From Bryocella elongata (GTDB lineage: Bacteria > Acidobacteriota > Terriglobia > Terriglobales > Acidobacteriaceae): a stretch of 64,000 bases of DNA. A program made the position numbers and the translations under genes. This document shows positions 1 to 64,000 of this stretch, in pieces; positions within the stretch are counted from its first letter, which is position 1, and each line of letters opens with the position of its first letter. Under the pieces are notes generated by a model. It was not told where the DNA came from, did no database searches, and was given only the letters and a program-made list of their open reading frames with translations. The stretch spans positions 310,001 to 374,000 of the forward strand of contig NZ_FNVA01000006.1 in assembly GCF_900108185.1 (NCBI RefSeq). The letters are read 5' to 3'.

Positions 1-512
1 AGTGCGGCCATGATGCCGCCGGTGTGGAACCAGCGTGCGCCTTCCCCGCCGTCTCCGGGCCGTCTGAAGATCTCATCCCAGTTCACGTCGCCGGGCTTGA
101 GCTGGGAGATCGCGGTAGCGCCGCGGTCCATCATGCCCATGCCGCCGCGGACGCCGAAGCCGCGCTCGAGGAAGTAGACGCCGTTGCGCGCAGCCCGACC
201 GATGCCGTCGAAGTCGCGCCAGAGGACGTGCGACTGGTCGACGCCGCCCTGCAGCATGAGGTCTTCGATGAGGCGGCCGACGGGGTTGTCGACCAGCGCG
301 GTGACGAGGGCGGTGCGCTGCGCGAAGCACCGCCGCAGGGCGCGGGCGACGTTGTATTCGCCGCCGCCTTCCCAGACGTTGAAGCTGCGGGTGCGGGAGA
401 TGCGCGTGTCGCCGGGATCGAAGCGCAGCATGACCTCGCCGAGGGAGACGAGGTCCCAGCGGGTATCTGTGGCGGGGCGGAGGTTGAGGCCGGCGCGGTT
501 CAGATCGGTCAT
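1..512 (-). CDS. kdgK: 2-dehydro-3-deoxygluconokinase (PfkB family), 3' end outside window
   Basis: Phosphorylates 2-keto-3-deoxygluconate to KDPG, the last uronate-specific step before the Entner-Doudoroff aldolase. About 170 N-terminal residues are visible, from an ATG at 512. Translation shows LGEVMLRFDPGD near residue 25, WEGGGEYNVARAL near 48 (the PfkB glycine-rich sugar-binding segment) and RNGVYFLERGFGVR near 109, all typical of KdgK. The carboxy half with the ATP-binding GAGD motif lies outside the window. It starts only 3 bp after the kduI stop on the same strand, so the two are almost certainly cotranscribed and belong to one pathway. Confidence 0.85.
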   Translation of the reverse strand, partial: MTDLNRAGLNLRPATDTRWDLVSLGEVMLRFDPGDTRISRTRSFNVWEGGGEYNVARALRRCFAQRTALVTALVDNPVGRLIEDLMLQGGVDQSHVLWRDFDGIGRAARNGVYFLERGFGVRGGMGMMDRGATAISQLKPGDVNWDEIFRRPGDGGEGARWFHTGGIMAA

Positions 513-515
513 GGG

Positions 516-1346
516 CTAGCGGAGGTCGACGACGGGAGCGGGATCCATGTCGGCGTAGTCCTGGTTTTCGCCGCCCATGCCCCAGCAGAAGCCGTAGTTC
601 TTGGTGCCGACGCCGGCGTGGATGCTCCAGCCGGGGCTGACGACGACTTCCTTGTCCTTCATCACGATGTGGCTTGTCGCATCCGGCGGTCCCATCAGGT
701 GCAGCACGCGGTGGACGGGATCGACGTCGAAGTAGAAGTAGATCTCGCTGCGGCGCATGTGGGTGTGCGGCGGCATGGTGTTCCAGATGGAACCGGAGTC
801 CAGCAACGTGAAGCCCATAACGAGCTGGCAGCTTCGAACGCCTTCGAGGTGAATGGCCTTGTAGATGGAGCGCTTGTTGCAGGTCTCCTGCGCGCCGAGG
901 TTCACAGGCGTGAGGGTGGCAAACTTCGCGAGCGCCACTGGGTACTCAGCGTGGGCGGGATAGCTCAGCAGGTAGTAGGCAGCGGGCGTTGCCGCGTCTA
1001 CAGAAGCGAAGCTGACGGCCTTGCTGCCGCGGCCGATGTAGAGCGTGTCGAGCTTATCGAGCTCGTAGTTGACGCCGTCGACGGTGACGGTGCCCTTGCC
1101 GCCGACGTTGAAGACGCCTAGCTCGCGGCGCTGGCAGAAGAAGTCGGCGCGGAGCTCAGGCTGGGTCTCGAGGGTGAGCGGGGCAGAGGTCGGGATGCAG
1201 CCGCCGACGACCGCGCGGTCGAGGTCGACGTAGGCCAGCGTCAGCTCGCCCGGGGTGAAGAGCTCTTCGAGGAGGAAGGTCGACCGAAGCTCGGCTGTGG
1301 TCATGGTGGGGTAGCGGACTGGATCAGCCATCTGCAGCAGCTTCAT
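516..1346 (-). CDS. kduI: 5-dehydro-4-deoxy-D-glucuronate isomerase
   Basis: Isomerises 5-keto-4-deoxyuronate, the product of pectin or other polyuronate lyases, to 3-deoxy-D-glycero-2,5-hexodiulosonate. The 276-residue length matches the family (E. coli about 278). The metal-binding cupin motif is intact, with PPHTHMRRSEIYFYF placing His194, His196 and Glu201 where the E. coli zinc ligands lie. I chose the ATG at 1346 (MKLLQMADPVRYPT) because an upstream extension of the frame to 1463 has no family resemblance. It heads an apparent kduI-kdgK operon; kduD lies nearby on the other strand. Confidence 0.93.
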   Translation of the reverse strand: MKLLQMADPVRYPTMTTAELRSTFLLEELFTPGELTLAYVDLDRAVVGGCIPTSAPLTLETQPELRADFFCQRRELGVFNVGGKGTVTVDGVNYELDKLDTLYIGRGSKAVSFASVDAATPAAYYLLSYPAHAEYPVALAKFATLTPVNLGAQETCNKRSIYKAIHLEGVRSCQLVMGFTLLDSGSIWNTMPPHTHMRRSEIYFYFDVDPVHRVLHLMGPPDATSHIVMKDKEVVVSPGWSIHAGVGTKNYGFCWGMGGENQDYADMDPAPVVDLR

Positions 1347-1517
1347 CGGGAAAACCTCAGTTGTTGCGAATTCGTGCCCCAGAGTGGTGACTGGAGTCGC
1401 CCTAAGTATAGCCGTGGGATAGGAGGTGTGGCCTGCCCTGAGAGCGAGGTCTCGCGCGATCAACGGACGCTCGGAAACGGTGGCGAAAGGTGTGGAGAAT
1501 GTGGTTCACTTCAGGGC

Positions 1518-2042
1518 ATGGCTACTGGATCCTCTCGCCGCAACTTTCTCCGTGCAGCGCCGCTCGCCGCAGCCGCTGCTTCGCTCTCGCTGCCTGAAGT
1601 TCTTTCCGCACAGACTGCGGCCGTTCCTGCGACGCCGTTTCCGATCAAGGTGCTGACGGCGGGGACGCTGGCCGAGCAGACCACAGCGCTGCAGACCAAG
1701 CCCGGAAATTTCGACTTCTCGCTGAATCCCATGCTGCCGTTCACCTGTGTGCTGACGGTGGAGAAGGAGAAGGCTGGTAAGGAGTTCGAGTGGCATGAGG
1801 GCCGCGACCACATCTTCCAGATCCTCGAAGGCGAAACCACGTATGAACTGGGCGGCAAGCCCGAGGGCGCGCATATGACGAAGCCCGGCGAATGGCTGGC
1901 TCCGAAGATGAGCGGCGCAACCACGGTCACCGTGAAGAAGGGCGACATCCTGATGATCCCGCGGAATACCGCGCACAAGCGCACGACCAAGGGGAGCGTG
2001 ACGTTTTACCTGTTCTCCGTCGAAGGACCGCTGAAGTCGTAG
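1518..2042 (+). CDS. Tat-exported cupin-domain protein
   Basis: A 174-residue protein of unknown substrate. The N terminus carries a twin-arginine signal (SSRRNFLRAAPLAAAAASL) ending near LSAQ, so export of a folded, possibly metal-bound protein is expected. The remainder is a single cupin barrel: EWHEGRDHIFQILEGE at about residues 94-109 is the first cupin motif and PRNTAHKRTT near 156 the second. The start at 1518 is chosen because it places the Tat motif at the N terminus. It lies between the divergent kdu genes, so a role in uronate use or sensing is possible but is only inferred from context. Confidence 0.75.
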   Translation: MATGSSRRNFLRAAPLAAAAASLSLPEVLSAQTAAVPATPFPIKVLTAGTLAEQTTALQTKPGNFDFSLNPMLPFTCVLTVEKEKAGKEFEWHEGRDHIFQILEGETTYELGGKPEGAHMTKPGEWLAPKMSGATTVTVKKGDILMIPRNTAHKRTTKGSVTFYLFSVEGPLKS

Positions 2043-2062
2043 GCGCCATACGAATCGCGAAG

Positions 2063-2098
2063 AGCCCACACGGCATGCCGGTGTGGGCTTGTCCGTTT
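2063..2098 (+). terminator. Stem-loop terminator after the cupin gene
   Basis: AGCCCACAC (2063-2071) pairs with GTGTGGGCT (2081-2089); a T-containing tail follows. It separates the cupin gene from kduD. Confidence 0.6.
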
Positions 2099-2126
2099 GT
2101 GCAGGCGGCGACTACCCTGAGAGCAC

Positions 2127-2894
2127 ATGAATATCCTCGATCTGTTTCGTCTTGACGGCAAAGTGGCTCTTGTAACCGGTGCGGCCAGCGGCCTTGGTGC
2201 TGCCATTGCTCAGGCGCTGGCGCAGGCTGGCGCGGAGGTCGCAGTGCACGGCAACCGGCGTGCCGCAACCGAGACGGCTGAGGCCATCGTCGCTGCGGGT
2301 GGCAAGTCGTCGGCGTTCCAGGCGGACCTGGGCGACAAGCTGGGTGCCGAGAAGCTGTTCTCCGAGACCAAAGCCGCGTTTGGTCAAGTGGATATCCTGA
2401 TCAACAACGCGGGCACGATTGCACGTGCGGATGCGGTGGACACGACGCTGGAGGACTGGGAGCGCGTGATCCAGGTGAACCTCACCAGCGTATTTCAGCT
2501 CTCGCAGCTGGCGGGCCGGGACATGATCGGGCGCGGCGCTGGCGGCAAGATCGTGAACATCGCGTCGCTGCTGAGCTTCCAGGGCGGCATTCGTGTGCCG
2601 GCGTACTCGTCGTCCAAGGGCGGCGTGGCGCAGCTGACCAAGGCCCTGGCGAACGAGTGGGCGCCGAAGAACATCCAGGTGAACGCGATCGCTCCTGGCT
2701 ACTTTGCGACGACGAACACCGAGGCGTTGCAGGCCGATGAGACGCGCAACCGGCAGATCCTCGAGCGCATTCCGGCAGGACGCTGGGGCCAGCCGGTGGA
2801 CCTTGCCGGGGCGGCGCTGTTCCTCAGCGCACCGGCGAGCAACTACGTGACGGGTACAGTGGTGACGGTCGACGGCGGGTGGATGGGCCGGTAG
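2127..2894 (+). CDS. kduD: 2-deoxy-D-gluconate / 2-dehydro-3-deoxy-D-gluconate dehydrogenase (SDR)
   Basis: Short-chain dehydrogenase of 255 residues that probably reduces the 2,5-diketo product of KduI to 2-keto-3-deoxygluconate, the KdgK substrate. The nucleotide motif TGAASGLGAAIA (about residues 18-29), NNAG (about 92-95), a catalytic Ser in IASLLSF and the YSSSKGG active-site Tyr/Lys near 156-160 are all present, and the protein begins with the KduD-like FRLDGKVALVTG. With kduI and kdgK it reconstructs the lower uronate pathway. Substrate assignment within SDRs is by similarity and neighbourhood. Confidence 0.85.
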   Translation: MNILDLFRLDGKVALVTGAASGLGAAIAQALAQAGAEVAVHGNRRAATETAEAIVAAGGKSSAFQADLGDKLGAEKLFSETKAAFGQVDILINNAGTIARADAVDTTLEDWERVIQVNLTSVFQLSQLAGRDMIGRGAGGKIVNIASLLSFQGGIRVPAYSSSKGGVAQLTKALANEWAPKNIQVNAIAPGYFATTNTEALQADETRNRQILERIPAGRWGQPVDLAGAALFLSAPASNYVTGTVVTVDGGWMGR

Positions 2895-2920
2895 CGCGGC
2901 CCGCATATGGCACACCCCCG

Positions 2921-4144
2921 CTAGCGGTTGATGATGCTGCCCGGCTCGGACGAATCCTCGCTGCGGGTGAGGACGTCGCGGCCGATCCACCCCGGCGCCT
3001 TGAAGTAGCAGACGCGGTCACGGCCGTTTTGCTTGGCTTCATACAGCGCGACGTCAGCTTCACGCAGCAGGTCCCCGCCATCCAGCTCCTGGCGTTCGCG
3101 GGTGCTCGTGACACCGAAGCTCGCGGTGATGCAGACGTCGGTGCCGGGCAGCAGATCCGGGCACGTGCGCAGGTTGTTGCAGAGCTCCTCCATCAGCGAA
3201 GCCGAGCGGCCAATGTCCGTGTAGGGAAAGAGCAGCACGAACTCTTCGCCGCCAAGGCGGCCAAGGACGTCGGTACGTCGCAGGCGCTTGCGAAGGAAGT
3301 CGGCGAGGCCGCGCAGGATGGCATCTCCCGCGGGGTGGCCGTAACGGTCATTCACTGACTTGAAGTGGTCAAGGTCCAGGATCGCGAGCGTGAGCTCCTG
3401 GTGATAGCGACGGTAGCGCGCGAGCTCGCGTTCGAGCGCCTGCTCGAGGCCGCGGCGATTGAGCACAGCGGTCAGCGGGTCGATGATGCTCTGCTGCATT
3501 AGATCCCACTCTGAGCGCGCCTGCATCATCCAGATGAATCCCAGCGGCAGCAGCGAGACGTTGACGACGTAGATGATGCTGCACGCCATCGCGAGCCTGG
3601 GCGTGGTGACGTCAGGATCTCCACCCATGACAAACGCAACCCAGGGACGGGCGAACTCGACGCCAGCGAAGATGACGAAGAAGCCGGCCATCAGCAGGCG
3701 TGGAGCCTTGGTGTAGCGTTCGTGGTGGCCAAGGAGCAGCACGATGGTGACGATCGATTCCAGCGCGATGAGCAGGTCGCCGAGGGCGTTGGAGCGCACT
3801 TGCAGCGGAGCGCCCGACCACGCCAGGAGAAACGGAAAGCCTGCGACGAGGATGAGAGCGGAGATGATGCTGGCCGTTCTCGGGCGGCGGTCAAAGCACA
3901 CGAGGGCGACGTTGAAGACGGCGTAGGAGAGCGGAATCATCTCCGGACCGACACCATGCGTCAGCCAAACGGGAAGGCGCGCTCCGAGCAGGTCAATGGC
4001 TGCTCCGATGGCATTGGCCACGAACGTGTACCAGAGCCAACGTCGCGTCCGGTCGCTCCAGCGCTGGGCCGCGAGCACACCGAACACGACGGTGAAACAG
4101 AGGAGTTGTACATCCTGGATCAGTAGGATCGCGTCAACAAGCAT
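2921..4144 (-). CDS. Membrane-anchored diguanylate cyclase (GGDEF)
   Basis: 407 residues from the preferred ATG at 4144. The first half is a series of hydrophobic helices (roughly six membrane spans), beginning with a segment such as LLCFTVVFGVLAAQRW. The C-terminal half is a GGDEF domain with the active signature GGEEF, preceded at the usual 5-residue distance by RRTD, an intact RxxD product-inhibition site. It should therefore make cyclic di-GMP and be feedback-inhibited. The membrane portion is not a sensor family I recognise. It stands alone, convergent with kduD. Confidence 0.88.
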   Translation of the reverse strand: MLVDAILLIQDVQLLCFTVVFGVLAAQRWSDRTRRWLWYTFVANAIGAAIDLLGARLPVWLTHGVGPEMIPLSYAVFNVALVCFDRRPRTASIISALILVAGFPFLLAWSGAPLQVRSNALGDLLIALESIVTIVLLLGHHERYTKAPRLLMAGFFVIFAGVEFARPWVAFVMGGDPDVTTPRLAMACSIIYVVNVSLLPLGFIWMMQARSEWDLMQQSIIDPLTAVLNRRGLEQALERELARYRRYHQELTLAILDLDHFKSVNDRYGHPAGDAILRGLADFLRKRLRRTDVLGRLGGEEFVLLFPYTDIGRSASLMEELCNNLRTCPDLLPGTDVCITASFGVTSTRERQELDGGDLLREADVALYEAKQNGRDRVCYFKAPGWIGRDVLTRSEDSSEPGSIINR

Positions 4145-4364
4145 CGCAGCACGGATTTCAGAATACCGCGCTGCAACGAAGGGCGCGTCACCCGAGGGAA
4201 GCCGGGGGGCGCGCTGTCGGGGCATTACTTCTGTGCTTCAGCTCCAGCATCATCAATGCCCGCTGCTCTTTGGGACTCGGGCCAGTGTTCTCTCTGCGCC
4301 GATTGTCGACCACTGCGCATCCGTATAGTGGACAGAAGATTCTTCCGGGAGGGTTCACGTACAG

Positions 4365-4958
4365 ATGGCGAAGGCAGAGCTTTGGCTGGTAAGACACGGC
4401 GAAACTGAGTGGTCATTAAGCGGAGCGCACACCAGCACTACGGACATACCGCTGACGGAACATGGACGCGAGCGTGCGCGCGAGTTACATGACTACCTGA
4501 AGGCATACAGCTTCACCGCCGTCTTTGTAAGCCCGATGCAGCGTGCTCGTGAAACCTGCGCGATCGCCGGCTTTGGCGACATCGCGCAGGTCGAGCCGAA
4601 CCTGGTCGAGTGGAACTACGGCGAGGCCGAAGGAAAGACCACGCCGCAGATGCGCGAGATCTATGGCCCCGACTGGAGTGTGTGGACCAACCCACTGAAA
4701 GGCGGCGAGACTCCGGATGAAGTCGGAGCACGCGCGGACAAGGTGATTCAACGCGCGCTGGCCGCCGCGGGAACCGATGGCAAGGTTGCGCTGTTTGCCC
4801 ACGCGCATATCCTGCGTATCCTTGCGTCGCGATGGCTTGAACTTCCTGCCGCCGATGGCAAGAACTTCGCTTTGAGCACGGGCAGCGTGAGTGTGCTGGG
4901 CTTCGAGCGCGAGACGCGCGTGATCGAGCGTTGGAATCGCAGCTTCGAGAACGATTAG
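4365..4958 (+). CDS. Histidine phosphatase family protein (phosphoglycerate mutase-like)
   Basis: 197 residues with the catalytic RHGET motif at residues 10-14, the second acidic region (LVEWNYGEAEGKT) and the later HAHILRIL histidine. The nucleophile His11 and the proton-donor region are therefore in place. The family includes phosphoglycerate mutases, alpha-ribazole phosphatases and broad acid phosphatases. Nothing nearby fixes the substrate. It begins with a plain ATG after a GGGAGGG Shine-Dalgarno-like stretch. Confidence 0.85.
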   Translation: MAKAELWLVRHGETEWSLSGAHTSTTDIPLTEHGRERARELHDYLKAYSFTAVFVSPMQRARETCAIAGFGDIAQVEPNLVEWNYGEAEGKTTPQMREIYGPDWSVWTNPLKGGETPDEVGARADKVIQRALAAAGTDGKVALFAHAHILRILASRWLELPAADGKNFALSTGSVSVLGFERETRVIERWNRSFEND

Positions 4959-5013
4959 TCGTCTGCATCGCAGACAGCGAACGACACTGAACCAAAGCAA
5001 GGGAGAGAACGTC

Positions 5014-5847
5014 TTGTCGCACGTTGTAACTACCATCGCTGAGCCTTCCGTTGAACCGATCGTTGAACTCGAGCATGTCAATGTCGTCCGTAGTGAGAAC
5101 GTGGTGCTGCATGACCTCAGCCTGCGTATCGATCGCGGCGAGCACCTCGCGATCCTCGGGCCGAACGGCTGCGGCAAGTCGACATTGCTGAAGACCATGA
5201 CGTGCGAGTGCTATCCGCTTGTACAGCCAGGCACCCGCGTGCGTCTGCTCGGTCGCGAGCGTTGGGACCTCACACAGCTCAAGCGCATGCTCGGCGTCGT
5301 AAGCGCAGAGCTTCCAGGGAGGCAGACCTTGACGACCACTGGCTTCGACGCAATCCTTACGGGCTTCTTCTCCAGCTCGACGTTGTGGCCGAATCTGACG
5401 GTGACCGATGCGATGCGCCAGCGCGCAGACGAGATCGTGCACGAGGTGGGTGCCGAGGCTCTTCGCGCGAAGCCCGTGGGCGAGATGAGTGCAGGTCAGC
5501 AGCGACGCATCATGATTGGGCGCGCAATGGCAGGGGCCAGCGCCGATGGACATGGTGAGGTGCAGATGCTGCTGCTCGATGAGCCTTCGAACGCTCTCGA
5601 TCTTGCCGCGCAGCATGATTTGCGCGAGATGCTGCGCAGGCTTGCCCAGCGCGGCATTGCGATCTTGCTGATTACTCACCACATCGCGGACATTCTGCCT
5701 GAGATGAATCGCATCGTGATGATGCGCGAAGGCCGAGTGATCGCTGATGGATCGAAGACGGAACTGCTTACAAGCGCAAAGCTTAGCGAGTTATTCGGTC
5801 GAGATATCCACATGAGCCAACGGGATGGCTACTTCAACGCATGGTGA
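5014..5847 (+). CDS. ABC transporter ATP-binding protein, TTG start
   Basis: 277-residue ATPase with Walker A GPNGCGKST (residues 49-57), signature EMSAGQQRR, Walker B MLLLDEP and the switch histidine in ITHH, so all catalytic elements are present. The start is TTG at 5014, supported by GGGAGAG about 7 nt upstream. The family resembles iron/molybdate-type and ModF-like ATPases. No permease or binding protein gene is adjacent, so either the partners are elsewhere or it acts as a soluble ABC protein. It is 55 bp downstream of the histidine phosphatase and probably cotranscribed. Confidence 0.85.
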   Translation: MSHVVTTIAEPSVEPIVELEHVNVVRSENVVLHDLSLRIDRGEHLAILGPNGCGKSTLLKTMTCECYPLVQPGTRVRLLGRERWDLTQLKRMLGVVSAELPGRQTLTTTGFDAILTGFFSSSTLWPNLTVTDAMRQRADEIVHEVGAEALRAKPVGEMSAGQQRRIMIGRAMAGASADGHGEVQMLLLDEPSNALDLAAQHDLREMLRRLAQRGIAILLITHHIADILPEMNRIVMMREGRVIADGSKTELLTSAKLSELFGRDIHMSQRDGYFNAW

Positions 5848-6076
5848 GTGGATGCCGCGAACAAATGTATTCACTGGCTCAAGATTGATTTGATGAACCG
5901 ATTTTGTTCAATTCTTCCTCTCTCGTGAACATTGAGGTGCCCTTCGCTCTTCGTGTCGTTGCAGAGCTGCCATCTAACTCGACAGCCCGCGAGGCGGAAA
6001 CTCAATTACGGATAGCGGTGTTTGCAAAGCGATCGATGTTTGCAGCATTGCTATCCCAGAAAGAAGGGAAGACTGA

Positions 6077-7069
6077 ATGACCACTCAGCGTCGACTCAAC
6101 ACAATTTGCGGAGCGGGTACTGCTCTCACCATGCTGTTCTCACTTGCAGCGGTGGCACAGGCCCCGCAGCAGGGCAGCGTAGAAGGAATGATTCTGGGCC
6201 GCGATGGCGCAACCATGTACGTGAGGACCAGTGATTCTCCGCGGCAGATCGTTGTTCTCTCCGACGGCACGAAGGCCACCGAGAAAGGCGGATTCCTGGG
6301 ATGGAGCCACAAGGATCTTGGGGTTGCCGCACTTGTTCCGGGGCTGCATGTCAAGATCGACGGCTCCTATGACGGAGACCATCAACTTGTAGCGAGGAAG
6401 GTCGAGTTCTCTCGCACGTCCATGACGACCGCGCGGCAGATCGATGCGGGCCTGACTCCCGTGAACGAGAAGATGGCGAAGCAGCAGGACCAGCTGATGA
6501 CGGACCGCCGTGACATCGAAGCGACGCAGCAGGATATTGCGGATGCGAAGACCAAGATTGACACGAACACGCAGGCGATTGCCTCGACGCAGCAGGATCT
6601 CGGGCAGACGAACGGCCGCATCGGCGCGCTGGATCAGTACGACACCAAGGACACGTTGACCGTGAGCTTCCGCAATGGCAGCTCGGTCGTGAAGAAGGAA
6701 GACAAGGACAAGCTGGAAGACTTCGTGAAGCAGGCGGCCAATACGCCGGGCGCCATGATCGAGGTTCAGGGCTATGCTTCCAAGGTTGGCAACGCCTCAC
6801 TCAATCAGAAACTAAGCAGCGAGCGTGCGGATAACGTGCTGACGATCATTCAGCAGTCCGGTGCGGTACCGATGACGCGCATCCTCGCGCCTGCCGCGAT
6901 GGGCGTGACGGAGCAGGTTGCCGATAACCACAGCCGTTCGGGCCAGGCGCAGAATCGCCGCGTTGTGGTCACGATCGTCGTGAACAAGGGCATCACCGGC
7001 GCTGGTCAGCAGGCATCGATGACGCCTGATCAGCAGTCACAGCAGATCGCGACGACTCCGCAGCAGTAA
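6077..7069 (+). CDS. OmpA-family envelope protein with N-terminal signal peptide
   Basis: 330 residues. A Sec signal peptide ends near VAQA (about residue 31). An N-terminal beta-rich domain (about 40-115) recalls small DUF5666-like folds. Residues about 125-185 are Gln/Asp-rich coiled coil with repeating QQDIADAKT-type segments. The C-terminal OmpA-like peptidoglycan-binding domain includes IEVQGYASKVG near 230 and SGQAQNRRVVV near 292. It probably tethers the outer envelope to peptidoglycan. It is monocistronic, closed by a strong terminator. The exact role of the N-terminal domain is unknown. Confidence 0.82.
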   Translation: MTTQRRLNTICGAGTALTMLFSLAAVAQAPQQGSVEGMILGRDGATMYVRTSDSPRQIVVLSDGTKATEKGGFLGWSHKDLGVAALVPGLHVKIDGSYDGDHQLVARKVEFSRTSMTTARQIDAGLTPVNEKMAKQQDQLMTDRRDIEATQQDIADAKTKIDTNTQAIASTQQDLGQTNGRIGALDQYDTKDTLTVSFRNGSSVVKKEDKDKLEDFVKQAANTPGAMIEVQGYASKVGNASLNQKLSSERADNVLTIIQQSGAVPMTRILAPAAMGVTEQVADNHSRSGQAQNRRVVVTIVVNKGITGAGQQASMTPDQQSQQIATTPQQ

Positions 7070-7102
7070 CGCGGCAATCAAGACGATCGATTCGAGGTTG
7101 CC

Positions 7103-7152
7103 AAGAGGCCGTTCGCCCCAGCGCTTTACGCTGGGGCGAACGGCCTCTTTGT
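7103..7152. terminator. Strong bidirectional terminator
   Basis: Perfect 21-bp inverted repeat: arms 7103-7123 and 7129-7149 with a 5-nt loop (CTTTA), A-rich on one side and T-rich on the other. It sits between the convergent OmpA-family and glycosidase genes and should serve both. Confidence 0.92.
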
Positions 7153-7168
7153 TTCTTCGTGGCTCGCG

Positions 7169-8725
7169 CTACTTCATGCAGGCTGCGTTCTTCGCTCCAG
7201 CCAGCTCAAAAAACGTGATGCTAGCGGCAGGAAGCGGCTGCAATCCAGCCTTCGTGGCTTCCCCGGTGATCGACAGGAGTTCGTCGCGGGCAGTGAGCGA
7301 CAGTTCCTTCCCGTTGAGCAATACGTCGCGACTCTCGAGCTCTCCTGCGGTAAGGGTGTATCGATCCGCGGCTTGCGGAAGCTCGATCGCGGCAGCCTCC
7401 GTGCGGTTGAGATTGATCGCGAGCAGTGTGACAGCGCCAGGCTTTCCCGGCGCGCACTGTGCATAGAGATGCACGGTCGCAGAAGGCGACGGCCCGGGAT
7501 CGAGGACTGTGGCTCCCATGGTGCGATGCCAGAGCAGGGCAGCCCAATAGTTGGGGCGCGGTGCGAGCGTGGCTTCGTCGATGAGACCGTAGTCGCTTGC
7601 CGCGAGCGTATTGTGCATGACGACCTGCACATTCTTCTGCGCCAGCCGGCCGAGCTGATCGAGGTAGCGGAAGCTATCGAGGAAGGTTGACGCCCAGCGA
7701 TCTCCGCCACAGGCAGTCTGGCCTGTCTCGGTGAGCCACATGGGTTTGCCAGGCTCGTACTTGTCGCGAAGGCTTGCATAGAATTCTTCGACGCGGGTGG
7801 TGCGGTCGAGCCACTCTTCGGTCAAGGCAGCAGCTGGGGTCGTGCCTTGATTGGGGCCCATCGCCTTGGCACAACGCTCGGAGATGGTGCCATAGAAGTG
7901 ATACGAGAAGGCATCGACGGAGTTCGGTCCCATGCCTTGCAGCAGGTCCGTGGAGGGAACAATCTTGACGGGGACGAAGGGGATGCCTTCGCCCACGGAG
8001 CCGGGGCCGAGGAGCTTGGTTTGCGGTGACGCCTGGCGGAGGAAGGCGCGGAAGATCGCGTAGTCCCTGCCGAAGGCCACGCCATCATAGCCGGGAGGTG
8101 TCCCGGCGGCGATGGTGAAGGTCGGCTCGTTGATGAACTCGGTTGCGGCGATGGAACCACCGAGGCGATGGGTGGCATCGATAAAAAGCTTCGCCTGCGT
8201 GGGTGTCCACACTTCGGCCGAGTCGCGTGTTCCTTCGGAGACGGAGAACGATGTCACGAGCTTACTGCCCGTGGCATGTACGAAGTCGATAACTCCCTTC
8301 CACTGCGAGCGCGTAAGCGTCCCTCCGAATCCCTTAGGAGGCTGCGGGGGAGCGGGGGCATCGCTGTCCTGGAAATAGACCGTGTTGGCCCATGTGCCAG
8401 AGACCCGCAGATAGACCGGGCCCAGCGCAGAGGCGAGGCGGCGCAGCTTCGGATTGCTGAGGTCGATGGGCCTGCGCTGCTCGTACAGGTTGGGGTCGAG
8501 GCCTGTAGGGTTGTTGGTGCTCTTCGCCGGCGCTTCCTTGTCATAGCTGGCATAAGGCTTCCAGAAGCGGCCGCCGATGACCTCAACCATCTCGATGTTG
8601 TAGGACTGGAAGCGGGGATCGACCTGCGCGATGCGGGGCATCGTGGAGGGGTTGAGGCCCTGGGCGAACGCCGTGTGCAGGCCTGCGGCGAATAGGATTG
8701 CCGATATCGTTTGAGCTTTGAACAT
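7169..8725 (-). CDS. Secreted glycoside hydrolase, GH79-like (beta-glucuronidase/heparanase type)
   Basis: 518 residues from ATG 8725, with a signal peptide (MFKAQTISAILFAAGL... cleaved near AFAQ). The clan GH-A pair is visible: the acid/base in ATEFINEP and the nucleophile in MWLTETGQT. An ordered YLRVSGTWAN segment and a C-terminal beta-rich tail fit GH79-type enzymes, which cleave glucuronosides or heparan-like chains. Family GH30 or GH39 is the main alternative. If it releases uronic acids it would fit with the kdu genes 6 kb away, but that link is inference. Confidence 0.65.
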   Translation of the reverse strand: MFKAQTISAILFAAGLHTAFAQGLNPSTMPRIAQVDPRFQSYNIEMVEVIGGRFWKPYASYDKEAPAKSTNNPTGLDPNLYEQRRPIDLSNPKLRRLASALGPVYLRVSGTWANTVYFQDSDAPAPPQPPKGFGGTLTRSQWKGVIDFVHATGSKLVTSFSVSEGTRDSAEVWTPTQAKLFIDATHRLGGSIAATEFINEPTFTIAAGTPPGYDGVAFGRDYAIFRAFLRQASPQTKLLGPGSVGEGIPFVPVKIVPSTDLLQGMGPNSVDAFSYHFYGTISERCAKAMGPNQGTTPAAALTEEWLDRTTRVEEFYASLRDKYEPGKPMWLTETGQTACGGDRWASTFLDSFRYLDQLGRLAQKNVQVVMHNTLAASDYGLIDEATLAPRPNYWAALLWHRTMGATVLDPGPSPSATVHLYAQCAPGKPGAVTLLAINLNRTEAAAIELPQAADRYTLTAGELESRDVLLNGKELSLTARDELLSITGEATKAGLQPLPAASITFFELAGAKNAACMK

Positions 8726-8778
8726 AAGCAGCGGAATGCTACACCCGGGCTGCCATGACGTGCACGAAGATTTTCTCC

Positions 8779-8824
8779 GCAATGCAGAAGTGGCCCGACG
8801 CGGGTCGGGTCACTTCTGCATTGC
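8779..8824 (-). terminator. Long hairpin ending the arginine operon
   Basis: 21-bp arms 8779-8799 and 8804-8824 with one G.T pair and a 4-nt loop. It lies just after the GNAT stop on the minus strand and before the glycosidase promoter region. No U-run, so factor-independent termination is likely but not certain. Confidence 0.65.
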
Positions 8825-8844
8825 GATTGGAGATGGGCGTGAAG

Positions 8845-9489
8845 CTAACGCGATGTGCCGGTCTTCGCGAGGCCGCTGATCTGGACAAGCGGATCTTCGC
8901 TGGGCTGTGCGAGCTCCGGACGCTGGATCGATCGCGGGCCGAGCATGGTGACATGCGGAAGCGGGCCGCGCACCATCGCGACTTCGTCGCAGGCGTAGAG
9001 GCGCGGGCAGGTCTGACAGTCCTTGTAGATCTTGTCGGGCATGGCCGTGCGATCGGCCATGCGAAAGCCGAGGTGCTCGAAGTAGTCGGGGATGCGGGTA
9101 AAGAGGCAGACGCTGGTGACGTGATGCTCTTCGCCTTCAGCGATGAGGGCTTCCAGGATGGCATCGCCAGCACCGAGGCCGCGACGGTCCTGACGAACGA
9201 CGATGGAGCGCACTTCAGCGAGGTGCGGTCCATAGAGATGCAGCGCGCCGCAGCCCAGGAAGTCGACCTCGCCGGTCTCGGGATGATCGCGATAAGCGAC
9301 GGTGAAGTCGCGGATGTTCTCGCAGATCTCGGCGAAGCTGCGCTTCAGCAGCGTACCGTCGCCGGAGTGAGCGTTGACGAGGTCGAAGATGTTCTGCGCG
9401 TCTTGCAGATGGGCCTTGTGCACGCGCAGCGGGGCTGCTGCGGGTTCGGTCGCAAGCTGGCCGAGATCGACGGTGGCGAGATCAGTCAT
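8845..9489 (-). CDS. GNAT N-acetyltransferase, probable N-acetylglutamate synthase
   Basis: 214 residues. The GNAT acetyl-CoA loop is RQDRRGLGAGDAILEAL (about residues 98-114), preceded by the beta-4 strand AEVRSIVV. A downstream LFTRIPDYFEHLGFRMADR segment is characteristic of the short GNAT-only N-acetylglutamate synthases and of the acetyltransferase half of ArgA. Its ATG overlaps the argH stop by 8 bp and it closes the arg operon, which otherwise has no argA or argJ in this window. The catalytic role is thus inferred from motif plus context. C-terminal residues beyond 180 look disordered. Confidence 0.78.
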   Translation of the reverse strand: MTDLATVDLGQLATEPAAAPLRVHKAHLQDAQNIFDLVNAHSGDGTLLKRSFAEICENIRDFTVAYRDHPETGEVDFLGCGALHLYGPHLAEVRSIVVRQDRRGLGAGDAILEALIAEGEEHHVTSVCLFTRIPDYFEHLGFRMADRTAMPDKIYKDCQTCPRLYACDEVAMVRGPLPHVTMLGPRSIQRPELAQPSEDPLVQISGLAKTGTSR

Positions 9490-10984
9490 GCGAATCCTCA
9501 ACGGAGGAGATGCCAGATGCTAGATGCGAGATGCGAAGCCTGGCTGCGGCGAGAGCGGTTGCTACCTGATGGGTTGCGGTGCCCCCGGTGACGTCGTGGC
9601 AGTCGAGCGTGGCCTTGAGCGAGATGGCGTCGAAGACGTCAGCGTCGAAGGCTGCGGAGAGGGTGCGAAGGTCTTCGAGCGAGAGAGCGTTGAGCTCGAC
9701 ACCTTTCTCAAGGCCCATGCGTACGGCGTTGCCAACGATCTCATGCGCTTTGCGGAAGGGCACGCCCTTGTTGCTGAGATAAGTGGCGGCGGCCATGGCG
9801 TTGAGGTAGCCGGTCTCGGCGGCGATGCGGAGGTTCGCGGTCTTGAACTTGAGCGCGCGAGTGAAGTTCGGCAGCACGGAGAGCAGGCCGGCGAGCGTGT
9901 CGGCGATGTCGAAGATCTGCTCCTGGCCTTCCTGCAGGTCCTTGTTGTAAGCGAGGGGCAGGCCTTTGACGAGCGTGGAGAGCGCGGTGGATGCGCCGAG
10001 CAGGCGTGCGCTCTTACCGCGAGCAAGCTCGGTGAGGTCGGGGTTCTTCTTCTGCGGCATCGCGGAGCTGCCGGTGGAGAAGGCCTCGGGCAGCTCGATG
10101 AAGGCAAACTCGTTGGTGGCGTAGAGGGTGATCTCTTCGGCAAAACGGGAGATGTGAACGCCCAGTGTTGACGAGGCCTGCGCGAAGTCGAGCATGAAGT
10201 CGCGGTCGGAGGTTGCATCCATGCTGTTCGCGGTGGGAGCCGTGAAGCCGAGAGCCTGCGCCGCGATGGTGCGATCGAGCTTGAGCGTGGCGCCGGCGAT
10301 GGCTCCCGAGCCGAGCGGGCAGAAGTTCATGCGCGCGCGGGCGTCGGCAAAGCGCGAGAGATCGCGCTCCAGCATGGAGACGTAGGCCTGCAGCCAGTGC
10401 GCGATGAGGACAGGCTCGGCGCGCTGCAGATGCGTGAAGCCGGGCATGACCGCTTCGCCGGCTTGTTCGGCGAGGGTGAGCAGGGCATTGGCCCACTCGA
10501 TGAGGTCGAGGATCGTGAGGTCCATCGCGCCGCGCACGAAGAGGCGCATGTCGGTGGCGATCTGCTCGTTGCGGCTGCGGCCGGTGTGGAGCTTGAGGGC
10601 GAGGCCGCCGACTTCTTTGGTGAGCTCGAGCTCGACGAAGTGGTGGATGTCCTCGGCCTGCGGCGCGGAGGCGACGATGGCTGCGCCGACCTGGGCGTCG
10701 GAGACCTCGTAGTCGATCTGGCCGCTGGTGGCGGAGATGCGGTTCGACCAGTTGAGGACGCGCTCGCCGACGCGGGTGAGGCCGGCGAGCATGTGCACGA
10801 GTTCCTCGGGCGTGAGGACGCCGGCTGCGGCGATGGCGCGTGCGTGGGCTGCGGAGGCTGCAACCTCCTGCGCGAGGAGACGCCAGTCGAAGGGGAAGCT
10901 GCGCTGCCACTGCTCGAAGGTACGGTCGAGTGGCTCGCGGAAGCGGCCGGACCACATTTTGACGGGTTGTTGCGTGTCAGACAT
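9482..10984 (-). CDS. argH: Argininosuccinate lyase
   Basis: 500 residues; cleaves argininosuccinate to arginine and fumarate. The fumarase/lyase signature GSSAMPQKKNPD is present, along with KLHTGRSRNEQ and GFTHLQRAEP. Start taken at ATG 10984 (MSDTQQPVKMWSGRF) rather than the in-frame ATG at 11068, whose extension is atypical. The C-terminal tail is longer than usual, and its last codons contain a tandem heptamer array (9508-9535). It overlaps the following GNAT gene by 8 bp. Confidence 0.95.
   Translation of the reverse strand: MSDTQQPVKMWSGRFREPLDRTFEQWQRSFPFDWRLLAQEVAASAAHARAIAAAGVLTPEELVHMLAGLTRVGERVLNWSNRISATSGQIDYEVSDAQVGAAIVASAPQAEDIHHFVELELTKEVGGLALKLHTGRSRNEQIATDMRLFVRGAMDLTILDLIEWANALLTLAEQAGEAVMPGFTHLQRAEPVLIAHWLQAYVSMLERDLSRFADARARMNFCPLGSGAIAGATLKLDRTIAAQALGFTAPTANSMDATSDRDFMLDFAQASSTLGVHISRFAEEITLYATNEFAFIELPEAFSTGSSAMPQKKNPDLTELARGKSARLLGASTALSTLVKGLPLAYNKDLQEGQEQIFDIADTLAGLLSVLPNFTRALKFKTANLRIAAETGYLNAMAAATYLSNKGVPFRKAHEIVGNAVRMGLEKGVELNALSLEDLRTLSAAFDADVFDAISLKATLDCHDVTGGTATHQVATALAAARLRISHLASGISSVEDSHD
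9508..9535. repeat. Tandem heptamer array (AGATGCN x4) in the 3' end of argH
   Basis: Four consecutive 7-mers AGATGCC, AGATGCT, AGATGCG, AGATGCG. Coding in argH despite the period not being a multiple of 3. Confidence 0.85.
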
Positions 10985-11043
10985 TGCTTGTTGCTTTCTT
11001 GAGCCTTTGCCTACGGCCATTGTTGCGATGCGAGCGAGACGCA

Positions 11044-11077
11044 GATTCCCTTCGGGAATGACAAACAAAAGGGAATC
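11044..11077. repeat. Inverted-repeat element between argF and argH
   Basis: GATTCCC (11044-11050) and GGGAATC (11071-11077) flank a smaller TTCCC-TTC-GGGAA hairpin (11046-11058). REP-like in form; also a possible processing or attenuation hairpin within the operon. Confidence 0.45.
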
Positions 11078-11091
11078 CGGAACATAAGAAG

Positions 11092-12135
11092 CTACCGTCG
11101 CGTGCGCTTGTGGTTGGCAGGCAGCTTCTTCGCTCCGCCGAGGAGCATCAGCGTGATCGCTTTCTGTGCGTGCATTCTGTTCTCGGCCTGGTCGAAGACT
11201 ACGGACTGGGGGCCGTCGAGGACTTCGTCGGTGACTTCGGCGTTGCGGTGGGCGGGGAGGCAGTGCATGAAGACCGCGGATTCGAGCGCCTTGGACATCA
11301 GCTCGGCGTTGACCTGGTAGGGCTTGAAGATGGGAGCGCGTTTGGTGGCTTCGTTCTCCTGGCCCATGGAGTAGACGGCGTCGGTGTAGATCGCATCCGC
11401 GCCTGTTGCGGCCTTTGCTGCGTCGTGGGTCAGGGTGAGCGAACCGCCCGAAGCTTCGGCGATCTCGATGGTCTTGTGGATGATGTCGAGGTTGGGCTCG
11501 TAGCCCTTGGGCGTGGCGATGGTTGTGTGCACGCCGAGCAGGGCGCCGGCAAGCATGAGCGAGTGGCAGACATTGTTGCCGTCGCCGACGTAGGCGAACT
11601 TGAGTCCTTCGACGGAGCCGAAGCGCTCTTCGAGGGTCATGAAGTCGGCGATGGCCTGGCAGGGATGCTCGAGATCGGAGAGCGCGTTGATGACGGGGAC
11701 CTTGGCGTTCTCGGCCATCTCGGTGACGGTGTCGTGCGCGAAGGTGCGCAGGACGATGACGTTGGTCCAGCGCTCGACGTTATGCGCGACGTCGGGGATG
11801 GACTCACGCTCGCCAAGGGGCTCGCCCTTCTGGTCGACGAACATGGCGTTGCCGCCGGTGGTGTTCATCGCGACCTCGAAGGTGAGGCGTGTGCGCAGCG
11901 AGGGCTTCTCGAAGAACATCACCATCTGCTTGGCGTCGAGCGCGTGGCGGAAGTCCTCGGGCTGAGCCTTGACCGTGTGGGCGAGCTCCAGGATCGCTGC
12001 GAGCTCTGCGACCGAGAGGTCGGCAATGGAGGTGAGGTCGCGGCCCATGAGGCCCTTGGCGACCTCGGTGTAGGCTGTGTCGGACTGGATGCCGAGCGTA
12101 ACGGCGCGGGAGTTGATCGGGATCGTTTTGTCCAT
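11092..12135 (-). CDS. argF: Ornithine carbamoyltransferase
   Basis: 347 residues; makes citrulline from ornithine and carbamoyl phosphate. Carbamoyl-phosphate loop FEKPSLRTRLTFEV, second motif HPCQAIADF, ornithine loop AVYSMGQE and catalytic MHCLPAHR are all present. The SMG loop favours ornithine over N-acetylornithine as substrate. The N terminus has about 30 residues more than a minimal enzyme; a GTG or later ATG start is possible, but the ATG at 12135 begins the open frame. It lies between argD and argH on the same strand. Confidence 0.93.
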   Translation of the reverse strand: MDKTIPINSRAVTLGIQSDTAYTEVAKGLMGRDLTSIADLSVAELAAILELAHTVKAQPEDFRHALDAKQMVMFFEKPSLRTRLTFEVAMNTTGGNAMFVDQKGEPLGERESIPDVAHNVERWTNVIVLRTFAHDTVTEMAENAKVPVINALSDLEHPCQAIADFMTLEERFGSVEGLKFAYVGDGNNVCHSLMLAGALLGVHTTIATPKGYEPNLDIIHKTIEIAEASGGSLTLTHDAAKAATGADAIYTDAVYSMGQENEATKRAPIFKPYQVNAELMSKALESAVFMHCLPAHRNAEVTDEVLDGPQSVVFDQAENRMHAQKAITLMLLGGAKKLPANHKRTRR

Positions 12136-12153
12136 GGGGGTAGCTTTTCGCTT

Positions 12154-12234
12154 CTAGCTCCTAGCTGCTAGCGTTCGTTCTCGGCTCTCGGTGGTACGTT
12201 CTCAGTGGCCAGTTCCCAGTTTCCCAGATGCCAG
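12154..12234. repeat. Composite heptamer arrays between argD and argF
   Basis: CTAGCTC-CTAGCTG-CTAGCGT (12154-12174), then TTCTCGG-CTCTCGG (12178-12191), then NNNNCAG-type units TTCTCAG, TGGCCAG, TTCCCAG, TTCCCAG, ATGCCAG (12199-12234, with one extra base at 12220). The period of 7 is maintained across most of the intergenic space. Confidence 0.8.
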
Positions 12235-12236
12235 GT

Positions 12237-13481
12237 TCAATTGGTGGCGGTGAGGGCGGCGTCGGTGGATTTGACTTCCTGCTGGGTGAACAGTTCATCC
12301 AGCGCAGCGATGGTCTGGTCGACGTGCTCGCGAGTGATGAGGAAGGGCGGAAGAAAGCGCAGCACGGTCTCATGCGTGCGGTTGAGCACGATGTGCTTTG
12401 CGAACATGCCGTCGAGCACGCTCTTCGCCACATCAGCCGAGTGCATCTCGACGCCGAGCATGAGGCCCATGCCGCGAACCTCTGCGATGCTTTCGTGCTT
12501 GCCCTTGAGGCTGTTGAGTTGGGCGATGAAGTAGTTGCCGATCTCGGCGGCGTGATCGAGCAGCTTCGCGTGCTTGATCTCGTCGATGACGGCGATGGCG
12601 ACGCCAGTTGCCAACGGGTTACCGCCGAAGGTGGTGCCGTGCATGCCTGGAGTAAAGGCGCGCGAGGCTTCCTCGGTGGCGAGCATCGCGCCCATGGGTA
12701 CACCGCCAGCGAGCGGCTTGGCCAGCGTGGTGATGTCGGGCTGAATGTCGTAGTGCTGATAGGCGCACCACTTGCCGGTGCGGCCCATGCCGGACTGGAT
12801 CTCGTCGAGCAGCAGGAGGGCGCCGGTGGAGTCGCAAAGCTCGCGCGCGGTGCGCAGGAACTCTTCGCTGACGGGATTGATGCCGCCTTCGCCCTGCAGG
12901 ACTTCGATGCAGACGCCGCAGACCTCTTCACTGAAGGCAGCCTTGAGGGCAGCAACATCGTTGAAGGGGATGTGCACGACGTCGGGCATGACGGGCTGGA
13001 AGGGCTCGCGGTAAGCAGCCTTGTGGGTGGTGGCGACGGAGCCCATGGTGCGGCCGTGGAAGCTGTTCTCGAGCGCGATGAAGCGTGTGCCGATGTGCTT
13101 GCCTTCCGCGCGGAGCAGGCCGGCGTGGGCGCGGGCGAGCTTGAGCGCGGCCTCCCAGGCTTCGGTGCCGGAGTTGCAGAAGAAGACGCGGTCGAGGCCG
13201 GTCATCTCGGTGAGGCGCAGTGCGAGCTCCGTGGTGTTCGCGTTGTAGAAGAGGTTCGAGGTATGGATGAGCGACTCAGCCTGCTTGGCGAGCGCGTTGG
13301 TGATGACGGGGTGGTTGTAACCCAGCGCGCAGACACCGATGCCGGAGAGCAGGTCGAGATAGTCGTTGCCCTGGTCATCGCGGAGGTAGACGCCATTGCC
13401 CGAGACGAACTCGATGGGGTTGCGTGCGTAGGTCTGCATCAGCAGCTTGGATTCGGCGGCCTGGAGATCGGCGAGGGGCAT
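12237..13481 (-). CDS. argD: Acetylornithine aminotransferase
   Basis: 414 residues, class-III PLP aminotransferase converting N-acetylglutamate semialdehyde to N-acetylornithine. GTEAWEAALKLAR (phosphate-binding start), LLLDEIQSGMGRTGK and the PLP-lysine region TTLAKPLAGGVPMG are clear. The start at 13481 (MPLADLQAAESK) has an AAGGAG Shine-Dalgarno 7 nt upstream; the longer frame to 13583 reads through a heptamer array and is rejected. No argE or argJ is present in the window, so deacetylation or acetyl recycling is encoded elsewhere. Confidence 0.94.
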   Translation of the reverse strand: MPLADLQAAESKLLMQTYARNPIEFVSGNGVYLRDDQGNDYLDLLSGIGVCALGYNHPVITNALAKQAESLIHTSNLFYNANTTELALRLTEMTGLDRVFFCNSGTEAWEAALKLARAHAGLLRAEGKHIGTRFIALENSFHGRTMGSVATTHKAAYREPFQPVMPDVVHIPFNDVAALKAAFSEEVCGVCIEVLQGEGGINPVSEEFLRTARELCDSTGALLLLDEIQSGMGRTGKWCAYQHYDIQPDITTLAKPLAGGVPMGAMLATEEASRAFTPGMHGTTFGGNPLATGVAIAVIDEIKHAKLLDHAAEIGNYFIAQLNSLKGKHESIAEVRGMGLMLGVEMHSADVAKSVLDGMFAKHIVLNRTHETVLRFLPPFLITREHVDQTIAALDELFTQQEVKSTDAALTATN

Positions 13482-13518
13482 GGGGTGACTCCTTGGGGCG
13501 ACGTTGTACGTGGTGCGA

Positions 13519-13589
13519 TGTTGGGTGTTGGGTGTTCGGTGTTGGGCGGGATCGCTCGGATCCCAACATCCAACACCCGACACCCAACA
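13519..13589. repeat. Inverted pair of heptamer arrays between argB and argD
   Basis: TGTTGGG, TGTTGGG, TGTTCGG, TGTTGGG (13519-13546), a 15-nt centre, then CCCAACA, TCCAACA, CCCGACA, CCCAACA (13562-13589). The two arrays are reverse complements and can form a 28-bp imperfect stem. Confidence 0.92.
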
Positions 13590-13593
13590 ACGG

Positions 13594-14385
13594 TCAGGCG
13601 GCGATGACTTCGGTGCCGTCTTCGACGCGGGAGTTGACGAACTCGGTAAGCAGCTCCGCGCGGTTGGCCGGCAAGATTCGGACTCGCTTCACGCCGTGCA
13701 GCAGGGCGTTCTTGCAGGCTTCGAGCTTGGGCAGCATGCCGCCGGTGATGACCGCGTTCTGCTCGAGCGCGGGCAGCTCCTTCAGCGAGAGCCAACGCAT
13801 CACGTTGCCGTCCGCCCCCTTCACTCCGGGAACGTCGGTGAGGAAGACCAGGGCCTCGGCGTTGGTGGCGACGGCGCAGGCCGAGGCCATCTCGTCGGCG
13901 TTGATGTTGTAGTACTCGCCATCGAAGCCGAGCGCGATGGAGCTGATGACGGGCACAGCGCCCATCGCCCAGATGGCGTCGAGCCAGCGGGGATCGGTCT
14001 GCGCGATCTCGCCGACGAAGCCCAGGTCTCCGACGGCGGGGTCGGTCTGCTTCTTGCGGGCGCGGAAGACGTGACCATCGCCGCCGGTGAGGCCCATGGC
14101 GGACTGTCCAGCCTTGGTGAGCGCGGCGACGAGCGTCTTGTTCACGCGGCCGCCGAGGACCATGAGGGCAGCGTCGCGGGTCTCGGCGTCGGTGATGCGG
14201 AGGCCGGAGACAAACTCGCTCTTCTTGCCGATCTGCGCAAGCAGCTTGGTGAGCTGCACGCCGCCGCCGTGGACCACGGCGACCTTGTGTCCGTCATTGA
14301 CGAGGTCCGCGATGGAGCGCGAGCAGCGCTCCAGCAGCTCCGGGTCCTGCAGCGTTGCGCCGCCAAGTTTGACTACAAATTTCAT
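13594..14385 (-). CDS. argB: Acetylglutamate kinase
   Basis: 263 residues; phosphorylates N-acetylglutamate in the second arginine step. N-terminal MKFVVKLGGATL, the VVHGGG glycine loop near residue 37, and NINADEMA plus ITGGMLPK of the amino-acid kinase fold are present. It lacks the N-terminal helix found in arginine-sensitive kinases, so feedback control by arginine is doubtful, leaving ArgR as the visible control. It lies 21 bp after argC. Confidence 0.95.
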   Translation of the reverse strand: MKFVVKLGGATLQDPELLERCSRSIADLVNDGHKVAVVHGGGVQLTKLLAQIGKKSEFVSGLRITDAETRDAALMVLGGRVNKTLVAALTKAGQSAMGLTGGDGHVFRARKKQTDPAVGDLGFVGEIAQTDPRWLDAIWAMGAVPVISSIALGFDGEYYNINADEMASACAVATNAEALVFLTDVPGVKGADGNVMRWLSLKELPALEQNAVITGGMLPKLEACKNALLHGVKRVRILPANRAELLTEFVNSRVEDGTEVIAA

Positions 14386-14406
14386 GTGAACTCCGAGATG
14401 CGATCT

Positions 14407-15531
14407 TTACTGCAGGCCGTCGGCTTCATGGAAGCCGGCCATCAGGTTCATGTTCTGCACGGCCTGTGACGCCGCGCCCTTCAACAGGTTATCGAGGCAG
14501 CTGACTACCAGCAGGCGCTGCTTGTCCGGTGCGAGCTGGAAGCCGATGTCGCAGAAGCTGGAGCGGACGACGTGCTGAATCTCCGGCAGCATCGGGCTGG
14601 TGCGGACGCGGACCATCGGAGCGTCGGCGTAGAAGGTGTCGAAGATCTCCTGCACGGCAGCGGTCGTGGATGGCTGCGAGAGCTTTGCGTAGACGGTGGA
14701 CATGATGCCGCGCGGGATGGGCAGCAGGTGCGGCGTGAACTGGAACTGGCTGTTGTCGAGCGAAAGCTGCTCGAGCATCTCGCCGGTGTGGCGATGGCCG
14801 AAGGGAGCGTAGACGGAGAGATTGTCTGCCGCGTGCATGAAGTGTGTGTTGGCGGTCGGGCTCTTGCCTGCGCCACTGACGCCGCTCTTCGAGTCGGAGA
14901 TGATGCCGCGATCGAGGTCCAGCACGTTGGCGCGGACGAGGGGCGCGAGCGCGAGGATGATCGACGTCGCATAACAGCCGGGATTCGCGACGAGGCGGGC
15001 TGTCTTGATCTGAGGCCCATGCAGCTCAGGGGAGCCATAGACGGCCTCACGCTGCAGGGCAGCGCCGATGGCGGGGTCCGGGTCGGTGAGCTTGTAGATG
15101 GCGCGGTTGGCGTCCTCCTGCAGCCGCCATGCGGCGGAGAGGTCGATGACGCGGATGCCGTGCTTCAGCGCGACGGGCGCCCAGCTGCGGGCCTCGTCGT
15201 GCGGTGTGGCGAGGAAGAGGATGTCGATTTTTTCGCGGGCCAGGGCCTCGAAGTCGAATGGGACGAGGGTGAGCTCGTCGGCGTGGGGCAGGTGCGAGAG
15301 CTGCGGATGCAGCGAGGTCAGCGTGACGGGCGCGGCGGAAGCATCGGCGCCGGCACGGCCGAGCAGCATGGGCGGCGTGTTCTTGAGCCGCGGATGCGAA
15401 AGCAGCAGGCGAGCGAGCTCCGCGCCAGCGTAGCCGGTGACTCCGGCGATGGCGGTGCGGAGCGTGGACTTGGTGCTGGGCTCAACGGTCTGCGTAGCAA
15501 TATCGATGTCGAGTTGTGCGGTAGCGGTCAC
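14407..15531 (-). CDS. argC: N-acetyl-gamma-glutamyl-phosphate reductase
   Basis: 374 residues; reduces acetylglutamyl phosphate to the semialdehyde. The NADP motif AGVTGYAGAELARLL is near residue 29, the catalytic cysteine lies in VANPGCYATS, and HRHTGEM carries the conserved histidines. The first 25 residues are not conserved in form, and a slightly later start cannot be excluded. First structural gene after argR. Confidence 0.94.
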   Translation of the reverse strand: MTATAQLDIDIATQTVEPSTKSTLRTAIAGVTGYAGAELARLLLSHPRLKNTPPMLLGRAGADASAAPVTLTSLHPQLSHLPHADELTLVPFDFEALAREKIDILFLATPHDEARSWAPVALKHGIRVIDLSAAWRLQEDANRAIYKLTDPDPAIGAALQREAVYGSPELHGPQIKTARLVANPGCYATSIILALAPLVRANVLDLDRGIISDSKSGVSGAGKSPTANTHFMHAADNLSVYAPFGHRHTGEMLEQLSLDNSQFQFTPHLLPIPRGIMSTVYAKLSQPSTTAAVQEIFDTFYADAPMVRVRTSPMLPEIQHVVRSSFCDIGFQLAPDKQRLLVVSCLDNLLKGAASQAVQNMNLMAGFHEADGLQ

Positions 15532-15670
15532 GTCTGGATGCCTTCCGGTTCAGGCTTCGGTCAGCTCGCAGGGCATGCTAACGGATGCATGCGACAGGCG
15601 AGAGAAAGGGACGGTGTGGGAGAGATTCAGGGTGCGGGCCTCATGTGCGGCGCCACCCGGTCTTGCCGGC

Positions 15671-16108
15671 CTACGCAAGGTAGGCCTCCATTCGCCTGCG
15701 GAACTCATCCGCATTGCGAAGGTCGGGGCAGATCACCAACACTGTATTATCGCCCGCGATGGTGCCGATGACCTCATCGAATTCCTCGTAATCGATCGAT
15801 GCGGCGACGGGCTGGGCTCCGCCCATGGTGGTGTGAATCACGATGAGGTTCTGAGCCTGCTTCACGCCAGTGCCAAAGCTTTCCAGCATGCCAGCGATGG
15901 ACGGGAGCTCGTTCTCTTCTGACTCGCCTTCGGGAAGCTCATATCCGTCCGGACCCTTGAGCAGCTTCAGCTCGCGGATGTCGCGGGAGAGCGTTGCCTG
16001 GGTGACGTGGATGCCGCCCTGAGCCAGCTTGCGGCGCAGCTCGTCCTGATTGGTGACGGAGGTCTTCACCAGCAGGTCCTTGATCGCGTTGTGCCGAACT
16101 GTCTTCAT
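15671..16108 (-). CDS. argR: Arginine repressor
   Basis: 145 residues. The N-terminal winged helix ends in TQATLSRDIRELKL, the ArgR recognition helix. The C-terminal oligomerisation and arginine-binding domain has GTIAGDNTVLVI, matching the family's GT-AGDDT motif. It is the first gene of the operon it presumably controls, downstream of two ARG boxes, so it should be autoregulated. Confidence 0.95.
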   Translation of the reverse strand: MKTVRHNAIKDLLVKTSVTNQDELRRKLAQGGIHVTQATLSRDIRELKLLKGPDGYELPEGESEENELPSIAGMLESFGTGVKQAQNLIVIHTTMGGAQPVAASIDYEEFDEVIGTIAGDNTVLVICPDLRNADEFRRRMEAYLA

Positions 16109-16201
16109 GGGTTCCCGTGGAGCCTGAGGTCCGGGGAGGTGTATCTCCCGGACGGACGCCTGAATCTAAACGCAAAAACGTGACGCCGGAGCGCCACGCG
16201 T

Positions 16202-16240
16202 GATGCATAAAGTCTCAGTCACTATGTATAAATATTCATG
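16202..16240. promoter_or_regulatory. Tandem ARG boxes (ArgR operator)
   Basis: Box A 16223-16240 (TATGTATAAATATTCATG) matches the consensus TNTGNATWWWWATNCANA at all but the last defined base. Box B 16202-16219 is weaker, with TGxAT and CA half-sites kept. The boxes are 3 bp apart, the spacing of classical E. coli operators, so an ArgR hexamer could span both. Confidence 0.85.
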
Positions 16241-16253
16241 GCCCAGATGTCAA
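16225..16253 (-). promoter_or_regulatory. Sigma-70-type promoter of the arginine operon
   Basis: On the minus strand TTGACA (16253-16248), 17-bp spacer, TATACA (16230-16225). ARG box A covers the -10 and most of the spacer; box B covers the start-site region. ArgR binding would block RNA polymerase directly. The leader to argR is about 110 nt. Confidence 0.85.
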
Positions 16254-16487
16254 GTCATCCGGGCGCCGGGCTGGAAAAGCTGTGAATCCCGTCTTTCGGG
16301 GGCGCATATTTCACGTGGAATGGCTGAGCGAGGATGGGTCCGGTTGGCCCTGTCTACAAGGGAATCGCGGGATCTTTGAGCGGAAGCTGAAGCGTGAGGA
16401 GTGCGTCAAGCCGTTGTCCTTGAGGGTCTCGGCCTTTTTCCCGGGAGGCCATGTTCGGAAACGCAGAAACGGAATAATATAACAATC

Positions 16488-19400
16488 ATGGCCTTGTCAT
16501 CTTCTCAGCGACAAGGGTCCGATCCAGAGGGTTGGACCCCCGAGCAGCAGTCTCTTTCCGCCGCCTCTGTAGCGGTGGCCGCTCCCCGGTCGCTTGCTCC
16601 GAAATCCCTGATTGATTCGCGATTTGATCACGATTCCTGCGGCGTCGGTTTTGTCGCGCAGAAGGACTTCCAGGCGAGCTACACGATTCTGCAGCATGCA
16701 CTTACGGCGCTCTCGCGGCTGGAACATCGCGGCGCGGTGGCGTCGGATGGAGCTTCGAGCGACGGTATCGGCGTGATGGTTGCCGTTCCGCGGGCGCTGC
16801 TGCTGAAAGAGACAGGCATTCAGCTGGCTGACAACGAGGCCCTGGGCCTGGGCATGATCTTTCTGCCCGCTGCGGAGACCCGCGCCGAGGCTGTGATCGA
16901 GGAGAGTCTCGCGGCCCAGCAGCTCAAGGTACTTTGTTGGCGTGACGTTCCAACCCGCCCGGAGATTCTTGGCGAGATCGCCCTGAGCACCATGCCGAAG
17001 ATCCGGCAGGTGCTGGTGGCGGACGCCAGCGGACGTCCTTTCACGTTTAACCCCAATCCCCAGGCCGAGGAGTACACGGACTCGATCGAGCGCCGGTTAT
17101 ACCTGGCGCGCAAGCAGTTCGAGCGCGCGGTCGATCTGGGTGAGACCGAAGGGTATATCTGTTCGCTCTCGGTGCAGACCGTGGTCTACAAGGCGATGTG
17201 CCTGGGCCGGCTGCTGCCGGCGTTCTTCCCTGACCTCGAGAATCCCGAGTTCGTCACGCCGTTCGCGGTCTTTCATCAGCGCTATGCGACCAACACCCTT
17301 CCGGCGTGGCATCGCGCGCAGCCGGGCCGCAAGCTGGGGCACAACGGCGAGATCAATACGGTGTGGGGCAATCGCAGCCGCATGCTGGCGCGCGATGCGA
17401 CCTTGCCGGTGGAGTGCAAGCCGGTCCTGACCAAGGACGGCACCGATTCGACCTCACTGGACGAGACGATTGAGCTGATCAGCCAGAACGGCCGCACCAT
17501 CGCGGAAGCCATCCGCATGCTGCTGCCGCCCGCAGGTTCGGTGCGCCATGACGGCAACGAGAGCCCGTTCCTGAGCTACAGCACCGGTTGCTCCGAGCCG
17601 TGGGATGGCCCGGCGGCGCTCGCGTTCTCGGACGGCATCGTCGTGGGTGCGGCGCTGGACCGGAACGGCCTGCGGCCTTGTCGCTACGCGATCACGAGCG
17701 ATGGGGTAGTGGTGGCGGGCTCTGAAGCTGGCCTTGTGGACCTCGATCCGGACAAGATCATCGAGTCCGGCCGCCTTGGTCCCGGCGAGATGCTGGGCGT
17801 GGATATGGCCGAGGGCCGCATCTATCACAACGATGCGATGCTCGATGCGTTCGACGCCAAGGCTCCGTACGCGACGCTGATCGAGCGCACGCCGCTGGCC
17901 CCGGTGGAGAAGCCTGAGCTGGCTTCGAACCTCGCAGAGTTGCAGAAGGGCTTCGGCTATACCAAGGAAGACCTGAAGATGATCCTGCAGCCGATGGCTG
18001 CGACGGGCAAGGATGCCGTGTGGTCGATGGGCGACGATACGCCGCTGGCGTTCCTCGCGAAGTCGCCGCGCCCGCTGTATGCGTACTTCCGCCAGCGCTT
18101 TGCCCAGGTAACGAATCCTCCGATCGATTCGCTGCGTGAGGCCATCGTGGTGAAGCTGAGCACGCGCTTCGGCCCGTGGGCTCACCTGCTGGACAAGAAC
18201 GCTCCGCTGCCGGGCATCTCGCTGGACTCGCCGTTCCTTTCGCGCGGGCAGATGCAGGCGATCCGTGCGGGTGAATATCCGCATGCGAGCGAGTTGCGGC
18301 TCGAGGAGGTCTCGTGCCTCTTCGCTCCGGAGAAAAATCTGGAGCAGGCCGTCGATGATCTGCGGGCCAAGTCCGTGGAGCTGGTGCGCAATGGAGCGAA
18401 GCTGCTGATCCTGACGGATCGCGGAGCAAGCGCACAGGCGATGCCGATCCCCATGGCGATGGCCACGGGCGCGGTGCATGAGGCGCTGGTCGAGGCCGGC
18501 ATGCGCACGCTGTGCGGCATTGCGGTGGAGGCGGGCGACTGTCGCGACATCCATCATGCGGCGATCATCCTGAGCTACGGCGCGGGTGCGGTGTGTCCGT
18601 GGCTGGCGCTGGAGACGGCTGCGAGCTTCGCAGGCGAGAAGGGCTTCCCGGAGAACACGGACGGCGAAAAGCAGCTGCTGAAGTCGCTCGATGCGGGTCT
18701 GGCGAAGATCATGTCGAAGATGGGCATCAGCGTGGTGGACAGCTACCGCGGCACGCACCTGTTCGACATCCTCGGTTTGCACCAGAGCATCATCGCGAAG
18801 TGCTTCCCGCGCACGCCGGCGCCGCTTTCGGGCATTGGCTTTGCGGAGCTCGATCGCCGCCTGCGCGAGAGCTGGGGCGCGACGCCGGGTGAGTCTGCCG
18901 CGATCGACCTGCCTGACTACGGCTGGGTGAGATTCCGCAAGAGCGATACCGCGGAGCCGCATGCGTGGCAGCCTCCGACGGTGAAGGCGTTGCAGACGGT
19001 AGTGGGCAGTGCGCGTGGCGCGGCTCAGGCGTCCGATCCTTCCGCAGCGTTCCAGATCTACAGCCGCAACATGGATGTCGGCGAGGCCAAGCATCTGCGC
19101 GACCTGTTGGAGATTCGTCCCGCGGGCGCGGAGCTGGCGCTCGAGAGGGTGGAAGGGCCGGACAGCCTGTGCACGAAGTTCATTGCCAGCGCGATGTCGC
19201 TGGGCTCGCTGAGCCCGGAGGCGCACCAGACCATTACGGCAGCGATGAACATGCTTGGCGCTCGCTCAAACACGGGCGAGGGTGGCGAAGATCCTGCGGT
19301 CTATCGGCCGCAGGGATCAGGGTCCAGGGTCCAGGGCCCAGACGGCGGAGATCTCGTGGCTGCCCATGCGGGTTCGGGCGGCGCAGCTGTCGCTGAGGTC

Positions 19401-21125
19401 GTGGCAGCTCCCGCGGTGCACACATCGCTGAACAACAAGATCAAGCAGATCGCTTCGGGGCGGTTTGGCGTTACGGCCGAGTACCTGGCGCATGCGGAAG
19501 AGATCGAGATCAAGGTGGCGCAGGGAGCGAAGCCCGGCGAGGGTGGACAGCTTCCGGGGCACAAGGTCTCTGGCCTCATCGCACGGCTGCGTCATGCGCA
19601 GCCGGGGGTGAGTCTTATCTCGCCGCCGCCGCACCATGACATCTACTCCATCGAAGATCTCGCACAGCTGATCTACGACCTGAAGCGCGTGAACAAGAGC
19701 GCCGCGGTAGGCGTGAAGCTGGTGAGCGAGTTCGGTGTGGGCACGGTGGCTGCGGGCGTGGCGAAGGCTTATGCCGACTACATTGTGATTGCAGGCCACG
19801 GTGGTGGCACCGGTGCTGCGGCGCTTTCGTCGATCAAGTACGCGGGCTCGCCGTGGGAGCTTGGCCTCTCCGAATCGCAGCAGGTGCTGCGCGCCAATGG
19901 CATGCGTGAGCGTGTGCGTCTGCGTGCGGATGGCGGCATCTCCACCGCGCGCGATGTGCTGGTGGCAGCGTTGCTGGGTGCGGATGAGTTTGCGTTCGGC
20001 ACCTCGGTGCTGGTGGCGCTGGGCTGCGATATGGCGCGGCAGTGTCACCTGAACACGTGTCCCACGGGCATCGCCACGCAGCGAGAGGATCTTCGCGCGA
20101 AGTTCCGCGGCAAGCCGGAGCATGTGGTCACGTTCTTCAAGCAGCTTGCGGGTGATCTCCAGCGGCTGCTGGCGAAGTTCGGTCTGCCGAGCCTTGAGGC
20201 TGCGACGGGCCGTGTGGATCTGCTGGAGCAGGTGCGCTTCGATGGCAACATCGACCTGACACCCGTGCTGGCCAATGGGCACGGCGAGGCATGGCATGGA
20301 TCGCCGGCACGCTGGGGCGGCGGGCTGAACAAGCGCCCGGGCGAGGACCATCCGCTGGACGATCCGTGGACGGCACCTGCGCTGGAAGCTGTGGCGAAGG
20401 GTGAGCCGTTCCACGTGAAGTCGCACATCACCAACGAGCATCGCTCGGTGGGCGCGCGGCTTTCGGGTGAGCTGGCGCTGCTGCGTGCCAAAGGCCAAGT
20501 GGACAAAGCCGATGTGACCTTCGAGCTGGAAGGCACGGCAGGCCAGTCCTTCGGTGCCTTCACGGCTGCGGGCGTGAAGCTGATCCTCACCGGCCAGGCC
20601 AATGACTTCGTGGGCAAGGGGCTTTCGGGCGGCGAACTGGTGCTGCGCGCGGTGGGCCTTGCTGCGGAAGACAGCCACGATCACGTGCTGCTGGGCAACG
20701 TCGCGCTCTATGGTGCGACCGCTGGCAAGCTGTTCGCAGCGGGACGTGCAGGCGAGCGCTTTGCGGTGCGCAACTCGGGCGTGACGGCGGTGATCGAAGG
20801 CATTGGCGACCACGGCTGCGAGTACATGACCGGCGGCATGGCGGTGATCCTTGGTGAGGTGGGCATCAACTTCGGCGCAGGCATGACCGGCGGCCTCGCG
20901 TGGGTGTACGACAAGGCAGGCACGATGGTCAGCGGGACTCGCTACCACGATGAGTTCCTTGGTGCGCAGAGCTATGCCGAGACCACGGAAGCACAACAGG
21001 CCACGCTGTACTCGCTGGTGCAACAGCAGGAGTCGCTGGCGCACAGCAAGCTGGCAATGCGGCTGCTCAGCAACTGGGCGGAGGAGAGCGCGAAGTTTGT
21101 GCTGTTCACTCCGAAGCCGCAGTAG
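16488..21125 (+). CDS. gltB: Glutamate synthase (NADPH) large subunit
   Basis: 1545 residues from the ATG at 16488. Order: a roughly 50-residue prosequence; class-II glutamine amidotransferase domain starting at Cys51 in DSCGVGFVAQ, exposed after processing; central domain; FMN-binding synthase domain with GGEDPA, AQGAKPGEGGQLPG and HGGGTGAAALSS; 3Fe-4S cysteines in CDMARQCHLNTCP near residue 1180; C-terminal GXGXG beta-helix. Right after GGEDPA there are about 40 residues absent from typical GltB, encoded partly by a heptamer repeat (19311-19338). No gltD follows, so the small subunit is elsewhere. Confidence 0.94.
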   Translation: MALSSSQRQGSDPEGWTPEQQSLSAASVAVAAPRSLAPKSLIDSRFDHDSCGVGFVAQKDFQASYTILQHALTALSRLEHRGAVASDGASSDGIGVMVAVPRALLLKETGIQLADNEALGLGMIFLPAAETRAEAVIEESLAAQQLKVLCWRDVPTRPEILGEIALSTMPKIRQVLVADASGRPFTFNPNPQAEEYTDSIERRLYLARKQFERAVDLGETEGYICSLSVQTVVYKAMCLGRLLPAFFPDLENPEFVTPFAVFHQRYATNTLPAWHRAQPGRKLGHNGEINTVWGNRSRMLARDATLPVECKPVLTKDGTDSTSLDETIELISQNGRTIAEAIRMLLPPAGSVRHDGNESPFLSYSTGCSEPWDGPAALAFSDGIVVGAALDRNGLRPCRYAITSDGVVVAGSEAGLVDLDPDKIIESGRLGPGEMLGVDMAEGRIYHNDAMLDAFDAKAPYATLIERTPLAPVEKPELASNLAELQKGFGYTKEDLKMILQPMAATGKDAVWSMGDDTPLAFLAKSPRPLYAYFRQRFAQVTNPPIDSLREAIVVKLSTRFGPWAHLLDKNAPLPGISLDSPFLSRGQMQAIRAGEYPHASELRLEEVSCLFAPEKNLEQAVDDLRAKSVELVRNGAKLLILTDRGASAQAMPIPMAMATGAVHEALVEAGMRTLCGIAVEAGDCRDIHHAAIILSYGAGAVCPWLALETAASFAGEKGFPENTDGEKQLLKSLDAGLAKIMSKMGISVVDSYRGTHLFDILGLHQSIIAKCFPRTPAPLSGIGFAELDRRLRESWGATPGESAAIDLPDYGWVRFRKSDTAEPHAWQPPTVKALQTVVGSARGAAQASDPSAAFQIYSRNMDVGEAKHLRDLLEIRPAGAELALERVEGPDSLCTKFIASAMSLGSLSPEAHQTITAAMNMLGARSNTGEGGEDPAVYRPQGSGSRVQGPDGGDLVAAHAGSGGAAVAEVVAAPAVHTSLNNKIKQIASGRFGVTAEYLAHAEEIEIKVAQGAKPGEGGQLPGHKVSGLIARLRHAQPGVSLISPPPHHDIYSIEDLAQLIYDLKRVNKSAAVGVKLVSEFGVGTVAAGVAKAYADYIVIAGHGGGTGAAALSSIKYAGSPWELGLSESQQVLRANGMRERVRLRADGGISTARDVLVAALLGADEFAFGTSVLVALGCDMARQCHLNTCPTGIATQREDLRAKFRGKPEHVVTFFKQLAGDLQRLLAKFGLPSLEAATGRVDLLEQVRFDGNIDLTPVLANGHGEAWHGSPARWGGGLNKRPGEDHPLDDPWTAPALEAVAKGEPFHVKSHITNEHRSVGARLSGELALLRAKGQVDKADVTFELEGTAGQSFGAFTAAGVKLILTGQANDFVGKGLSGGELVLRAVGLAAEDSHDHVLLGNVALYGATAGKLFAAGRAGERFAVRNSGVTAVIEGIGDHGCEYMTGGMAVILGEVGINFGAGMTGGLAWVYDKAGTMVSGTRYHDEFLGAQSYAETTEAQQATLYSLVQQQESLAHSKLAMRLLSNWAEESAKFVLFTPKPQ
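19311..19338. repeat. Tandem heptamer array (CAGGGTC type x4) inside gltB
   Basis: CAGGGAT, CAGGGTC, CAGGGTC, CAGGGCC, read in frame as QGSGSRVQGP. It lies within a stretch of about 120 nt that has no counterpart in ordinary glutamate synthases. Confidence 0.9.
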
Positions 21126-21130
21126 GGGCA

Positions 21131-21151
21131 GTGAATAGTGAATAGTGAAGA
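21131..21151. repeat. Tandem heptamer array (GTGAATA x3) after gltB
   Basis: GTGAATA, GTGAATA, GTGAAGA directly after the gltB stop and before the terminator. Confidence 0.85.
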
Positions 21152-21155
21152 AACG

Positions 21156-21187
21156 CAACGGCGGCCTTTGGGCCGCCGTTGTTGTTT
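21156..21187 (+). terminator. gltB terminator
   Basis: 11-bp perfect stem CAACGGCGGCC / GGCCGCCGTTG (21156-21166, 21171-21181), 4-nt loop, then TTGTTT. Confidence 0.85.
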
Positions 21188-21348
21188 CGCCAGTTCAAGC
21201 GAAGCGCGTAACCCCGCTGCTTGTAGGGGACAGCGACTTTTGCCGACAGTGGACACACCCACTAGTTCTGAGTGCTGAAAGTCATTGATTGTCCGTGTAA
21301 TCAGCGGAGTTGAAAATCAGGGCGAAGAGTTGATTGGTACTCTATGTC

Positions 21349-22335
21349 ATGTTCAAAGCGCTTATCGACACTTGCGTCTGGCTTGACCTTGCGAAGGACC
21401 GGCGTCAGGCTCCTCTCCTCGACCTGATCGAAGAGATGATTCGATTAGAAATGCTAGTGCTGATTGTTCCTCGCATAGTGCTCGAGGAATTCAAAAACAA
21501 TAAGGTGCGCGTGGCTCAGGAGAGCAGCAAGAGCTTGTCCGCCCATTTTCGTCTAGTGAAGGAGGCGGTAAACAAGGTCGGCGGCGAGAAGGAAAAGCTC
21601 GACTCTGTGCTCGCGTACCTAGATGACGTGAACTACAAGATTCCTCTCATTGGGGCCGAGGCTGCCAATACGCTCGATCGTGTTCAGCAATTGATGGAGC
21701 GTTCAGAGATCATCGAGGCCTCGAAAAGTGCTCTATTGAAAGCAGCGGACCGGGCTATCGCAAAGACGGCTCCGTTTCATCGCAATAAGAACTCAATGGC
21801 CGACGCTATCATCATCGAGACGTACGCCCAGGCTCTGCTACAGAAGCCCACAAAAGGGACTCGCTTCGCATTCGTTACTCACAATAAGTCGGATTTTAGT
21901 GCCGAGCAAGGAAACCAAAAAGACCCACATCCCGACCTGGTTGATCTGTTTTCGCCAATCAAGTCTCTTTACTTCATCAACCTTCGCGACGCGCTCAGGC
22001 GCATCGATCCTAAACAGCAACTCGACTACATGCTGGAGCTATCGTGGACAGATGAACCGCGTGGGAGAACCGAAATCTCCGAAGCGGCCCATCTCCTTTG
22101 GAACCAGGTCTGGTACGACCGCCATCAACACCTCCGTGCGATCGAGGAACAAGAAGCGGCTAAATCCGGGCGTGAAGCAGTGATTGCAGGACAAGAGGCC
22201 GCTAAACGAGTTGAAGAGGAGTTCGGTCTCGAAAACCTTGGACCCTGGACAGATTTCGAGTGGGGAATGATCAATGGGAAGCTGTCCGCCCTTAACTGGG
22301 TCATGGGCGAAGAATGGGACATGCTCGATACATAG
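21349..22335 (+). CDS. PIN-domain protein (DUF4935-like), putative ribonuclease
   Basis: 328 residues from ATG 21349 (a TTG 15 nt upstream is an alternative). The first 190 residues form a PIN-type nuclease: Asp7 in ALIDTCVW, Glu in LEEFKNN near 47, Asp in SMADAIIIE near 150 and Asp in THNKSDF supply the four acidic metal ligands. An Ala/Glu-rich helical segment follows near residues 255-300 and a Trp-rich end. No antitoxin-size partner is adjacent. Its codon usage and base composition look less GC-rich than its neighbours, suggesting acquisition. Substrate unknown; a role in phage or plasmid defence is possible but unproven. Confidence 0.75.
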   Translation: MFKALIDTCVWLDLAKDRRQAPLLDLIEEMIRLEMLVLIVPRIVLEEFKNNKVRVAQESSKSLSAHFRLVKEAVNKVGGEKEKLDSVLAYLDDVNYKIPLIGAEAANTLDRVQQLMERSEIIEASKSALLKAADRAIAKTAPFHRNKNSMADAIIIETYAQALLQKPTKGTRFAFVTHNKSDFSAEQGNQKDPHPDLVDLFSPIKSLYFINLRDALRRIDPKQQLDYMLELSWTDEPRGRTEISEAAHLLWNQVWYDRHQHLRAIEEQEAAKSGREAVIAGQEAAKRVEEEFGLENLGPWTDFEWGMINGKLSALNWVMGEEWDMLDT

Positions 22336-22475
22336 TTTGCTCCGCTGGCGCCGCTTGGCTATTGCCGCTGCGGCACAACATTCAACTAGACGCAAACGGG
22401 TTCTCGCCCGCCCCAATCAACACTGACAGACGGCTCCTCGGAGGCGATGCCCACAGATGAAGCGCGGCTAATTTA

Positions 22476-24947
22476 CTAACTCACCGTCTCGTCGAGGGTA
22501 AAGGCGTCGATCTTGTTGGCGAGGTCGCCCTTCGCGTCTTCGAGGGCTTTCTGGCGCAGCGCGAGTTCGGCCTGGGAGGCGTTGATGGCGTCCTCGGTCT
22601 TGTTGAGGTCGTTGACGAAGCGTTGGCGGGCGGAGCCGTCGGCGCCGGCGAGGGCGGTGATGTTGGCGCGCTGGCGGTCTTCGTCGCTGCGCAGCTGGGT
22701 GATGTGGGCGTCGGTCTCGTTGACGCGGTCCTGCGCGTAGGCGACCTTGCGGCGGGCTTCGAGGATGGGCTGCAGCGCAGCTTTGAGTGCGGCGTTGTTG
22801 TGGGTCTCGGTGAGCAGGTACTGGAAGGTGTTGTCGTTGGTGTTGGTGAGGTAGTAGGTGCTGAAGCCGCTGTGGCTGGCGCCGATGTGCAGGCGCACGG
22901 TGGCTCCGGCGTCAACCTCGGTGCGGAAGCGGTAGACGGTCGCGGTGGTCTCGACGGGCTTGGGATCGGTGTTTCCGCTGGTGCTGCTGTCGAGCGTCCA
23001 GCCGTTCACGACGGGAAGCTCGGAGACGACGGAGCGATGCTCGGCGGCTGCGTTGTGCACGACCACGGTGACCTCGTGGATGTCGGCGCGATGGATGTTG
23101 AGCACGCCCTTGGAGCCGCGGATGAGCGTGACGTGGTTGGTGGTCTTGTCGCCCTCGGTGGTGACGTGGATGGCCTGGTCGGCGGCGTAGGAGACGAGGC
23201 GCTTCTCGTTGGCGTGGACGGGATCGAGCAGGCCTTCACCTGCGAAGTTGCCGGACTCGATGACGGTGAAGCTGCCGCGATCGAGCGTGAGGTTAGAGGC
23301 GTTGGTGAGCCACAGCGCGCGCAGTGGCTGCGAGACGCGGTCGTTCGCGACGGAGACGAGCGTGACGTTGTCGGCGGGGATCTTGGTCTGCAGGATCGGG
23401 ACGAGTGCGGACTGGTTCTTGAGGATGGTGACAGGGGCGTCGAGCTTGTAGGCGAAGTAGTCGTCGAAGGCGGAGGTCGTGGAGTTGACGTTAAGGGAGT
23501 TGGCGGCCATCTGCTGGTACATGGGGCCGCCGATGCTCCCGCCCGTGTAGCCGCCGATGACGCCACCCGCGGCGCCTCCAGACATGCCGCTCGCCACGCC
23601 ACTGGAGAGCTTCGCCATTGCCATGGGTGCGGCATAGCGGTTCAACGTTTGGAGATCCGCATTCGAGGCCTCGACCGTGATGGTCTGGCTGGCTGAGCCG
23701 ACGTTCAACGTAGCGTTGACTGGAGAGCCCGTCATAGCGTTGTTCAGGGCCATCTGCTGGAAGCCGGGTGAGTTGATCTGGAGGTTGTAGCGGCCGGGAG
23801 GCGCGTCGATCGAGAACTGGCCTCTGGAGTCAGTGCGCCCGTTCACTCGGGCTCCGGTGGCCTGGTTGGTCGCGACGACGAGGGCGTTGGGGATCACGGC
23901 GCCGGTAGTGTCCGTGACGTTGCCGGAGAGGCCGTTGGCGTTGGCCTCCATGGAGCTGTCGAAGGTCTGCGGCGAGAGCTGCGCCTCGGTGGCGATGGGG
24001 ATTTCGGGCCGGCGGGAGTAGATAGGCTGGGAGAGCGGCTGGATGAAGCTCTGCGGGGCTCCGGCGACGAGCGAGAGGTGGACGTTTACCCAGTCGGCGC
24101 CGGTGGTGTTGTCGACGACGGACCAGCCCTGGAGGGTTGCGGTGCCTCCGGTGTTGGAGGGAGTGAAGAGGATGCGGTAGGTGGACTTCCAGACCGGGAC
24201 CTCGGAGATGTAGGAGACGCGGACCTCGCGGGTGCCGGTGCCGTTGTCCTGCAGGGTGAGGTGGCGCAGGCCTTGGGAGCGGTTGGCCTCGACGAGCTGG
24301 AGGTAGCGGCCGACGGACTGTTGCAGCGCGGGATCGAGCAGGCGAACGGAGGTCGCGCTGGTGAGCTCGAGGGTGCGGACCTCTCCCGAGTCGGAGACGA
24401 CGGTGAGGTAGCGATGTTCGCTTGTGGTCTTGTTTTCTCCGTCGCTGTTGAAGGTGCCAGAGCCGTGGGTCTCGATGGAGAGGAGGCGGCCGGTGATGGC
24501 TCCGCCGGGAGCGGTGACGCTGACGCGCGCGCCGCGAATCGCCGCGTAGAAGTCGGCGGCGGAGGAGTCCTCGCTGAGCGTGAAGGGAAGCGTGCGCAGC
24601 TGCTGGTCGAGCGGCGTGGTGGAGTTGTAACCTGCGCCCGCGATGCGGCCTCCGCCGAGGTCGATGGCCGTGAGGGATTGCAGCACGTCGTTGAGCTGCG
24701 CGCTGGTGAAGTCGATGGTGACGGCGCCGTTGCCGGTGACGTTGCCGGTGTGTTCGAAGAAGCCGACGCCGTTCTTGTAGAGCGAGACGCTGGTGACGGG
24801 CAGCGTGGCAGAGGCCGCCGGATGAGGAGACGCCGCAGCTGTATGCGTTGGCTTCGGGGTCTGCTTCGACTCAGCCTGTTGGGCGGACGCCTGCGCGGCG
24901 ATGAGGGCGAGAACGGCGACGGGGAGCGGAAGCAGCGAGAGTCGCAT
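22476..24947 (-). CDS. Secreted DUF4139-type protein with internal carboxypeptidase-regulatory-like domain
   Basis: 823 residues from ATG 24947, beginning with a signal peptide (SLLPLPVAVLALIAAQASAQ). The flanks, about residues 45-300 and 500-740, read as a DUF4139 beta-rich protein (VTSVSLYKNGVGFFEH; later VRLHIGASHSGFSTYYL). Inserted around 330-425 is a carboxypeptidase-regulatory/TonB-plug-like domain (GLSGNVTDTTGAVIPNALV, DSRGQFSIDAPPGRYNL), followed by a Gly-rich linker and then the second half. A coiled coil closes the protein near 740-820. The domain insertion is unusual; function is unknown, probably envelope-associated. Confidence 0.7.
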   Translation of the reverse strand: MRLSLLPLPVAVLALIAAQASAQQAESKQTPKPTHTAAASPHPAASATLPVTSVSLYKNGVGFFEHTGNVTGNGAVTIDFTSAQLNDVLQSLTAIDLGGGRIAGAGYNSTTPLDQQLRTLPFTLSEDSSAADFYAAIRGARVSVTAPGGAITGRLLSIETHGSGTFNSDGENKTTSEHRYLTVVSDSGEVRTLELTSATSVRLLDPALQQSVGRYLQLVEANRSQGLRHLTLQDNGTGTREVRVSYISEVPVWKSTYRILFTPSNTGGTATLQGWSVVDNTTGADWVNVHLSLVAGAPQSFIQPLSQPIYSRRPEIPIATEAQLSPQTFDSSMEANANGLSGNVTDTTGAVIPNALVVATNQATGARVNGRTDSRGQFSIDAPPGRYNLQINSPGFQQMALNNAMTGSPVNATLNVGSASQTITVEASNADLQTLNRYAAPMAMAKLSSGVASGMSGGAAGGVIGGYTGGSIGGPMYQQMAANSLNVNSTTSAFDDYFAYKLDAPVTILKNQSALVPILQTKIPADNVTLVSVANDRVSQPLRALWLTNASNLTLDRGSFTVIESGNFAGEGLLDPVHANEKRLVSYAADQAIHVTTEGDKTTNHVTLIRGSKGVLNIHRADIHEVTVVVHNAAAEHRSVVSELPVVNGWTLDSSTSGNTDPKPVETTATVYRFRTEVDAGATVRLHIGASHSGFSTYYLTNTNDNTFQYLLTETHNNAALKAALQPILEARRKVAYAQDRVNETDAHITQLRSDEDRQRANITALAGADGSARQRFVNDLNKTEDAINASQAELALRQKALEDAKGDLANKIDAFTLDETVS

Positions 24948-25133
24948 GGATTTCCCTTGGCGCGCAGGGCGCGTCTTCATTTGGGTCTTGGTGCTCGACG
25001 ATGGGCCCGAACGGCAGCTGATGCCTGCGCCATTAGACACCGCAGCGGCGAAAAGGGGATCAGTTGCAGGAGGAATTTCGGAGAGGAGCTGCTACGGGAA
25101 GTGGTGAGTGAGAAGTGGCGGGTAGCAACGGGC

Positions 25134-25168
25134 CAGATGTCAGATCCCAGCCTTCCAGATCCCAGTGC
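25134..25168. repeat. Degenerate heptamer array (CAGATNN type)
   Basis: CAGATGT-CAGATCC-CAGCCTT (25134-25154) followed by a one-base shift and CAGATCC-CAGTGCT (25156-25169 region). Noncoding, between the M16 and DUF4139 genes. Confidence 0.6.
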
Positions 25169-25174
25169 TGCAAG

Positions 25175-25216
25175 GCTCGAGGCATCCGGCTCGGGAGCTA
25201 ACCGGATGCCTCGAGC
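25175..25216 (-). terminator. Hairpin after the M16 peptidase gene
   Basis: Perfect arms CTCGAGGCATCCGG (25176-25189) and CCGGATGCCTCGAG (25202-25215), extendable by one G-C pair, 12-nt loop. It is 8 bp beyond the peptidase stop on its strand. No U-run. Confidence 0.65.
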
Positions 25217-25223
25217 TGCATTG

Positions 25224-26558
25224 CTAGCAGGCCAGGTCGGCGCGGGATACCTTCAATGTGCCCAGGTTTCCGAGCAGCGTGAGCGCAATGCGGTCCTGCT
25301 GCAGCAGCTCGTTGGCGAGGCGCTGGATGTGGGCCGGGGTGACGCGCTCGACCTCGGTGATGATCTCGTCGATGGAGAAGAAGCGGCCAAAGTTCATCTG
25401 CTGGCGTGCGAGCGAGTTCATGCGTGAACTGGAGCTTTCGAGTCCCATGACCATGTTGGACTTGATCTGGTCCTGTGCCCGTGTGAGCTCTTCGGCGGAG
25501 ACGGGCGTCTCCTTGAGGCGGGTGAACTCGGCGAGGGTGAGCGCCAGCACCTCGCGCACGTTGGCAGCATCGCAGCCGGCGTAGACGGCGAGCGAACCGG
25601 TGTCACGGAAGGGGCTCAGCTCGGAGTAGATGGAGTAGGCCAGGCCGCGGTCTTCGCGGATGGACTGGAACAGCCGCGAGCTCATGCCCCCGCCGAGGAT
25701 GTTGCTGAGCAGGTACGCGGCGTAGCGATCTTCATGCGCTACGTTGATCGATTCGAGTGCGAGGCAGAACTGGACCTGCTCGAGCGACTTCTTCTTACGC
25801 AGCGTGATGTGCGGATAGGTCTTCGGCGCGGGTGTGTGCTCGATGCGTTCGCTGCTGGAGGCGGAGAGCGAAGCGAAGGCTGCTTCGACCTGCGCGACGA
25901 AGGCATCGTGCTCGATGTTGCCGGCCGCGGTGAAGAGCATGTTGGCGGGTGTGAAGCGGCGCGCGTACTCCTCGAGGACGATCTGCTGCGTGAAGCTGGA
26001 GACGGTGGCGGCGGTGCCGAGGATCGGTCGGCCTAGCGCATCGTCCTTCCAAAAGCTCTGCGAGAAGAGCTCGTGCACGAGGTAGTCGGGGTTGTCCTCA
26101 TCCATCTTGATCTCTTCGAGGATGACGCCCTGCTCACGCGCGATGTCTTCGATCGCGAAGGTGGGATGCAGCACCAGGTCTGAGAGCAGATCGAGCGCGA
26201 CGGGGACGTTCTCATCGAGGACCTTGATGTTGAAGCAGACGGTCTCCTTGCCCGTGAAGGCATCGAGGTTGCCCCCGATAGCGTCCACCTCGCGCGCGAA
26301 CTGCGAGGCCGAGCGGGTGGTGGTTCCCTTGAAGAGCATGTGCTCGAGGAAGTGGGAGATGCCGTTGACCTCGGGGGCCTCATCGCGCGAGCCGGAGTCG
26401 ACCCAGACGCCCATGGAGACGGAGCGCAGGTGCGTCATGCGTTCGGTCAGAACGAGCAGGCCGTTGGAGAGACGGGTGGAACGAATATCGCGGGAGTGGG
26501 GGGAGGCGAGCGTCGCGGCGTTGTCAAGCGCAGGAGCGACGGAAACGGGTTTCGGCAT
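25224..26558 (-). CDS. M16 family zinc peptidase (insulinase-like)
   Basis: 444 residues from ATG 26558. The inverted zinc motif HFLEH is at residues 69-73, with the third ligand glutamate in EQGVILEEIKMDEDNPDYL about 75 residues later, the normal M16 arrangement. The C-terminal half is the second M16 lobe. No signal peptide is visible, so it resembles the cytosolic or mitochondrial processing-peptidase-like group, for which target peptides are generally unknown. It stands divergently from the TPR gene pair. Confidence 0.9.
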   Translation of the reverse strand: MPKPVSVAPALDNAATLASPHSRDIRSTRLSNGLLVLTERMTHLRSVSMGVWVDSGSRDEAPEVNGISHFLEHMLFKGTTTRSASQFAREVDAIGGNLDAFTGKETVCFNIKVLDENVPVALDLLSDLVLHPTFAIEDIAREQGVILEEIKMDEDNPDYLVHELFSQSFWKDDALGRPILGTAATVSSFTQQIVLEEYARRFTPANMLFTAAGNIEHDAFVAQVEAAFASLSASSSERIEHTPAPKTYPHITLRKKKSLEQVQFCLALESINVAHEDRYAAYLLSNILGGGMSSRLFQSIREDRGLAYSIYSELSPFRDTGSLAVYAGCDAANVREVLALTLAEFTRLKETPVSAEELTRAQDQIKSNMVMGLESSSSRMNSLARQQMNFGRFFSIDEIITEVERVTPAHIQRLANELLQQDRIALTLLGNLGTLKVSRADLAC

Positions 26559-26606
26559 CCTAAATATTGTTTCACAGAGGCGAATGCGGCGATTTAGGCT
26601 GGCCCC

Positions 26607-27020
26607 ATGAGCGAGGCGGTCGAGTGGACGGAACGCGGACGGTTGGCCCGGCGCGACGGCGACGATCAGGAGGCACTGCGGTGCTATCAGCAGGCTGCGA
26701 TGCTGTACGAGGCGGTCGACGATCGGACGGGACTGGCCCACACGTTGCGGCACTGCAGTGAGTTACAGGCGAAGCTCGGCGACGGCGCAGGAGCACTCGA
26801 GAGCATCGCGCGGGCCTACGAGATCTACGAGGCCAATGAGCCGGCTCCGCTGGAGATGGCGAACACCTTTCGCATAGGAGCGCTGGCGCACGAGGCCGCA
26901 CGCGAGCCATGGAAGGCCGAGCGAGAGTGGCTGAACGCGCTACAGCTGTATACCGAGATCGGGGTGCAGGCCGGCGTCGACGAAGCCACGGCAAGGCTAA
27001 AGAGACTTGGTGTGGGATGA
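26607..27020 (+). CDS. Small TPR-repeat protein
   Basis: 137 residues made of three tetratricopeptide-like helix pairs: GRLARRDGDDQEALRCYQQA (about 12-31), KLGDGAGALESIARAYEIYE (about 57-75) and EPWKAEREWLNALQLYTEIG (about 99-118). It probably acts as a protein-interaction scaffold in the cytoplasm. The stop overlaps the next start (ATGA), so the two TPR genes are translationally coupled and probably work as a pair. Confidence 0.75.
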   Translation: MSEAVEWTERGRLARRDGDDQEALRCYQQAAMLYEAVDDRTGLAHTLRHCSELQAKLGDGAGALESIARAYEIYEANEPAPLEMANTFRIGALAHEAAREPWKAEREWLNALQLYTEIGVQAGVDEATARLKRLGVG

Positions 27021-27475
27021 GTGCCGCCGAAGAAGATCGACCCGAGGCCTATGAGGACCTGATGGCCCGTGCTGATGAAGCTCGCGTCGAGGGCAAGCTC
27101 CGGCTGGCGTTGGCACTCTACCGCAAAGCCGCAGATCTCGATCTAGTGGCTGGAGCCGAGACGCGCTGCTCGGTGCGTGCGATGCGCTTCGCCGCCGAGA
27201 TGCAGGCGCTGACCGGCAATGCCGAGGACGCCAGCGCGAACGCTCGCGCGGTCGTGCGGTTCTACCTGCTCCACAATGCCGATCCAAGAGAGCTCGCCGC
27301 GGCCTGGCGTACGCTGGCGCTCGCCGAGGAGTCGCGGAAGTCGATCGACGGCGAGTGGGAGTCGCGCCGGGCTTGGATCAATATGCGTGAGCTCAACGCC
27401 CGCATCGGGGATGAGGCTGCGATGCGCGAAGCGGATGCTCACCTGGAGAGGCTGCCGGAGGATCCGCAGCCGTAG
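27017..27475 (+). CDS. TPR-like protein, coupled to the preceding TPR gene
   Basis: 152 residues, all helical, with TPR-like segments such as ARVEGKLRLALALYRKAADL (about 20-39). The ATG at 27017 shares bases with the upstream TGA. Similar in type to its neighbour but divergent in sequence, consistent with an old duplication. Function unknown; it immediately precedes rlmN but is not necessarily related. Confidence 0.7.
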   Translation: MSAAEEDRPEAYEDLMARADEARVEGKLRLALALYRKAADLDLVAGAETRCSVRAMRFAAEMQALTGNAEDASANARAVVRFYLLHNADPRELAAAWRTLALAEESRKSIDGEWESRRAWINMRELNARIGDEAAMREADAHLERLPEDPQP

Positions 27476-27530
27476 CCATCGGCCGCCGCGCCGGGCTCTT
27501 CTTACTCCGACCGGCTACACTTGAAGAGTG

Positions 27531-28787
27531 ATGGAATCAAACGCAAAAGCGCTGTTTGGACGCACGCTCGCCGAGCTGGGCGAGGTGCTGGCGGCGCATG
27601 GGCAGAAGCCGTATCGTGCCCGCCAGGTGTGGGAGGCGCTGTACAAGCAGCGCGTCGCCGGCGTGGAGGACATGACCACCCTCTCGCAGGGGCTGCGCGA
27701 CACCCTGATGCAGGATGGCTGGGGCGTCGGCATGCCGGAGATCGTGCAGACGGCTGTGTCCGTCGATGGCACTGAGCGCTACCTGATGCGCATGGCCGAT
27801 GGTGAGACCGTCGAGACCGTGTGGATGCCGGACGGCGATGGCGGCGAGCGCGGAGATGGATCCGAGGCCGCCGAAGAAGAGGCTGGCGAAATCGAGACAG
27901 CCGAAGAAGCCGTTGCCGGCACGACCGAAGGGAATCCCGGCGGCTATTGGGACCGCCGGGCGAATGGGCGCGCGAAGTCGGAGTTTGGCGCGCTGGCGGA
28001 GCGCGGCTTCCGGCGCGCGACCATCTGCATCTCGTCGCAGGTGGGCTGCGCGGTCAACTGCCAGTTCTGCCTGACGGCGAAGCTGGGCATCAAACGTAAC
28101 CTGACCGCTGGCGAGATCGCGGGGCAGGTCGCCGCAGTGCTGAACCGCCAGCAGATCCGCATGGGCAAAGACCGCATCAATCTGGTCTTCATGGGCATGG
28201 GCGAGCCCTTTCTGAACTACGACGAGTTCATCAAGAGCGTGAAGCTGCTCTCGGAAGGCATTGGTATTCCGGAATCGCGCATGACTGTTTCGACATCGGG
28301 GATTCTGCCCGGGATCGAGGCATTCGCGAAGGAGACCGTACGTCCGAAGCTGGCGCTCTCGCTCAATGCCAGCAATGACGTCGTTCGCGAGCAGATCATG
28401 CCGATCACGCGCAAGTGGAACATCGCCCAGCTGCTGGAGGCGGTGAAGAAGATCCCGCTGCGAACCCGCGAATGGGTGACGTTCGAGTACGTGATGCTGG
28501 GCGGCGTGAACGACCAGCCGCAGCATGCCCATGAGGTGCTGAATCTTCTGAAAGGGATTCGCGCGAAGGTGAACCTGATCGTGTGGAACCCCGGCCCTGG
28601 GATCGACTATGTGCAGCCGAAGGCGACCGATGTCGCGCGGTTCCAGGGGATGCTGATTGAAGGCGGGATGGCGACGTACATCCGGCGGCCGCGCGGGCGC
28701 GATATCTACGCCGCCTGTGGGCAGCTGAAGCGTACGGTTGAGCCGGAGAGTGGTCAGGGCCTGGTAACGATCAGCGAAGCGTCCTAG
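27531..28787 (+). CDS. rlmN: 23S rRNA (adenine2503-C2)-methyltransferase, radical SAM
   Basis: 418 residues. The radical-SAM cluster motif is CAVNCQFC near residues 169-176, followed by the SAM-binding MGMGEP and a C-terminal AACGQL whose cysteine corresponds to the catalytic Cys355 of E. coli RlmN. The enzyme methylates A2503 of 23S rRNA (and tRNA A37 in E. coli). An acidic, low-complexity insert of about 50 residues (roughly 100-150, rich in Glu, Gly and Ala) interrupts the N-terminal region and is not typical. ATG 27531 is preferred; a GTG lies directly before it. Confidence 0.93.
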   Translation: MESNAKALFGRTLAELGEVLAAHGQKPYRARQVWEALYKQRVAGVEDMTTLSQGLRDTLMQDGWGVGMPEIVQTAVSVDGTERYLMRMADGETVETVWMPDGDGGERGDGSEAAEEEAGEIETAEEAVAGTTEGNPGGYWDRRANGRAKSEFGALAERGFRRATICISSQVGCAVNCQFCLTAKLGIKRNLTAGEIAGQVAAVLNRQQIRMGKDRINLVFMGMGEPFLNYDEFIKSVKLLSEGIGIPESRMTVSTSGILPGIEAFAKETVRPKLALSLNASNDVVREQIMPITRKWNIAQLLEAVKKIPLRTREWVTFEYVMLGGVNDQPQHAHEVLNLLKGIRAKVNLIVWNPGPGIDYVQPKATDVARFQGMLIEGGMATYIRRPRGRDIYAACGQLKRTVEPESGQGLVTISEAS

Positions 28788-28873
28788 CGTCCTTCGTCAT
28801 GGAGCGAATTCCGCACACGGCTGATGGCTTTTCCCGACAAGGGGTGGGAGGCGAAGTATGGTACGTTGTCCGA

Positions 28874-29314
28874 ATGCCGAGCGAAGAACCTCTGAACGAT
28901 CTACTCAATGCTCTCCTTCCCCATGCCCAGGAGTTGTTACGGAAGTACGGTGAGTTTTTCCCTTTCGGGGCTGCGATCGATGACTCCGGGGACGTGAGGA
29001 TGGTAGCTGCAGGAACGGGGGATGAGCACCCTGCGTCGCAGGAGGTCATCGATATTCTCCTCAACGGAATGAAGGCCGAAGCCGGCGCCGGATCGATTGC
29101 GGCTGCTGGGATTTGCCTGGATAGCACATTCAATCTAGAGGGCTCCCCAATGAAGGACGCGGTTTGCTGTCGCCTGGAATCGCATGGGGGAGAGAGCCTT
29201 CAGGTTTATCTGCCCTACGTGGCAAAGAAGCACTTTCGTTCTTCGAAGAAGACGTTCGAATTCGGCGAATTGGTTGCGATGGGGAAGGTTCCTGAGATCT
29301 GGCCGGTTTCCTGA
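28874..29314 (+). CDS. Conserved hypothetical protein
   Basis: 146 residues from ATG 28874 (MPSEEPLNDLLNALLP); an in-frame ATG at 28799 would add an atypical 25 residues. The sequence is soluble, mixed alpha/beta, with RKYGEFFPFGAAIDDSGDV near the N terminus and HGGESLQVYLPYV toward the end, reminiscent of small uncharacterised proteins common in acidobacteria and soil bacteria. No catalytic motif is visible. Its stop is 3 bp from the end of the convergent membrane-protein gene. Confidence 0.6.
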   Translation: MPSEEPLNDLLNALLPHAQELLRKYGEFFPFGAAIDDSGDVRMVAAGTGDEHPASQEVIDILLNGMKAEAGAGSIAAAGICLDSTFNLEGSPMKDAVCCRLESHGGESLQVYLPYVAKKHFRSSKKTFEFGELVAMGKVPEIWPVS

Positions 29315-29317
29315 TAC

Positions 29318-30127
29318 CTACCGTCCGCCCCGGGACATGCGGTCAATGCCCACGTCCTCGTGTAGCGAAGGTACCTTGGGCGACGTTGCCATCAGGAGCG
29401 CCGCGCCTACGAGTGCCAGTACCACCTCGCCATGGATGCGCGCGTTGGCATCGAGACGGTCGGCGCGGATCGCCGGGACGTCGAGCACGAAGAACCAGAT
29501 CGTAAACATGATGCCGAGCAGCAGCGCTGCCGGGCGCGCGAGATAGCCGGAGAGAATCCCCAGCCCTGCGGCGATGAAGCAGGCGCCGGAGAAGCGCACG
29601 CAGATGAGGTGCAGGATGATGTTGTCCGGCAGCTGTGCGGCGAAGAGTCCCGCATACAGAAAGTGGTTAATCCCGAAGCTGATCAGGATGAAGGCGAATA
29701 GCGCTCTCGCGGCCAGGAACAGGTAGTTCCGTTCGGTCTGCACGGCCAGCCGACAAAGGACAAAGGCCGCGCACGCCAGTGCAACGGGGATGAGGAAGCG
29801 ATTCCGCGCCATCGGGTCGTGCAGCACGTCGGTCAGGTGCAGCAGGTGCTGGCTGGCGCCTGCCATCAAAACGATGCCAAGGATAAAGCTGGACTCCCGG
29901 ATGCGGAAGCGGGCCAGTAATGCCACGCCGAGCACAGGAAGCAAGATGCTCAGGACCAGCGCCAGCGTACCAGGCATGGGAGAGAACCACGGCAGCGGCG
30001 GGAGTCCATCGAGCGGATGACCTGCGAGCGCGTACTCGACCCCGAAGGCAATCATCGACGCACCAAGGATCACGCGGCCGAAGAAGGCGCGTGGCATCTT
30101 GAGAGCGTGTGTGGGAGGTGTACCCAT
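29318..30127 (-). CDS. DoxX-like multipass membrane protein
   Basis: 269 residues with about eight hydrophobic segments: the first half resembles one four-helix DoxX-type unit and the second half another (ARALFAFILISFGINHFLYAG and GYLARPAALLLGIMFTIWFF). DoxX relatives are quinone-linked or of unknown function. ATG 30127 is preferred because the longer frame begins with a non-hydrophobic tail. No obvious operon partner. Confidence 0.65.
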   Translation of the reverse strand: MGTPPTHALKMPRAFFGRVILGASMIAFGVEYALAGHPLDGLPPLPWFSPMPGTLALVLSILLPVLGVALLARFRIRESSFILGIVLMAGASQHLLHLTDVLHDPMARNRFLIPVALACAAFVLCRLAVQTERNYLFLAARALFAFILISFGINHFLYAGLFAAQLPDNIILHLICVRFSGACFIAAGLGILSGYLARPAALLLGIMFTIWFFVLDVPAIRADRLDANARIHGEVVLALVGAALLMATSPKVPSLHEDVGIDRMSRGGR

Positions 30128-30246
30128 CGACGATTGAGGCCATGCTAGCGCAACCGCCGTGTCACGGGCAGTCCACGGATAGGGGAGTGCGTAGATGACC
30201 CACCCTGGGTACGGGGATCGGCGTCCCAAAAAGCACCGCTTGGGGG

Positions 30247-31347
30247 CTAGATGGAGGTGCGGTCCCGCGCTTCGAGCGCCAGCGTCATGAGCTTGGCGGC
30301 GACCTTGTCGTAGCCGTGTCGCAGCACCTCGCCCTCATGCAGAAAGTTGCCGGTGATGGGCTCTACGCCGAGGGCTCGGACGCGTTCGAGATCGGCGTCG
30401 ATCGGAGTCTGGCCTTCGCGCGCGTACTGCTCCAGCGTGGCCGGGAGAATAGGCGCGGTGTTGATCAGCGCGTAATCGAAGATCCGGCCGCCGGCGTGGT
30501 CGAAGATGCGCTCGATGTGCTGTGAGGCCGACAGTCCGAGCGATTCGTTGGCCTGCGTCATCAGGTTGCAGATGTAAACGCGGGTCGCAGCGCTGGCCTG
30601 CAGGGCATCGGAGATTCCACCGACCAGCAGATTCGTGATCAGCGACGTGTAGAGCGAGCCGGGCCCCAGCGTGATCAGATCGGCTGCCGCGATGGCCTCC
30701 AGCGTCTCAGGAAGCGGCTGGGCGTCAGCGGGTTCCAGCATCAGCTCCACGATGGAGCGCTTGGACTTGGTGATCCGGGTCTCGCCATGGACCACCGTAC
30801 CGTCGTCCATCCGGGCGGCCAGCGTGGCGTTGGACGTGGTCGAAGGGTAGATGCGGCCCCGGGCCGCAAGGATCTGCGAGCTCGTGTGCACCGCCTGCGC
30901 AAAGTCTCCAGTGATGCCGCTGAGGGCGGCGAGGAAGAGGTTGCCGAAGCTGTGCCCTTCGAGATCGCCGTGCTGGAAACGGTATTGGAAGAGCCGGGAG
31001 AGCAGGTGCTCGTCTTCGCTGAGCGCGACGATGCAATTGCGGACGTCGCCCGGGGGAAGCATGTTCAGGTCTTCGCGAAGCCGACCCGAGGATCCGCCAT
31101 CGTCGGTCACCGTCACAATGGCGGAGAGCTCGCCGATGAGGCACGGCGGAGTCGGGCAGGCGCCTTCCGTCACACGGCGGTCGGGCGCATGGGGCGCGCT
31201 GGGATAGTGCCGGCGTTCGAAGCTGGCCTGGGCGGTTGAGGCGCCGGGGACGCTGACGTAGCGCTTCAGGCCTCGCAGCAGGGTGGAAAGACCCGTCCCG
31301 CCGCCGATGGCGACAACACGTAGCGGGTGCGGAGACGGTTCGGGCAT
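30247..31347 (-). CDS. YvcK/CofD-like protein (gluconeogenesis factor family)
   Basis: 366 residues, starting at ATG 31347 (MPEPSPHPLRVVAIGGGTG). Family motifs: AIGGGTGLSTLLRGLK at about 13-28, VTVTDDGGSSGRLRE near 80, PGDVRNC and ITLGPGSLYTSL near 230. In Bacillus, YvcK binds UDP-sugars and is needed for growth on gluconeogenic carbon and for cell shape; the related CofD makes coenzyme F420. Position near sugar-nucleotide genes is compatible with the YvcK role. An insert of about 30 residues (ASFERRHYPSAPHAPDRR) sits between the first two motifs. Confidence 0.85.
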   Translation of the reverse strand: MPEPSPHPLRVVAIGGGTGLSTLLRGLKRYVSVPGASTAQASFERRHYPSAPHAPDRRVTEGACPTPPCLIGELSAIVTVTDDGGSSGRLREDLNMLPPGDVRNCIVALSEDEHLLSRLFQYRFQHGDLEGHSFGNLFLAALSGITGDFAQAVHTSSQILAARGRIYPSTTSNATLAARMDDGTVVHGETRITKSKRSIVELMLEPADAQPLPETLEAIAAADLITLGPGSLYTSLITNLLVGGISDALQASAATRVYICNLMTQANESLGLSASQHIERIFDHAGGRIFDYALINTAPILPATLEQYAREGQTPIDADLERVRALGVEPITGNFLHEGEVLRHGYDKVAAKLMTLALEARDRTSI

Positions 31348-31539
31348 CGTCTCAGTGTAAGCGAGAGGGCCGGGTCTGATGTTGACGCACGAGCCTGCTC
31401 CTGCAACTCGGTTGCGCCGGACGCACGCCGCTGGGCCGGGGCTGGGCGGCTCGCGGAAACGAATCACAGGGCATCCCGAGGGAGGGACTTTTGCCGTGTT
31501 TCCCTGCGAAATGTGGAGCAAATCTGAGACACTAGAGGC

Positions 31540-32733
31540 ATGATCGCCGAAGCACAGAAGACCCTAACCGACCGCATCGACCGCATCGAAGTCTCGGCCA
31601 CGATGGCCATCACCGCCGAGGCCCTGAAGATGAAGGCCGCTGGCATCGACCTCGCCGACTTCGGCGCAGGCGAGCCGCACTTCTCCACGCCCGCGCACAT
31701 CAAGGCTGCGGCGATTGACGCCATTGAAAAGAACTTCACGCGCTACACCGCCGTGGCTGGCATCCCGGATGTGCGTAAAGCTGTCGTCGAGCGCCACGCT
31801 GCAGACTTCGGCACGAACTACACACCGGAAGAGTGTGTATTTACCGCTGGCGGCAAGCTCGCCATCTTCAATGCCGTCGAGGTTCTGATCAACCACGGCG
31901 ATGAGGTCATCGTCCCGGTGCCGTACTGGGTGTCGTACAAAGACATCATCGAGTTCGCCGGCGGCACGCCCGTATTTGTCGAAACCGACGAGGCCGAGAA
32001 CTTCAAGCTCACCGCAGCCATGATCGACGCGGCGATTACGCCGAAGACCAAGGCGATCATCCTGAACTCGCCGTCAAACCCCTCCGGCAACGTGATCCCC
32101 ACCGAAGAGGTCTACGCGATCGTGCGCCTCGCGCACTCCAAGGGCATCTACGTGCTCATCGACGAGTGCTATGCCTACCTGAGCTTCAGCGGCCCGCCGG
32201 TCTCGGGCGCTTCGGTCACGGAAGCCAAGGATCACATCCTGGTGCTCGGTTCGCTCTCGAAGACTTACGCGATGACCGGCTGGCGTGCCGGCTTTGCGCT
32301 GGGACCGAAGAAGATCATCGCGGCCATGAGCAAGCTGCAGTCGCAGTCGACCTCGAACACGGCGACGTTCGTGCAGAAGGCCGCAGTCGCGGCTCTCTCT
32401 GGCGATCAGACCTGCGTCGCGGAGATGCGTGCCGACTACATCAAGCTGCGCGATCGCATCCTCGAAGGCTTCAAGACGATCCCCGGCCTCACCTGCACGG
32501 TGCCGGAGGGCGCCTTCTACGTCTACCCGAACATCAAGGCGTTCCTGGGCAAGGGTGGCATCAACACCGCGAGCGAACTGGCCTCGCGGCTGCTGACCGA
32601 AGCGCACGTGGTGACGGTTCCGGCCGAGCCGTTCGGCACCCACGAGCACATCCGGTTGTCGTACGCCGTCTCGGCGGACGTCATCGACAAGGGCGTGCAG
32701 CGCATGCGCGACTTCCTCGCGAAGCTCTCGTAG
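31540..32733 (+). CDS. Class-I PLP aminotransferase, aspartate/prephenate type
   Basis: 397 residues of the bacterial 1-beta subgroup. YTAVAGIPDVRKAV (about 68-81), NSPSNPSGNV with the conserved Asn/Pro near 174, DECYAYL, and the PLP lysine in GSLSKTYAMTGWR near 242 are present, and the conserved arginine lies in HIRLSYAV near the end. These enzymes transfer amino groups between aspartate and 2-oxoglutarate and often use prephenate. Exact substrate is not readable from sequence. Confidence 0.9.
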   Translation: MIAEAQKTLTDRIDRIEVSATMAITAEALKMKAAGIDLADFGAGEPHFSTPAHIKAAAIDAIEKNFTRYTAVAGIPDVRKAVVERHAADFGTNYTPEECVFTAGGKLAIFNAVEVLINHGDEVIVPVPYWVSYKDIIEFAGGTPVFVETDEAENFKLTAAMIDAAITPKTKAIILNSPSNPSGNVIPTEEVYAIVRLAHSKGIYVLIDECYAYLSFSGPPVSGASVTEAKDHILVLGSLSKTYAMTGWRAGFALGPKKIIAAMSKLQSQSTSNTATFVQKAAVAALSGDQTCVAEMRADYIKLRDRILEGFKTIPGLTCTVPEGAFYVYPNIKAFLGKGGINTASELASRLLTEAHVVTVPAEPFGTHEHIRLSYAVSADVIDKGVQRMRDFLAKLS

Positions 32734-32770
32734 GATGCCCGGACACCCGAATTGTTCAGCTTTCAACACC

Positions 32771-32797
32771 AACGGTAGCCTTCGGGCTACCGTTTCC
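32771..32797 (+). terminator. Terminator between aminotransferase and manC
   Basis: 10-bp stem AACGGTAGCC / GGCTACCGTT with a TTCG tetraloop (32771-32794) and a short T tract. Confidence 0.8.
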
Positions 32798-32835
32798 ACT
32801 TTCGTGCGGGCCGTATTCGGTACGATAGGGGGACG

Positions 32836-33981
32836 ATGAGTGAATCCACGGTGGGTATTCCCTTTGCTCCGGTCATCCTGGCCGGCGGCAGCGGCACACG
32901 ATTCTGGCCGCGTAGCCGTCGTAGCCGTGCGAAACAGGTACTTGCGCTGCAGGGTGAGCGCACGATGATCCAGGACACGCTGGCGCGGCTTGGCCCGCTG
33001 GCGGGGTGTAAAGATACCTGGGTCATCACCAACCACTGGCTGCAGAAGATCATCAGTGAGCAGCTGCCGGAGATCCCGCAGGCACACGTGCTGGCGGAGC
33101 CCGCTCCGCGCAACACCGCTCCCGCATGTGCACTGGCCGCGTTTCTGCTGGAGAAGACCGAGCCCAATACGGTGCTGGGCATCTTTCCGTCCGACCATGT
33201 CGTGAGCAACGACCGCCGCTTCGTCGAGGTGCTGCAGAAGGGCATCGACCTGGCTGCTGCGGGCGAAAACATTATCGTGCTGGGCGTAAAGCCTACCCGC
33301 ATCGAGACTGGCTATGGCTATATCGAACAGGGCTCCCGTGTGCGCCGTGACGAGACTCCTGCTGGCTTTGCTCCGATCGATATCTACCGCGTCAGGCGCT
33401 TCCGCGAGAAGCCTGACCCGGTGACCGCAGAGCGCTTCGTCGCTGCGGGAAACTTCGTCTGGAACGCGGGCATCTTTCTGTGGAGCGCTCGCACCCTGGC
33501 GAATGCAGTGCGTGAGCATGCGCCCGAGATGGCGCCCATCCTCGAGACCATCGCCGCGGCTTACGGTACGCCGGACTTTGATCGCGTCTTCCGCGAAGAG
33601 TATGGCAAGTGCGAAAACATCAGCGTGGACTATGCGGTGCTCGAGCCACGTTCGGGCAAAGGCGAGTCGCGCTCCAATATTTATTGCCTTCCTGCTGACT
33701 TTGGCTGGAACGACCTTGGCTCGTGGGCATCGCTGCATGAACACCTGGGCGAAGGCGATCGTGACAACGTGATGGACGGCGAGACGACGGGGCTGTTCGC
33801 GATTCAGTCGGCCGGCAACTATGTCTTTGCGCCAGGCAAGACGGTGGCGTTGTTGGGTGTCGATGGCTTGGTGGTCGTCGAGACGGACGACGCGTTGCTG
33901 ATTACCACGCGGGCCAGATCGCAGGATGTATCCAAGCTCGTGCGCGCGATCCACGAGAGCGGGCGCGAAGACCTGATTTAG
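32836..33981 (+). CDS. manC: Mannose-1-phosphate guanylyltransferase
   Basis: 381 residues, the short form without the phosphomannose-isomerase domain. The nucleotidyltransferase signature LAGGSGTRFWPRSR is at about 15-28 with the lysine of RAKQVLAL; FPSDHVV and the DFGWNDLGSW box are also present. It makes GDP-mannose. The phosphohexomutase gene directly downstream would supply mannose-1-phosphate, so the pair and the following HAD gene form a nucleotide-sugar operon. Confidence 0.9.
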   Translation: MSESTVGIPFAPVILAGGSGTRFWPRSRRSRAKQVLALQGERTMIQDTLARLGPLAGCKDTWVITNHWLQKIISEQLPEIPQAHVLAEPAPRNTAPACALAAFLLEKTEPNTVLGIFPSDHVVSNDRRFVEVLQKGIDLAAAGENIIVLGVKPTRIETGYGYIEQGSRVRRDETPAGFAPIDIYRVRRFREKPDPVTAERFVAAGNFVWNAGIFLWSARTLANAVREHAPEMAPILETIAAAYGTPDFDRVFREEYGKCENISVDYAVLEPRSGKGESRSNIYCLPADFGWNDLGSWASLHEHLGEGDRDNVMDGETTGLFAIQSAGNYVFAPGKTVALLGVDGLVVVETDDALLITTRARSQDVSKLVRAIHESGREDLI

Positions 33982-34039
33982 ACCACACGCAAGATGCGAC
34001 ACGCGGAGGAGCTTCGCGAACGCATGAGGATACGAAACG

Positions 34040-35485
34040 ATGAGTGAGACGACCGCAGTGAAGTTTGGCACCGATGGCTGGCGAGGTATCATCGCCGACG
34101 ACTTCACGTATGACAACGTGCGCGTCGCTGCACGCGCAATCGCGCTGTATGTGTTGCACCATGAGGATCCGAAGGCAGGCGTGTGCATCGGCTTCGACAC
34201 GCGCTTTGGCTCGAAGTCCTTCGCGAAGGTCGTCGCCGAAGTGATCGCGAAAGCAGGCATCCCGGTCTTCCTTTCAGACAAGGTAACGCCCACGCCGGAG
34301 CTGTCCTTTGCCGTGCGTGGCATGAAGGCTGCAGGCGGTGTCATGATTACCTCCAGCCATAACCCGGCCGAGTGGAACGGCGTAAAGTACAAGGCCAGCT
34401 ATGGCGGCTCAGGGTCGCCGGCGATCATCAAGCAGATCGAGAGCTACCTCCTGAAGCCGTTGGCCGATGCTGTAGAGCCCGCGAAGATTGAGCTGGTCGA
34501 CTTCGCCCCCGAGTACATCGCAGCGCTGGAGGCCTTTGTCGATCTGCCTGCGATCAAGGCGTCCGGCTATCGCTTTCTCATCGACACCATGTATGGCGCT
34601 GGCGCGGGGTATATCGCTGGGATCTTCACGCGCGCGGGCATTCCGTTTGTCGAGTTCCGCAACGAGCACAACCCGGCCTTCCCGGGCATCAACCCGGAGC
34701 CGATCCTTCCGCATATCGCGGCGACGCAGGTGAAGGTTGTCGAAGCACATTGCGCCGCGGGGCTCATCACCGATGGCGATGCGGACCGCATTGGCGCTGT
34801 CGACGAGCATGGCAACGTCGTTGACGCCCACAAGGTCTATGCAGTGATCCTGGAGTGGCTCCTGGAACGCAAGGGCTGGCCCGGTGATGTGACGCGCGCC
34901 TTCAACACCACCAAGATGCTGGACCGCATCGCAGCCGCGCATGGCCGCACACTGCTGGAGCATGGCATCGGCTTCAAGTACGTCGTCGACCTCATGCTGG
35001 AGCGCGAAGTGCTCATCGGCGGTGAGGAGTCGGGCGGCATCGGCATCAAGCGTCATCTGCCGGAGCGAGACGGCCTGCTCAACAGCCTGCTGATCGCTAA
35101 CGTGATGGCCGATGAAGGCAAGACGCTCGGCGAGCTTGTAGCCGCACTGCAGGCAAAGTATGGCGAGCACCAATACGGCCGCATCGACATGCACATCAAC
35201 GATGCGCTGAAGCAGTCTGCGATTGCACGAGCCTCCCAGCTGAAGGCCGGCGAGAGCTTTGCGGGAATGAAGATTCTCAAGGTCGAAACGATGGACGGCA
35301 TCAAGTTCTTCCTCGAGAACCCCGCCTGCACCGGCAAGCCCAATGCGGCCGAGACCTGGCTGCTGCTGCGTGCCTCCGGCACGGAACCGCTGCTGCGGGT
35401 CTATAGCGAAAGCTGCTCCATCGAAAGCGTCAACCAGGTGCTGAGCACCGCAAAGGCATTTGTGCTTGAAGGCGAGGCGAAGTAG
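34040..35485 (+). CDS. Phosphohexomutase (phosphomannomutase/phosphoglucomutase)
   Basis: 481 residues of the alpha-D-phosphohexomutase superfamily. All four active-site loops are visible: the phosphoserine ITSSHNP with Ser106, metal-binding DGDADR, sugar-specificity GEESGG and phosphate-binding RASGTEP near the C terminus. The GEESGG loop suits glucose/mannose phosphates. Position behind manC favours mannose-6-P to mannose-1-P conversion. Its TAG stop shares a base with the GTG of the next gene. Confidence 0.92.
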   Translation: MSETTAVKFGTDGWRGIIADDFTYDNVRVAARAIALYVLHHEDPKAGVCIGFDTRFGSKSFAKVVAEVIAKAGIPVFLSDKVTPTPELSFAVRGMKAAGGVMITSSHNPAEWNGVKYKASYGGSGSPAIIKQIESYLLKPLADAVEPAKIELVDFAPEYIAALEAFVDLPAIKASGYRFLIDTMYGAGAGYIAGIFTRAGIPFVEFRNEHNPAFPGINPEPILPHIAATQVKVVEAHCAAGLITDGDADRIGAVDEHGNVVDAHKVYAVILEWLLERKGWPGDVTRAFNTTKMLDRIAAAHGRTLLEHGIGFKYVVDLMLEREVLIGGEESGGIGIKRHLPERDGLLNSLLIANVMADEGKTLGELVAALQAKYGEHQYGRIDMHINDALKQSAIARASQLKAGESFAGMKILKVETMDGIKFFLENPACTGKPNAAETWLLLRASGTEPLLRVYSESCSIESVNQVLSTAKAFVLEGEAK

Positions 35486-36153
35486 TGGCGGAGATCGTAA
35501 CGGTTGAGGCCGCGGGCCTGCTCTTTGACATGGATGGCGTGCTGGTCAGTTCACTCGGCAGCGTGATGCGCAGCTGGCGCACCTGGGCGGAGCACTTCGG
35601 TGTGCCGAACCCGCAGGACATCGTGGTACCGCACGGTACCAGGGCCGTCGACATCATGGAATCGCTGTTGCCCGGCGTCGACAAGGTCGTCGGCTTGAAG
35701 TTCATCGAGGACATCGAGGTCGCGGACGTACACGATATCCAGCTCCTCGACGGAGTGAAGGTGCTGCTCGACAGCCTGCCGACGGATCGTTGGACGATCG
35801 TGACCTCGGCGACACGTCCTTTGCTGCTGGCAAGGCTCAACGCCGCTGGGCTCCCGATCCCGGACGAGCTCATCACGGCGGAGGATGTGAAGCGCGGCAA
35901 GCCCGATCCCGAACCCTATCGCCGTGGCGCGGAGATCATCAAGCAGGACGTCGCGCAGTGCATCGTCGTGGAGGATGCTCCCAATGGCATCGGCGCGGGG
36001 CTCGCTGCGGGAGCCCGCGTGATCGGCGTCGCCGGCACACACACCGTGCCGGAGTTGAAGGCAGCAGGCGCGACCTGGGTCGTCGAGACGCTGGCGAATG
36101 TGAAGGCGACTGTGACCGAGGCTGGTCTGGCGCTTGAGATCGCTGCGGTTTAA
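35485..36153 (+). CDS. HAD-superfamily sugar phosphatase, GTG start
   Basis: 222 residues. HAD motifs I (LLFDMDGVLVSS), II (IVTSATR), III (KRGKPDP) and IV (VVEDAPNGIGAG) are in order, with a helical cap typical of subclass I. The nearest well-known families are beta-phosphoglucomutase-like and glycerol-3-phosphate or sugar-phosphate phosphatases. The GTG at 35485 overlaps the upstream stop, so it is coupled to the phosphohexomutase and likely handles a related sugar phosphate. Confidence 0.85.
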   Translation: MAEIVTVEAAGLLFDMDGVLVSSLGSVMRSWRTWAEHFGVPNPQDIVVPHGTRAVDIMESLLPGVDKVVGLKFIEDIEVADVHDIQLLDGVKVLLDSLPTDRWTIVTSATRPLLLARLNAAGLPIPDELITAEDVKRGKPDPEPYRRGAEIIKQDVAQCIVVEDAPNGIGAGLAAGARVIGVAGTHTVPELKAAGATWVVETLANVKATVTEAGLALEIAAV

Positions 36154-36173
36154 GAAAACGAATGATCGGGCTG

Positions 36174-36222
36174 TGAGTTCCGGGCTATGAGTTACGAGTC
36201 ACAGCTCATAACTCATAGCTCA
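36174..36222. repeat. Inverted heptamer arrays acting as a bidirectional hairpin
   Basis: On one side TGAGTTC, CGGGCTA, TGAGTTA, CGAG; on the other CAGCTCA, TAACTCA, TAGCTCA (36202-36222). Arms GCTATGAGTTACGAG (36184-36198) and CTCATAACTCATAGC (36205-36219) pair at 14 of 15 positions. It lies between convergent genes and may terminate both. Confidence 0.85.
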
Positions 36223-36253
36223 TCACCCGAATCCCAATGCTCTTTTCCCGTTT

Positions 36254-37003
36254 CTAGCGCTGCCGCAGGATTGCATCGACGCGCGCGAGATCTTCTTCCG
36301 TGTCCACGCCCACAGTGTCGAACGGAGCTTCAGCGACGTAGAGGCTGAGGTTGTTTTCAAGCAGTCGCAGCTGCTCGAGCCGTTCGGTCATCTCCAGCGG
36401 GCTGGGCGTCAGCGAAGCAAAACGCTCCAGCGCGTGCCGGCGATAGGCATACAGACCAAGGTGCTTGTAGCACCGCGTTGCGGCGGGCGTCTGCGGATCG
36501 CGGTGGTAGGGGATGGTCGCGCGTGAGAAGTAGAGCGCACGGCCATCGACCGCCGTGGTCACCTTCACCACATTGGGGTTCGTGATGTCCTCTTCCGGGC
36601 ACGGCACCTTGAGCGTGGTGACCTCAACATGTGGCAGAGCAAAGGGCGCGAGGATGGCCTCAATGTGTGCTGGCGTCAGCATGGGCTCATCGCCCTGGAC
36701 GTTCACGTAAATGTCAGCATCGATCTGCTGCGCGACCGCGTGCAGGCGATCCGTGCCGCTGGGCAGGTCGGGCGAGGTCATCACGATGGGCCAGCCACAC
36801 TCGCGTCCGAGGGCCGCGACCTCGTCTGAATCGACCGCGATGATGACCTCGGCAAACTGCGGGCAAGCCTTCGCCGCGGCGTACACCCAGTGCAGCAGGG
36901 GCTGGCCCGCAACCTCGCGCAGGACCTTCCGTGGAAGGCGGGTCGAGGCAAGGCGCGCAGGGATGACGGCGACGACACGGGGACTTGCGGGAGCAGCGTT
37001 CAA
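36254..37003 (-). CDS. kdsB: 3-deoxy-manno-octulosonate cytidylyltransferase, TTG start
   Basis: 249 residues, matching the family (E. coli 248). Activates Kdo as CMP-Kdo for lipopolysaccharide core, implying an outer membrane. AVIPARLASTRLPRK at about 10-24 is the CTP-binding motif; VNVQGDEP, CYKHLGLYAYR and the terminal GVDTEEDL are also conserved. The start is a TTG whose bases overlap the TGA of the upstream small gene, with AAGGAAA in front. An ATG-initiated frame runs far upstream but would absorb another gene and is rejected. Confidence 0.93.
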   Translation of the reverse strand: MNAAPASPRVVAVIPARLASTRLPRKVLREVAGQPLLHWVYAAAKACPQFAEVIIAVDSDEVAALGRECGWPIVMTSPDLPSGTDRLHAVAQQIDADIYVNVQGDEPMLTPAHIEAILAPFALPHVEVTTLKVPCPEEDITNPNVVKVTTAVDGRALYFSRATIPYHRDPQTPAATRCYKHLGLYAYRRHALERFASLTPSPLEMTERLEQLRLLENNLSLYVAEAPFDTVGVDTEEDLARVDAILRQR

Positions 37004-37251
37004 CGGCGGGTTTCCTTGCGAAACAGGGGATCGTCGGAGTTGCGTTTGCGGCGCGTGATCCGGATGGCAACCACAACCACCACGACCAGCAGCACGCCCA
37101 GGGCGACCGCCGCAAAGTGCAGCCAATGGAGAAACTGCTCCAGGTGGCATGCCAGCGGGTCGCTCGTCTCCGAGCAATTGGTCTGGGCCGCCAGCACGCT
37201 CTGCGAAGCCAACAGCACGATGCCTGCGATCTTGGGAAGCGCGCGACGCAT
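37000..37251 (-). CDS. Small envelope protein, coupled to kdsB
   Basis: 83 residues from ATG 37251. A signal peptide or first membrane segment (IAGIVLLASQSVLAAQ) is followed by a short loop with two cysteines (TNCSETSDPLACHL) and a second hydrophobic helix (ALGVLLVVVVVVAIR), then a basic tail. Topology suggests a bitopic or hairpin membrane protein. It overlaps kdsB (TTGA). I do not recognise the family. Confidence 0.6.
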   Translation of the reverse strand: MRRALPKIAGIVLLASQSVLAAQTNCSETSDPLACHLEQFLHWLHFAAVALGVLLVVVVVVAIRITRRKRNSDDPLFRKETRR

Positions 37252-37293
37252 GGTCAAACAGAAGTGTCGCACGGATGCGATGAGGACATGCGG

Positions 37294-37323
37294 TTGACCC
37301 GGGCAAACCCGCAACCGTATGAT
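37294..37323 (+). promoter_or_regulatory. tRNA-Met promoter
   Basis: TTGACC (37294-37299), 18-bp spacer, TATGAT (37318-37323); the expected start near 37330 precedes the tRNA by about 50 nt. Confidence 0.75.
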
Positions 37324-37379
37324 GGAGGAGCGGCTGTGCGTCGCGGCTGTGTGCCGCTTGATGCGTCTTCGCTCCCTCC

Positions 37380-37456
37380 GGCGGTGTAGCTCAGATGGTT
37401 AGAGCGACGGACTCATAACCCGTAGGTCACTGGTTCGATTCCAGTCACCGCCACCA
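37380..37456 (+). tRNA. tRNA-Met (anticodon CAU, elongator type), encoded CCA
   Basis: 77 nt. Acceptor GGCGGTG pairs with CACCGCC, discriminator A and encoded CCA at 37454-37456. Anticodon loop CTCATAA gives CAU, and the T loop is GGTTCGATTCC. The first pair is G-C rather than the unpaired end of initiator tRNA, so elongator Met is likely; tRNA-Ile2 (modified CAU) cannot be fully excluded. Its 3' end is the prophage attachment side. Confidence 0.92.
37436..37456. other. Probable attL core at the tRNA 3' end
   Basis: A P4-type integrase starts 185 bp downstream, in the orientation expected for integration into the tRNA 3' half. The exact core cannot be set because attR lies outside the window; I saw no second copy of this segment up to 64000. 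Confidence 0.5.
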
Positions 37457-37563
37457 ATCACATCTTCGGGCACATTCGTACAGCCCCGCTGATTCGCGCA
37501 ATACGCTGATTGGCGTGGCTTTTGTCTTTCGCAGGGGTTCGCGGGTGTTCGTTGCCTGCCGGG

Positions 37564-37646
37564 GGAATGTGGGGGCATAATGGGGGGCACACCGTCATCC
37601 ACGTGGGGGCACATTCCTGGTTGGGTGGTTGTGTCCCTATTATGCC
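37564..37646. promoter_or_regulatory. Nested inverted and direct repeats upstream of int
   Basis: GGAATGTG (37564-37571) with CACATTCC (37610-37617); GGCATAAT (37574-37581) with ATTATGCC (37639-37646, including the int ATG); GTGGGGGCA twice (37569-37577, 37603-37611). These could be integrase arm-type or Xis/AlpA binding sites controlling int. Confidence 0.5.
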
Positions 37647-38832
37647 ACTCACCGACATGGAACTCCGCGGCCTCAAGCCTGGGACGAAGACTCGTAAAGT
37701 CTTCGACGGGCAGGGGCTCTACCTGCAGATCGAACCCGGCGGCGCGAAGTACTGGCGGCTGAAGTACCGCTTCGCCGGCGTGGAGAAGCGGCTCGCGCTT
37801 GGCGTCTATCCCGAAATCGGTCTCAAGCGCGTGCGGGAGCTGCGCGACGATGCGCGGCGTCTGCTGGCCGAGGGGAGAGATCCCGGCGTCGAGCGGCGCG
37901 TGCAGCGTGCCATGGCGGCGGCGCAGCTCGAGAACAACTTCGAGGCGATCGCCCGCGAGTGGTTTGCGATGCGCGAGAAGATCTGGGCGCATAGTCATAG
38001 CGATCGCGTGCTCCGGCGGCTCGAGCGCGACGTGTATCCGGTGATTGGCAAGCGGCCGATCGGCGAGCTGACGGCGCCGGAGGTGCTGGCGTTGCTGCGC
38101 CGCGTCGAGCGCAGGACGGTGGAGACGGCGCACCGCATCATGCGGGACGTCGACCAGATCTTCCGCTACGCCATCTCCACCGGTCGCTGCACGCGGAACA
38201 TCGTGCCGGACCTCCGTGGGGCGCTGCAGCCCTACAGTAACGACCACTTCGCAGCAACGCTCGATCCCAAGCGCCTGGGAAGCATCCTGGCGGCGATGGA
38301 TCGCTACACCGGCACGCAGGTGGTGTGCTCTGCGCTGCGGCTGGCGCCGCTGGTGTTTGTGCGGCCTGGTGAGCTGCGGATGGCGCTTTGGAAGGACATT
38401 GACCTGGACGCGGCGGAGTGGCGCTATCACGTGCCGAAGACGGGGACAGATCACATCGTCCCGCTGTCGAGGCAGGTGGTGGCGATCCTGCGGGACCTGC
38501 ATGACGTGACGGGGCAAGGGCAGCGAGTGTTTCCGGGGGCTCGATCGCCGTCCCGGCCCATGAGCAATATTGCGGTGCTGGTGGCGATGCGCAGCCTCCA
38601 GATCGGCAAGCAGGAGATGACGGGTCACGGCTTCCGCGCGGTGGCGCGCACGCTGCTGGATGAGGTGCTGGGCTTCCGGCCGGACATCATCGAGCACCAG
38701 CTGGCCCACGCCGTGAAGGACCCAAATGGAAGGGCCTACAACCGGACCTCGCACCTTCCGGAGCGGCGTCGCATGATGCAGGCCTGGGCAGACTATCTGG
38801 AAGGGCTAAAGGCTTCAGAGGTTGCGGGATGA
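37642..38832 (+). CDS. int: Prophage integrase, P4-type tyrosine recombinase
   Basis: 396 residues from ATG 37642. The N-terminal DUF4102 arm-binding domain (FDGQGLYLQIEPGGAKYW) is followed by a SAM-like core-binding domain (about 95-180) and the catalytic domain with Arg in VRPGELRMALW, HGFRAVARTLL, and the nucleophile Tyr in RAYNRTSHL followed by RRRMMQAWADYL. All key residues are present. It catalyses integration at the adjacent tRNA-Met. A longer frame reaches 37510 but starts within the repeat region and lacks family similarity. Confidence 0.95.
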   Translation: MPLTDMELRGLKPGTKTRKVFDGQGLYLQIEPGGAKYWRLKYRFAGVEKRLALGVYPEIGLKRVRELRDDARRLLAEGRDPGVERRVQRAMAAAQLENNFEAIAREWFAMREKIWAHSHSDRVLRRLERDVYPVIGKRPIGELTAPEVLALLRRVERRTVETAHRIMRDVDQIFRYAISTGRCTRNIVPDLRGALQPYSNDHFAATLDPKRLGSILAAMDRYTGTQVVCSALRLAPLVFVRPGELRMALWKDIDLDAAEWRYHVPKTGTDHIVPLSRQVVAILRDLHDVTGQGQRVFPGARSPSRPMSNIAVLVAMRSLQIGKQEMTGHGFRAVARTLLDEVLGFRPDIIEHQLAHAVKDPNGRAYNRTSHLPERRRMMQAWADYLEGLKASEVAG

Positions 38833-38846
38833 AAGATGTCAATCTT

Positions 38847-39842
38847 CTAGATTGCGGAAACGCTGCCTTCGTTCGTTGTCGCGGCGAGCAGCTCGGTCAT
38901 GATCCTGCGCCCTGGAGCTGATGGTATCGCTGTTGGCGACGTTATGACGAAGCGGCAATTCTTGAATAAGATCCTTGAGATAGGTGCCAGGGATTTCTCG
39001 CCAGAATAGTGTATTTCGACCATCGAAAGGCGAAGGACGATGTCTTTGTATTGGGGGTGATCGTGTTGGAAGATCAGTATCGACTTCCCTTCGCCGACCG
39101 TCCAGAAGCGTTCATCATCCAGATCGAGGCGGCAATTCTTCAAATCGACGAGAAGGCCGTCCGGTTGAGGGGGCGAGTCCTTGGTTAGCGGCCGTTCGTC
39201 AAGGTCCGAAATATCGGGCAATATCTGCCGGGTCGCTGTGTTGCAGTCGGTCTGAGGGATCGCCTGGGAGTCGGCGGCGAACTTGTAATTCACCAGTTCT
39301 GCGGCGGCTTGCCATGCTTGGGGCAGCGTTGGGTGCTGCTCGACGACATGAGTCATTGCGGCCGACAACTCCCCTACCTTTTTCTGATCGGGACGCTTGC
39401 CCTGCACCTGGGCGGTCTCGACTGTGGCGATGACGGTTGAAAGGCTTGCCTGAAGCTGTTGCGGACTCTTGGGGTCTAGGAGAGCCGTGATGAGGGGTTT
39501 GCCACTGTTGGCGTCCGAAACGTTCTGCTTGATTGTTGCGATGCTGAAGGATACCCAGGCTACCCAGCCCACCACTGCTGTCGCGGCGACACCGATAAGG
39601 ACGTGATGTAATGATCGATACTTTGGGTCGAGGCGCTCCTCGATCTTTGCAACGCGAACTAAGAGGTCGGTGAATTCTTTTTGTGAAGGTCCTGCCAACG
39701 GATCATCCCCCTCGAGGGCGGACGCTTCCGCTGCCGCCGTATCCAGCTCGGCATCCTCGGGCGTCACCTGCTCTATCGTTTCGCCCACAAGGCTACGGCT
39801 TGCGGCTTCGGCTGGCAAGGGGGATGTGAGGGCGGGGCTCAT
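38847..39842 (-). CDS. Prophage accessory membrane protein, unknown
   Basis: 331 residues from ATG 39842. Structure: an acidic, Ala-rich cytoplasmic N terminus, a probable coiled coil (LLVRVAKIEERLD near 72-84), one membrane helix (VLIGVAATAVVGWVAWVSFS near 92-111) and a soluble C-terminal domain of about 200 residues with no motif I know. A late FKNCRF and paired cysteines may matter. Its ATG overlaps the stop of the AlpA-like gene, so they form a leftward pair next to int. Possible lysogenic-conversion or exclusion factor; no direct evidence. Confidence 0.6.
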   Translation of the reverse strand: MSPALTSPLPAEAASRSLVGETIEQVTPEDAELDTAAAEASALEGDDPLAGPSQKEFTDLLVRVAKIEERLDPKYRSLHHVLIGVAATAVVGWVAWVSFSIATIKQNVSDANSGKPLITALLDPKSPQQLQASLSTVIATVETAQVQGKRPDQKKVGELSAAMTHVVEQHPTLPQAWQAAAELVNYKFAADSQAIPQTDCNTATRQILPDISDLDERPLTKDSPPQPDGLLVDLKNCRLDLDDERFWTVGEGKSILIFQHDHPQYKDIVLRLSMVEIHYSGEKSLAPISRILFKNCRFVITSPTAIPSAPGRRIMTELLAATTNEGSVSAI

Positions 39843-40090
39843 TGCGCGCTGACGGACATGCGGCTGGCGCACCAGGCGTCAATCTCGCGGGCGCGCCAGC
39901 CTACGGACTTGCCGCCCAGGGAGACGGCCTTGGGGAAGCTGCCATCCCGCATGCGCATGTAGATGGTGGTGGTGCGGAGTCCCGTCGCGGCCATCACCGC
40001 CGGCAACCGCAGGATGCGGTTGGGGATGCAGGCGGCCGCCTGCTGATGGGGCGTCGGATCGACGTCGATGGCTTCGCTGGGGTTCGGCAT
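39839..40090 (-). CDS. AlpA-like phage regulator (excisionase-type HTH)
   Basis: 83 residues, with the MerR/AlpA-like winged-helix pattern ILRLPAVMAATGLRTTTIY followed by the short DGSFPKAVSLGGKSVGW-type strand-turn and a final helix (REIDAWCASR). These proteins regulate P4-type integrases or act as excisionases. Position next to int fits. ATG 40090 chosen; a longer frame exists upstream. Confidence 0.85.
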   Translation of the reverse strand: MPNPSEAIDVDPTPHQQAAACIPNRILRLPAVMAATGLRTTTIYMRMRDGSFPKAVSLGGKSVGWRAREIDAWCASRMSVSAQ

Positions 40091-40149
40091 GCTTGGCTCC
40101 TGGTGCGTGATAGGCTCTGCGGAAGAAAACTTCACTGCGGAGGTGGTTC

Positions 40150-40797
40150 GTGGAGATGCTAGGTGCGGGCTGGCTGGCGCTTGCTTTGCTGCGGAAGAGC
40201 GCTGACTCGGAGGACGGCAACATTGGAGGACTGATCGGCGTTGCCGTCGGGGTGGTGCTGATCCTGGTGATTCTGGCGACGCGGGGTGCGAAGAGGCCTC
40301 CCGCTGAATCGAACCGCCTCACGCCGCTGCAGCCTGCTGTGGTCTCGCCGGAGGAGATTGTGACGCGTGCTCGAGCGCACGTCGTCAACATGGAGGAGCG
40401 GAAGCAGGCGCTGCTGCAGGAGCTCGTAGCGGAGCTGAAGGCCGAACTCTACATGGCTCGTGTGGCCGGGGTGACGCACAAGAACGCTGACCGAACGTCG
40501 CGCCAGGCGGAGCTGAAGCGATGTGAGGCCTTCGAGACGCTGAGGTTGCGAAGCGATCCGGAGAACAAGTTTGATCCGAACGCCATCGAGGTGATCACGG
40601 AGCGGGACCGCTGCATCGGCTACCTGCCGAGTGAGACTGCGAGATGGGTCGCTGACTCGATGCGCGTCGGCTGGCAGTGGCACGCCGTGATGTATTCCGT
40701 TGACGAGGTCGAGCGTGAGGACGATCTCAAGCCGGTGCTGGGAGCACGCATCGCGCTGCTGAAGCTCGGGCTTGCGGAGCCGGAGCCCGAGAGCTGA
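40150..40797 (+). CDS. HIRAN-domain protein with N-terminal membrane helix
   Basis: 215 residues, GTG start at 40150 with GGAGG 6 nt upstream. Residues about 26-45 are a membrane helix (IGGLIGVAVGVVLILVILAT). Then a coiled segment, and from about 105 a HIRAN domain (GVTHKNADRTSRQAEL, ENKFDPNAIEVI, CIGYLPSETARWVADSM). HIRAN domains bind damaged or 3' single-stranded DNA ends in SNF2 proteins and also occur alone in phage and mobile elements. The fusion to a membrane anchor is atypical for DNA binding and suggests an exclusion or sensing role, which is only inference. Confidence 0.72.
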   Translation: MEMLGAGWLALALLRKSADSEDGNIGGLIGVAVGVVLILVILATRGAKRPPAESNRLTPLQPAVVSPEEIVTRARAHVVNMEERKQALLQELVAELKAELYMARVAGVTHKNADRTSRQAELKRCEAFETLRLRSDPENKFDPNAIEVITERDRCIGYLPSETARWVADSMRVGWQWHAVMYSVDEVEREDDLKPVLGARIALLKLGLAEPEPES

Positions 40798-40833
40798 CGA
40801 GGTATCGACGGCTGCTCGGCTTTCGTAGCGGTT

Positions 40834-40907
40834 CGGCATGTCTCACAGCATGCCGTGGCGTCTAAACGGTGTCAACGAAATTCGTAGCAATTGGTACGAA
40901 TTTCGTA
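40834..40907. promoter_or_regulatory. Hairpin and TACGAA palindromes between convergent prophage genes
   Basis: CGGCATG / CATGCCG stem (40834-40840, 40849-40855), then ACGAAATTCGTA (40875-40886) and TACGAATTTCGT (40895-40906): 12-bp perfect inverted arms, each itself palindromic, 8-nt spacer. The same half-sites recur in the control region at 43060-43089. Possible terminator, regulator site, or both. Confidence 0.6.
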
Positions 40908-41372
40908 TCACTTCGACGCGGGGAACTCGACTTCATCCTCGGAGTCATGTGGAGGGAGGGGAAATCCAGGCATGCCGACCCAGAGCACGCCATTGATCTT
41001 CACCCATGGGAAGTTGTTGGAGTCGATGGTGTTGTACTTGATCGCCCCATAAAAGCTTGTCTTCTCTGCGCGTTTGCTCGGCCCGTCAAAATGCCGGCGG
41101 TTATCGAGTGCGTCGATGATCTCGTTGCGGCTCATGTAGCGCCTTGCAGCCAGCAAGATTCCTTCGATTGCCTTTTGTGGCGTGGGCTTTGATTCGGAGG
41201 CGAGAGGCTCCCCTTCGATCTTCTGAAGTTGGGCGCTCACGAACTTATATCGATCGAACTTGAGTGGCGCCACGGACTGGAAGAATTGCTCGAGATCCGC
41301 GAACTCTTTGCGCAGGTTCTCGATCTCCAGTTCTCTCGATTCGACGGGAAGATTTGGGCGCGAAGTGGGCAT
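40908..41372 (-). CDS. Prophage hypothetical protein, leftward operon
   Basis: 154 residues from ATG 41372. The N-terminal half is a coiled coil (LEIENLRKEFADLEQFFQ near 16-33). The C-terminal half contains GILLAARRYMSRNEIIDALDN and a compact basic-aromatic module ending in acidic residues, suggesting a small winged-helix-like fold (compare PWVKINGVLWVG). Family not recognised. It follows the 180-residue gene after 2 bp. Confidence 0.5.
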   Translation of the reverse strand: MPTSRPNLPVESRELEIENLRKEFADLEQFFQSVAPLKFDRYKFVSAQLQKIEGEPLASESKPTPQKAIEGILLAARRYMSRNEIIDALDNRRHFDGPSKRAEKTSFYGAIKYNTIDSNNFPWVKINGVLWVGMPGFPLPPHDSEDEVEFPASK

Positions 41373-41374
41373 GG

Positions 41375-41917
41375 CTAGAGAAGAGCTCCGTGTGCAAGCA
41401 GGAAGTCCGGGGCCCCTGATACGCGGCACATAGCGAGAGTTCTGTAGGTCACCTCCCAATGGTACTGGACAGCAGCATAGGCCGCCATGTGGCGCTGTTG
41501 CGGCGTACCGGTTGAGAGGCGCTCTTCGACCAGGGCGAGCTCCGTATACTTCGCCTGCTGTTTTGCGCATGCATGTACTACCTCTGCGTGCTTCGGATCG
41601 ACGAGGTCATGCTCAACGCAGTGCTGAAGGATGGCGACAATATGCCTTGCGTCCTCGGCGAATTGTTTGAGGCCTTCCATCCCGCCGATCGCGTCCCAAA
41701 GCGCTTGCTCCCGCTTTTCGGCTGTTCCGGGTTCCTCGAGGAATTCGATGATCGGCTCGAATCGGCCCGTCCGTAGGTGTGCTGCCTCGTTGAGGCAGCC
41801 TGTCACCAGGTCGATCTTCTTACGGGGGGTGAGCCTGTAGGCGTAAGTGAGAAGTCCTGCTCCAGCCAGGATCGCGGCGGAGATCGGGGGATGAGGCAGA
41901 TCGAAGAGGAAAGTCAT
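41375..41917 (-). CDS. Prophage hypothetical protein with N-terminal membrane helix
   Basis: 180 residues. A single N-terminal hydrophobic segment (ISAAILAGAGLLTYAYRL, about 12-29) is followed by a basic stop-transfer (TPRKK) and a fully helical soluble domain of about 150 residues with conserved-looking His and Cys (HIVAILQHCVEH). It overlaps the preceding membrane-protein gene by 4 bp, so the three genes 41914, 41375 and 40908 are coexpressed. Function unknown. Confidence 0.55.
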   Translation of the reverse strand: MTFLFDLPHPPISAAILAGAGLLTYAYRLTPRKKIDLVTGCLNEAAHLRTGRFEPIIEFLEEPGTAEKREQALWDAIGGMEGLKQFAEDARHIVAILQHCVEHDLVDPKHAEVVHACAKQQAKYTELALVEERLSTGTPQQRHMAAYAAVQYHWEVTYRTLAMCRVSGAPDFLLAHGALL

Positions 41918-42654
41918 AATGAAGTCCCTTGGGCGCGTGTGAAACTCGGCAGAGATGATGCGATGCGTTCGGGTAGGGAGACGATTTCAGGTTTGCGGGT
42001 AAAGCAGTGCAGCCATGCAATCAAGACAAAGACGCCCATGGCGGAGCTGATGAGGTAGCCAATCACTAAAGAGGCGGCGGTGCCAGTCAGGAGCAGTGAG
42101 CTTAGAACGGCGGTGCTGGCCTGGGCCGTGAGCGATTGGACGATCTGCATCCCGTCGCGACTCCACGAGAGAATCTCGCGCTTTACAGTCCAAAGGCATG
42201 TGGTGAAAAACGCCATCCAGATGTAGCAGCAGGCGATGTTCAGCCGGGTAACAGCATTCAGAAACGCGACCGGCGTCCGGGCTTCGCCAACTGCCATCCA
42301 GATGCACCCGGCAACGAGGACCGATGCCATCGACAGCAGTGCGATCCACGCGTTCCGCGGGCGCAACCCGCGCCCGGGGATCGACCGAAGAACGTCCCAC
42401 ATCACCCAGATTCGCAGGAGCGCACTAAGTCCCTCGGCGGTGTAGTAGGTGTAAAAGTAGCGGACGCTATTGAGGCGGAAGTGGTAAGCGATCAGGGATG
42501 CCACGAAGTTGACGATGCAGTAGCTCAGGATTGAGGGCCAGCGACCGCCGCTTCGGCGAGCAATGATGCAAACGATAATCGCGGCTTCGAGCCCGCAGGC
42601 TGTTACCGCGCAGCTTGAAAGAAATGTTCGTGCGGCGTAGGAGTTGCCGACCAG
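41914..42654 (-). CDS. Prophage multipass membrane protein, start unresolved
   Basis: The membrane-coding part has about six hydrophobic segments, for example AAIIVCIIA, ILSYCIVNFVASLIAY, AWIALLSMASVLVAGCIWMAV, NIACCYIWMAFFTTCLW and VLSSLLLTGTAASLVIGYL. Between the stop of the 59-residue gene upstream (42678) and the first helix there is no in-frame ATG, GTG or TTG; the CTG at 42654 is used only as a boundary. The nearest in-frame ATG is at 42864 and would overlap the small gene completely. Either a non-AUG start, coupled re-initiation or a frameshift is involved. Family not recognised. Confidence 0.5.
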   Translation of the reverse strand: MVGNSYAARTFLSSCAVTACGLEAAIIVCIIARRSGGRWPSILSYCIVNFVASLIAYHFRLNSVRYFYTYYTAEGLSALLRIWVMWDVLRSIPGRGLRPRNAWIALLSMASVLVAGCIWMAVGEARTPVAFLNAVTRLNIACCYIWMAFFTTCLWTVKREILSWSRDGMQIVQSLTAQASTAVLSSLLLTGTAASLVIGYLISSAMGVFVLIAWLHCFTRKPEIVSLPERIASSLPSFTRAQGTSL

Positions 42655-42677
42655 GTGCGCCGCACGAACCCGGTTCG

Positions 42678-42857
42678 TTACTGCAGCGTCGACGAGCAGC
42701 CCGGATCTCCCGGAGCGCAGATCGGCGGAACGATGGACGACTGCGGAGCCGCCGGGACTGCCTGTGAGGTCTGCGCTTGTGCGTTCTGAAACCGTGTTGC
42801 AGTGAGGGCCGCAGCCGCAATCGCCACGCCCAGAACAGCCAGCTTTATTGCCTTCAT
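42678..42857 (-). CDS. Small secreted or lipidated prophage peptide
   Basis: 59 residues beginning MKAIKLAVLGVAIAAAALTA, a clear signal peptide with cleavage expected near AQAQ. The mature part is a Pro/Ser-rich peptide with two cysteines (ICAPGDPGCSS). Its ATG has GGAG at an ideal 7-nt distance, which strongly supports translation. It is the first gene of the leftward operon behind the control region, a position of early or lysogenic expression. Function unknown. Confidence 0.65.
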   Translation of the reverse strand: MKAIKLAVLGVAIAAAALTATRFQNAQAQTSQAVPAAPQSSIVPPICAPGDPGCSSTLQ

Positions 42858-42864
42858 GCTTCAT

Positions 42865-42888
42865 CTCCATGCGCAGTTGCGCATGGAG
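42865..42888 (-). promoter_or_regulatory. RBS-occluding hairpin before the small secreted gene
   Basis: CTCCATGCGCA-GT-TGCGCATGGAG: 11-bp perfect arms spanning 42865-42888. On the transcript the 3' arm ends in GGAG, the ribosome-binding site of the gene starting at 42857, so folding would hide it. Confidence 0.6.
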
Positions 42889-42962
42889 AGTATGTGGCGC
42901 AGGACGGGGTGTTGCTCGGCTAAATGCGTCCATCGGGGAACCTAGTTTGATTCGGTTCATCT

Positions 42963-42991
42963 ATCTTGCTTTCCAAGCCCCTAACTGTCAA
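42963..42991 (-). promoter_or_regulatory. Candidate leftward prophage promoter
   Basis: Minus strand TTGACA (42991-42986), 17-bp spacer, CAAGAT (42968-42963). Perfect -35, weak -10. Leads into the operon 42857 to 40908 with a leader of about 100 nt. Confidence 0.45.
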
Positions 42992-43024
42992 CGCGTTGCG
43001 CTTGCGGGAATGCTCGCAACGGAG

Positions 43025-43089
43025 GCTTACGCGTAAGCTACGATATTTTCGCTGCGAACGCTACGAATTTCCTTTACAAAGTTCGTAGC
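43025..43089. promoter_or_regulatory. Prophage control-region operators
   Basis: GCTTACGCGTAAGC (43025-43038) is a perfect 14-bp palindrome. GCTACGAA (43060-43067) and TTCGTAGC (43082-43089) form an inverted pair 14 bp apart that brackets TTTACA (43073-43078), a possible rightward -35 (17 bp before GACAGT). These are likely repressor sites of the lysis-lysogeny switch. Confidence 0.6.
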
Positions 43090-43108
43090 ATCGGCGACAG
43101 TTCCTCTT

Positions 43109-43393
43109 GTGAACATCCGTAAGCCAACGGCATCGACGCTTCCCCCGCTTGCGCCCTTTCTCCAGCGCTCGCTGGTCGCGTACATCGCGGTCCGCGAGCG
43201 CAAGGGCGATGAGCCCTCCCTGTCTGAGGTCGCCAGCGAACTCGGAAAGAGCAAGGGACACGCCAACCGCTGCATGCGCGAGCTTGTCCTCGCCGGCTGC
43301 CTGCTCAAGATGCCCCCGCCCGTGCGCCACGCGCCTTACCGCGTGACGCCGATAGGTCGCCGCTGCGCAGCGAAGGCGGTGGCCAATGGCTGA
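43109..43393 (+). CDS. Small winged-helix DNA-binding protein
   Basis: 94 residues, GTG start. A LexA/MarR-like winged helix: LVAYIAVRERKGDEPSLSE then VASELGKSKGHANRCM (recognition helix region about 42-57) and the wing PYRVTPIGRR. It is the first rightward gene beyond the operators, hence a candidate early regulator of the prophage. A promoter at 43073-43101 would make it leaderless, consistent with the absence of a Shine-Dalgarno. Confidence 0.7.
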   Translation: MNIRKPTASTLPPLAPFLQRSLVAYIAVRERKGDEPSLSEVASELGKSKGHANRCMRELVLAGCLLKMPPPVRHAPYRVTPIGRRCAAKAVANG

Positions 43394-43574
43394 GCGCCTG
43401 ATCGAGTACGCGCCGAAGTTCATTGCCTTCTCCACGCCGATGGGGCCGGAGCCTTCGCGGGTTCGCGAGATGTTTCTGCGCACGCATGAGCAGGCCGCGG
43501 CGGAGCTTGTCGCCGAGCGCGCGTGGCTACGCGATGTTTCACAGGAAAGGACACAGCAATGCAAATCAGAGTAA
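43386..43574 (+). CDS. Small prophage protein
   Basis: 62 residues, mostly helical and charged (RVREMFLRTHEQAAAELVAERAW). It starts inside the preceding gene's end (ATG 43386, upstream stop 43393) and overlaps the next, a compact phage arrangement that supports it being real. No family recognised. Confidence 0.5.
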   Translation: MAERLIEYAPKFIAFSTPMGPEPSRVREMFLRTHEQAAAELVAERAWLRDVSQERTQQCKSE

Positions 43575-43846
43575 AGGCTCAAGCGCCTCCGGATGCGTTG
43601 GTGGCTGCCTTGTCCAAGGTGCGGCTGCGCTACACGTGCCCGATCGCGGTGTATGTCTACCTTCCCTATGTCGGGGGAGGAATAGATTGCGGCGTCTTTG
43701 GTGATGGCGAGAACGGCGCATACGAGTGGTTTACATGGCGCTTCGGCGTCCTTGCGACATCCGATGGCGCTTACGGCGCACCCGAAATAGCGCTCCGAGA
43801 CGTGCTGCTGTGGGTGCTGGGAATGCCTTCGGAGCCGCCGAAGTGA
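43559..43846 (+). CDS. Prophage hypothetical protein
   Basis: 95 residues from ATG 43559 with AGGAAAGGA upstream. Beta-rich, aromatic-rich small protein (TCPIAVYVYLPYVGGGIDCG; EWFTWRFGVL). No known motif. Its stop overlaps the GTG of the next gene. Confidence 0.5.
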   Translation: MQIRVKAQAPPDALVAALSKVRLRYTCPIAVYVYLPYVGGGIDCGVFGDGENGAYEWFTWRFGVLATSDGAYGAPEIALRDVLLWVLGMPSEPPK

Positions 43847-44100
43847 ACTTCTACGCCAAGCCGGGCACGTGCCAGTACTGCGGTTGCACGCGGGAGGAGC
43901 CTTGCAAGCTGGCCGATGGCGATGAGTGCGCGTTTCTGAACTCGAATGCGACGCGGTGCAGCAACCCGGACTGTGTGCGTGCCGACGAAGAGGCCCGCGC
44001 GAGGGACTACAGGAAGAGTTTTCAGCGCAGGAACTCCAAGCCATCGGAGCTGCGCGAAAAGGTTCGGCGGCCACGATTCCGCCGGCGGAGGGCAGTATGA
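43843..44100 (+). CDS. Cysteine-rich putative zinc-finger protein
   Basis: 85 residues, GTG start overlapping the upstream TGA. Cysteines in CQYCGCTREEPC and ECAFLNSNATRCSNPDCV suggest a treble-clef or ribbon zinc site, followed by a very basic tail (RRPRFRRRR), hence possible nucleic-acid binding. The ATGA stop/start joins it to the next gene. Confidence 0.6.
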   Translation: MNFYAKPGTCQYCGCTREEPCKLADGDECAFLNSNATRCSNPDCVRADEEARARDYRKSFQRRNSKPSELREKVRRPRFRRRRAV

Positions 44101-44663
44101 AGACGGCAATGGCAGTGGCGATAGCGCCAACGGCGAGGGAGGTCCAGGCGGGCGAAGGCCTGGGCCAGAGTGAGAGGGGCGCATGCGGGATCAAGATCCT
44201 GTGCGCGATCTCGGGATGCAATGCGGGTGCGGGGAGGACCGGCTTCTGCGGCGAGTGTCTGCCCCAGGTGGCGGCGATTCTGCTGCGGGATATGCGGCTG
44301 CTGCGGATCAACCCGGCGACGCTGGATGCGGCGTGGTTCCGCGAACAGACGGGCGGCATCCTGAACCGGGACGAGTCGCAGGAGCTGCGCCGCGCGGTGA
44401 TGGCGGCGTGGGCTGGGAGGTCGATGCCGCAGGGCGCGCGCGTCCGCGACCTGATGCAGGACTTCGATTCGACGCTGGTGAAGGACGAGCCGGCGAATCG
44501 CGAACGTCGCGCCGCGCTGATGGCGAAGCTGCCGCGCATCCATGTCGAGGATGAGGCAAAGCGGCAGCAGGGCACGCCCTGGTGGGCGTGGCAGTTTCTT
44601 GGCTGGACGGTAGCGGCCCTGATCGTCGCGTTGTTTCTCGCGGGCAAGGGGCGTGCCTGGTGA
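44097..44663 (+). CDS. Zinc-ribbon and membrane-anchor protein
   Basis: 188 residues from ATG 44097. Four cysteines in CAISGCNAGAGRTGFCGEC (about 36-54) resemble a small zinc ribbon; the middle is helical; a C-terminal membrane helix (FLGWTVAALIVALFLAG) ends the protein. Function unknown. It is directly coupled to the ParB-like gene (GTG at 44660). Confidence 0.55.
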   Translation: MKTAMAVAIAPTAREVQAGEGLGQSERGACGIKILCAISGCNAGAGRTGFCGECLPQVAAILLRDMRLLRINPATLDAAWFREQTGGILNRDESQELRRAVMAAWAGRSMPQGARVRDLMQDFDSTLVKDEPANRERRAALMAKLPRIHVEDEAKRQQGTPWWAWQFLGWTVAALIVALFLAGKGRAW

Positions 44664-46591
44664 GCGAGAGACAGATTGTTGAGATTCCCATTGCAGAGAT
44701 CCGGCCTTCGAGCACGAACCCTCGGCGCACCTTTGACGAGGCCAAGCTGCAGGAGCTGGCGGCATCGATCCGCGAGCATGGCGTGCAGACGCCGGTGCTG
44801 GTGCGCTGGTGGGGCGGAGAGTCTTCCTACCAGCTGGTTTATGGCGCTCGCCGCCTGAGGGCTTCCGAGCTTGCGGGCAAGGTGACTGTGCCCTGCGAGG
44901 TCCGCGAGATGACGGACGCAGAGGCGAGGGACGCTCAGATCATTGAGAACCTGCAGCGCGCCGACGTGGACCCGGTGGAGGAGGCGCAGGCCTTCGGTGA
45001 GCTGCTGGAGGCTTCGGGCTCGATTGCTGCGGTCGCGGCGCGGGTGGGCAAAGAGCAGAGCTACATTGCGAAGTCGCTGCGGTTGAACGCGCTGACGCTG
45101 CCTTCGAGCGATGCGCTGCGGGCGAGGCTGATCACCATCGACCATGCGCTGCTGCTGGCTCGCCTGGCGGAGACGGAGCAGAACGCGGCGCTGAAGTGGA
45201 CGCTGGACCACAGTGCCGGCGCGAAGATGACGGTGGAGAAGGTTCTCGAGGAGCGGCTCGCGCGCGTTGCGCAGGAGGCTGAGGACCGCAAGGAGGCTGA
45301 GGCTGAGGGTGAGCGTCGCTTCCGTCACTACACATGGGAACCGCAGTCTGTCGTCAAGCTGAAGGCGTGGATCGAAGCGGAGTCGGGCATTCTGCTGAGC
45401 CGCGCTCCCTGGTCGCTGACGGAGGAAGACTACCTGCTGCCCGATGTGGGGCCGTGCTCGGAGTGCCCGAAGAACACGAAGGCCAACGCTCCACTGTTTG
45501 GCGATCTCGTGATGGGCGAAGCGACGTGCACGGACGGTGCATGCTTTGCGGCGAAGACGGCCGGGTTTGTGCAGATTGAGATGCGCAAGGCCGGGCATGA
45601 CGAGCAGGCCAAGCCCAAGGTGCTGGTGCCGCGGCTGAGCTGGAAGGCCTCGAGCGTGAAACCTTCGGTGGTGCCGAACGATATCAAGGTGATCATCGAG
45701 ACGCCGGGGCGCTGCGGTGAGACCGCCAACCCCGCGAAGGTGTTGAAACAGGGTCAGTGGATCGAGGCGAAGCCGGGCAGCTGTGTGAACGTGCGTCCGG
45801 GCGTGACGTGCGACTGGAGCGACGACGGCCAGCGCGGCTACATGGGCGACGACAAGAAGCTGCGCAAGCCTGGCGAGGTGCTGCAGGTGTGCATCGCGGT
45901 GGGCTGCAAGACGCACCGCAAGGAGTGGGAGAAGCCGAAGGCTGCGGGAAACACTTCGCAGCGGCCCGATCCTGCGGCGCAGAAGAAGGCCGAGGAAGAG
46001 GCGGCTCATGTCGAGAAGATCGAGCGCGAGATCCGCGCGAAGATTCTCTTCGCGATCCTGGGCAAGCTGGATGCGACCAAGGCGGTGCGGCTGGTCGCAG
46101 ACAAGCAGCAGGATGCTGCGGGGTGGCGCAAGCGCATCCTCGCTGTGATGCCGGAGCTCGGCGGCGAGACGCTCGAAGCCTTCATCGTCTTCTGCTCGGA
46201 GTTTGCTGGCTACTTCCATGCGAACAGCTACTGGCTGATGCAGCAGGGCGGCGTTGCGGAGAGCCGCAAGCACGTCTTCGCGCTGGCGAAGAGCGTAGGC
46301 CTCGATGGCGCGCAGATCGCAGCCAAGCACTTCCACGACGGCGGCATTGCGCCCTGGTCGGAGCGGCTGTACCCGAAGGGCGTTCCCTGGCCGAAGGGTG
46401 AAGGCTCGCCCGCGAAGAAGGCCATGGCAAAGAAGACGGCTGCTAAGAAGGCGGTTGCGAAGAAGCCGACGCTCACTCCGGAGCGGCGGAAGAAGATCGC
46501 GGCTGAGATGAAGAAGCGCCTGGCTGGGAAGAGGAAGGCTCAGCCGAAGGCCAAGGGTTCACGAAAGATCACGGCGCAGACCGTGGGATAG
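44660..46591 (+). CDS. ParB/Spo0J-type protein with histone-H1-like tail
   Basis: 643 residues from GTG 44660. The ParB N-terminal nuclease/CTPase-like domain is clear: IPIAEIRPSSTNPRR (box I), LVYGARRLRASELAG (the GERR-type CTP-binding motif region) and AQIIENLQRADVDPVEEA (box II), then an HTH near 140-165. A roughly 300-residue middle region with several cysteines (CSECPKNTK, CTDGACF) may bind metal. The C terminus is Lys/Ala-rich (AKKAMAKKTAAKKAVAKK), like bacterial histone H1 analogues. No ParA is adjacent. A DNA-organising or replication role is plausible. Confidence 0.75.
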   Translation: MSERQIVEIPIAEIRPSSTNPRRTFDEAKLQELAASIREHGVQTPVLVRWWGGESSYQLVYGARRLRASELAGKVTVPCEVREMTDAEARDAQIIENLQRADVDPVEEAQAFGELLEASGSIAAVAARVGKEQSYIAKSLRLNALTLPSSDALRARLITIDHALLLARLAETEQNAALKWTLDHSAGAKMTVEKVLEERLARVAQEAEDRKEAEAEGERRFRHYTWEPQSVVKLKAWIEAESGILLSRAPWSLTEEDYLLPDVGPCSECPKNTKANAPLFGDLVMGEATCTDGACFAAKTAGFVQIEMRKAGHDEQAKPKVLVPRLSWKASSVKPSVVPNDIKVIIETPGRCGETANPAKVLKQGQWIEAKPGSCVNVRPGVTCDWSDDGQRGYMGDDKKLRKPGEVLQVCIAVGCKTHRKEWEKPKAAGNTSQRPDPAAQKKAEEEAAHVEKIEREIRAKILFAILGKLDATKAVRLVADKQQDAAGWRKRILAVMPELGGETLEAFIVFCSEFAGYFHANSYWLMQQGGVAESRKHVFALAKSVGLDGAQIAAKHFHDGGIAPWSERLYPKGVPWPKGEGSPAKKAMAKKTAAKKAVAKKPTLTPERRKKIAAEMKKRLAGKRKAQPKAKGSRKITAQTVG

Positions 46592-46600
46592 CGCACACGT

Positions 46601-46638
46601 GGGCCGGTCTTCAACGCTGGGGGCCGGTCCGTTTTTTG
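46601..46638 (+). terminator. Terminator copy A in the early region
   Basis: GGGCCGG (46601-46607) pairs with CCGGTCC (46624-46630), one G.T, then G and T6 (46632-46637). Nearly repeated at 47858-47892. Confidence 0.75.
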
Positions 46639-46678
46639 TCTGCAGTGTAAAGGGTGATGCGAAGAGGGGAAGGAAGCT

Positions 46679-47050
46679 ATGGAGCACGAACCGATACCAA
46701 TCAACATCGGCAACATCTGTGGGGGGGCACTGATCGAAGCGTTCGATCTGAAGCTCGCCGAAGTGTTGGCGAACGTCATGGATGTGAACACGGAGGCGCG
46801 CGCCAAACGGGTGATCACGCTGAAGGTCACCATCGTCCCGAAAGATGACCGCGTCACGCTGGACGTGCAAATCGATCCAAGCGTGAATCTCGCTCCACTG
46901 CGGCCGAGTAACTCGAAGATCTTCATCGGCAAGGACGCGGAGGGCTTCCTCTATGCGCTCAACGAAGATCCGCGCCAGATGAACATCTTCAGCCCACCCC
47001 AACGCCAGGCGCCTCCGGCTCCTATCGAGTTCAAGCCTGCAGCGGGCTGA
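46679..47050 (+). CDS. Phage protein resembling the replication-terminator-protein family
   Basis: 123 residues, ATG start after AGGAAG. Beta-rich: GALIEAFDLKLAEVLANV, RVITLKVTIVPKDDRVTL, then NLAPLRPSNSKIFIG and a Pro-rich tail. This layout matches a small family often labelled replication terminator protein in phages, placed before the same partner gene as here. The label is historical and the function in phage is not established. Confidence 0.55.
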   Translation: MEHEPIPINIGNICGGALIEAFDLKLAEVLANVMDVNTEARAKRVITLKVTIVPKDDRVTLDVQIDPSVNLAPLRPSNSKIFIGKDAEGFLYALNEDPRQMNIFSPPQRQAPPAPIEFKPAAG

Positions 47051-47102
47051 TTGTCCGCAGCCACAACCGTAGTGCCGCGGTAGCCCCGCGGGGAGTCTCA
47101 GG

Positions 47103-47852
47103 ATGTTCGATCTGGAAAAAACACTCGATGCGGTTTACCGGCTCTTCAAGCCGCAGCCTCTCGATCACACCGTCGAAGGACGCCACTATAAAGTCCTTCC
47201 CACCGAGTATGGCCTCGAGATCCAGGGGCAGATTGTTCCGCCTGCGGCTCCGGTGGTCTCGCTTACGAGTCTTTCGGGCTTCATCGATGCGTATGGGGCC
47301 GGTGTGGATGGCTTCAGCGCAGAAGAGACCGCAGTGCATGTCGTCGACCATCTCACGGTGCAGCTCGTGTCGCTGCGCGCGGATGAGTATGGGCGACGCA
47401 AGGTGTATCTCCAGGCGGTGTGCGACGAGGTCAATCCGTTCCCCTTCGACAGCTATCTGCAGCCGGAGACCTTCCTGCTGAAGCTGGAGTCCGGCTTCCG
47501 GCCCACGGACAACGTCATCGCGCTGCAGAAGCTGGCGAGCTCGCTGAGCAGCGAGAGCTCGATCAAGACGCAGGACAACGGCCTGACGCAGACGATCGAG
47601 ATTCGGCAGGGGGCAGCGAGCCACACCGAAGTCCCGCTGCCGCGCCGCATCCCGCTGCTGGCCTACCGCACCTTCCGTGAGATCGATCCGGTGCAGAGCG
47701 AGTTCCTAGTGCGCCTCAAGGCCGAGCCTAACAAGCTGCCGACGATCGCGCTGCTGCAGGTGGACGCCGACAAGTGGAAGCACGACACGGCGCTCGTGGT
47801 GAAGCACTGGCTGGTCTCGCAGCTGCCGGAGAAGACAGTCGTCATCGCGTAA
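47103..47852 (+). CDS. Conserved phage protein of unknown function
   Basis: 249 residues; starts MFDLEKTLDAVYRLF. It matches a family of phage proteins with the pattern of LTSLSGFIDAY, VHVVDHLTVQL and a C-terminal PLLAYRTFREIDPVQSEF segment, usually paired with the preceding small gene. DUF2303-like proteins are an alternative. It is closed by a strong terminator, so 46679-47852 forms one small transcription unit. Confidence 0.6.
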   Translation: MFDLEKTLDAVYRLFKPQPLDHTVEGRHYKVLPTEYGLEIQGQIVPPAAPVVSLTSLSGFIDAYGAGVDGFSAEETAVHVVDHLTVQLVSLRADEYGRRKVYLQAVCDEVNPFPFDSYLQPETFLLKLESGFRPTDNVIALQKLASSLSSESSIKTQDNGLTQTIEIRQGAASHTEVPLPRRIPLLAYRTFREIDPVQSEFLVRLKAEPNKLPTIALLQVDADKWKHDTALVVKHWLVSQLPEKTVVIA

Positions 47853-47857
47853 CGGTT

Positions 47858-47892
47858 GGACCGGTCTTTGAGACGGGGCCGGTCCGTTTTTT
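47858..47892 (+). terminator. Terminator copy B in the early region
   Basis: GGACCGGTC (47858-47866) pairs with GGCCGGTCC (47877-47885), one G.T, then G and T6 (47887-47892). The downstream sequence is nearly identical to that after copy A. Confidence 0.85.
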
Positions 47893-47920
47893 GTCTGCGG
47901 TGTGAAGGGCGAGGCGAGTG

Positions 47921-48328
47921 ATGAAGTTATGCGGGGCCGGCGTTGCGGCGAGCGTGCAAGGGTCTGCGACGCGCCTGGAGAGTCCCCGGACGGCGCCGGT
48001 GACGGTGCACGTGAGCTATGAGACCTCGCTGGCGATGGTGACGGAGAACTTTCGTACCGCGCGCCTGCACCTGGCGGAGTGCATGGGGTGCGAGCGCAAG
48101 GCGTCTGCGGACCTGGATGCTGCTGTACAGAAGCGGCTGGCAGCTACCCGCTATGCGAATGGGCTCCGGATGCTGGGGGACGCGCTCGCCGGTTTTGCCG
48201 GGGCTGGCGGCGAGGCCTGGACGAAGGAGATGGACGCGTTCCTCGCGGCGGTCGCGCAGCATGCGGATCTGCAGCTGGGCAGCGCCGAGGAGCTGGCAGA
48301 CGAGATCGCAGAGGAGACCCGGGCGTGA
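47921..48328 (+). CDS. Prophage hypothetical protein
   Basis: 135 residues from ATG 47921. Helical, with acidic C terminus (LGSAEELADEIAEETR) and possible coiled coil; two cysteines in HLAECMGCERK. No known fold recognised. Overlaps the next gene (GTGA). Confidence 0.5.
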   Translation: MKLCGAGVAASVQGSATRLESPRTAPVTVHVSYETSLAMVTENFRTARLHLAECMGCERKASADLDAAVQKRLAATRYANGLRMLGDALAGFAGAGGEAWTKEMDAFLAAVAQHADLQLGSAEELADEIAEETRA

Positions 48329-48504
48329 GCCATGACGTGGTGGTGGTGAGGATACCGGGTGTGGTCGGCTCAGATGACCTGCTGCGGGCTGCGGCGTGGC
48401 TGACTCAGCAAGGCAATGGCTGGTGCTTGTATGTCATCCACGTTGATGCGCTGCTATTGGCCGCGGTGTTGTGGACGAAGTGGCGATATCGGAGGCCTCG
48501 ATGA
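48325..48504 (+). CDS. Small prophage protein, 59 residues
   Basis: GTG at 48325 overlaps the upstream stop. One hydrophobic segment (GWCLYVIHVDALLLAAVLW) followed by a basic end (KWRYRRPR), a single-span membrane topology. The ATGA link to the next gene supports translation. No family known. Confidence 0.45.
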   Translation: MSHDVVVVRIPGVVGSDDLLRAAAWLTQQGNGWCLYVIHVDALLLAAVLWTKWRYRRPR

Positions 48505-48710
48505 GCTGGCTTTGGGTGGATGGGTTGGCGGTGTATCTGGCGATCGGGGCGGCGAGCTTGATGTTCGTGTGTGCCTGGGATGTGTTGGTGGCGCGGGGCC
48601 GCAACCTGCGCCGGCTGGCGCTGGCGGAGTGGGCTGTGCTGGTGACGATGATCGCGCTCGGCTGGCCTGTGGTGCTTTGGTGGTGGGTGAAGGAGGTCCG
48701 GGCGTTATGA
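48501..48710 (+). CDS. Small membrane protein
   Basis: 69 residues from ATG 48501 with two membrane helices (LAVYLAIGAASLMFVCAWDVL and LAEWAVLVTMIALGWPVVLW). Overlaps neighbours on both sides by a few bases. Could be a phage membrane effector; nothing more can be said. Confidence 0.5.
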   Translation: MSWLWVDGLAVYLAIGAASLMFVCAWDVLVARGRNLRRLALAEWAVLVTMIALGWPVVLWWWVKEVRAL

Positions 48711-49015
48711 GTGTGTATGTCGATCCTCTGCTGCGGCACGGCGGCTCTGACAGCTTTCGCTGGGACCACAGCTGCCACATGTATGCGGACACGCCGGAGG
48801 AGCTGCACGCGATGGCGCGCTCGATCGGGATGAAGCGTGCGTGGTTTCAGCCGGACGGTGGAAGGCTGCCGCACTACGACCTGGTGGGCACGAAGCGGAA
48901 GAAGGCTGTGGAGCTGGGTGCGATCGAGCACACACGCGAGCAGATGGTGCAGTTCATGCGCGACCGGCGTGGAGTTGCGGCGCCGACGTTGTTTGGAGGG
49001 AACAATGCCGACTGA
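48707..49015 (+). CDS. DUF4031 family protein
   Basis: 102 residues, preceded by GGAGGTCC. MSVYVDPLLRHGGSD, the HMYADTPEELHAMARSIGM region and the PHYDLVGTKRKKAVELGA region match DUF4031, a small family frequent in phages and actinobacteria with no assigned function. It is one of a run of stop/start-overlapping early genes. Confidence 0.75.
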   Translation: MSVYVDPLLRHGGSDSFRWDHSCHMYADTPEELHAMARSIGMKRAWFQPDGGRLPHYDLVGTKRKKAVELGAIEHTREQMVQFMRDRRGVAAPTLFGGNNAD

Positions 49016-49586
49016 TCGCATCTGCGCTGCGCTGGGATGTATGAATCGCCTTGCGCCAAGTAATCCCCTCGTGTTCTGCCGGAGTTGCCAGGCGCGTCGA
49101 GGGAATGCGGCTTCGCTACCAGCGCCGTCCCCTGTACCCAGTCTCTGCAGTCGTGGATGTGGCAAACCTACACATCGCGGCCTTTGCCGTAAGGCTGCCC
49201 CTGTTGCTGCACCCGTGCCCGCTCGGGAGCCAGTGCCGCTTCCGGAGGAATTACCTACCGAGTCTCCCATCACGAAAGGACCGCGTCTCTTGGATAATCT
49301 TCGTTCCCGTTCTATCCGCATCGATGAGATCCCCGCAGCGGCGGCGCCGGTGCGTCCAGCCATGGGGCGCCTCGGTGAGCTGTGGGCAAAGCTGGTGGCG
49401 AACTGTCCGCAGGGGCTTGCGGAGGTCGTCGAAAATCGCGATCGCTCGCATGCGACGCAGACCGTGCTGCACATGCGGAAGCGCGCCAAGGCTGCTGGCT
49501 ACGAACTGCGCGATGCACGCAATGAGAGAGGCGATGTGTTGTATCTCTACCTTGTCCGGCAGAAGCCGGAGATGTTGCCCGTATGA
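49005..49586 (+). CDS. Cysteine-rich prophage protein
   Basis: 193 residues from ATG 49005 with GGAGGG close upstream. The N-terminal 60 residues carry a zinc-like pattern (CAALGCMNRL, CRSCQARRG, CSRGCGKPTHRGLC). A Pro/Ala linker follows; the C-terminal helical domain includes ELWAKLVANCPQGLAEVV. It resembles phage zinc-ribbon proteins; unknown function. Confidence 0.5.
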   Translation: MPTDRICAALGCMNRLAPSNPLVFCRSCQARRGNAASLPAPSPVPSLCSRGCGKPTHRGLCRKAAPVAAPVPAREPVPLPEELPTESPITKGPRLLDNLRSRSIRIDEIPAAAAPVRPAMGRLGELWAKLVANCPQGLAEVVENRDRSHATQTVLHMRKRAKAAGYELRDARNERGDVLYLYLVRQKPEMLPV

Positions 49587-49900
49587 ACCTTGCCTCGGGG
49601 TTGCGGGTGTATGAGACGCGCAAGGGGGAGTGGTTCCTTGCGCGGTCGGTGGCGGAGGCCGTGGCCACGGTGTTGCGCGTGCACCAGGTGGCCACTGAGG
49701 CCGAAGCGAAGCGGCGTGGGCTGTTGAGCGGCGATGGCCCGCGCGAGCTCAGCGACCTCGAGCTGCGGCAGCAGCCGATCGATGTGAAGCGTGAGGGCGG
49801 GCGCGGGCTGATGAACTTTGCGGAGTTCCTGGAAGAGATCCAGCCGGAGGATCCGGACTTCTTTGCCAGCGTGGTGTGGGATAGGCCGTGGGTGCGATGA
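49583..49900 (+). CDS. Prophage hypothetical protein
   Basis: 105 residues, begins MNLASGLRVYETRKGEWFLAR. Mixed fold; ends EIQPEDPDFFASVVWDRPWVR. It overlaps the 5' end of the XRE regulator gene (ATGA). No assignment. Confidence 0.5.
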   Translation: MNLASGLRVYETRKGEWFLARSVAEAVATVLRVHQVATEAEAKRRGLLSGDGPRELSDLELRQQPIDVKREGGRGLMNFAEFLEEIQPEDPDFFASVVWDRPWVR

Positions 49901-50253
49901 GTGCAATGGGATCGATGAGCGTGGCGGGGTGGAGTATGGCGAACGCGGAAGGACCATGGCCGGCGGCGGTGCAACCGCAGCTGCCGATCGGCGAGGTGTT
50001 GCGGGCTCGGCGGCTTGAGCTCCGGATGAGCCAGGCGCAGGCCGCGGGGCGTGCTGATGTCGAGCAGGCCAACTATGCGCGGTACGAGCAGGATGCATTG
50101 TGTCCGCAGATGGGGACATTGCTGCGTCTCGCGTACGCGCTTCGATTGCCGGCGTCGCAGATCCTCGAGCGCGCTGAAGATCTCCAGCGTCATCGTGGCC
50201 GCCAGCTGGACGCTCGCAAGGTGCTGGGAGATCTGCTGCGGGGTGGGGAATGA
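49897..50253 (+). CDS. XRE-family HTH regulator
   Basis: 118 residues from ATG 49897. The HTH is IGEVLRARRLELRMSQAQ with RADVEQANYARYEQ as the recognition half (about residues 25-60). Typically such genes are phage repressors or regulators. It lies late in the early region rather than next to the operators, so its target is unclear. Confidence 0.8.
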   Translation: MSAMGSMSVAGWSMANAEGPWPAAVQPQLPIGEVLRARRLELRMSQAQAAGRADVEQANYARYEQDALCPQMGTLLRLAYALRLPASQILERAEDLQRHRGRQLDARKVLGDLLRGGE

Positions 50254-50552
50254 GCGCGGCTCTCTCTGAGATGCTCCCCGCGAACGCGGTTGGCTTGCGC
50301 CTTGCTCGCATAGCGGGTGATGAACTCATTCTCTGCGAGAGTATCCGGTTCGGAGCAGGCCGCGCGGGAGTGTTGACCGTTCTTACTCGGGCGTCGATCT
50401 CGGGCCTTGTCGAAGTCAACGGGGAACTCCAGAGCCACTTCGTAGATGTACTCGATGAGAGTGGAGACATCGTGGAGACCGTCGCTCTTGACCGGTTCTC
50501 ATACAAGGCTCTCAAGGGCCAGTGGATGCGCTGCAGGGTTGAGCGTGGTTGA
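50250..50552 (+). CDS. Prophage hypothetical protein
   Basis: 100 residues, soluble and beta-rich (GLVEVNGELQSHFVDVLD, ALDRFSYKALKGQWMRC). It overlaps the XRE gene by four bases. No family recognised. Confidence 0.5.
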   Translation: MSAALSEMLPANAVGLRLARIAGDELILCESIRFGAGRAGVLTVLTRASISGLVEVNGELQSHFVDVLDESGDIVETVALDRFSYKALKGQWMRCRVERG

Positions 50553-50582
50553 GGGAATCAGTAGCTAGGGGCCGGTGTTCGC

Positions 50583-51854
50583 GTGAGTGTGCAAGACATG
50601 TGGTATTACAACGGCCTGGCGGCGAGCCGCATGGGCCGGGATGGGAATCCGCTTTCGCCGGCGGAGCTGCGCGTGTTAGAGCGGCTGTGCTTCCAGCACA
50701 ACGCGGCGGTGTGGTGCTCGTGGGAGAACATTACGGACATGGCCGGCAAAGCGATGCTTTCTCCGGGACATTGCCGGCGAGTTCTGGCGGAGCTTGAGCG
50801 CCGGGGCATGGTGCTACGTTTTGCCGTGGTAGTGGAGGCTGAGCGTGGTGTGAAGCCGAGCTCGACGAATGAGTACGAGCTGCCCGGGCTGCTGGATGCG
50901 ATGGGCGATGAAGAGCGCGAGCGGTGGCTCCAGCTCAAGCGGTCGCAGGCGAACCGCGACAGGTACTGGCGTAGGCGGCGTGTGAGGACCAACGCCGAGG
51001 TGAGCGTGCGCCGTGGCGGCCGTAAGTCACGCGTGGTGCCGATTGGAAGTAAGCAGGTGCGGGACGTTGCCGCCCAGGGCAGGTTGGATTTGTCGGCTGG
51101 GGCAACGATGGAGGACCTCGCGGCGTCGTTTGTCGCGAGCTGCACGACGGTTGAAACGGCCGCCCAGGGTGTGGAAGATTCATCGGCTGGGGCTGTGGAT
51201 ACGGAGCGTGCAGGCGTTTTTTTTGACGTGGAGATGTTTGCCGGGGGCAATCAAAATGTTTGTGGGGGGCAAACAAAATGTTTGCCCTCGAGTACTTGTA
51301 GTGAGTGTGAGGAGTTTACCTGTCCATCCCCCTTACCCCCTTCCGTCGCTGCGGAGATCTGCAAGAGCAACAGCAACGGCAAGGACAAGAGCGCTGGGAT
51401 AGCGGGTTGGCCTGGTGAGGCGGTGCGTGCGGCCTCAACGCGCGGGCAGCGTCGCCAGCGCGCGCCGGTGGAGGCGGACGATCCCGAGGTGCATCGGGAG
51501 GTTCTTGCGGTGCTGGCGTGCACCGGGATAGCTCCGGGTGCTGCGCGTCGTCGCCTGTACCTGGCGGTGCAGCGAGCGCTGGAATGGTTCTGCAGCGAGC
51601 AGGAGTGTGCGCCGGCGGTGGGCGGCGATGTGATGCGAGAGATGTGGTCGCTGTACCTCGCCGCGAAGCCGTACCTGCTGCAGGTGCGCTGTCCGGACGT
51701 GCGCCGGTTCTACGCCGATGGCTTCTGGACAGACGTGAAGATGTGGCCGTGGATGAAGCATGAGCTTCGCGCGTGCCCGATCCGGCGGGGCGGAAAATAT
51801 CTGTTCTACGAATTCGCCAGCGGCAAGAAACTCGACACTCGGCTGCTCATGTGA
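50583..51854 (+). CDS. HTH protein, probable phage replication initiator
   Basis: 423 residues, GTG start. The N terminus is a winged helix (RVLERLCFQHNAAVWCSWENI; MLSPGHCRRVLAELERRGMV at about 60-79), the arrangement of phage O-like or DnaD-like replication proteins. A low-complexity middle section follows, within which the DNA carries 22-bp iterons (51234-51287). The C terminus is a helical domain (RRRLYLAVQRALEWF, MREMWSLYLAAKPYLL). Replication initiation is inferred from HTH plus in-gene repeats; no helicase loader gene is recognised next door. Confidence 0.6.
   Translation: MSVQDMWYYNGLAASRMGRDGNPLSPAELRVLERLCFQHNAAVWCSWENITDMAGKAMLSPGHCRRVLAELERRGMVLRFAVVVEAERGVKPSSTNEYELPGLLDAMGDEERERWLQLKRSQANRDRYWRRRRVRTNAEVSVRRGGRKSRVVPIGSKQVRDVAAQGRLDLSAGATMEDLAASFVASCTTVETAAQGVEDSSAGAVDTERAGVFFDVEMFAGGNQNVCGGQTKCLPSSTCSECEEFTCPSPLPPSVAAEICKSNSNGKDKSAGIAGWPGEAVRAASTRGQRRQRAPVEADDPEVHREVLAVLACTGIAPGAARRRLYLAVQRALEWFCSEQECAPAVGGDVMREMWSLYLAAKPYLLQVRCPDVRRFYADGFWTDVKMWPWMKHELRACPIRRGGKYLFYEFASGKKLDTRLLM
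51217..51287. repeat. 22-bp iterons inside the replication-type gene
   Basis: T8 tract (51217-51224), then 22-bp units at 51234-51255 and 51256-51277 and a partial third from 51278. Each begins ATGTTTG and ends CAANCAAA. Because 22 is not divisible by 3 the reading frame changes between units, so the conservation is at DNA level. Possible replication origin, as in the lambda O gene. Confidence 0.7.
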
Positions 51855-52184
51855 TGTGGAAAAGTGTTTGCGTGGAATCTGGAAGCATGCTCTGGGGCCG
51901 CATGGCTATTGGCGATTTCTCGTTATGTCAGAAGTGACATTGAAGACCCAGCCGCGATGCTGCATTGTTTGTTGAGCAGGTAACAGCGTGACTGCGAGAG
52001 CAGCGTGGAGGCCTCAACGGAGGCATCCGCTACCCGTGCGAGAAGCGGGTCGTAGTGGCCGTAAAGTTGCGGCCTCGGTGCGTCTCGAAGTGACGTTGGG
52101 TTCCTGATCGCTGCTTATCCATCCCCGCCGGCCCGGTGCGCGCTCGAGAGTGCATCGGGCTTTCCTCTGAATGGAGACGAGATC
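51855..52184. other. 330-bp stretch without a confident gene
   Basis: Only tiny frames (27 codons from an ATG at 51854 and 39 codons from a GTG at 51988) are open and neither has a persuasive ribosome-binding site or composition. It may hold a late promoter, since transcription of the late genes begins just beyond, but I see no clear -35/-10. Confidence 0.4.
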
Positions 52185-52598
52185 GTGTCGAAGCGTTTTC
52201 AGCTGTGTGTGGAAGACAGCCGTACCGGCAATCTGCGGGTGCAGATGCATGTCACCCTCTTCGAGGGCGATCTGCTGGTGAGACAGCGCAAGGCGGAACG
52301 CGTGGAAGACGCAAGTGGTGTGCTCATCGGGTTCAAGCTGCGTACGACGCAGGGAGCTCCGGCGAAGCTGAGGCCTGCGAGTCTGGGGATGCTTCCGATT
52401 GTGGCTTCGCAGCAGAGAGAGTCCTGCCGCGCGATCTCGCGAGCCGAGGTCGAAGCCAACGCTGGGCTGCGCGGTGTTTCGAAGACGGCGCACCTTACGG
52501 ACGAGCAGCGGGTTGAGCGTATCCGGCGGCACTGGACCGACGTGGATGCGATCGAGGCGGCGCAGGACAAGGTGAGAAGTTATCTCGGTGTGCACTAA
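52185..52598 (+). CDS. Prophage hypothetical protein, GTG start
   Basis: 137 residues, GGAGACG close before the GTG. Starts MSKRFQLCVEDSRTGNL; beta strands then a helical C terminus (LTDEQRVERIRRHWTDVDAI). Unknown; directly ahead of the lysis-type genes. Confidence 0.5.
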   Translation: MSKRFQLCVEDSRTGNLRVQMHVTLFEGDLLVRQRKAERVEDASGVLIGFKLRTTQGAPAKLRPASLGMLPIVASQQRESCRAISRAEVEANAGLRGVSKTAHLTDEQRVERIRRHWTDVDAIEAAQDKVRSYLGVH

Positions 52599-52646
52599 CG
52601 CGGAAACGCAGCCGACCACACGACGCAGAGAGGTTGGTGCGAAGCG

Positions 52647-52889
52647 ATGGCGGAGACGCTCGCCGAACTAAGATCGACCGTTGCCCGAATGCGGAGGCAG
52701 GTCGATAAGCATGATGTGGACCTGTACCAGGGCTCAGGGAAAGACGACCCATCACTGACGACGAGGATGGCCCTTGTGGAAGATTGCGTTGGCAAGATCC
52801 GGAGTCATCTCTCGCGTATCGTGTGGCTGCTGGTCGCGGCATTGATCACGGGCACCGTGGATGTCATCGTTCACGCCACACGTCACTAA
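52647..52889 (+). CDS. Small coiled-coil and membrane-helix protein (XhlA/holin-accessory-like)
   Basis: 80 residues: a helical N-terminal half (AELRSTVARMRRQVDKHDVD) and one C-terminal membrane span (SRIVWLLVAALITGTVDVIV). Topology is that of phage XhlA-type or accessory lysis proteins, and it lies just before the endolysin. Assignment is by architecture and position only. Confidence 0.5.
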   Translation: MAETLAELRSTVARMRRQVDKHDVDLYQGSGKDDPSLTTRMALVEDCVGKIRSHLSRIVWLLVAALITGTVDVIVHATRH

Positions 52890-52940
52890 GCTTCGCGGAG
52901 AACCTGCCGCGAAAACCTGTCACTTGCCAAGGTGACTGCC

Positions 52941-52980
52941 GAAGGCCTGTACGCTTCGCCGCGTGCAGGCCTTCACCGTT
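52941..52980 (+). terminator. Hairpin before the endolysin gene
   Basis: 14-bp stem GAAGGCCTGTACGC / GCGTGCAGGCCTTC (one G.T), loop TTCGCC, 52941-52974, with a short T tract. Terminator or mRNA-stability element. Confidence 0.6.
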
Positions 52981-52999
52981 TCGAGTGTGGAGTTGCGAG

Positions 53000-53506
53000 A
53001 TGGCCGTAATCACTGCAGAGCAGGCTGGCGGAGCGGAGCTGGTCGCCTTCCTGGACCTGATCGCTTGGAGCGAAGGAAGCGATTACAACGTGATCGTCAC
53101 CGGTGCTGATGGGCGTCGTGAGATCTTCACGGACTTCTCCGAGCATCCGTTCATGAATCGTTCGCCGAAGCTGATTCGCGCGGCGAACCCTTTGGTGGCT
53201 GGATCGAAGCCGTTGTACTCGGACGCGGCTGGCCGGTATCAGTTCATGCGTCGTGGCTGGATCCAGCTGGCGCTGCAGTTGAAGCTGGGTGATTTCTCTC
53301 CGCTGTCGCAGGACCGTGCGGCGCTGGAGCTGATGCGTGAGCGTGGCGCGTTGAGGCTGCTGGGCCAGGGTCGCGTGCAGGAAGCGATTGCAGCGTGTTC
53401 GAACATCTGGGCGAGCATGCCGGGCAACACGTATGCGCAGCCAGGCGGGAAGAAGATGGTCGACCTGATGGGGAAGTACTCGCAGCTGCGAGGTTCGGTG
53501 GCGTAG
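53000..53506 (+). CDS. Endolysin, lambda R-type lytic transglycosylase (GH104)
   Basis: 168 residues. Strong likeness to lambda gpR: AFLDLIAWSEGSDYN with catalytic Glu25, IFTDFSEHP, GRYQFMRRGWIQLALQL, DFSPLSQDRAALEL, AACSNIWASMPG. Cleaves murein glycan with 1,6-anhydro formation. No signal peptide is visible, so it needs a holin for release. It stands within a group of membrane genes that fits a lysis cassette. Confidence 0.92.
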   Translation: MAVITAEQAGGAELVAFLDLIAWSEGSDYNVIVTGADGRREIFTDFSEHPFMNRSPKLIRAANPLVAGSKPLYSDAAGRYQFMRRGWIQLALQLKLGDFSPLSQDRAALELMRERGALRLLGQGRVQEAIAACSNIWASMPGNTYAQPGGKKMVDLMGKYSQLRGSVA

Positions 53507-53848
53507 ATGGCAACGCAGCTGGTGACGCTGGGTAAGTCGGTGCGCACCTGGGATGTGCGGTACCGGCGCATGCATCCATGGCGCCTGATGCATCCGGAAG
53601 AGCTTGCGCTGTTGCGATACGTTGAGCGCCAGCCGATCGCGAAGTTTGTGAGCTTCCGCGATGTGCAGGTGCTGCCGGGCGTTGTGGTCGGAGTGGTGAT
53701 GGCGAATGGCGTGCGCAGGTTGTGCGCGTTCGGCGGTCCTTACGGCGGCAGCAGGTTTCAGAACTCGGTGGCGTTGGGCTGGATGGTGCTCGATGGGATG
53801 GATGTCGAGCGGATCGGCGATTCGCCGGTGAGTGTGGCGTTGGGTTGA
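53507..53848 (+). CDS. Prophage hypothetical protein in the lysis region
   Basis: 113 residues beginning immediately after the endolysin stop, so coupled. Beta-rich (KFVSFRDVQVLPGVVVGVVM; GGPYGGSRFQNSV). No motif recognised. The function may relate to lysis by position. Confidence 0.5.
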   Translation: MATQLVTLGKSVRTWDVRYRRMHPWRLMHPEELALLRYVERQPIAKFVSFRDVQVLPGVVVGVVMANGVRRLCAFGGPYGGSRFQNSVALGWMVLDGMDVERIGDSPVSVALG

Positions 53849-53930
53849 ACGTTGCTGGATGGGCCAAGCTGGCGGGCCTGGAGAGAGTAAGGCAGGAACG
53901 ACCGCCGAACGGCGGATAAGGAGAAGCACT

Positions 53931-54668
53931 ATGAAGGCATGGCTGCATAGCATCATCGCGATTGCGATCTCGTCGTTCTGTTCGGCGCTGATCGCCAATC
54001 TCACGTCGCCTGCGACGTTCAACCTCACCGCTGATGGCCTGAAGCATCTCCTGGCTGTCTGCGGAATGTCTTCGGCGCTGGCCGTTGCCGCTCTGCTGGT
54101 GAAGTCGCCGCTGGCCCCATCGGACGCGTCTGGAGCCGGTCCAGATAAGGCGCTGGTGTGGATTCTGCTGTTCGGCGGTTTCGCGCTTCCGTGCTCGGCG
54201 CAGACGGCGTCGACGGGCTCCAGCGTGACGAATCTGTATGCCGCTGGAGCGTCGTTCAATCAGGGTGCTACGCCGGCGGTTGCGGGCTCGGCGCTGTACG
54301 CTCATCAGCTCACCATCAGCCCCGATAGCTATGCTGGCGGGACATACGCATTCACGATGTTGGACATCCTGCCCAATGGGACGAAGCCGTTTACGGTGTC
54401 GACGAACATCAGTGCTGGGATCGCGCAGCGGGTTGCGACGATTGCGGGGCATGATGTGCTCGCTCCGACATCGGCGGGGATCTCGTTTACGGGCGTGAAT
54501 ACAGGCTGGGCGTGGTCTACGGGTGTCGCCGTGCCTTTGCGTTTCAAGCCAAAGAGTGATGGCAGCGCATGGTTCCTGGTGCCGACGGTGCGTGTCATCA
54601 AGTCCAGCGTTGGTGGTGGAACGGGATATCAGCCTGTCATTGGCCTGATGTTCGGCTGGGGAAAGTAG
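53931..54668 (+). CDS. Holin-like membrane domain fused to a beta-rich exported domain
   Basis: 245 residues, good AAGGAG before ATG 53931. The first 85 residues have two membrane helices (HSIIAIAISSFCSALIAN and HLLAVCGMSSALAVAALLV), then a third hydrophobic segment (VWILLFGGFALPCSAQ) resembling an internal signal, then about 125 residues that read as a beta-barrel-like chain (NLYAAGASFNQGATPAVAG; FLVPTVRVI). Usually such parts are separate genes, so this looks like a fusion. A holin role for the N-terminal half is inferred from topology and neighbourhood. Confidence 0.5.
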   Translation: MKAWLHSIIAIAISSFCSALIANLTSPATFNLTADGLKHLLAVCGMSSALAVAALLVKSPLAPSDASGAGPDKALVWILLFGGFALPCSAQTASTGSSVTNLYAAGASFNQGATPAVAGSALYAHQLTISPDSYAGGTYAFTMLDILPNGTKPFTVSTNISAGIAQRVATIAGHDVLAPTSAGISFTGVNTGWAWSTGVAVPLRFKPKSDGSAWFLVPTVRVIKSSVGGGTGYQPVIGLMFGWGK

Positions 54669-54672
54669 CGCG

Positions 54673-55392
54673 ATGACGTCCTGGTGGATCTACGCGTGCC
54701 GTGCGGGGAAGTCGCTGTTGGTTGGTGCAGGGATCTTTGCCCTTATCGCCATTGGCGTGGCTGCCCTACAGGTGCGCGTGTTGGTGCGGTCCACCGATCG
54801 CGGGTTGGCACCGCTTCTGAGTCATGCGTCGAACGTTGCGGCTGCGAGCGAGTCGCTGCCGCAACGTGCTGACGCTCTCCTGACGAGCTTCACGAAGGTC
54901 GGCGATCGCGCTGTGACGGTCGAAGACAAAGCTGCAGGCCTTGTAGACGAGACGCGTGGAAACCTTGGAGCGACGTTCGCGAATATCAACCGGCCGTGCG
55001 GATCGAAAGCGCCGTGTGGGACGCTAGCAGACTTGGATCGTACGCTGGCCACGTTTCGTGGCACAGCTGGCGAGGTGGAAGCTGCATTACGCCATGAGAG
55101 CGCCGAGCTGGATGCGCTGAACGCTCAGGAGCGAACGACGGCGGATGATGCGCACGGTGTGCTGGTGTCGGCGAAGCAAGTGATGGACGACTATCACGCG
55201 CTGTATCCGGCCATGCAGCGAGCGTTGGACGGAGCCGCAGTAACGAGCGAGCAAGGTGGCAGGATCGTGACGAACCTGCGCATCGAGTCCGATCGCTTGA
55301 TGGCTCCGCAGCCGTGGTGGAAGCGTGTGCTAAGTGCTGGCGATACGGGTGTCAAACTGGCGTGCATCGTAACGAAGCGATGTTTGTGGTGA
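54673..55392 (+). CDS. Membrane-anchored coiled-coil protein, lysis region
   Basis: 239 residues: N-terminal membrane anchor (SLLVGAGIFALIAIGVAALQV, about 14-34), long helical periplasmic-type region with HESAELDALNAQERTTADD-like heptads, and a short C-terminal amphipathic part. Two cysteine pairs (RPCGSKAPCG; CIVTKRC). The form recalls i-spanins, but no outer-membrane partner gene is found. Confidence 0.5.
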   Translation: MTSWWIYACRAGKSLLVGAGIFALIAIGVAALQVRVLVRSTDRGLAPLLSHASNVAAASESLPQRADALLTSFTKVGDRAVTVEDKAAGLVDETRGNLGATFANINRPCGSKAPCGTLADLDRTLATFRGTAGEVEAALRHESAELDALNAQERTTADDAHGVLVSAKQVMDDYHALYPAMQRALDGAAVTSEQGGRIVTNLRIESDRLMAPQPWWKRVLSAGDTGVKLACIVTKRCLW

Positions 55393-55401
55393 GAGAGTCG
55401 A

Positions 55402-55785
55402 ATGCCGAAGCAAGTGTGTGCGCGGTGGCGTGAGACTGGCTGTAACAAGCTGGTCGAGCTGCCAAAGCGGTATTGTGACGGCTGCGAGGCAGATGGAGCG
55501 GGGAAGGATACCCGCCCGTCTGCTGCAGCTCGCCTCTACGATGCGTGGTGGCGACGCGAGAGCAAGGCGTTCCTGGCTGAGAATCCCGTCGCGGTGGACA
55601 TCTTCGGTGAGCATCATGGCAGGCTGTTCGCTGCTGAGGTAGTGGACCATAAGAAGCCACATCGCGGCGATGTGGTGCTGTTCCGCGATAAGAGCAACTG
55701 GCAAGGGCTGACGCGCTCTGACCACAGCCGCAAGACAGCACTGGAAGATGGCGGCTTCGGCAACGCTCGCAAGCGAGGCGGATAG
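55402..55785 (+). CDS. HNH endonuclease
   Basis: 127 residues. The HNH core is VDHKKPHRGDVVLFRDKSNW followed by GLTRSDHSRKT: the DH, N and H..K residues are present, with CDGCEADG cysteines upstream for structural zinc. HNH proteins next to terminase genes assist cos cleavage and packaging in HK97-type and Gram-positive phages. Its location directly ahead of the terminase small subunit fits. Confidence 0.9.
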   Translation: MPKQVCARWRETGCNKLVELPKRYCDGCEADGAGKDTRPSAAARLYDAWWRRESKAFLAENPVAVDIFGEHHGRLFAAEVVDHKKPHRGDVVLFRDKSNWQGLTRSDHSRKTALEDGGFGNARKRGG

Positions 55786-56057
55786 CGGCGTCGTGTAAGT
55801 AATGTCGTTGCCTCACTTGCGACTCGTGTGCGCGCACGGCCTGGCATGGTGACCCGGGTGGGGGTAAATGTCTGGGGCTCTGGACCCTGAGACCGTGTTT
55901 TAGCCACGTTTCGGCGTCCGCAAAATGGAGAAATTTCACTCGGAATAGGCCACCAAGTGAAGTACCGAAAAAGGTTTCCAGGATGGTCCCGAACGGCTGT
56001 GGAGGCCGCTATGCGCGGGATTCGTGGTCTCTCTGGAGGGCCTGAAAGAAGGGCAAA
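55786..56057. other. HNH-terminase spacer, candidate cos region
   Basis: 272 bp, no gene. Contains GC-rich GACCCGGGTGGGGG (near 55851) and TCTGGACCCTGAGACC. Spacers between HNH and terS hold the cos site in several HK97-like phages. Not provable from this sequence alone. Confidence 0.35.
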
Positions 56058-56501
56058 ATGGGCGGCCGTCCTCGTCAACCGATCAAGGTACTCGAGCTCA
56101 GGGGCTCCACGTCGCACGATAAGAAGCGCTACGCATCCCGCGTGGCCGCTGCTGATGTCGCCTCAGCCCGCGGCGGTGTAGGTGACCCTCCGGCGCACTG
56201 GTCGACGCCCTGCAGTATCCCGCCTGGCGCGCGCGAGGCCATCTGGCATGAGAAGGTAGCCGAGTTCCCTCCGGGTCTGCTCACCGTCGAGCATCGGGCT
56301 CTCCTGGAGCAGCTCTGCACTGCGATCTACGAGTCCCGGCGTCCGGGCAAGATGCAACTCCGCTACATCGCGGAGGTCACCAAGATCCTGCGACTCTTCG
56401 GCATGACGCCGCTCGATCGCGAGAAAGTCAACACGCACGCTGCCGGACCGGCGAAGCCTGTCGGCAAGCTCGCTGCGTTCGTGAATCGCAGAGCGGGATG
56501 A
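56058..56501 (+). CDS. Terminase small subunit (P27-like)
   Basis: 147 residues, ATG 56058 after GAAAGAAGGG. Starts MGGRPRQPIKVLELRGST, the typical P27/TerS opening; contains ARGGVGDPP and WHEKVAEFPPGLLTVEHRALLEQLC. It recognises phage DNA for packaging and hands it to the large subunit. It overlaps the large-subunit gene by 4 bp. Confidence 0.85.
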   Translation: MGGRPRQPIKVLELRGSTSHDKKRYASRVAAADVASARGGVGDPPAHWSTPCSIPPGAREAIWHEKVAEFPPGLLTVEHRALLEQLCTAIYESRRPGKMQLRYIAEVTKILRLFGMTPLDREKVNTHAAGPAKPVGKLAAFVNRRAG

Positions 56502-58282
56502 CCAAGGCGACGGTTCAGCGTGAGCGGAAGACACGCCGCGCTGCCGAAGCCACGCCCCGCAAGCCCAGGGAGCCACGCAAGCCGAAGGTTCACCCCGCCG
56601 AGCAATACCTCCGGGACATCGTCGACGGCAAGATCGTCGCCTCTAAGTTCGTTCGTCAGGCGGCCCGCAGGCACTTCCAGGACCTCGAGCACGGCTCCGA
56701 CCGGGGACTCAAGTTTGACCCCGAAGCGGCACAGCATTGCATCGACTTCTTTCCCGCCTTCCTTACGCACCAGGAGGGCGAGTTCGCCGGCAAGCCGTTC
56801 CACCTCACGCCCGATCAGCAGGCGAAGGTGTGGATCGTCTATGGCTGGCAGCGCTGGTCGGAAGAGCGCAACCGGTACATCCGGCGCTTTCAGTTTGTCT
56901 ACAACGAGGAGGGACGAGGTAACGGCAAGTCGATGTTCGTCTCAGGCCTCTGCCTGTACGAACTCATCGCCTTCGGAGAAGTCGGTGCGTGGGTCTACTC
57001 CGCGGCCACCGATAAGAAGACGGCGCGCCTGGTGTGGGACACCGCCGCGCAGATGGTCCAGAGCAATCCCGAGCTGCGGGAGCTCATCGAAAAGCGTGCT
57101 GGCATCGCCAACATGCACGTTCCGGGGACTGCGGCCAAGTTTGAGGCTGTCGCTTCGGACAGCGATAACCTGCTGGGTCTGCGGCCGCAGTTCACGTCGC
57201 TCGATGAGCTTCATGTGCATGCCAACTCCGGCGTCTGGGATGTCTTCGAGTCCGCCATGGGCAAGCGCGTCGAGCCGCTGCTCTGGGCTATCACCAACTC
57301 CGGCTACGATCGCAACTCGGTCTGCTGGCAGAAGCGCGAATACGCCATCAAGGTGCTGGATGCCGAGATCTCCGGCGATACCAGCTTCCGCAATGACACG
57401 TGGTTCGTATGGATCTGCGGCATCGACGACGAAGACGACTGGGAGGATGAAACCTGCTGGCGTAAGGCGAACCCCAACCTCGGCATCTGCGTATCGATGG
57501 ACGAGCTCCGGCAGAAGGCTGCCGTAGCGAAGGGTGATCCCTCTGCGCTCAACTCGTTCCTGCGCTTCCGGCTCTCGCGCTGGACGGAGGGCCACACCAC
57601 CTGGATGCCTATGGATCGGTGGGATGAGTGCGGTGGGACGCTCGACGAAGATGAGCTTGCAGGCCGGCATTGCATCGGTGCGCTCGATCTATCGACGACG
57701 ACGGATATCGCGCCGTTCTGCATGCTCTTTCCGCCCACTGAGGACGACGACCGGTGGGCCGTGTTGCTCAAGTACTTTCTTCCGAAGGAGAACCTCCAGG
57801 CCCGCGTCAAGCGCGATCGCGTGCCGTATGACGTCTGGGAGCGGGAGGGCCGCTTCATTCTTACGCCGGGCTCGGTCATCAACTACCAGGCCATGCGCAA
57901 GGAGATCAATCGCTGCGCGGAGAAGTTCGACCTCAAAGAGATCTGCTACGACCGTTGGAACTCCACGGATCTGGTGCGCAACCTCGAGGAAGACGGCTTC
58001 GAGATGGTCAAGTGGGGCCAGGGCTTCAACGATATGAACGCGCCGATGAAGCGCCTCATGGAGCTCGTCCTCGGTCGCGAGTTCAACCATGGCAACTGCC
58101 CCGTTCTGCGCTGGATGGCGCGCAACACGGTGGCCTATCTAGACCCCGCCGGCAACATCAAGCCGGACAAGGCGAAGTCGAAAGAGAAGATCGACGGCAT
58201 CGTCGCAACCATCATGGCCCTTGGCCGTGGCATGCAGGTCGCCGGGCCTCAGTACATCGATTCGGACGTGATCTACCTATGA
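56498..58282 (+). CDS. terL: Terminase large subunit
   Basis: 594 residues. ATPase domain with Walker A GRGNGKS near residue 150 and Walker B FTSLDELHV near 235; nuclease domain with Asp in GALDLSTTTDIAP near 395 and Asp in KEKIDGIVATIMALGR near the end. It matches the YmfN/Terminase_1-type packaging ATPases. It powers DNA translocation into the prohead. Adjacent small subunit and portal confirm the role. Confidence 0.94.
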   Translation: MTKATVQRERKTRRAAEATPRKPREPRKPKVHPAEQYLRDIVDGKIVASKFVRQAARRHFQDLEHGSDRGLKFDPEAAQHCIDFFPAFLTHQEGEFAGKPFHLTPDQQAKVWIVYGWQRWSEERNRYIRRFQFVYNEEGRGNGKSMFVSGLCLYELIAFGEVGAWVYSAATDKKTARLVWDTAAQMVQSNPELRELIEKRAGIANMHVPGTAAKFEAVASDSDNLLGLRPQFTSLDELHVHANSGVWDVFESAMGKRVEPLLWAITNSGYDRNSVCWQKREYAIKVLDAEISGDTSFRNDTWFVWICGIDDEDDWEDETCWRKANPNLGICVSMDELRQKAAVAKGDPSALNSFLRFRLSRWTEGHTTWMPMDRWDECGGTLDEDELAGRHCIGALDLSTTTDIAPFCMLFPPTEDDDRWAVLLKYFLPKENLQARVKRDRVPYDVWEREGRFILTPGSVINYQAMRKEINRCAEKFDLKEICYDRWNSTDLVRNLEEDGFEMVKWGQGFNDMNAPMKRLMELVLGREFNHGNCPVLRWMARNTVAYLDPAGNIKPDKAKSKEKIDGIVATIMALGRGMQVAGPQYIDSDVIYL

Positions 58283-58461
58283 CCCGAGAGCAAGAGAAAC
58301 TCCGCAAGCAGCTCATCGCCCTGGCTATATGCCTCGTGGGCCTCGCGCTCATCGTCCGTGGTGTCGCGCTCGCCTGGCGTCCTGGCGGGTTCATCGTGGC
58401 GGGCCTCTTTATCGCCCTGCCGGCACTTGCGATCGCGCGCGCAGCAGAACGGGAGAAGTAA
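58279..58461 (+). CDS. Small membrane protein between terL and portal
   Basis: 60 residues from ATG 58279 (overlaps the terL stop). Charged N terminus then two hydrophobic segments (LIALAICLVGLALIVRGVAL and GGFIVAGLFIALPALAIA). Stop is immediately followed by the portal start. Unknown; small membrane genes in this position occur in other phages. Confidence 0.55.
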   Translation: MTREQEKLRKQLIALAICLVGLALIVRGVALAWRPGGFIVAGLFIALPALAIARAAEREK

Positions 58462-60123
58462 TTGAGCCTCATCGAATCCATGTTCTCCGGCATGCGCATG
58501 CTCGCATCCGATGTCTCGGGCTCCGCCGGCGCCTATGACGACTTCTGGTATGAGCCCATCGGCGGTCGCAACAGCGCCGCCGGCATCCGCGTCTCGCCGG
58601 AGACCTCGAAGAAGCTCGGCGTCGTCATCGCGTGCGCTTCGTCACGCGGCAAGACCATCGCTATGCTCCCGTTCAAGGTGCGTCGGGATCTTCGCGGCGG
58701 CGGCAGCAAGGTCATCGCAAACCATCCGGTCTGGCGGCTCATCGCAAAGCGCCCGAACTCGTTCCAGACCCCCTATGACTTCCGCCTGATGCTGAACGCT
58801 CACGTGGATCTGCGCGGCAATGGCTATGCGGAGAAGGTGGGGAATGTCCAGGGCTATCCGGAGCAGTTGCTCCCGATGCATCCCGACCGCGTTCGCGTCG
58901 ATGTCATTCCAAAGACCGGAAGGCTGATCTACATCTACAACGATCCGCTGCTCAACAAAGAGCGTCGGCTCGTTCAGGAAGAGGTCTTTCACCTCCGCGA
59001 CTGGAGCGATAACGGTTACACCGGACAGTCGCGCATCACCATGGGGCTCGATCCCTTCGGTGTGGCCCTCGCGCGGCAGGATTACATGTCGCGGTGGTTC
59101 AAGAATGACGCTCGCACAGGCATCGTCTTCGCTGGAGGAGACTTCAAGGACGACGAGGCGAAAGAGAAGTGGGTTGAAAAGATGCGCGCGGGTGGCACGG
59201 GTGCCAACCGCGGCCGTCCCATGTGGACTCCGAAGGGCATGACGGTCTCCCAGATGGGAGTTACGCCTGTCGATTCCCAGCTCATCGAGGGGAAGAAGGT
59301 CTCCGACCAGGAGATCTGCTCGATCATGGGGGAGTATCCCCATGTCATCGGTATCGATGCCGGCAAGGCTGCAACCTACGCCTCTGTTGAGCAGTTCAAC
59401 ATCATGCGCGCGCAGAACGTCGTGCACCCCATGGTCATCATGTGGGAGCAGGCGGTGCAGCGCGATCTTCTGCTGGACGACGCCGAATATAGCCATCTTT
59501 CGATGGCCGCGCTCATGCGTGGCGACAACGCGACGCGCTTCGCTGGCTATGCGACCGCGATCGAACACGGTTGGCTCTCTCCGGACGATGTTCGCGAGCT
59601 GGAGGACCTCAATCCGATCGCGGATGGTGCGGGTAAGGTCTACTGGCGCCTGGCGGCGTTGCTGCCGTTGAAGCAGATTGAAGCGCCTGCCAAGCCGGAG
59701 CCAGCAGCAGGGGATGAATCGGACGATGACGACGCCCCGGAGGATGGCGCGGGAGGCGATTCCGATCCGAAGGCGATGAATCCCACAAAGCGCGCGCAGT
59801 TCGAGATGCTGGCGCTCTCCCAGGCGGAGCGTTGTGTGCGTCGCGAGACCGCTGAAGTCCGCAAGATGATCGATCGCCGCGCCGCCGGGTCGGAGGTCGC
59901 CGAGTTCTACACGAAGCATGCGGCGTGGATAGCTGAAATCTTCCATTTGAACGCGAAGATCTCTCTTGAAGTGCGGTCTGCCTGTGACGATCGCGGCCAG
60001 CAGCTGGCGATGCACCTCGCGGACGAGGATGACGAGTTCCTCGCTGCCGCGCAGGTGTGGGTTGAGCAGATTGCAGCAACCGAGCCCCGAAAGCTCGCGA
60101 AACTCGCCGTGGAGGGCATCTAG
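58462..60123 (+). CDS. Phage portal protein (HK97 family), TTG start
   Basis: 553 residues; the TTG at 58462 directly follows the upstream TAA with GGGAGAAG ahead. Portal features: KKLGVVIACASSRGKTIAMLPF, HPVWRLIAKRPNSFQT and the central wing/stem region with GDNATRFAGY. After about residue 415 there is an acidic linker (GDESDDDDAPEDG) and an unusual extra C-terminal helical domain of about 110 residues. It forms the dodecameric DNA gate. Confidence 0.9.
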   Translation: MSLIESMFSGMRMLASDVSGSAGAYDDFWYEPIGGRNSAAGIRVSPETSKKLGVVIACASSRGKTIAMLPFKVRRDLRGGGSKVIANHPVWRLIAKRPNSFQTPYDFRLMLNAHVDLRGNGYAEKVGNVQGYPEQLLPMHPDRVRVDVIPKTGRLIYIYNDPLLNKERRLVQEEVFHLRDWSDNGYTGQSRITMGLDPFGVALARQDYMSRWFKNDARTGIVFAGGDFKDDEAKEKWVEKMRAGGTGANRGRPMWTPKGMTVSQMGVTPVDSQLIEGKKVSDQEICSIMGEYPHVIGIDAGKAATYASVEQFNIMRAQNVVHPMVIMWEQAVQRDLLLDDAEYSHLSMAALMRGDNATRFAGYATAIEHGWLSPDDVRELEDLNPIADGAGKVYWRLAALLPLKQIEAPAKPEPAAGDESDDDDAPEDGAGGDSDPKAMNPTKRAQFEMLALSQAERCVRRETAEVRKMIDRRAAGSEVAEFYTKHAAWIAEIFHLNAKISLEVRSACDDRGQQLAMHLADEDDEFLAAAQVWVEQIAATEPRKLAKLAVEGI

Positions 60124-61242
60124 ATGCGTCAATACAGCGCCATTCTGGCCGCAATGCGCACCCAGCGCTGGGCCGTCATGCCCGAATATCTCGAAGGCAT
60201 CTATGCCGTGCTCGAGATGAAGGCGCTAGGCGGTTCCGCTTCGGCCGATACGCTCGCGAAGATCCAGGCTGAGACCGAGCTGCAGGCCGCGCGAGCGCAG
60301 AAGGTGCAGTCCGCGAGCACCGGATCGGTGGCCGTGCTGCCTCTCTATGGCCTCATCCTGCACCGAGGCTCGGCCATGGGTGACATGTGTGGCCCACAGG
60401 CGACCTCCACGATGCGTTTCCTGCGGCAGTACAAGGCCGCGGTGAGCGATCCGAACGTTACAGCCATCGTCATCGACGTCGACTCGCCTGGCGGCACGGT
60501 AGAGGGCGTGGACGAGCTTGCAACGGAGATCCGCAACTCGCGAGGCAAGAAACAGACCATCGCTTGCGTCAACATGCTCTGCGCGTCGGCCGCATACTAC
60601 GCCGTGGCTGGCGCGACGGAGATCGTCGCGAGCCCCAGCTCGAAGACGGGCTCCATCGGAGTCTATTGCGTGCATCAGGACGCCAGCGAGTGGTTCAAAA
60701 AGCAGGGAATCGCCAACACGCTGATCAAGTTCGGTGAAAACAAGGCCGAAGGCAACCCGTACGAGCCATTGTCCGACGCCGCGAAGCAGCACATTCAGGA
60801 CTCCGTCGATGAGGCTGGCGATGCCTTTGAGTCCGCAGTAGCTGCGGGCCGCAAGGTCTCAAAGAAGACCGTGCATGACACTTTCGGCCAGGGGCTATGT
60901 TTTGGGGCGAAACAGGCCCTGAAGCTCGGCATGGTCGATTCCATCGACACCTTCGATAACGTGCTGGCGCGCTTCGGCGTCTCGGTGGATTCGCCCAGCA
61001 CCCAGATGAGTACATTTCGCGAGCGGCTTGATAGCCAGAGCGCCGTAAAGAACTCCGCCGACGATAGCGACCTCACCGTCACCTGTACCTGCAGCTGCGA
61101 TCCCTGCGGTAATGGCGATTGCGACGGCTGCACCGTCACCGATTGCAGCGCGGACGGATGCACCTGCAGCTCGGCCAGCGCAAAGCACAGTGAGCGCAAG
61201 TCGAAGGCTCGCCAGCGTGAAATTGAGTTAGCCGCACTTTAG
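60124..61242 (+). CDS. S49-family head maturation protease with Cys-rich tail
   Basis: 372 residues. The signal-peptide-peptidase-like fold shows VIDVDSPGGTVEG, the nucleophile Ser in CASAAYY near 156 and the general-base Lys in SSKTGSIGV near 174. In HK97-type heads such proteases cleave scaffold and capsid N termini. Residues about 320-355 carry about a dozen cysteines (TCTCSCDPCGNGDCDGC), odd for a head protease. It follows the portal directly. Confidence 0.88.
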   Translation: MRQYSAILAAMRTQRWAVMPEYLEGIYAVLEMKALGGSASADTLAKIQAETELQAARAQKVQSASTGSVAVLPLYGLILHRGSAMGDMCGPQATSTMRFLRQYKAAVSDPNVTAIVIDVDSPGGTVEGVDELATEIRNSRGKKQTIACVNMLCASAAYYAVAGATEIVASPSSKTGSIGVYCVHQDASEWFKKQGIANTLIKFGENKAEGNPYEPLSDAAKQHIQDSVDEAGDAFESAVAAGRKVSKKTVHDTFGQGLCFGAKQALKLGMVDSIDTFDNVLARFGVSVDSPSTQMSTFRERLDSQSAVKNSADDSDLTVTCTCSCDPCGNGDCDGCTVTDCSADGCTCSSASAKHSERKSKARQREIELAAL

Positions 61243-61330
61243 ATCGGAATGCCTCCTCGGCCTCCGGGCAGGAGGATCGCCGAAGCGGGTTGCAGATCCT
61301 TCGCGAGGGGGCTGTAATCCGCGACACCTC

Positions 61331-61356
61331 AAGGCTCCGCTTCGGCGGGGCCTTTT
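61331..61356 (+). terminator. Hairpin between protease and capsid genes
   Basis: AAGGCTCCGC (61331-61340) pairs with GCGGGGCCTT (61345-61354), one G.T, TTCG loop, T tract. Terminator or RNA-processing site giving high capsid mRNA. Confidence 0.7.
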
Positions 61357-61481
61357 GCGTGCCCCGTGACATCACCGGCGGCCTAAGCCGCTGGTTTCGT
61401 GCGTTTGCAACGTGCGCCCCAAGGCGTGCCTGCCGCAGCGCGTTCCGTCAACTCCAACCCACGACCCCAGGAGGGGCCACG

Positions 61482-62777
61482 ATGAACATCAATGCACTGC
61501 GGCAGAAGATCGCATCCGAGCGCCAGAAGGCGCAGGCGATCCACGATAAGGCCGTCGCGGAAGGCAACCGCGACCTCACGGCGGAAGAGCGCACCGCCTA
61601 TACGGCGCACATTGCCTCAGCGATGCAGGCAAATGAGGATCTCACCGCGGCCCTCGCGCTGATGGAACTCGATCGCAACGCCGCTGGCGTGCAGGTCTCC
61701 GGCCCCGGCGCCGTCCAGGTCGGCCACAACAACGCGGAAGACAAGCCCTGGGAGTCCCTCGCGGAGTTCATGGCCGCCGTCCGCAACGAAAAGGTCAATG
61801 CGCATACCGCAGACGTCCGCATCAAGGCCGCTCTGGGTGGCAATGAGCTCGTCGATGCGGAAGGCGGCATCCTGGTGCCGGCGGAGTTCGCTCCGGACAT
61901 CATCCGGCGCACCTTCGCGGCCGATCCCGTGGCCAGCCGCTGCCGTCAGCAGCCCATGAGCTCCAATCGCCTCGTGATGAACGGTGCGACGGACGCAAGC
62001 CGAGCTGACGGCCAGCGTAACGGTGGTATCGCTTCGTTCTGGACGCGCGAGGCGAATCTGTACACCGGCAGCAAGCCGAAGTTCCGCGAGATGGCGCTGC
62101 AGGTTGACAAGCTCACGGTCCTCACCTACGCCACCGATGAGCAGCTCGAGGACGGTCCGGCCTGGAAGGCCTACGTCGATGCCGTGGTGCCGGACGAGTT
62201 CGGCTTCCGGGTCGGCGATGCCATCTTCAACAACCCCGGAAACGGCAGCGGTCCCATTGGCGTCGCCAAATCGCCCGCTATGCTGGCAATCGCCAAGGAA
62301 ACAGGCCAGACTGCCGCGACCATCGTTACGAAGAACGTCGAGAAGATGTATGCCCGCATGCCGAGTTATCTGCGTGCGGCTGCCGCCTTCTTCATCAACC
62401 AGGACACGGAAGATCAGCTCTGGGAGCTTACCCGCGGTTCTGGCACGGCCGTCGAGCTGCTCTATACACCTCCCGGCATGAGAGGGAACAACAACAGCTA
62501 CGGCGTGCTCCTCGGTCTGCCCGTCATCCCGATCGAATACGCGCAGACGGTTGGTACGCAGGGAGACATTACGCTCGCCAACTTCAACGAGTACATGCTG
62601 GGCAAGCGCGGCGGTGTCAAGGCGGATACCTCCATTCACGTCGCTTTCCTCACCGGCGAGCAGGCCTTCCGCTGGCAGATGCGTGTCGCCGGTCAGCCTC
62701 TCTGGGATAAGCCCGTCACCCCCAAGAACGGCACCAACCTCCAGTCGCCCTTCATCCAGCTCCAGACCCGCTCCTAA
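61482..62777 (+). CDS. Major capsid protein, HK97 fold
   Basis: 431 residues from ATG 61482 with GGAGGGG 5-9 nt upstream. Residues about 1-110 are the helical scaffold-like delta domain (LRQKIASERQKAQAIHDKA). The remainder has the HK97 signature style: GGILVPAEFAPDIIRR, NRLVMNG, ATDEQLEDGPAWKAYV and FFINQDTEDQLWEL. The upstream S49 protease presumably removes the delta domain. The adjacent intergenic hairpin may raise expression. Confidence 0.92.
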   Translation: MNINALRQKIASERQKAQAIHDKAVAEGNRDLTAEERTAYTAHIASAMQANEDLTAALALMELDRNAAGVQVSGPGAVQVGHNNAEDKPWESLAEFMAAVRNEKVNAHTADVRIKAALGGNELVDAEGGILVPAEFAPDIIRRTFAADPVASRCRQQPMSSNRLVMNGATDASRADGQRNGGIASFWTREANLYTGSKPKFREMALQVDKLTVLTYATDEQLEDGPAWKAYVDAVVPDEFGFRVGDAIFNNPGNGSGPIGVAKSPAMLAIAKETGQTAATIVTKNVEKMYARMPSYLRAAAAFFINQDTEDQLWELTRGSGTAVELLYTPPGMRGNNNSYGVLLGLPVIPIEYAQTVGTQGDITLANFNEYMLGKRGGVKADTSIHVAFLTGEQAFRWQMRVAGQPLWDKPVTPKNGTNLQSPFIQLQTRS

Positions 62778-62801
62778 GCGGAGCTGGCAATAGGAGAGAT
62801 C

Positions 62802-62826
62802 GCGGCGAGGCTCAACCCCTCGCCGC
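62802..62826 (+). terminator. Hairpin after capsid gene
   Basis: GCGGCGAGG (62802-62810) with CCTCGCCGC (62818-62826), 7-nt loop. Weak T tail; perhaps an mRNA stabiliser. Confidence 0.55.
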
Positions 62827-62877
62827 CTGGTCTTTGAACCTCTCACGGGCTCTCCGGAGCCGAAAGGACATCACCCC

Positions 62878-63354
62878 ATGGCGGGAGATCGTTTTTACGC
62901 AGCGCAGAGCGGCCACACGGCCCTTCTGCTGCCCCCTGTCGATGCCACCGGCGGCAAAGCCTCCGCGGCATTCAACTTCAGCATGTGGCGTCACGCCTCC
63001 ATCATCGTCGCGCTGGGCGTAACGGCAGCTGCTCCCACGGCCATCCTGCTCGAGGCCTGCACTGACGCCGCCGGCGACGGCGCCACGGCCATCCCCTTCG
63101 ACTACTACTCGCAGGAGACGGCCAATGGAGATGTGCTCAGCACACATCTGACCGCGACCGCGGCCGGCATCACGCCCAGCGGCAACGACAACATCTTCTA
63201 CCAGATCGAGATCGACGCGGACGCACTGCCCGCCGGCTCCAGCTACCTGCGGGTCCATATCACCGCCGGTGCGAACTCCACGCTGGCGACGGTGATCCTC
63301 GTCCTCTCTGAAGGCCGCTACGCCGGTGAGTCTTCGCCCACCGTCCTGGTCTAA
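62878..63354 (+). CDS. Putative phage head structural protein
   Basis: 158 residues. Small beta-rich protein: starts MAGDRFYAAQSGHTALLL, VALGVTAAAPTAILLEACTD, and a repetitive Ala/Thr-rich interior. Position between the capsid and the head-tail connector suggests a head decoration or minor head protein. No family assigned. Confidence 0.5.
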   Translation: MAGDRFYAAQSGHTALLLPPVDATGGKASAAFNFSMWRHASIIVALGVTAAAPTAILLEACTDAAGDGATAIPFDYYSQETANGDVLSTHLTATAAGITPSGNDNIFYQIEIDADALPAGSSYLRVHITAGANSTLATVILVLSEGRYAGESSPTVLV

Positions 63355-63363
63355 ACCACAACA

Positions 63364-63388
63364 CCGGGAGGGGCCTCGCTCCTCCCGG
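63364..63388 (+). terminator. Stem-loop before the connector gene
   Basis: CCGGGAGG (63364-63371) with CCTCCCGG (63381-63388), 9-nt loop, no T tract. Confidence 0.5.
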
Positions 63389-63442
63389 CAACTCAAGCGG
63401 GGCTTAGGCCCCTCCCCAATCCTTCCCGCTTAGCGAGCCCGC

Positions 63443-64000
63443 ATGTCCCTCATCTGCATCACGCCGCCGGCCGTCGAGCCCGTCACGCTCTACGACGCGA
63501 AGGTCCAGCTTGGCCTCGATCCCCGCGAAGATGCCGATCCCGTGCAGGCGCGTATCCTCTCGAGCCGCATCCGGCCACTCATCGCAACCGCGCGCGAGCT
63601 CGTCGAAGACGAGATCCACTGCGCACTCATCACCCAGACCTGGCGCTGGGCCCGCGATGGCTGGCCCTCGCGCAATATGCGCTACGGGCGTGAAGGCTAC
63701 TCGGAGCTCCTGCTGCCTAAGCCGCCCTTCCAGTCCATCGTGAGCTTCACCTATACCGACGTCTCTGGAGCGTCACAGGGCATGACCGACTGGGGCTACC
63801 AGCTCGTCGACCAGGGCGCCGGTCCACAGACGGCCCGCATCCTTCCGCCCTACGCCACGCCCTGGCCGCCGCTCCAGTGCGTACCCAACAACGTCATCGT
63901 CGAATTCATCTGCGGCTATGGCGATGCCCCGGCAGATCTTCCGATGAAGATCCGGCAGGCTCTGCTCTTCATCGTCCAGGATCTCTACGACAACGGCCCT
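63443..64000 (+). CDS. Head-tail connector (gp6-like), 3' end outside window
   Basis: 186 codons from ATG 63443 remain open to the right edge. The start VTLYDAKVQLGLDP and the helical repeats ARILSSRIRPLIATARELVEDE and KIRQALLFIVQDLYDN match gp6-type connectors, which complete the head after packaging. Tail genes should follow outside the window. Confidence 0.85.
   Translation, partial: MSLICITPPAVEPVTLYDAKVQLGLDPREDADPVQARILSSRIRPLIATARELVEDEIHCALITQTWRWARDGWPSRNMRYGREGYSELLLPKPPFQSIVSFTYTDVSGASQGMTDWGYQLVDQGAGPQTARILPPYATPWPPLQCVPNNVIVEFICGYGDAPADLPMKIRQALLFIVQDLYDNGP

Follow-up and report, generated by a model that had tools for sequence, protein, structure and literature searches.

Locus and prophage setting

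Judged by its genes, the window (the whole 64-kb stretch of DNA that was analysed) contains a prophage. Genes for an integrase (37510-38832) and an excisionase-like protein (39839-40135) are followed, in the early region of the apparently integrated prophage, by a gene for a ParB-like protein of 669 aa with ParB_N and HTH_ParB domains (44582-46591). An HTH repressor-like gene (HTH_31; 49888-50253) then lies upstream of the gene that is the subject of this study, a probable replication-initiator gene on the forward strand (50583-51854; GTG start, 423 aa). Further on are found genes for an endolysin (within 52784-53506), the large subunit of the terminase (56498-58282) and a portal protein (58462-60123). 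Two ORFs follow the initiator gene, of 137 aa (52185-52598) and 80 aa (52647-52889); no helicase loader was recognised there, and a scan of the first against Pfam and PHROG found nothing. A viral contig of 44,978 bp encodes a 100% identical copy of the initiator protein.

The encoded protein

The gene is probably that of a replication initiator because its product is linked, through its C-terminal domain, to relatives that match replication-initiation PHROGs. The protein itself has no PHROG match at E ≤ 1 and no NCBIfam match, and its sole Pfam match is a sub-threshold one to MarR. An AlphaFold2 (AF2) model, built with ten relatives, divides the protein into a winged helix at the N-terminus, a long linker that is probably disordered, and a domain at the C-terminus. 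The winged helix-turn-helix domain (aa 26-99; 50658-50879, forward strand) is modelled with pLDDT block means of 84-93 over most of its length and 47-67 in places, and the PDB structures matched by the first 107 residues are ordinary winged helices (MarR, Fur, TFE-like; Z ≤ 9.1, with many ties). Residues 146-295 are mostly of low AF2 confidence and probably disordered. The C-terminal domain (aa 301-398; 51483-51776, forward strand), which is predicted to be helical and carries the motif FxxDGxWxxxxxWPW, has block means mostly of at least 90, and a mean pLDDT of 82 when modelled alone; a Foldseek search of the PDB with this domain returned five matches, none of them usable (best E 7.7), which is no proof of a new fold.

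The iteron array

An earlier note on this DNA had described about two and a half copies of a 22-bp unit following a T8 tract inside the gene, and these are real: a T8 tract (51217-51224) stands upstream of two full units (51234-51255 and 51256-51277, the second identical to the first at 19 of 22 positions) and a partial third unit (51278-51287), whose first 9 bases match unit 1 and which is the copy best conserved in the closest homologue, all on the forward strand. As the note had stated, the amino acids encoded across the array (EMFAGGNQNVCGGQTKCLP) do not repeat, 22 not being divisible by 3. The codons of the array specify aa 218-235, inside the low-confidence, probably disordered linker between the two domains that are folded in the AF2 model.

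The array can also be read as five 8-bp half-sites of alternating orientation (51235-51286, no strand), which agree at 37 of 40 positions and start at exact 11-bp steps: TGTTTGCC at 51235, GGCAATCA at 51246, TGTTTGTG at 51257, GGCAAACA at 51268 and again TGTTTGCC at 51279. Together, the fourth and fifth half-sites make up a perfect dyad, GGCAAACA-AAA-TGTTTGCC, with a 3-base centre (51268-51286, no strand). Part of the array falls within the 60-bp stretch that is the AT-richest in the gene (51249-51308; 42% GC vs 64% gene-wide). The spacer of 40-41 bp that leads from the array to a pair of C-tracts, described below, is not A-rich (A 20%, T 34%); an A-rich, T-poor 36-mer (A 39%, T 3%) is found past the C-tracts, at 51359-51394 on the forward strand. 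Upstream of the array, the linker holds a separate imperfect direct repeat of 35 bp (77%), in frame, at 51069-51103 and 51159-51193, 90 bp apart; in the homologue L047 a similar repeat of 40 bp is present in three copies, spaced at 39 bp (2538-2655).

Several null models were used to ask how readily such an array arises by chance. The best 22-base tandem match at any period from 15 to 45 is 19/22. Among 500 shuffles of the gene's synonymous codons one equalled it, and among 500 dinucleotide shuffles none did; the match at the array is the sole one of its kind in the 64 kb. The agreement of five half-sites at 11-bp steps (37/40) was reached in 0 of 500 shuffles under both nulls, by a statistic picked post hoc when the array had already been seen; no second array in the window scores 33/40 or more. 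With up to 2 mismatches, the 17-bp core of the dyad occurs at 2 sites in the 5.67-Mb genome, both within the array and 22 bp apart, and the same core reversed, as a control, gave 1 match. Other features are less telling. The 8-3-8 palindrome taken singly is not significant (22 of 500 shuffles), and the T8 tract, the only one in the 64 kb, is not strikingly rare, as 15 of 100 shuffles also yield one. A generic word-cluster test (k = 10, synonymous shuffles) did not flag the array (p 0.69), in our view because the array is short.

The closest homologue

Apart from the prophage itself, the sole relative found to cover nearly the whole protein is L047, from the viral contigs, with 41% identity over residues 8-423. 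The earlier note had named the absence of repeats from homologous genes as grounds for giving up its reading, and the comparison gave no such grounds: the L047 gene keeps the period, its best period-22 match (17/22) lying at the place homologous to the array. A match of this quality was reached in 2 of 1000 synonymous shuffles anywhere in the gene and in 3 of 1000 at the homologous place. About 110 bp, from the T-tract to the C-tracts, align between the two genes without a gap, with T7 in L047 where the window has T8. Because the spacer bases of the iterons differ, being G-rich in the window and C-rich in L047, it is mainly the core CAAAATGTTYG (CAAAATGTTYGCCCTCGAGTA) that the two have in common. 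L047 also has a C-tract pair, CCCCCTTTCCCCC, at the same place, but its spacer between array and C-tracts is A-rich (A 44%, T 17%), unlike that of the window. The generic word-cluster test was not passed by L047 (p 0.12), nor has its protein a PHROG match at E ≤ 0.1. A comparison of codon identity was set aside as resting on too few residues: all 5 of the 5 identical residues in aa 229-240 use the same codons, vs 55% of the 159 identical residues overall.

Relatives and their iterons

Of 300 genomes searched within the family, 7 had a match, from which the genome itself, L005, L008 and L010 were kept; a profile made from these four was run on 399 genomes of the class and found matches in 31. 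Protein searches of phage and plasmid collections, together with scans of genome contigs, gave no match. Six candidates (L006, L007, L009, L034, L037 and L040) were judged to be chance matches or other protein families. Left out as short or cut were L021 (150 aa, which scored high in the iteron test), L028 and L029; L044 is a copy of L014 and L059 of L058, L046 (the same match as L045) stood outside the tested set, and L051-L054, L057, L060 and L061 duplicate known loci.

The relatives share with the window protein either the C-terminal domain (FxxDGxW...WP) or the N-terminal HTH part, and for ten (L005, L008, L010, L013, L014, L015, L018, L020, L023 and L032) there is a match to a PHROG of the O-like or replication-initiation kind. 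The C-terminal domain is fused to quite different N-terminal parts in L005 (952-1959), L042, L043 and L025; the N-terminus of L025, L026 and L042 is of another type (MxRIRT-type), and no iterons were found in these three genes.

Mid-gene iterons at a level reached by 0 of 99 synonymous shuffles are present in 21 of 35 genes, with copies in 2-3 reading frames each. A further five genes gave p 0.02-0.05, including L031 and L045, in which all copies are in one frame, and nine failed this generic test (the window gene, L047, L019, L025, L026, L027, L036, L042 and L058). Judged by position, the arrays of the relatives sit past the N-terminal HTH part. Their words vary (AAGGGTGACA-like, CGACATGACA, GAGACGACAA, ACACCGGACA, AACCGCCAAA and others). 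The proposal that one unit spans two helical turns is in keeping with their spacing: 59 of 72 same-strand gaps of up to 60 bp deviate from a multiple of 11 by at most 1 bp, for which a naive binomial probability is tiny, but the gaps inside one gene are not independent. A run of T6 or longer near the array occurs in 8 of 23 genes vs a mean of 0.25 under a null that counts T6 anywhere in the gene, which is not decisive.

A whole-gene test of dyad centres was rejected as evidence, since most other centre lengths were raised too and the result (centre 3 in 23 of 35 genes, null mean 16.1, maximum 23) says nothing special of this centre. In L008 (gene offsets 496-509), L013, L016, L032, L055 and L056, the direct copies are preceded by two iteron words in inverted orientation, whose centre of 3 bases is as long as that of the window dyads. 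Repeated GAACC-type, T-poor words were seen between the iterons and the remainder of the gene in the linkers of L014, L022, L023 and L032, as well as in L184; such words recall single-strand repeat motifs at other origins.

The paired C-tract element

About 40 bp past the array, the window gene carries a paired C-tract, CCCCCTTACCCCC (51328-51340, forward strand; frequency 0.05 in synonymous shuffles), with no G5 hairpin arm and no stem, as is also the case in L047. The pattern C5-N(1-4)-C4 is present in 13 of the 20 genes that have the C-terminal domain vs 1 of the 15 that do not, in genes whose proteins differ greatly from one another, and its reading frame varies among these 14. For 11 of the 14 it appears in at most 7% of synonymous shuffles, the exceptions being L010 (17%), L014 (31%) and L058 (32%). 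In the relatives the pair mostly lies 40-75 bp past the last iteron (about 104 bp in L020), and L014 and L048 have an additional pair 12 and 5 bp from it. Among the 12 genes having both the 36-mer and the C-tracts, the T-poorest 36-mer begins before the C-tracts in only 5 (L008, L012, L013, L018 and L056).

In many relatives the pair is followed by a G-run that is able to base-pair with it. A test for hairpin stems past the C-tracts, which in L010, L014 and L048 was applied to a C-run lying ahead of the one that has the G arm, gave P < 0.05 in 3 of 17 genes (L008, L012 and L045), and because of this weak outcome the hairpin is suggestive only. The C-tract with G-run is rare at the level of whole genomes: those of six relatives have six distinct sites between them, of which five lie in the replication gene, with none in G460, and the reversed pattern gave five rows, all from G052. 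The window's own genome has three sites, none in this gene (5 rows, equal to the 5 of the reversed control).

The viral contigs were also scanned with the C-tract/G-run DNA pattern only, which gave at least 120 stretches (L062-L181). In the first 80 of these, 74 with both flanks, strong iteron clusters were found upstream in 31 and downstream in 0; without near-copies the counts are 20 of 51 and 0 of 51. For the 120 loci listed, 111 have both flanks, with clusters upstream in 50 and downstream in 2, and removal of near-copies leaves 81 loci, 73 with both flanks, with 27 upstream and 1 downstream; by the same score, 46 of these 73 have no strong upstream cluster. Among the matches listed, the last iteron lies 23-69 bp from the element, and the 45 bases upstream of the element are 46% GC, 39% A and 16% T, vs 62% GC downstream. 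The reversed pattern, as a control on the same contigs, gave 48 stretches, with clusters upstream in 0 of 44 and downstream in 1 of 44; 40 of the 48 (L187-L234) are two near-identical conserved sequences unrelated to iterons.

When the ORFs over the element were collected from the 80 listed loci (16 were dropped for want of a 200-aa ORF or as copies), 40 of 64 matched PHROG 678 (O-like initiation) and 36 of 64 PHROG 9327 (primosomal). The element-bearing ORFs align with a mean column identity of 6%. In the blind set of 65 ORFs the element lies in frame 0 in 40, in frame 2 in 18 and in frame 1 in 7; the frames are thus uneven and the element is not frame-free, so that selection for a proline-rich peptide may account for part of the conservation of the C-tracts. 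In six isolated phages including lambda, it is present in two (Bordetella phage vB_BaM-IFTN2 and Escherichia phage vB_EcoS-683R6) and absent in four.

No description of a C-tract element at phage origins was found among the titles and beginnings of abstracts listed by searches of open-access literature, which is not proof that it is unpublished. A text search with the letters of the element gave, among the matches listed, many papers on fish, bird or turtle mitochondrial genomes, and otherwise papers on other subjects, with no title on phage origins; the likeness to mitochondrial genomes is taken as coincidence.

With somewhat less than even confidence, we propose that many phage in-gene origins have a second module at the level of DNA: C5, 1-4 bases and C4-5, often followed by a G-run capable of a hairpin, mostly 23-75 bp past the last iteron, and with an A-rich, T-poor stretch between. 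Such a module could serve helicase loading or priming by folding the opened strand, or it could act as a barrier to melting. The window has the C-tract pair without the G arm and without the A-rich spacer.

Weighing the explanations

We consider it likely that the array is the initiator-binding part of a lambda-style, theta-type origin inside the gene, and that it is bound by the winged-helix initiator which this gene encodes. Going by the dyads, the phasing and the fold, the winged helix would bind the 22-bp iterons, probably as dimers on the 8-3-8 dyads, along one face of the helix and with one subunit per 11 bp. By analogy with lambda, assembly on the array would lead to melting of nearby DNA, and the C-terminal domain would recruit the replicative helicase of the host. 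Placing the sites within the codons of the linker would let initiator and origin travel together, and because that linker is probably disordered, the iterons should be free to change without harm to the protein.

The array could instead be an operator, through which either the product of this gene or the HTH repressor-like protein encoded at 49888-50253 controls transcription rather than replication. Operators are typically dyads of the kind that winged helices bind, and the HTH_31 gene is directly upstream, but the core is confined to this gene and occurs nowhere else in the genome, and among the relatives, arrays are likewise found mid-gene where the gene matches a replication-initiation family; we regard control of transcription as quite improbable. 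The few copies and the missing hairpin arm would also suit a former in-gene origin of a prophage that no longer replicates, in which the copies have degenerated and the A-rich spacer has been lost, all the more as the closest homologue, L047, has such a spacer. Against such decay stand the intact gene, the perfect dyad of the last two half-sites, the presence of integrase, terminase and portal genes, and L047 itself, which retains the spacing without indels and likewise lacks the hairpin arm. Decay is improbable on this evidence; because the spacer of L047 is A-rich and that of the window is not, slightly less weight is given to a working origin and slightly more to a decayed one, and by the same difference in composition the window could hold a weakened form of such an origin, or one of another sort. 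Least probable, and very much so, is a neutral tandem duplication in a linker under low constraint. It would fit the probable disorder of the linker and the second imperfect repeat there (35 bp at 51069 and 51159), but not half-sites that alternate at 11 bp, a period that L047 retains, or the mid-gene arrays of the relatives.

Significance

Phage replication genes are hard to spot from protein sequence, and the window gene, which matches neither PHROGs nor NCBIfam, is a case in point. Iterons within the gene, phased at 11 bp, and the C-tract pair mark such genes in the DNA and allow them to be located without protein similarity. In the relatives, the iteron sequence varies widely while spacing and position stay constant, which makes them a natural set for studying joint change in winged-helix initiators and their sites. 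Should the C-tract element prove to have a part in helicase loading or priming, it would help to explain how phage origins link the opening of the strands to the loading of the helicase, a question that is still open.

Comparison with known systems

Iteron plasmids of the RepA/RepE type have initiators that bind iterons in helical phase, the iterons usually being outside the gene; the window gene has no PHROG, Pfam or NCBIfam match to the Rep families. In the replication genes of Escherichia phage vB_EcoS-683R6 ("DNA replication protein O") and Bordetella phage vB_BaM-IFTN2, the linker shows, by eye, an A-rich stretch and short repeats, and the C-tract pair with G-run is present. By eye, their N-terminal parts and iterons are unlike those of the window; in the Escherichia phage a DnaC-like gene adjoins and the C-tract spacer is longer.

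In the lambda O protein a disordered linker joins a winged helix at the N-terminus to a C-terminal domain, the layout that AF2 also predicts for the window protein. The four iterons annotated in the lambda ori are situated within the initiator gene, between its N- and C-terminal parts, as is the array of the window, and the earlier statement that lambda iterons lie within that gene agrees with the annotation, which places them there at 20-24 bp steps. In the account of PMC7466680, the lambda origin is in the middle of the O gene, with iterons that adjoin an AT-rich tract, and work cited there found two iterons and an AT-rich stretch to be enough for unwinding. Lambda differs from the window in its iteron sequence and its C-terminal domain and has no C-tract pair, and a P-like loader neighbour is not recognised beside the window gene. 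PHROG families 391, 1032, 270 and 678 (O-like or replication initiation) are matched by relatives, mainly through their N-terminus, and not by the window protein or L047 at the thresholds used, whereas relatives that share the C-terminal domain do match O-like families. The earlier description of a lambda-like origin therefore stands for the layout, with in-gene iterons near 22-bp steps, and falls for membership of the lambda O family, given that no PHROG is matched. The best explanation is that the probable origin in the window resembles the lambda ori in its working, through a protein that is not a recognised relative of lambda O.
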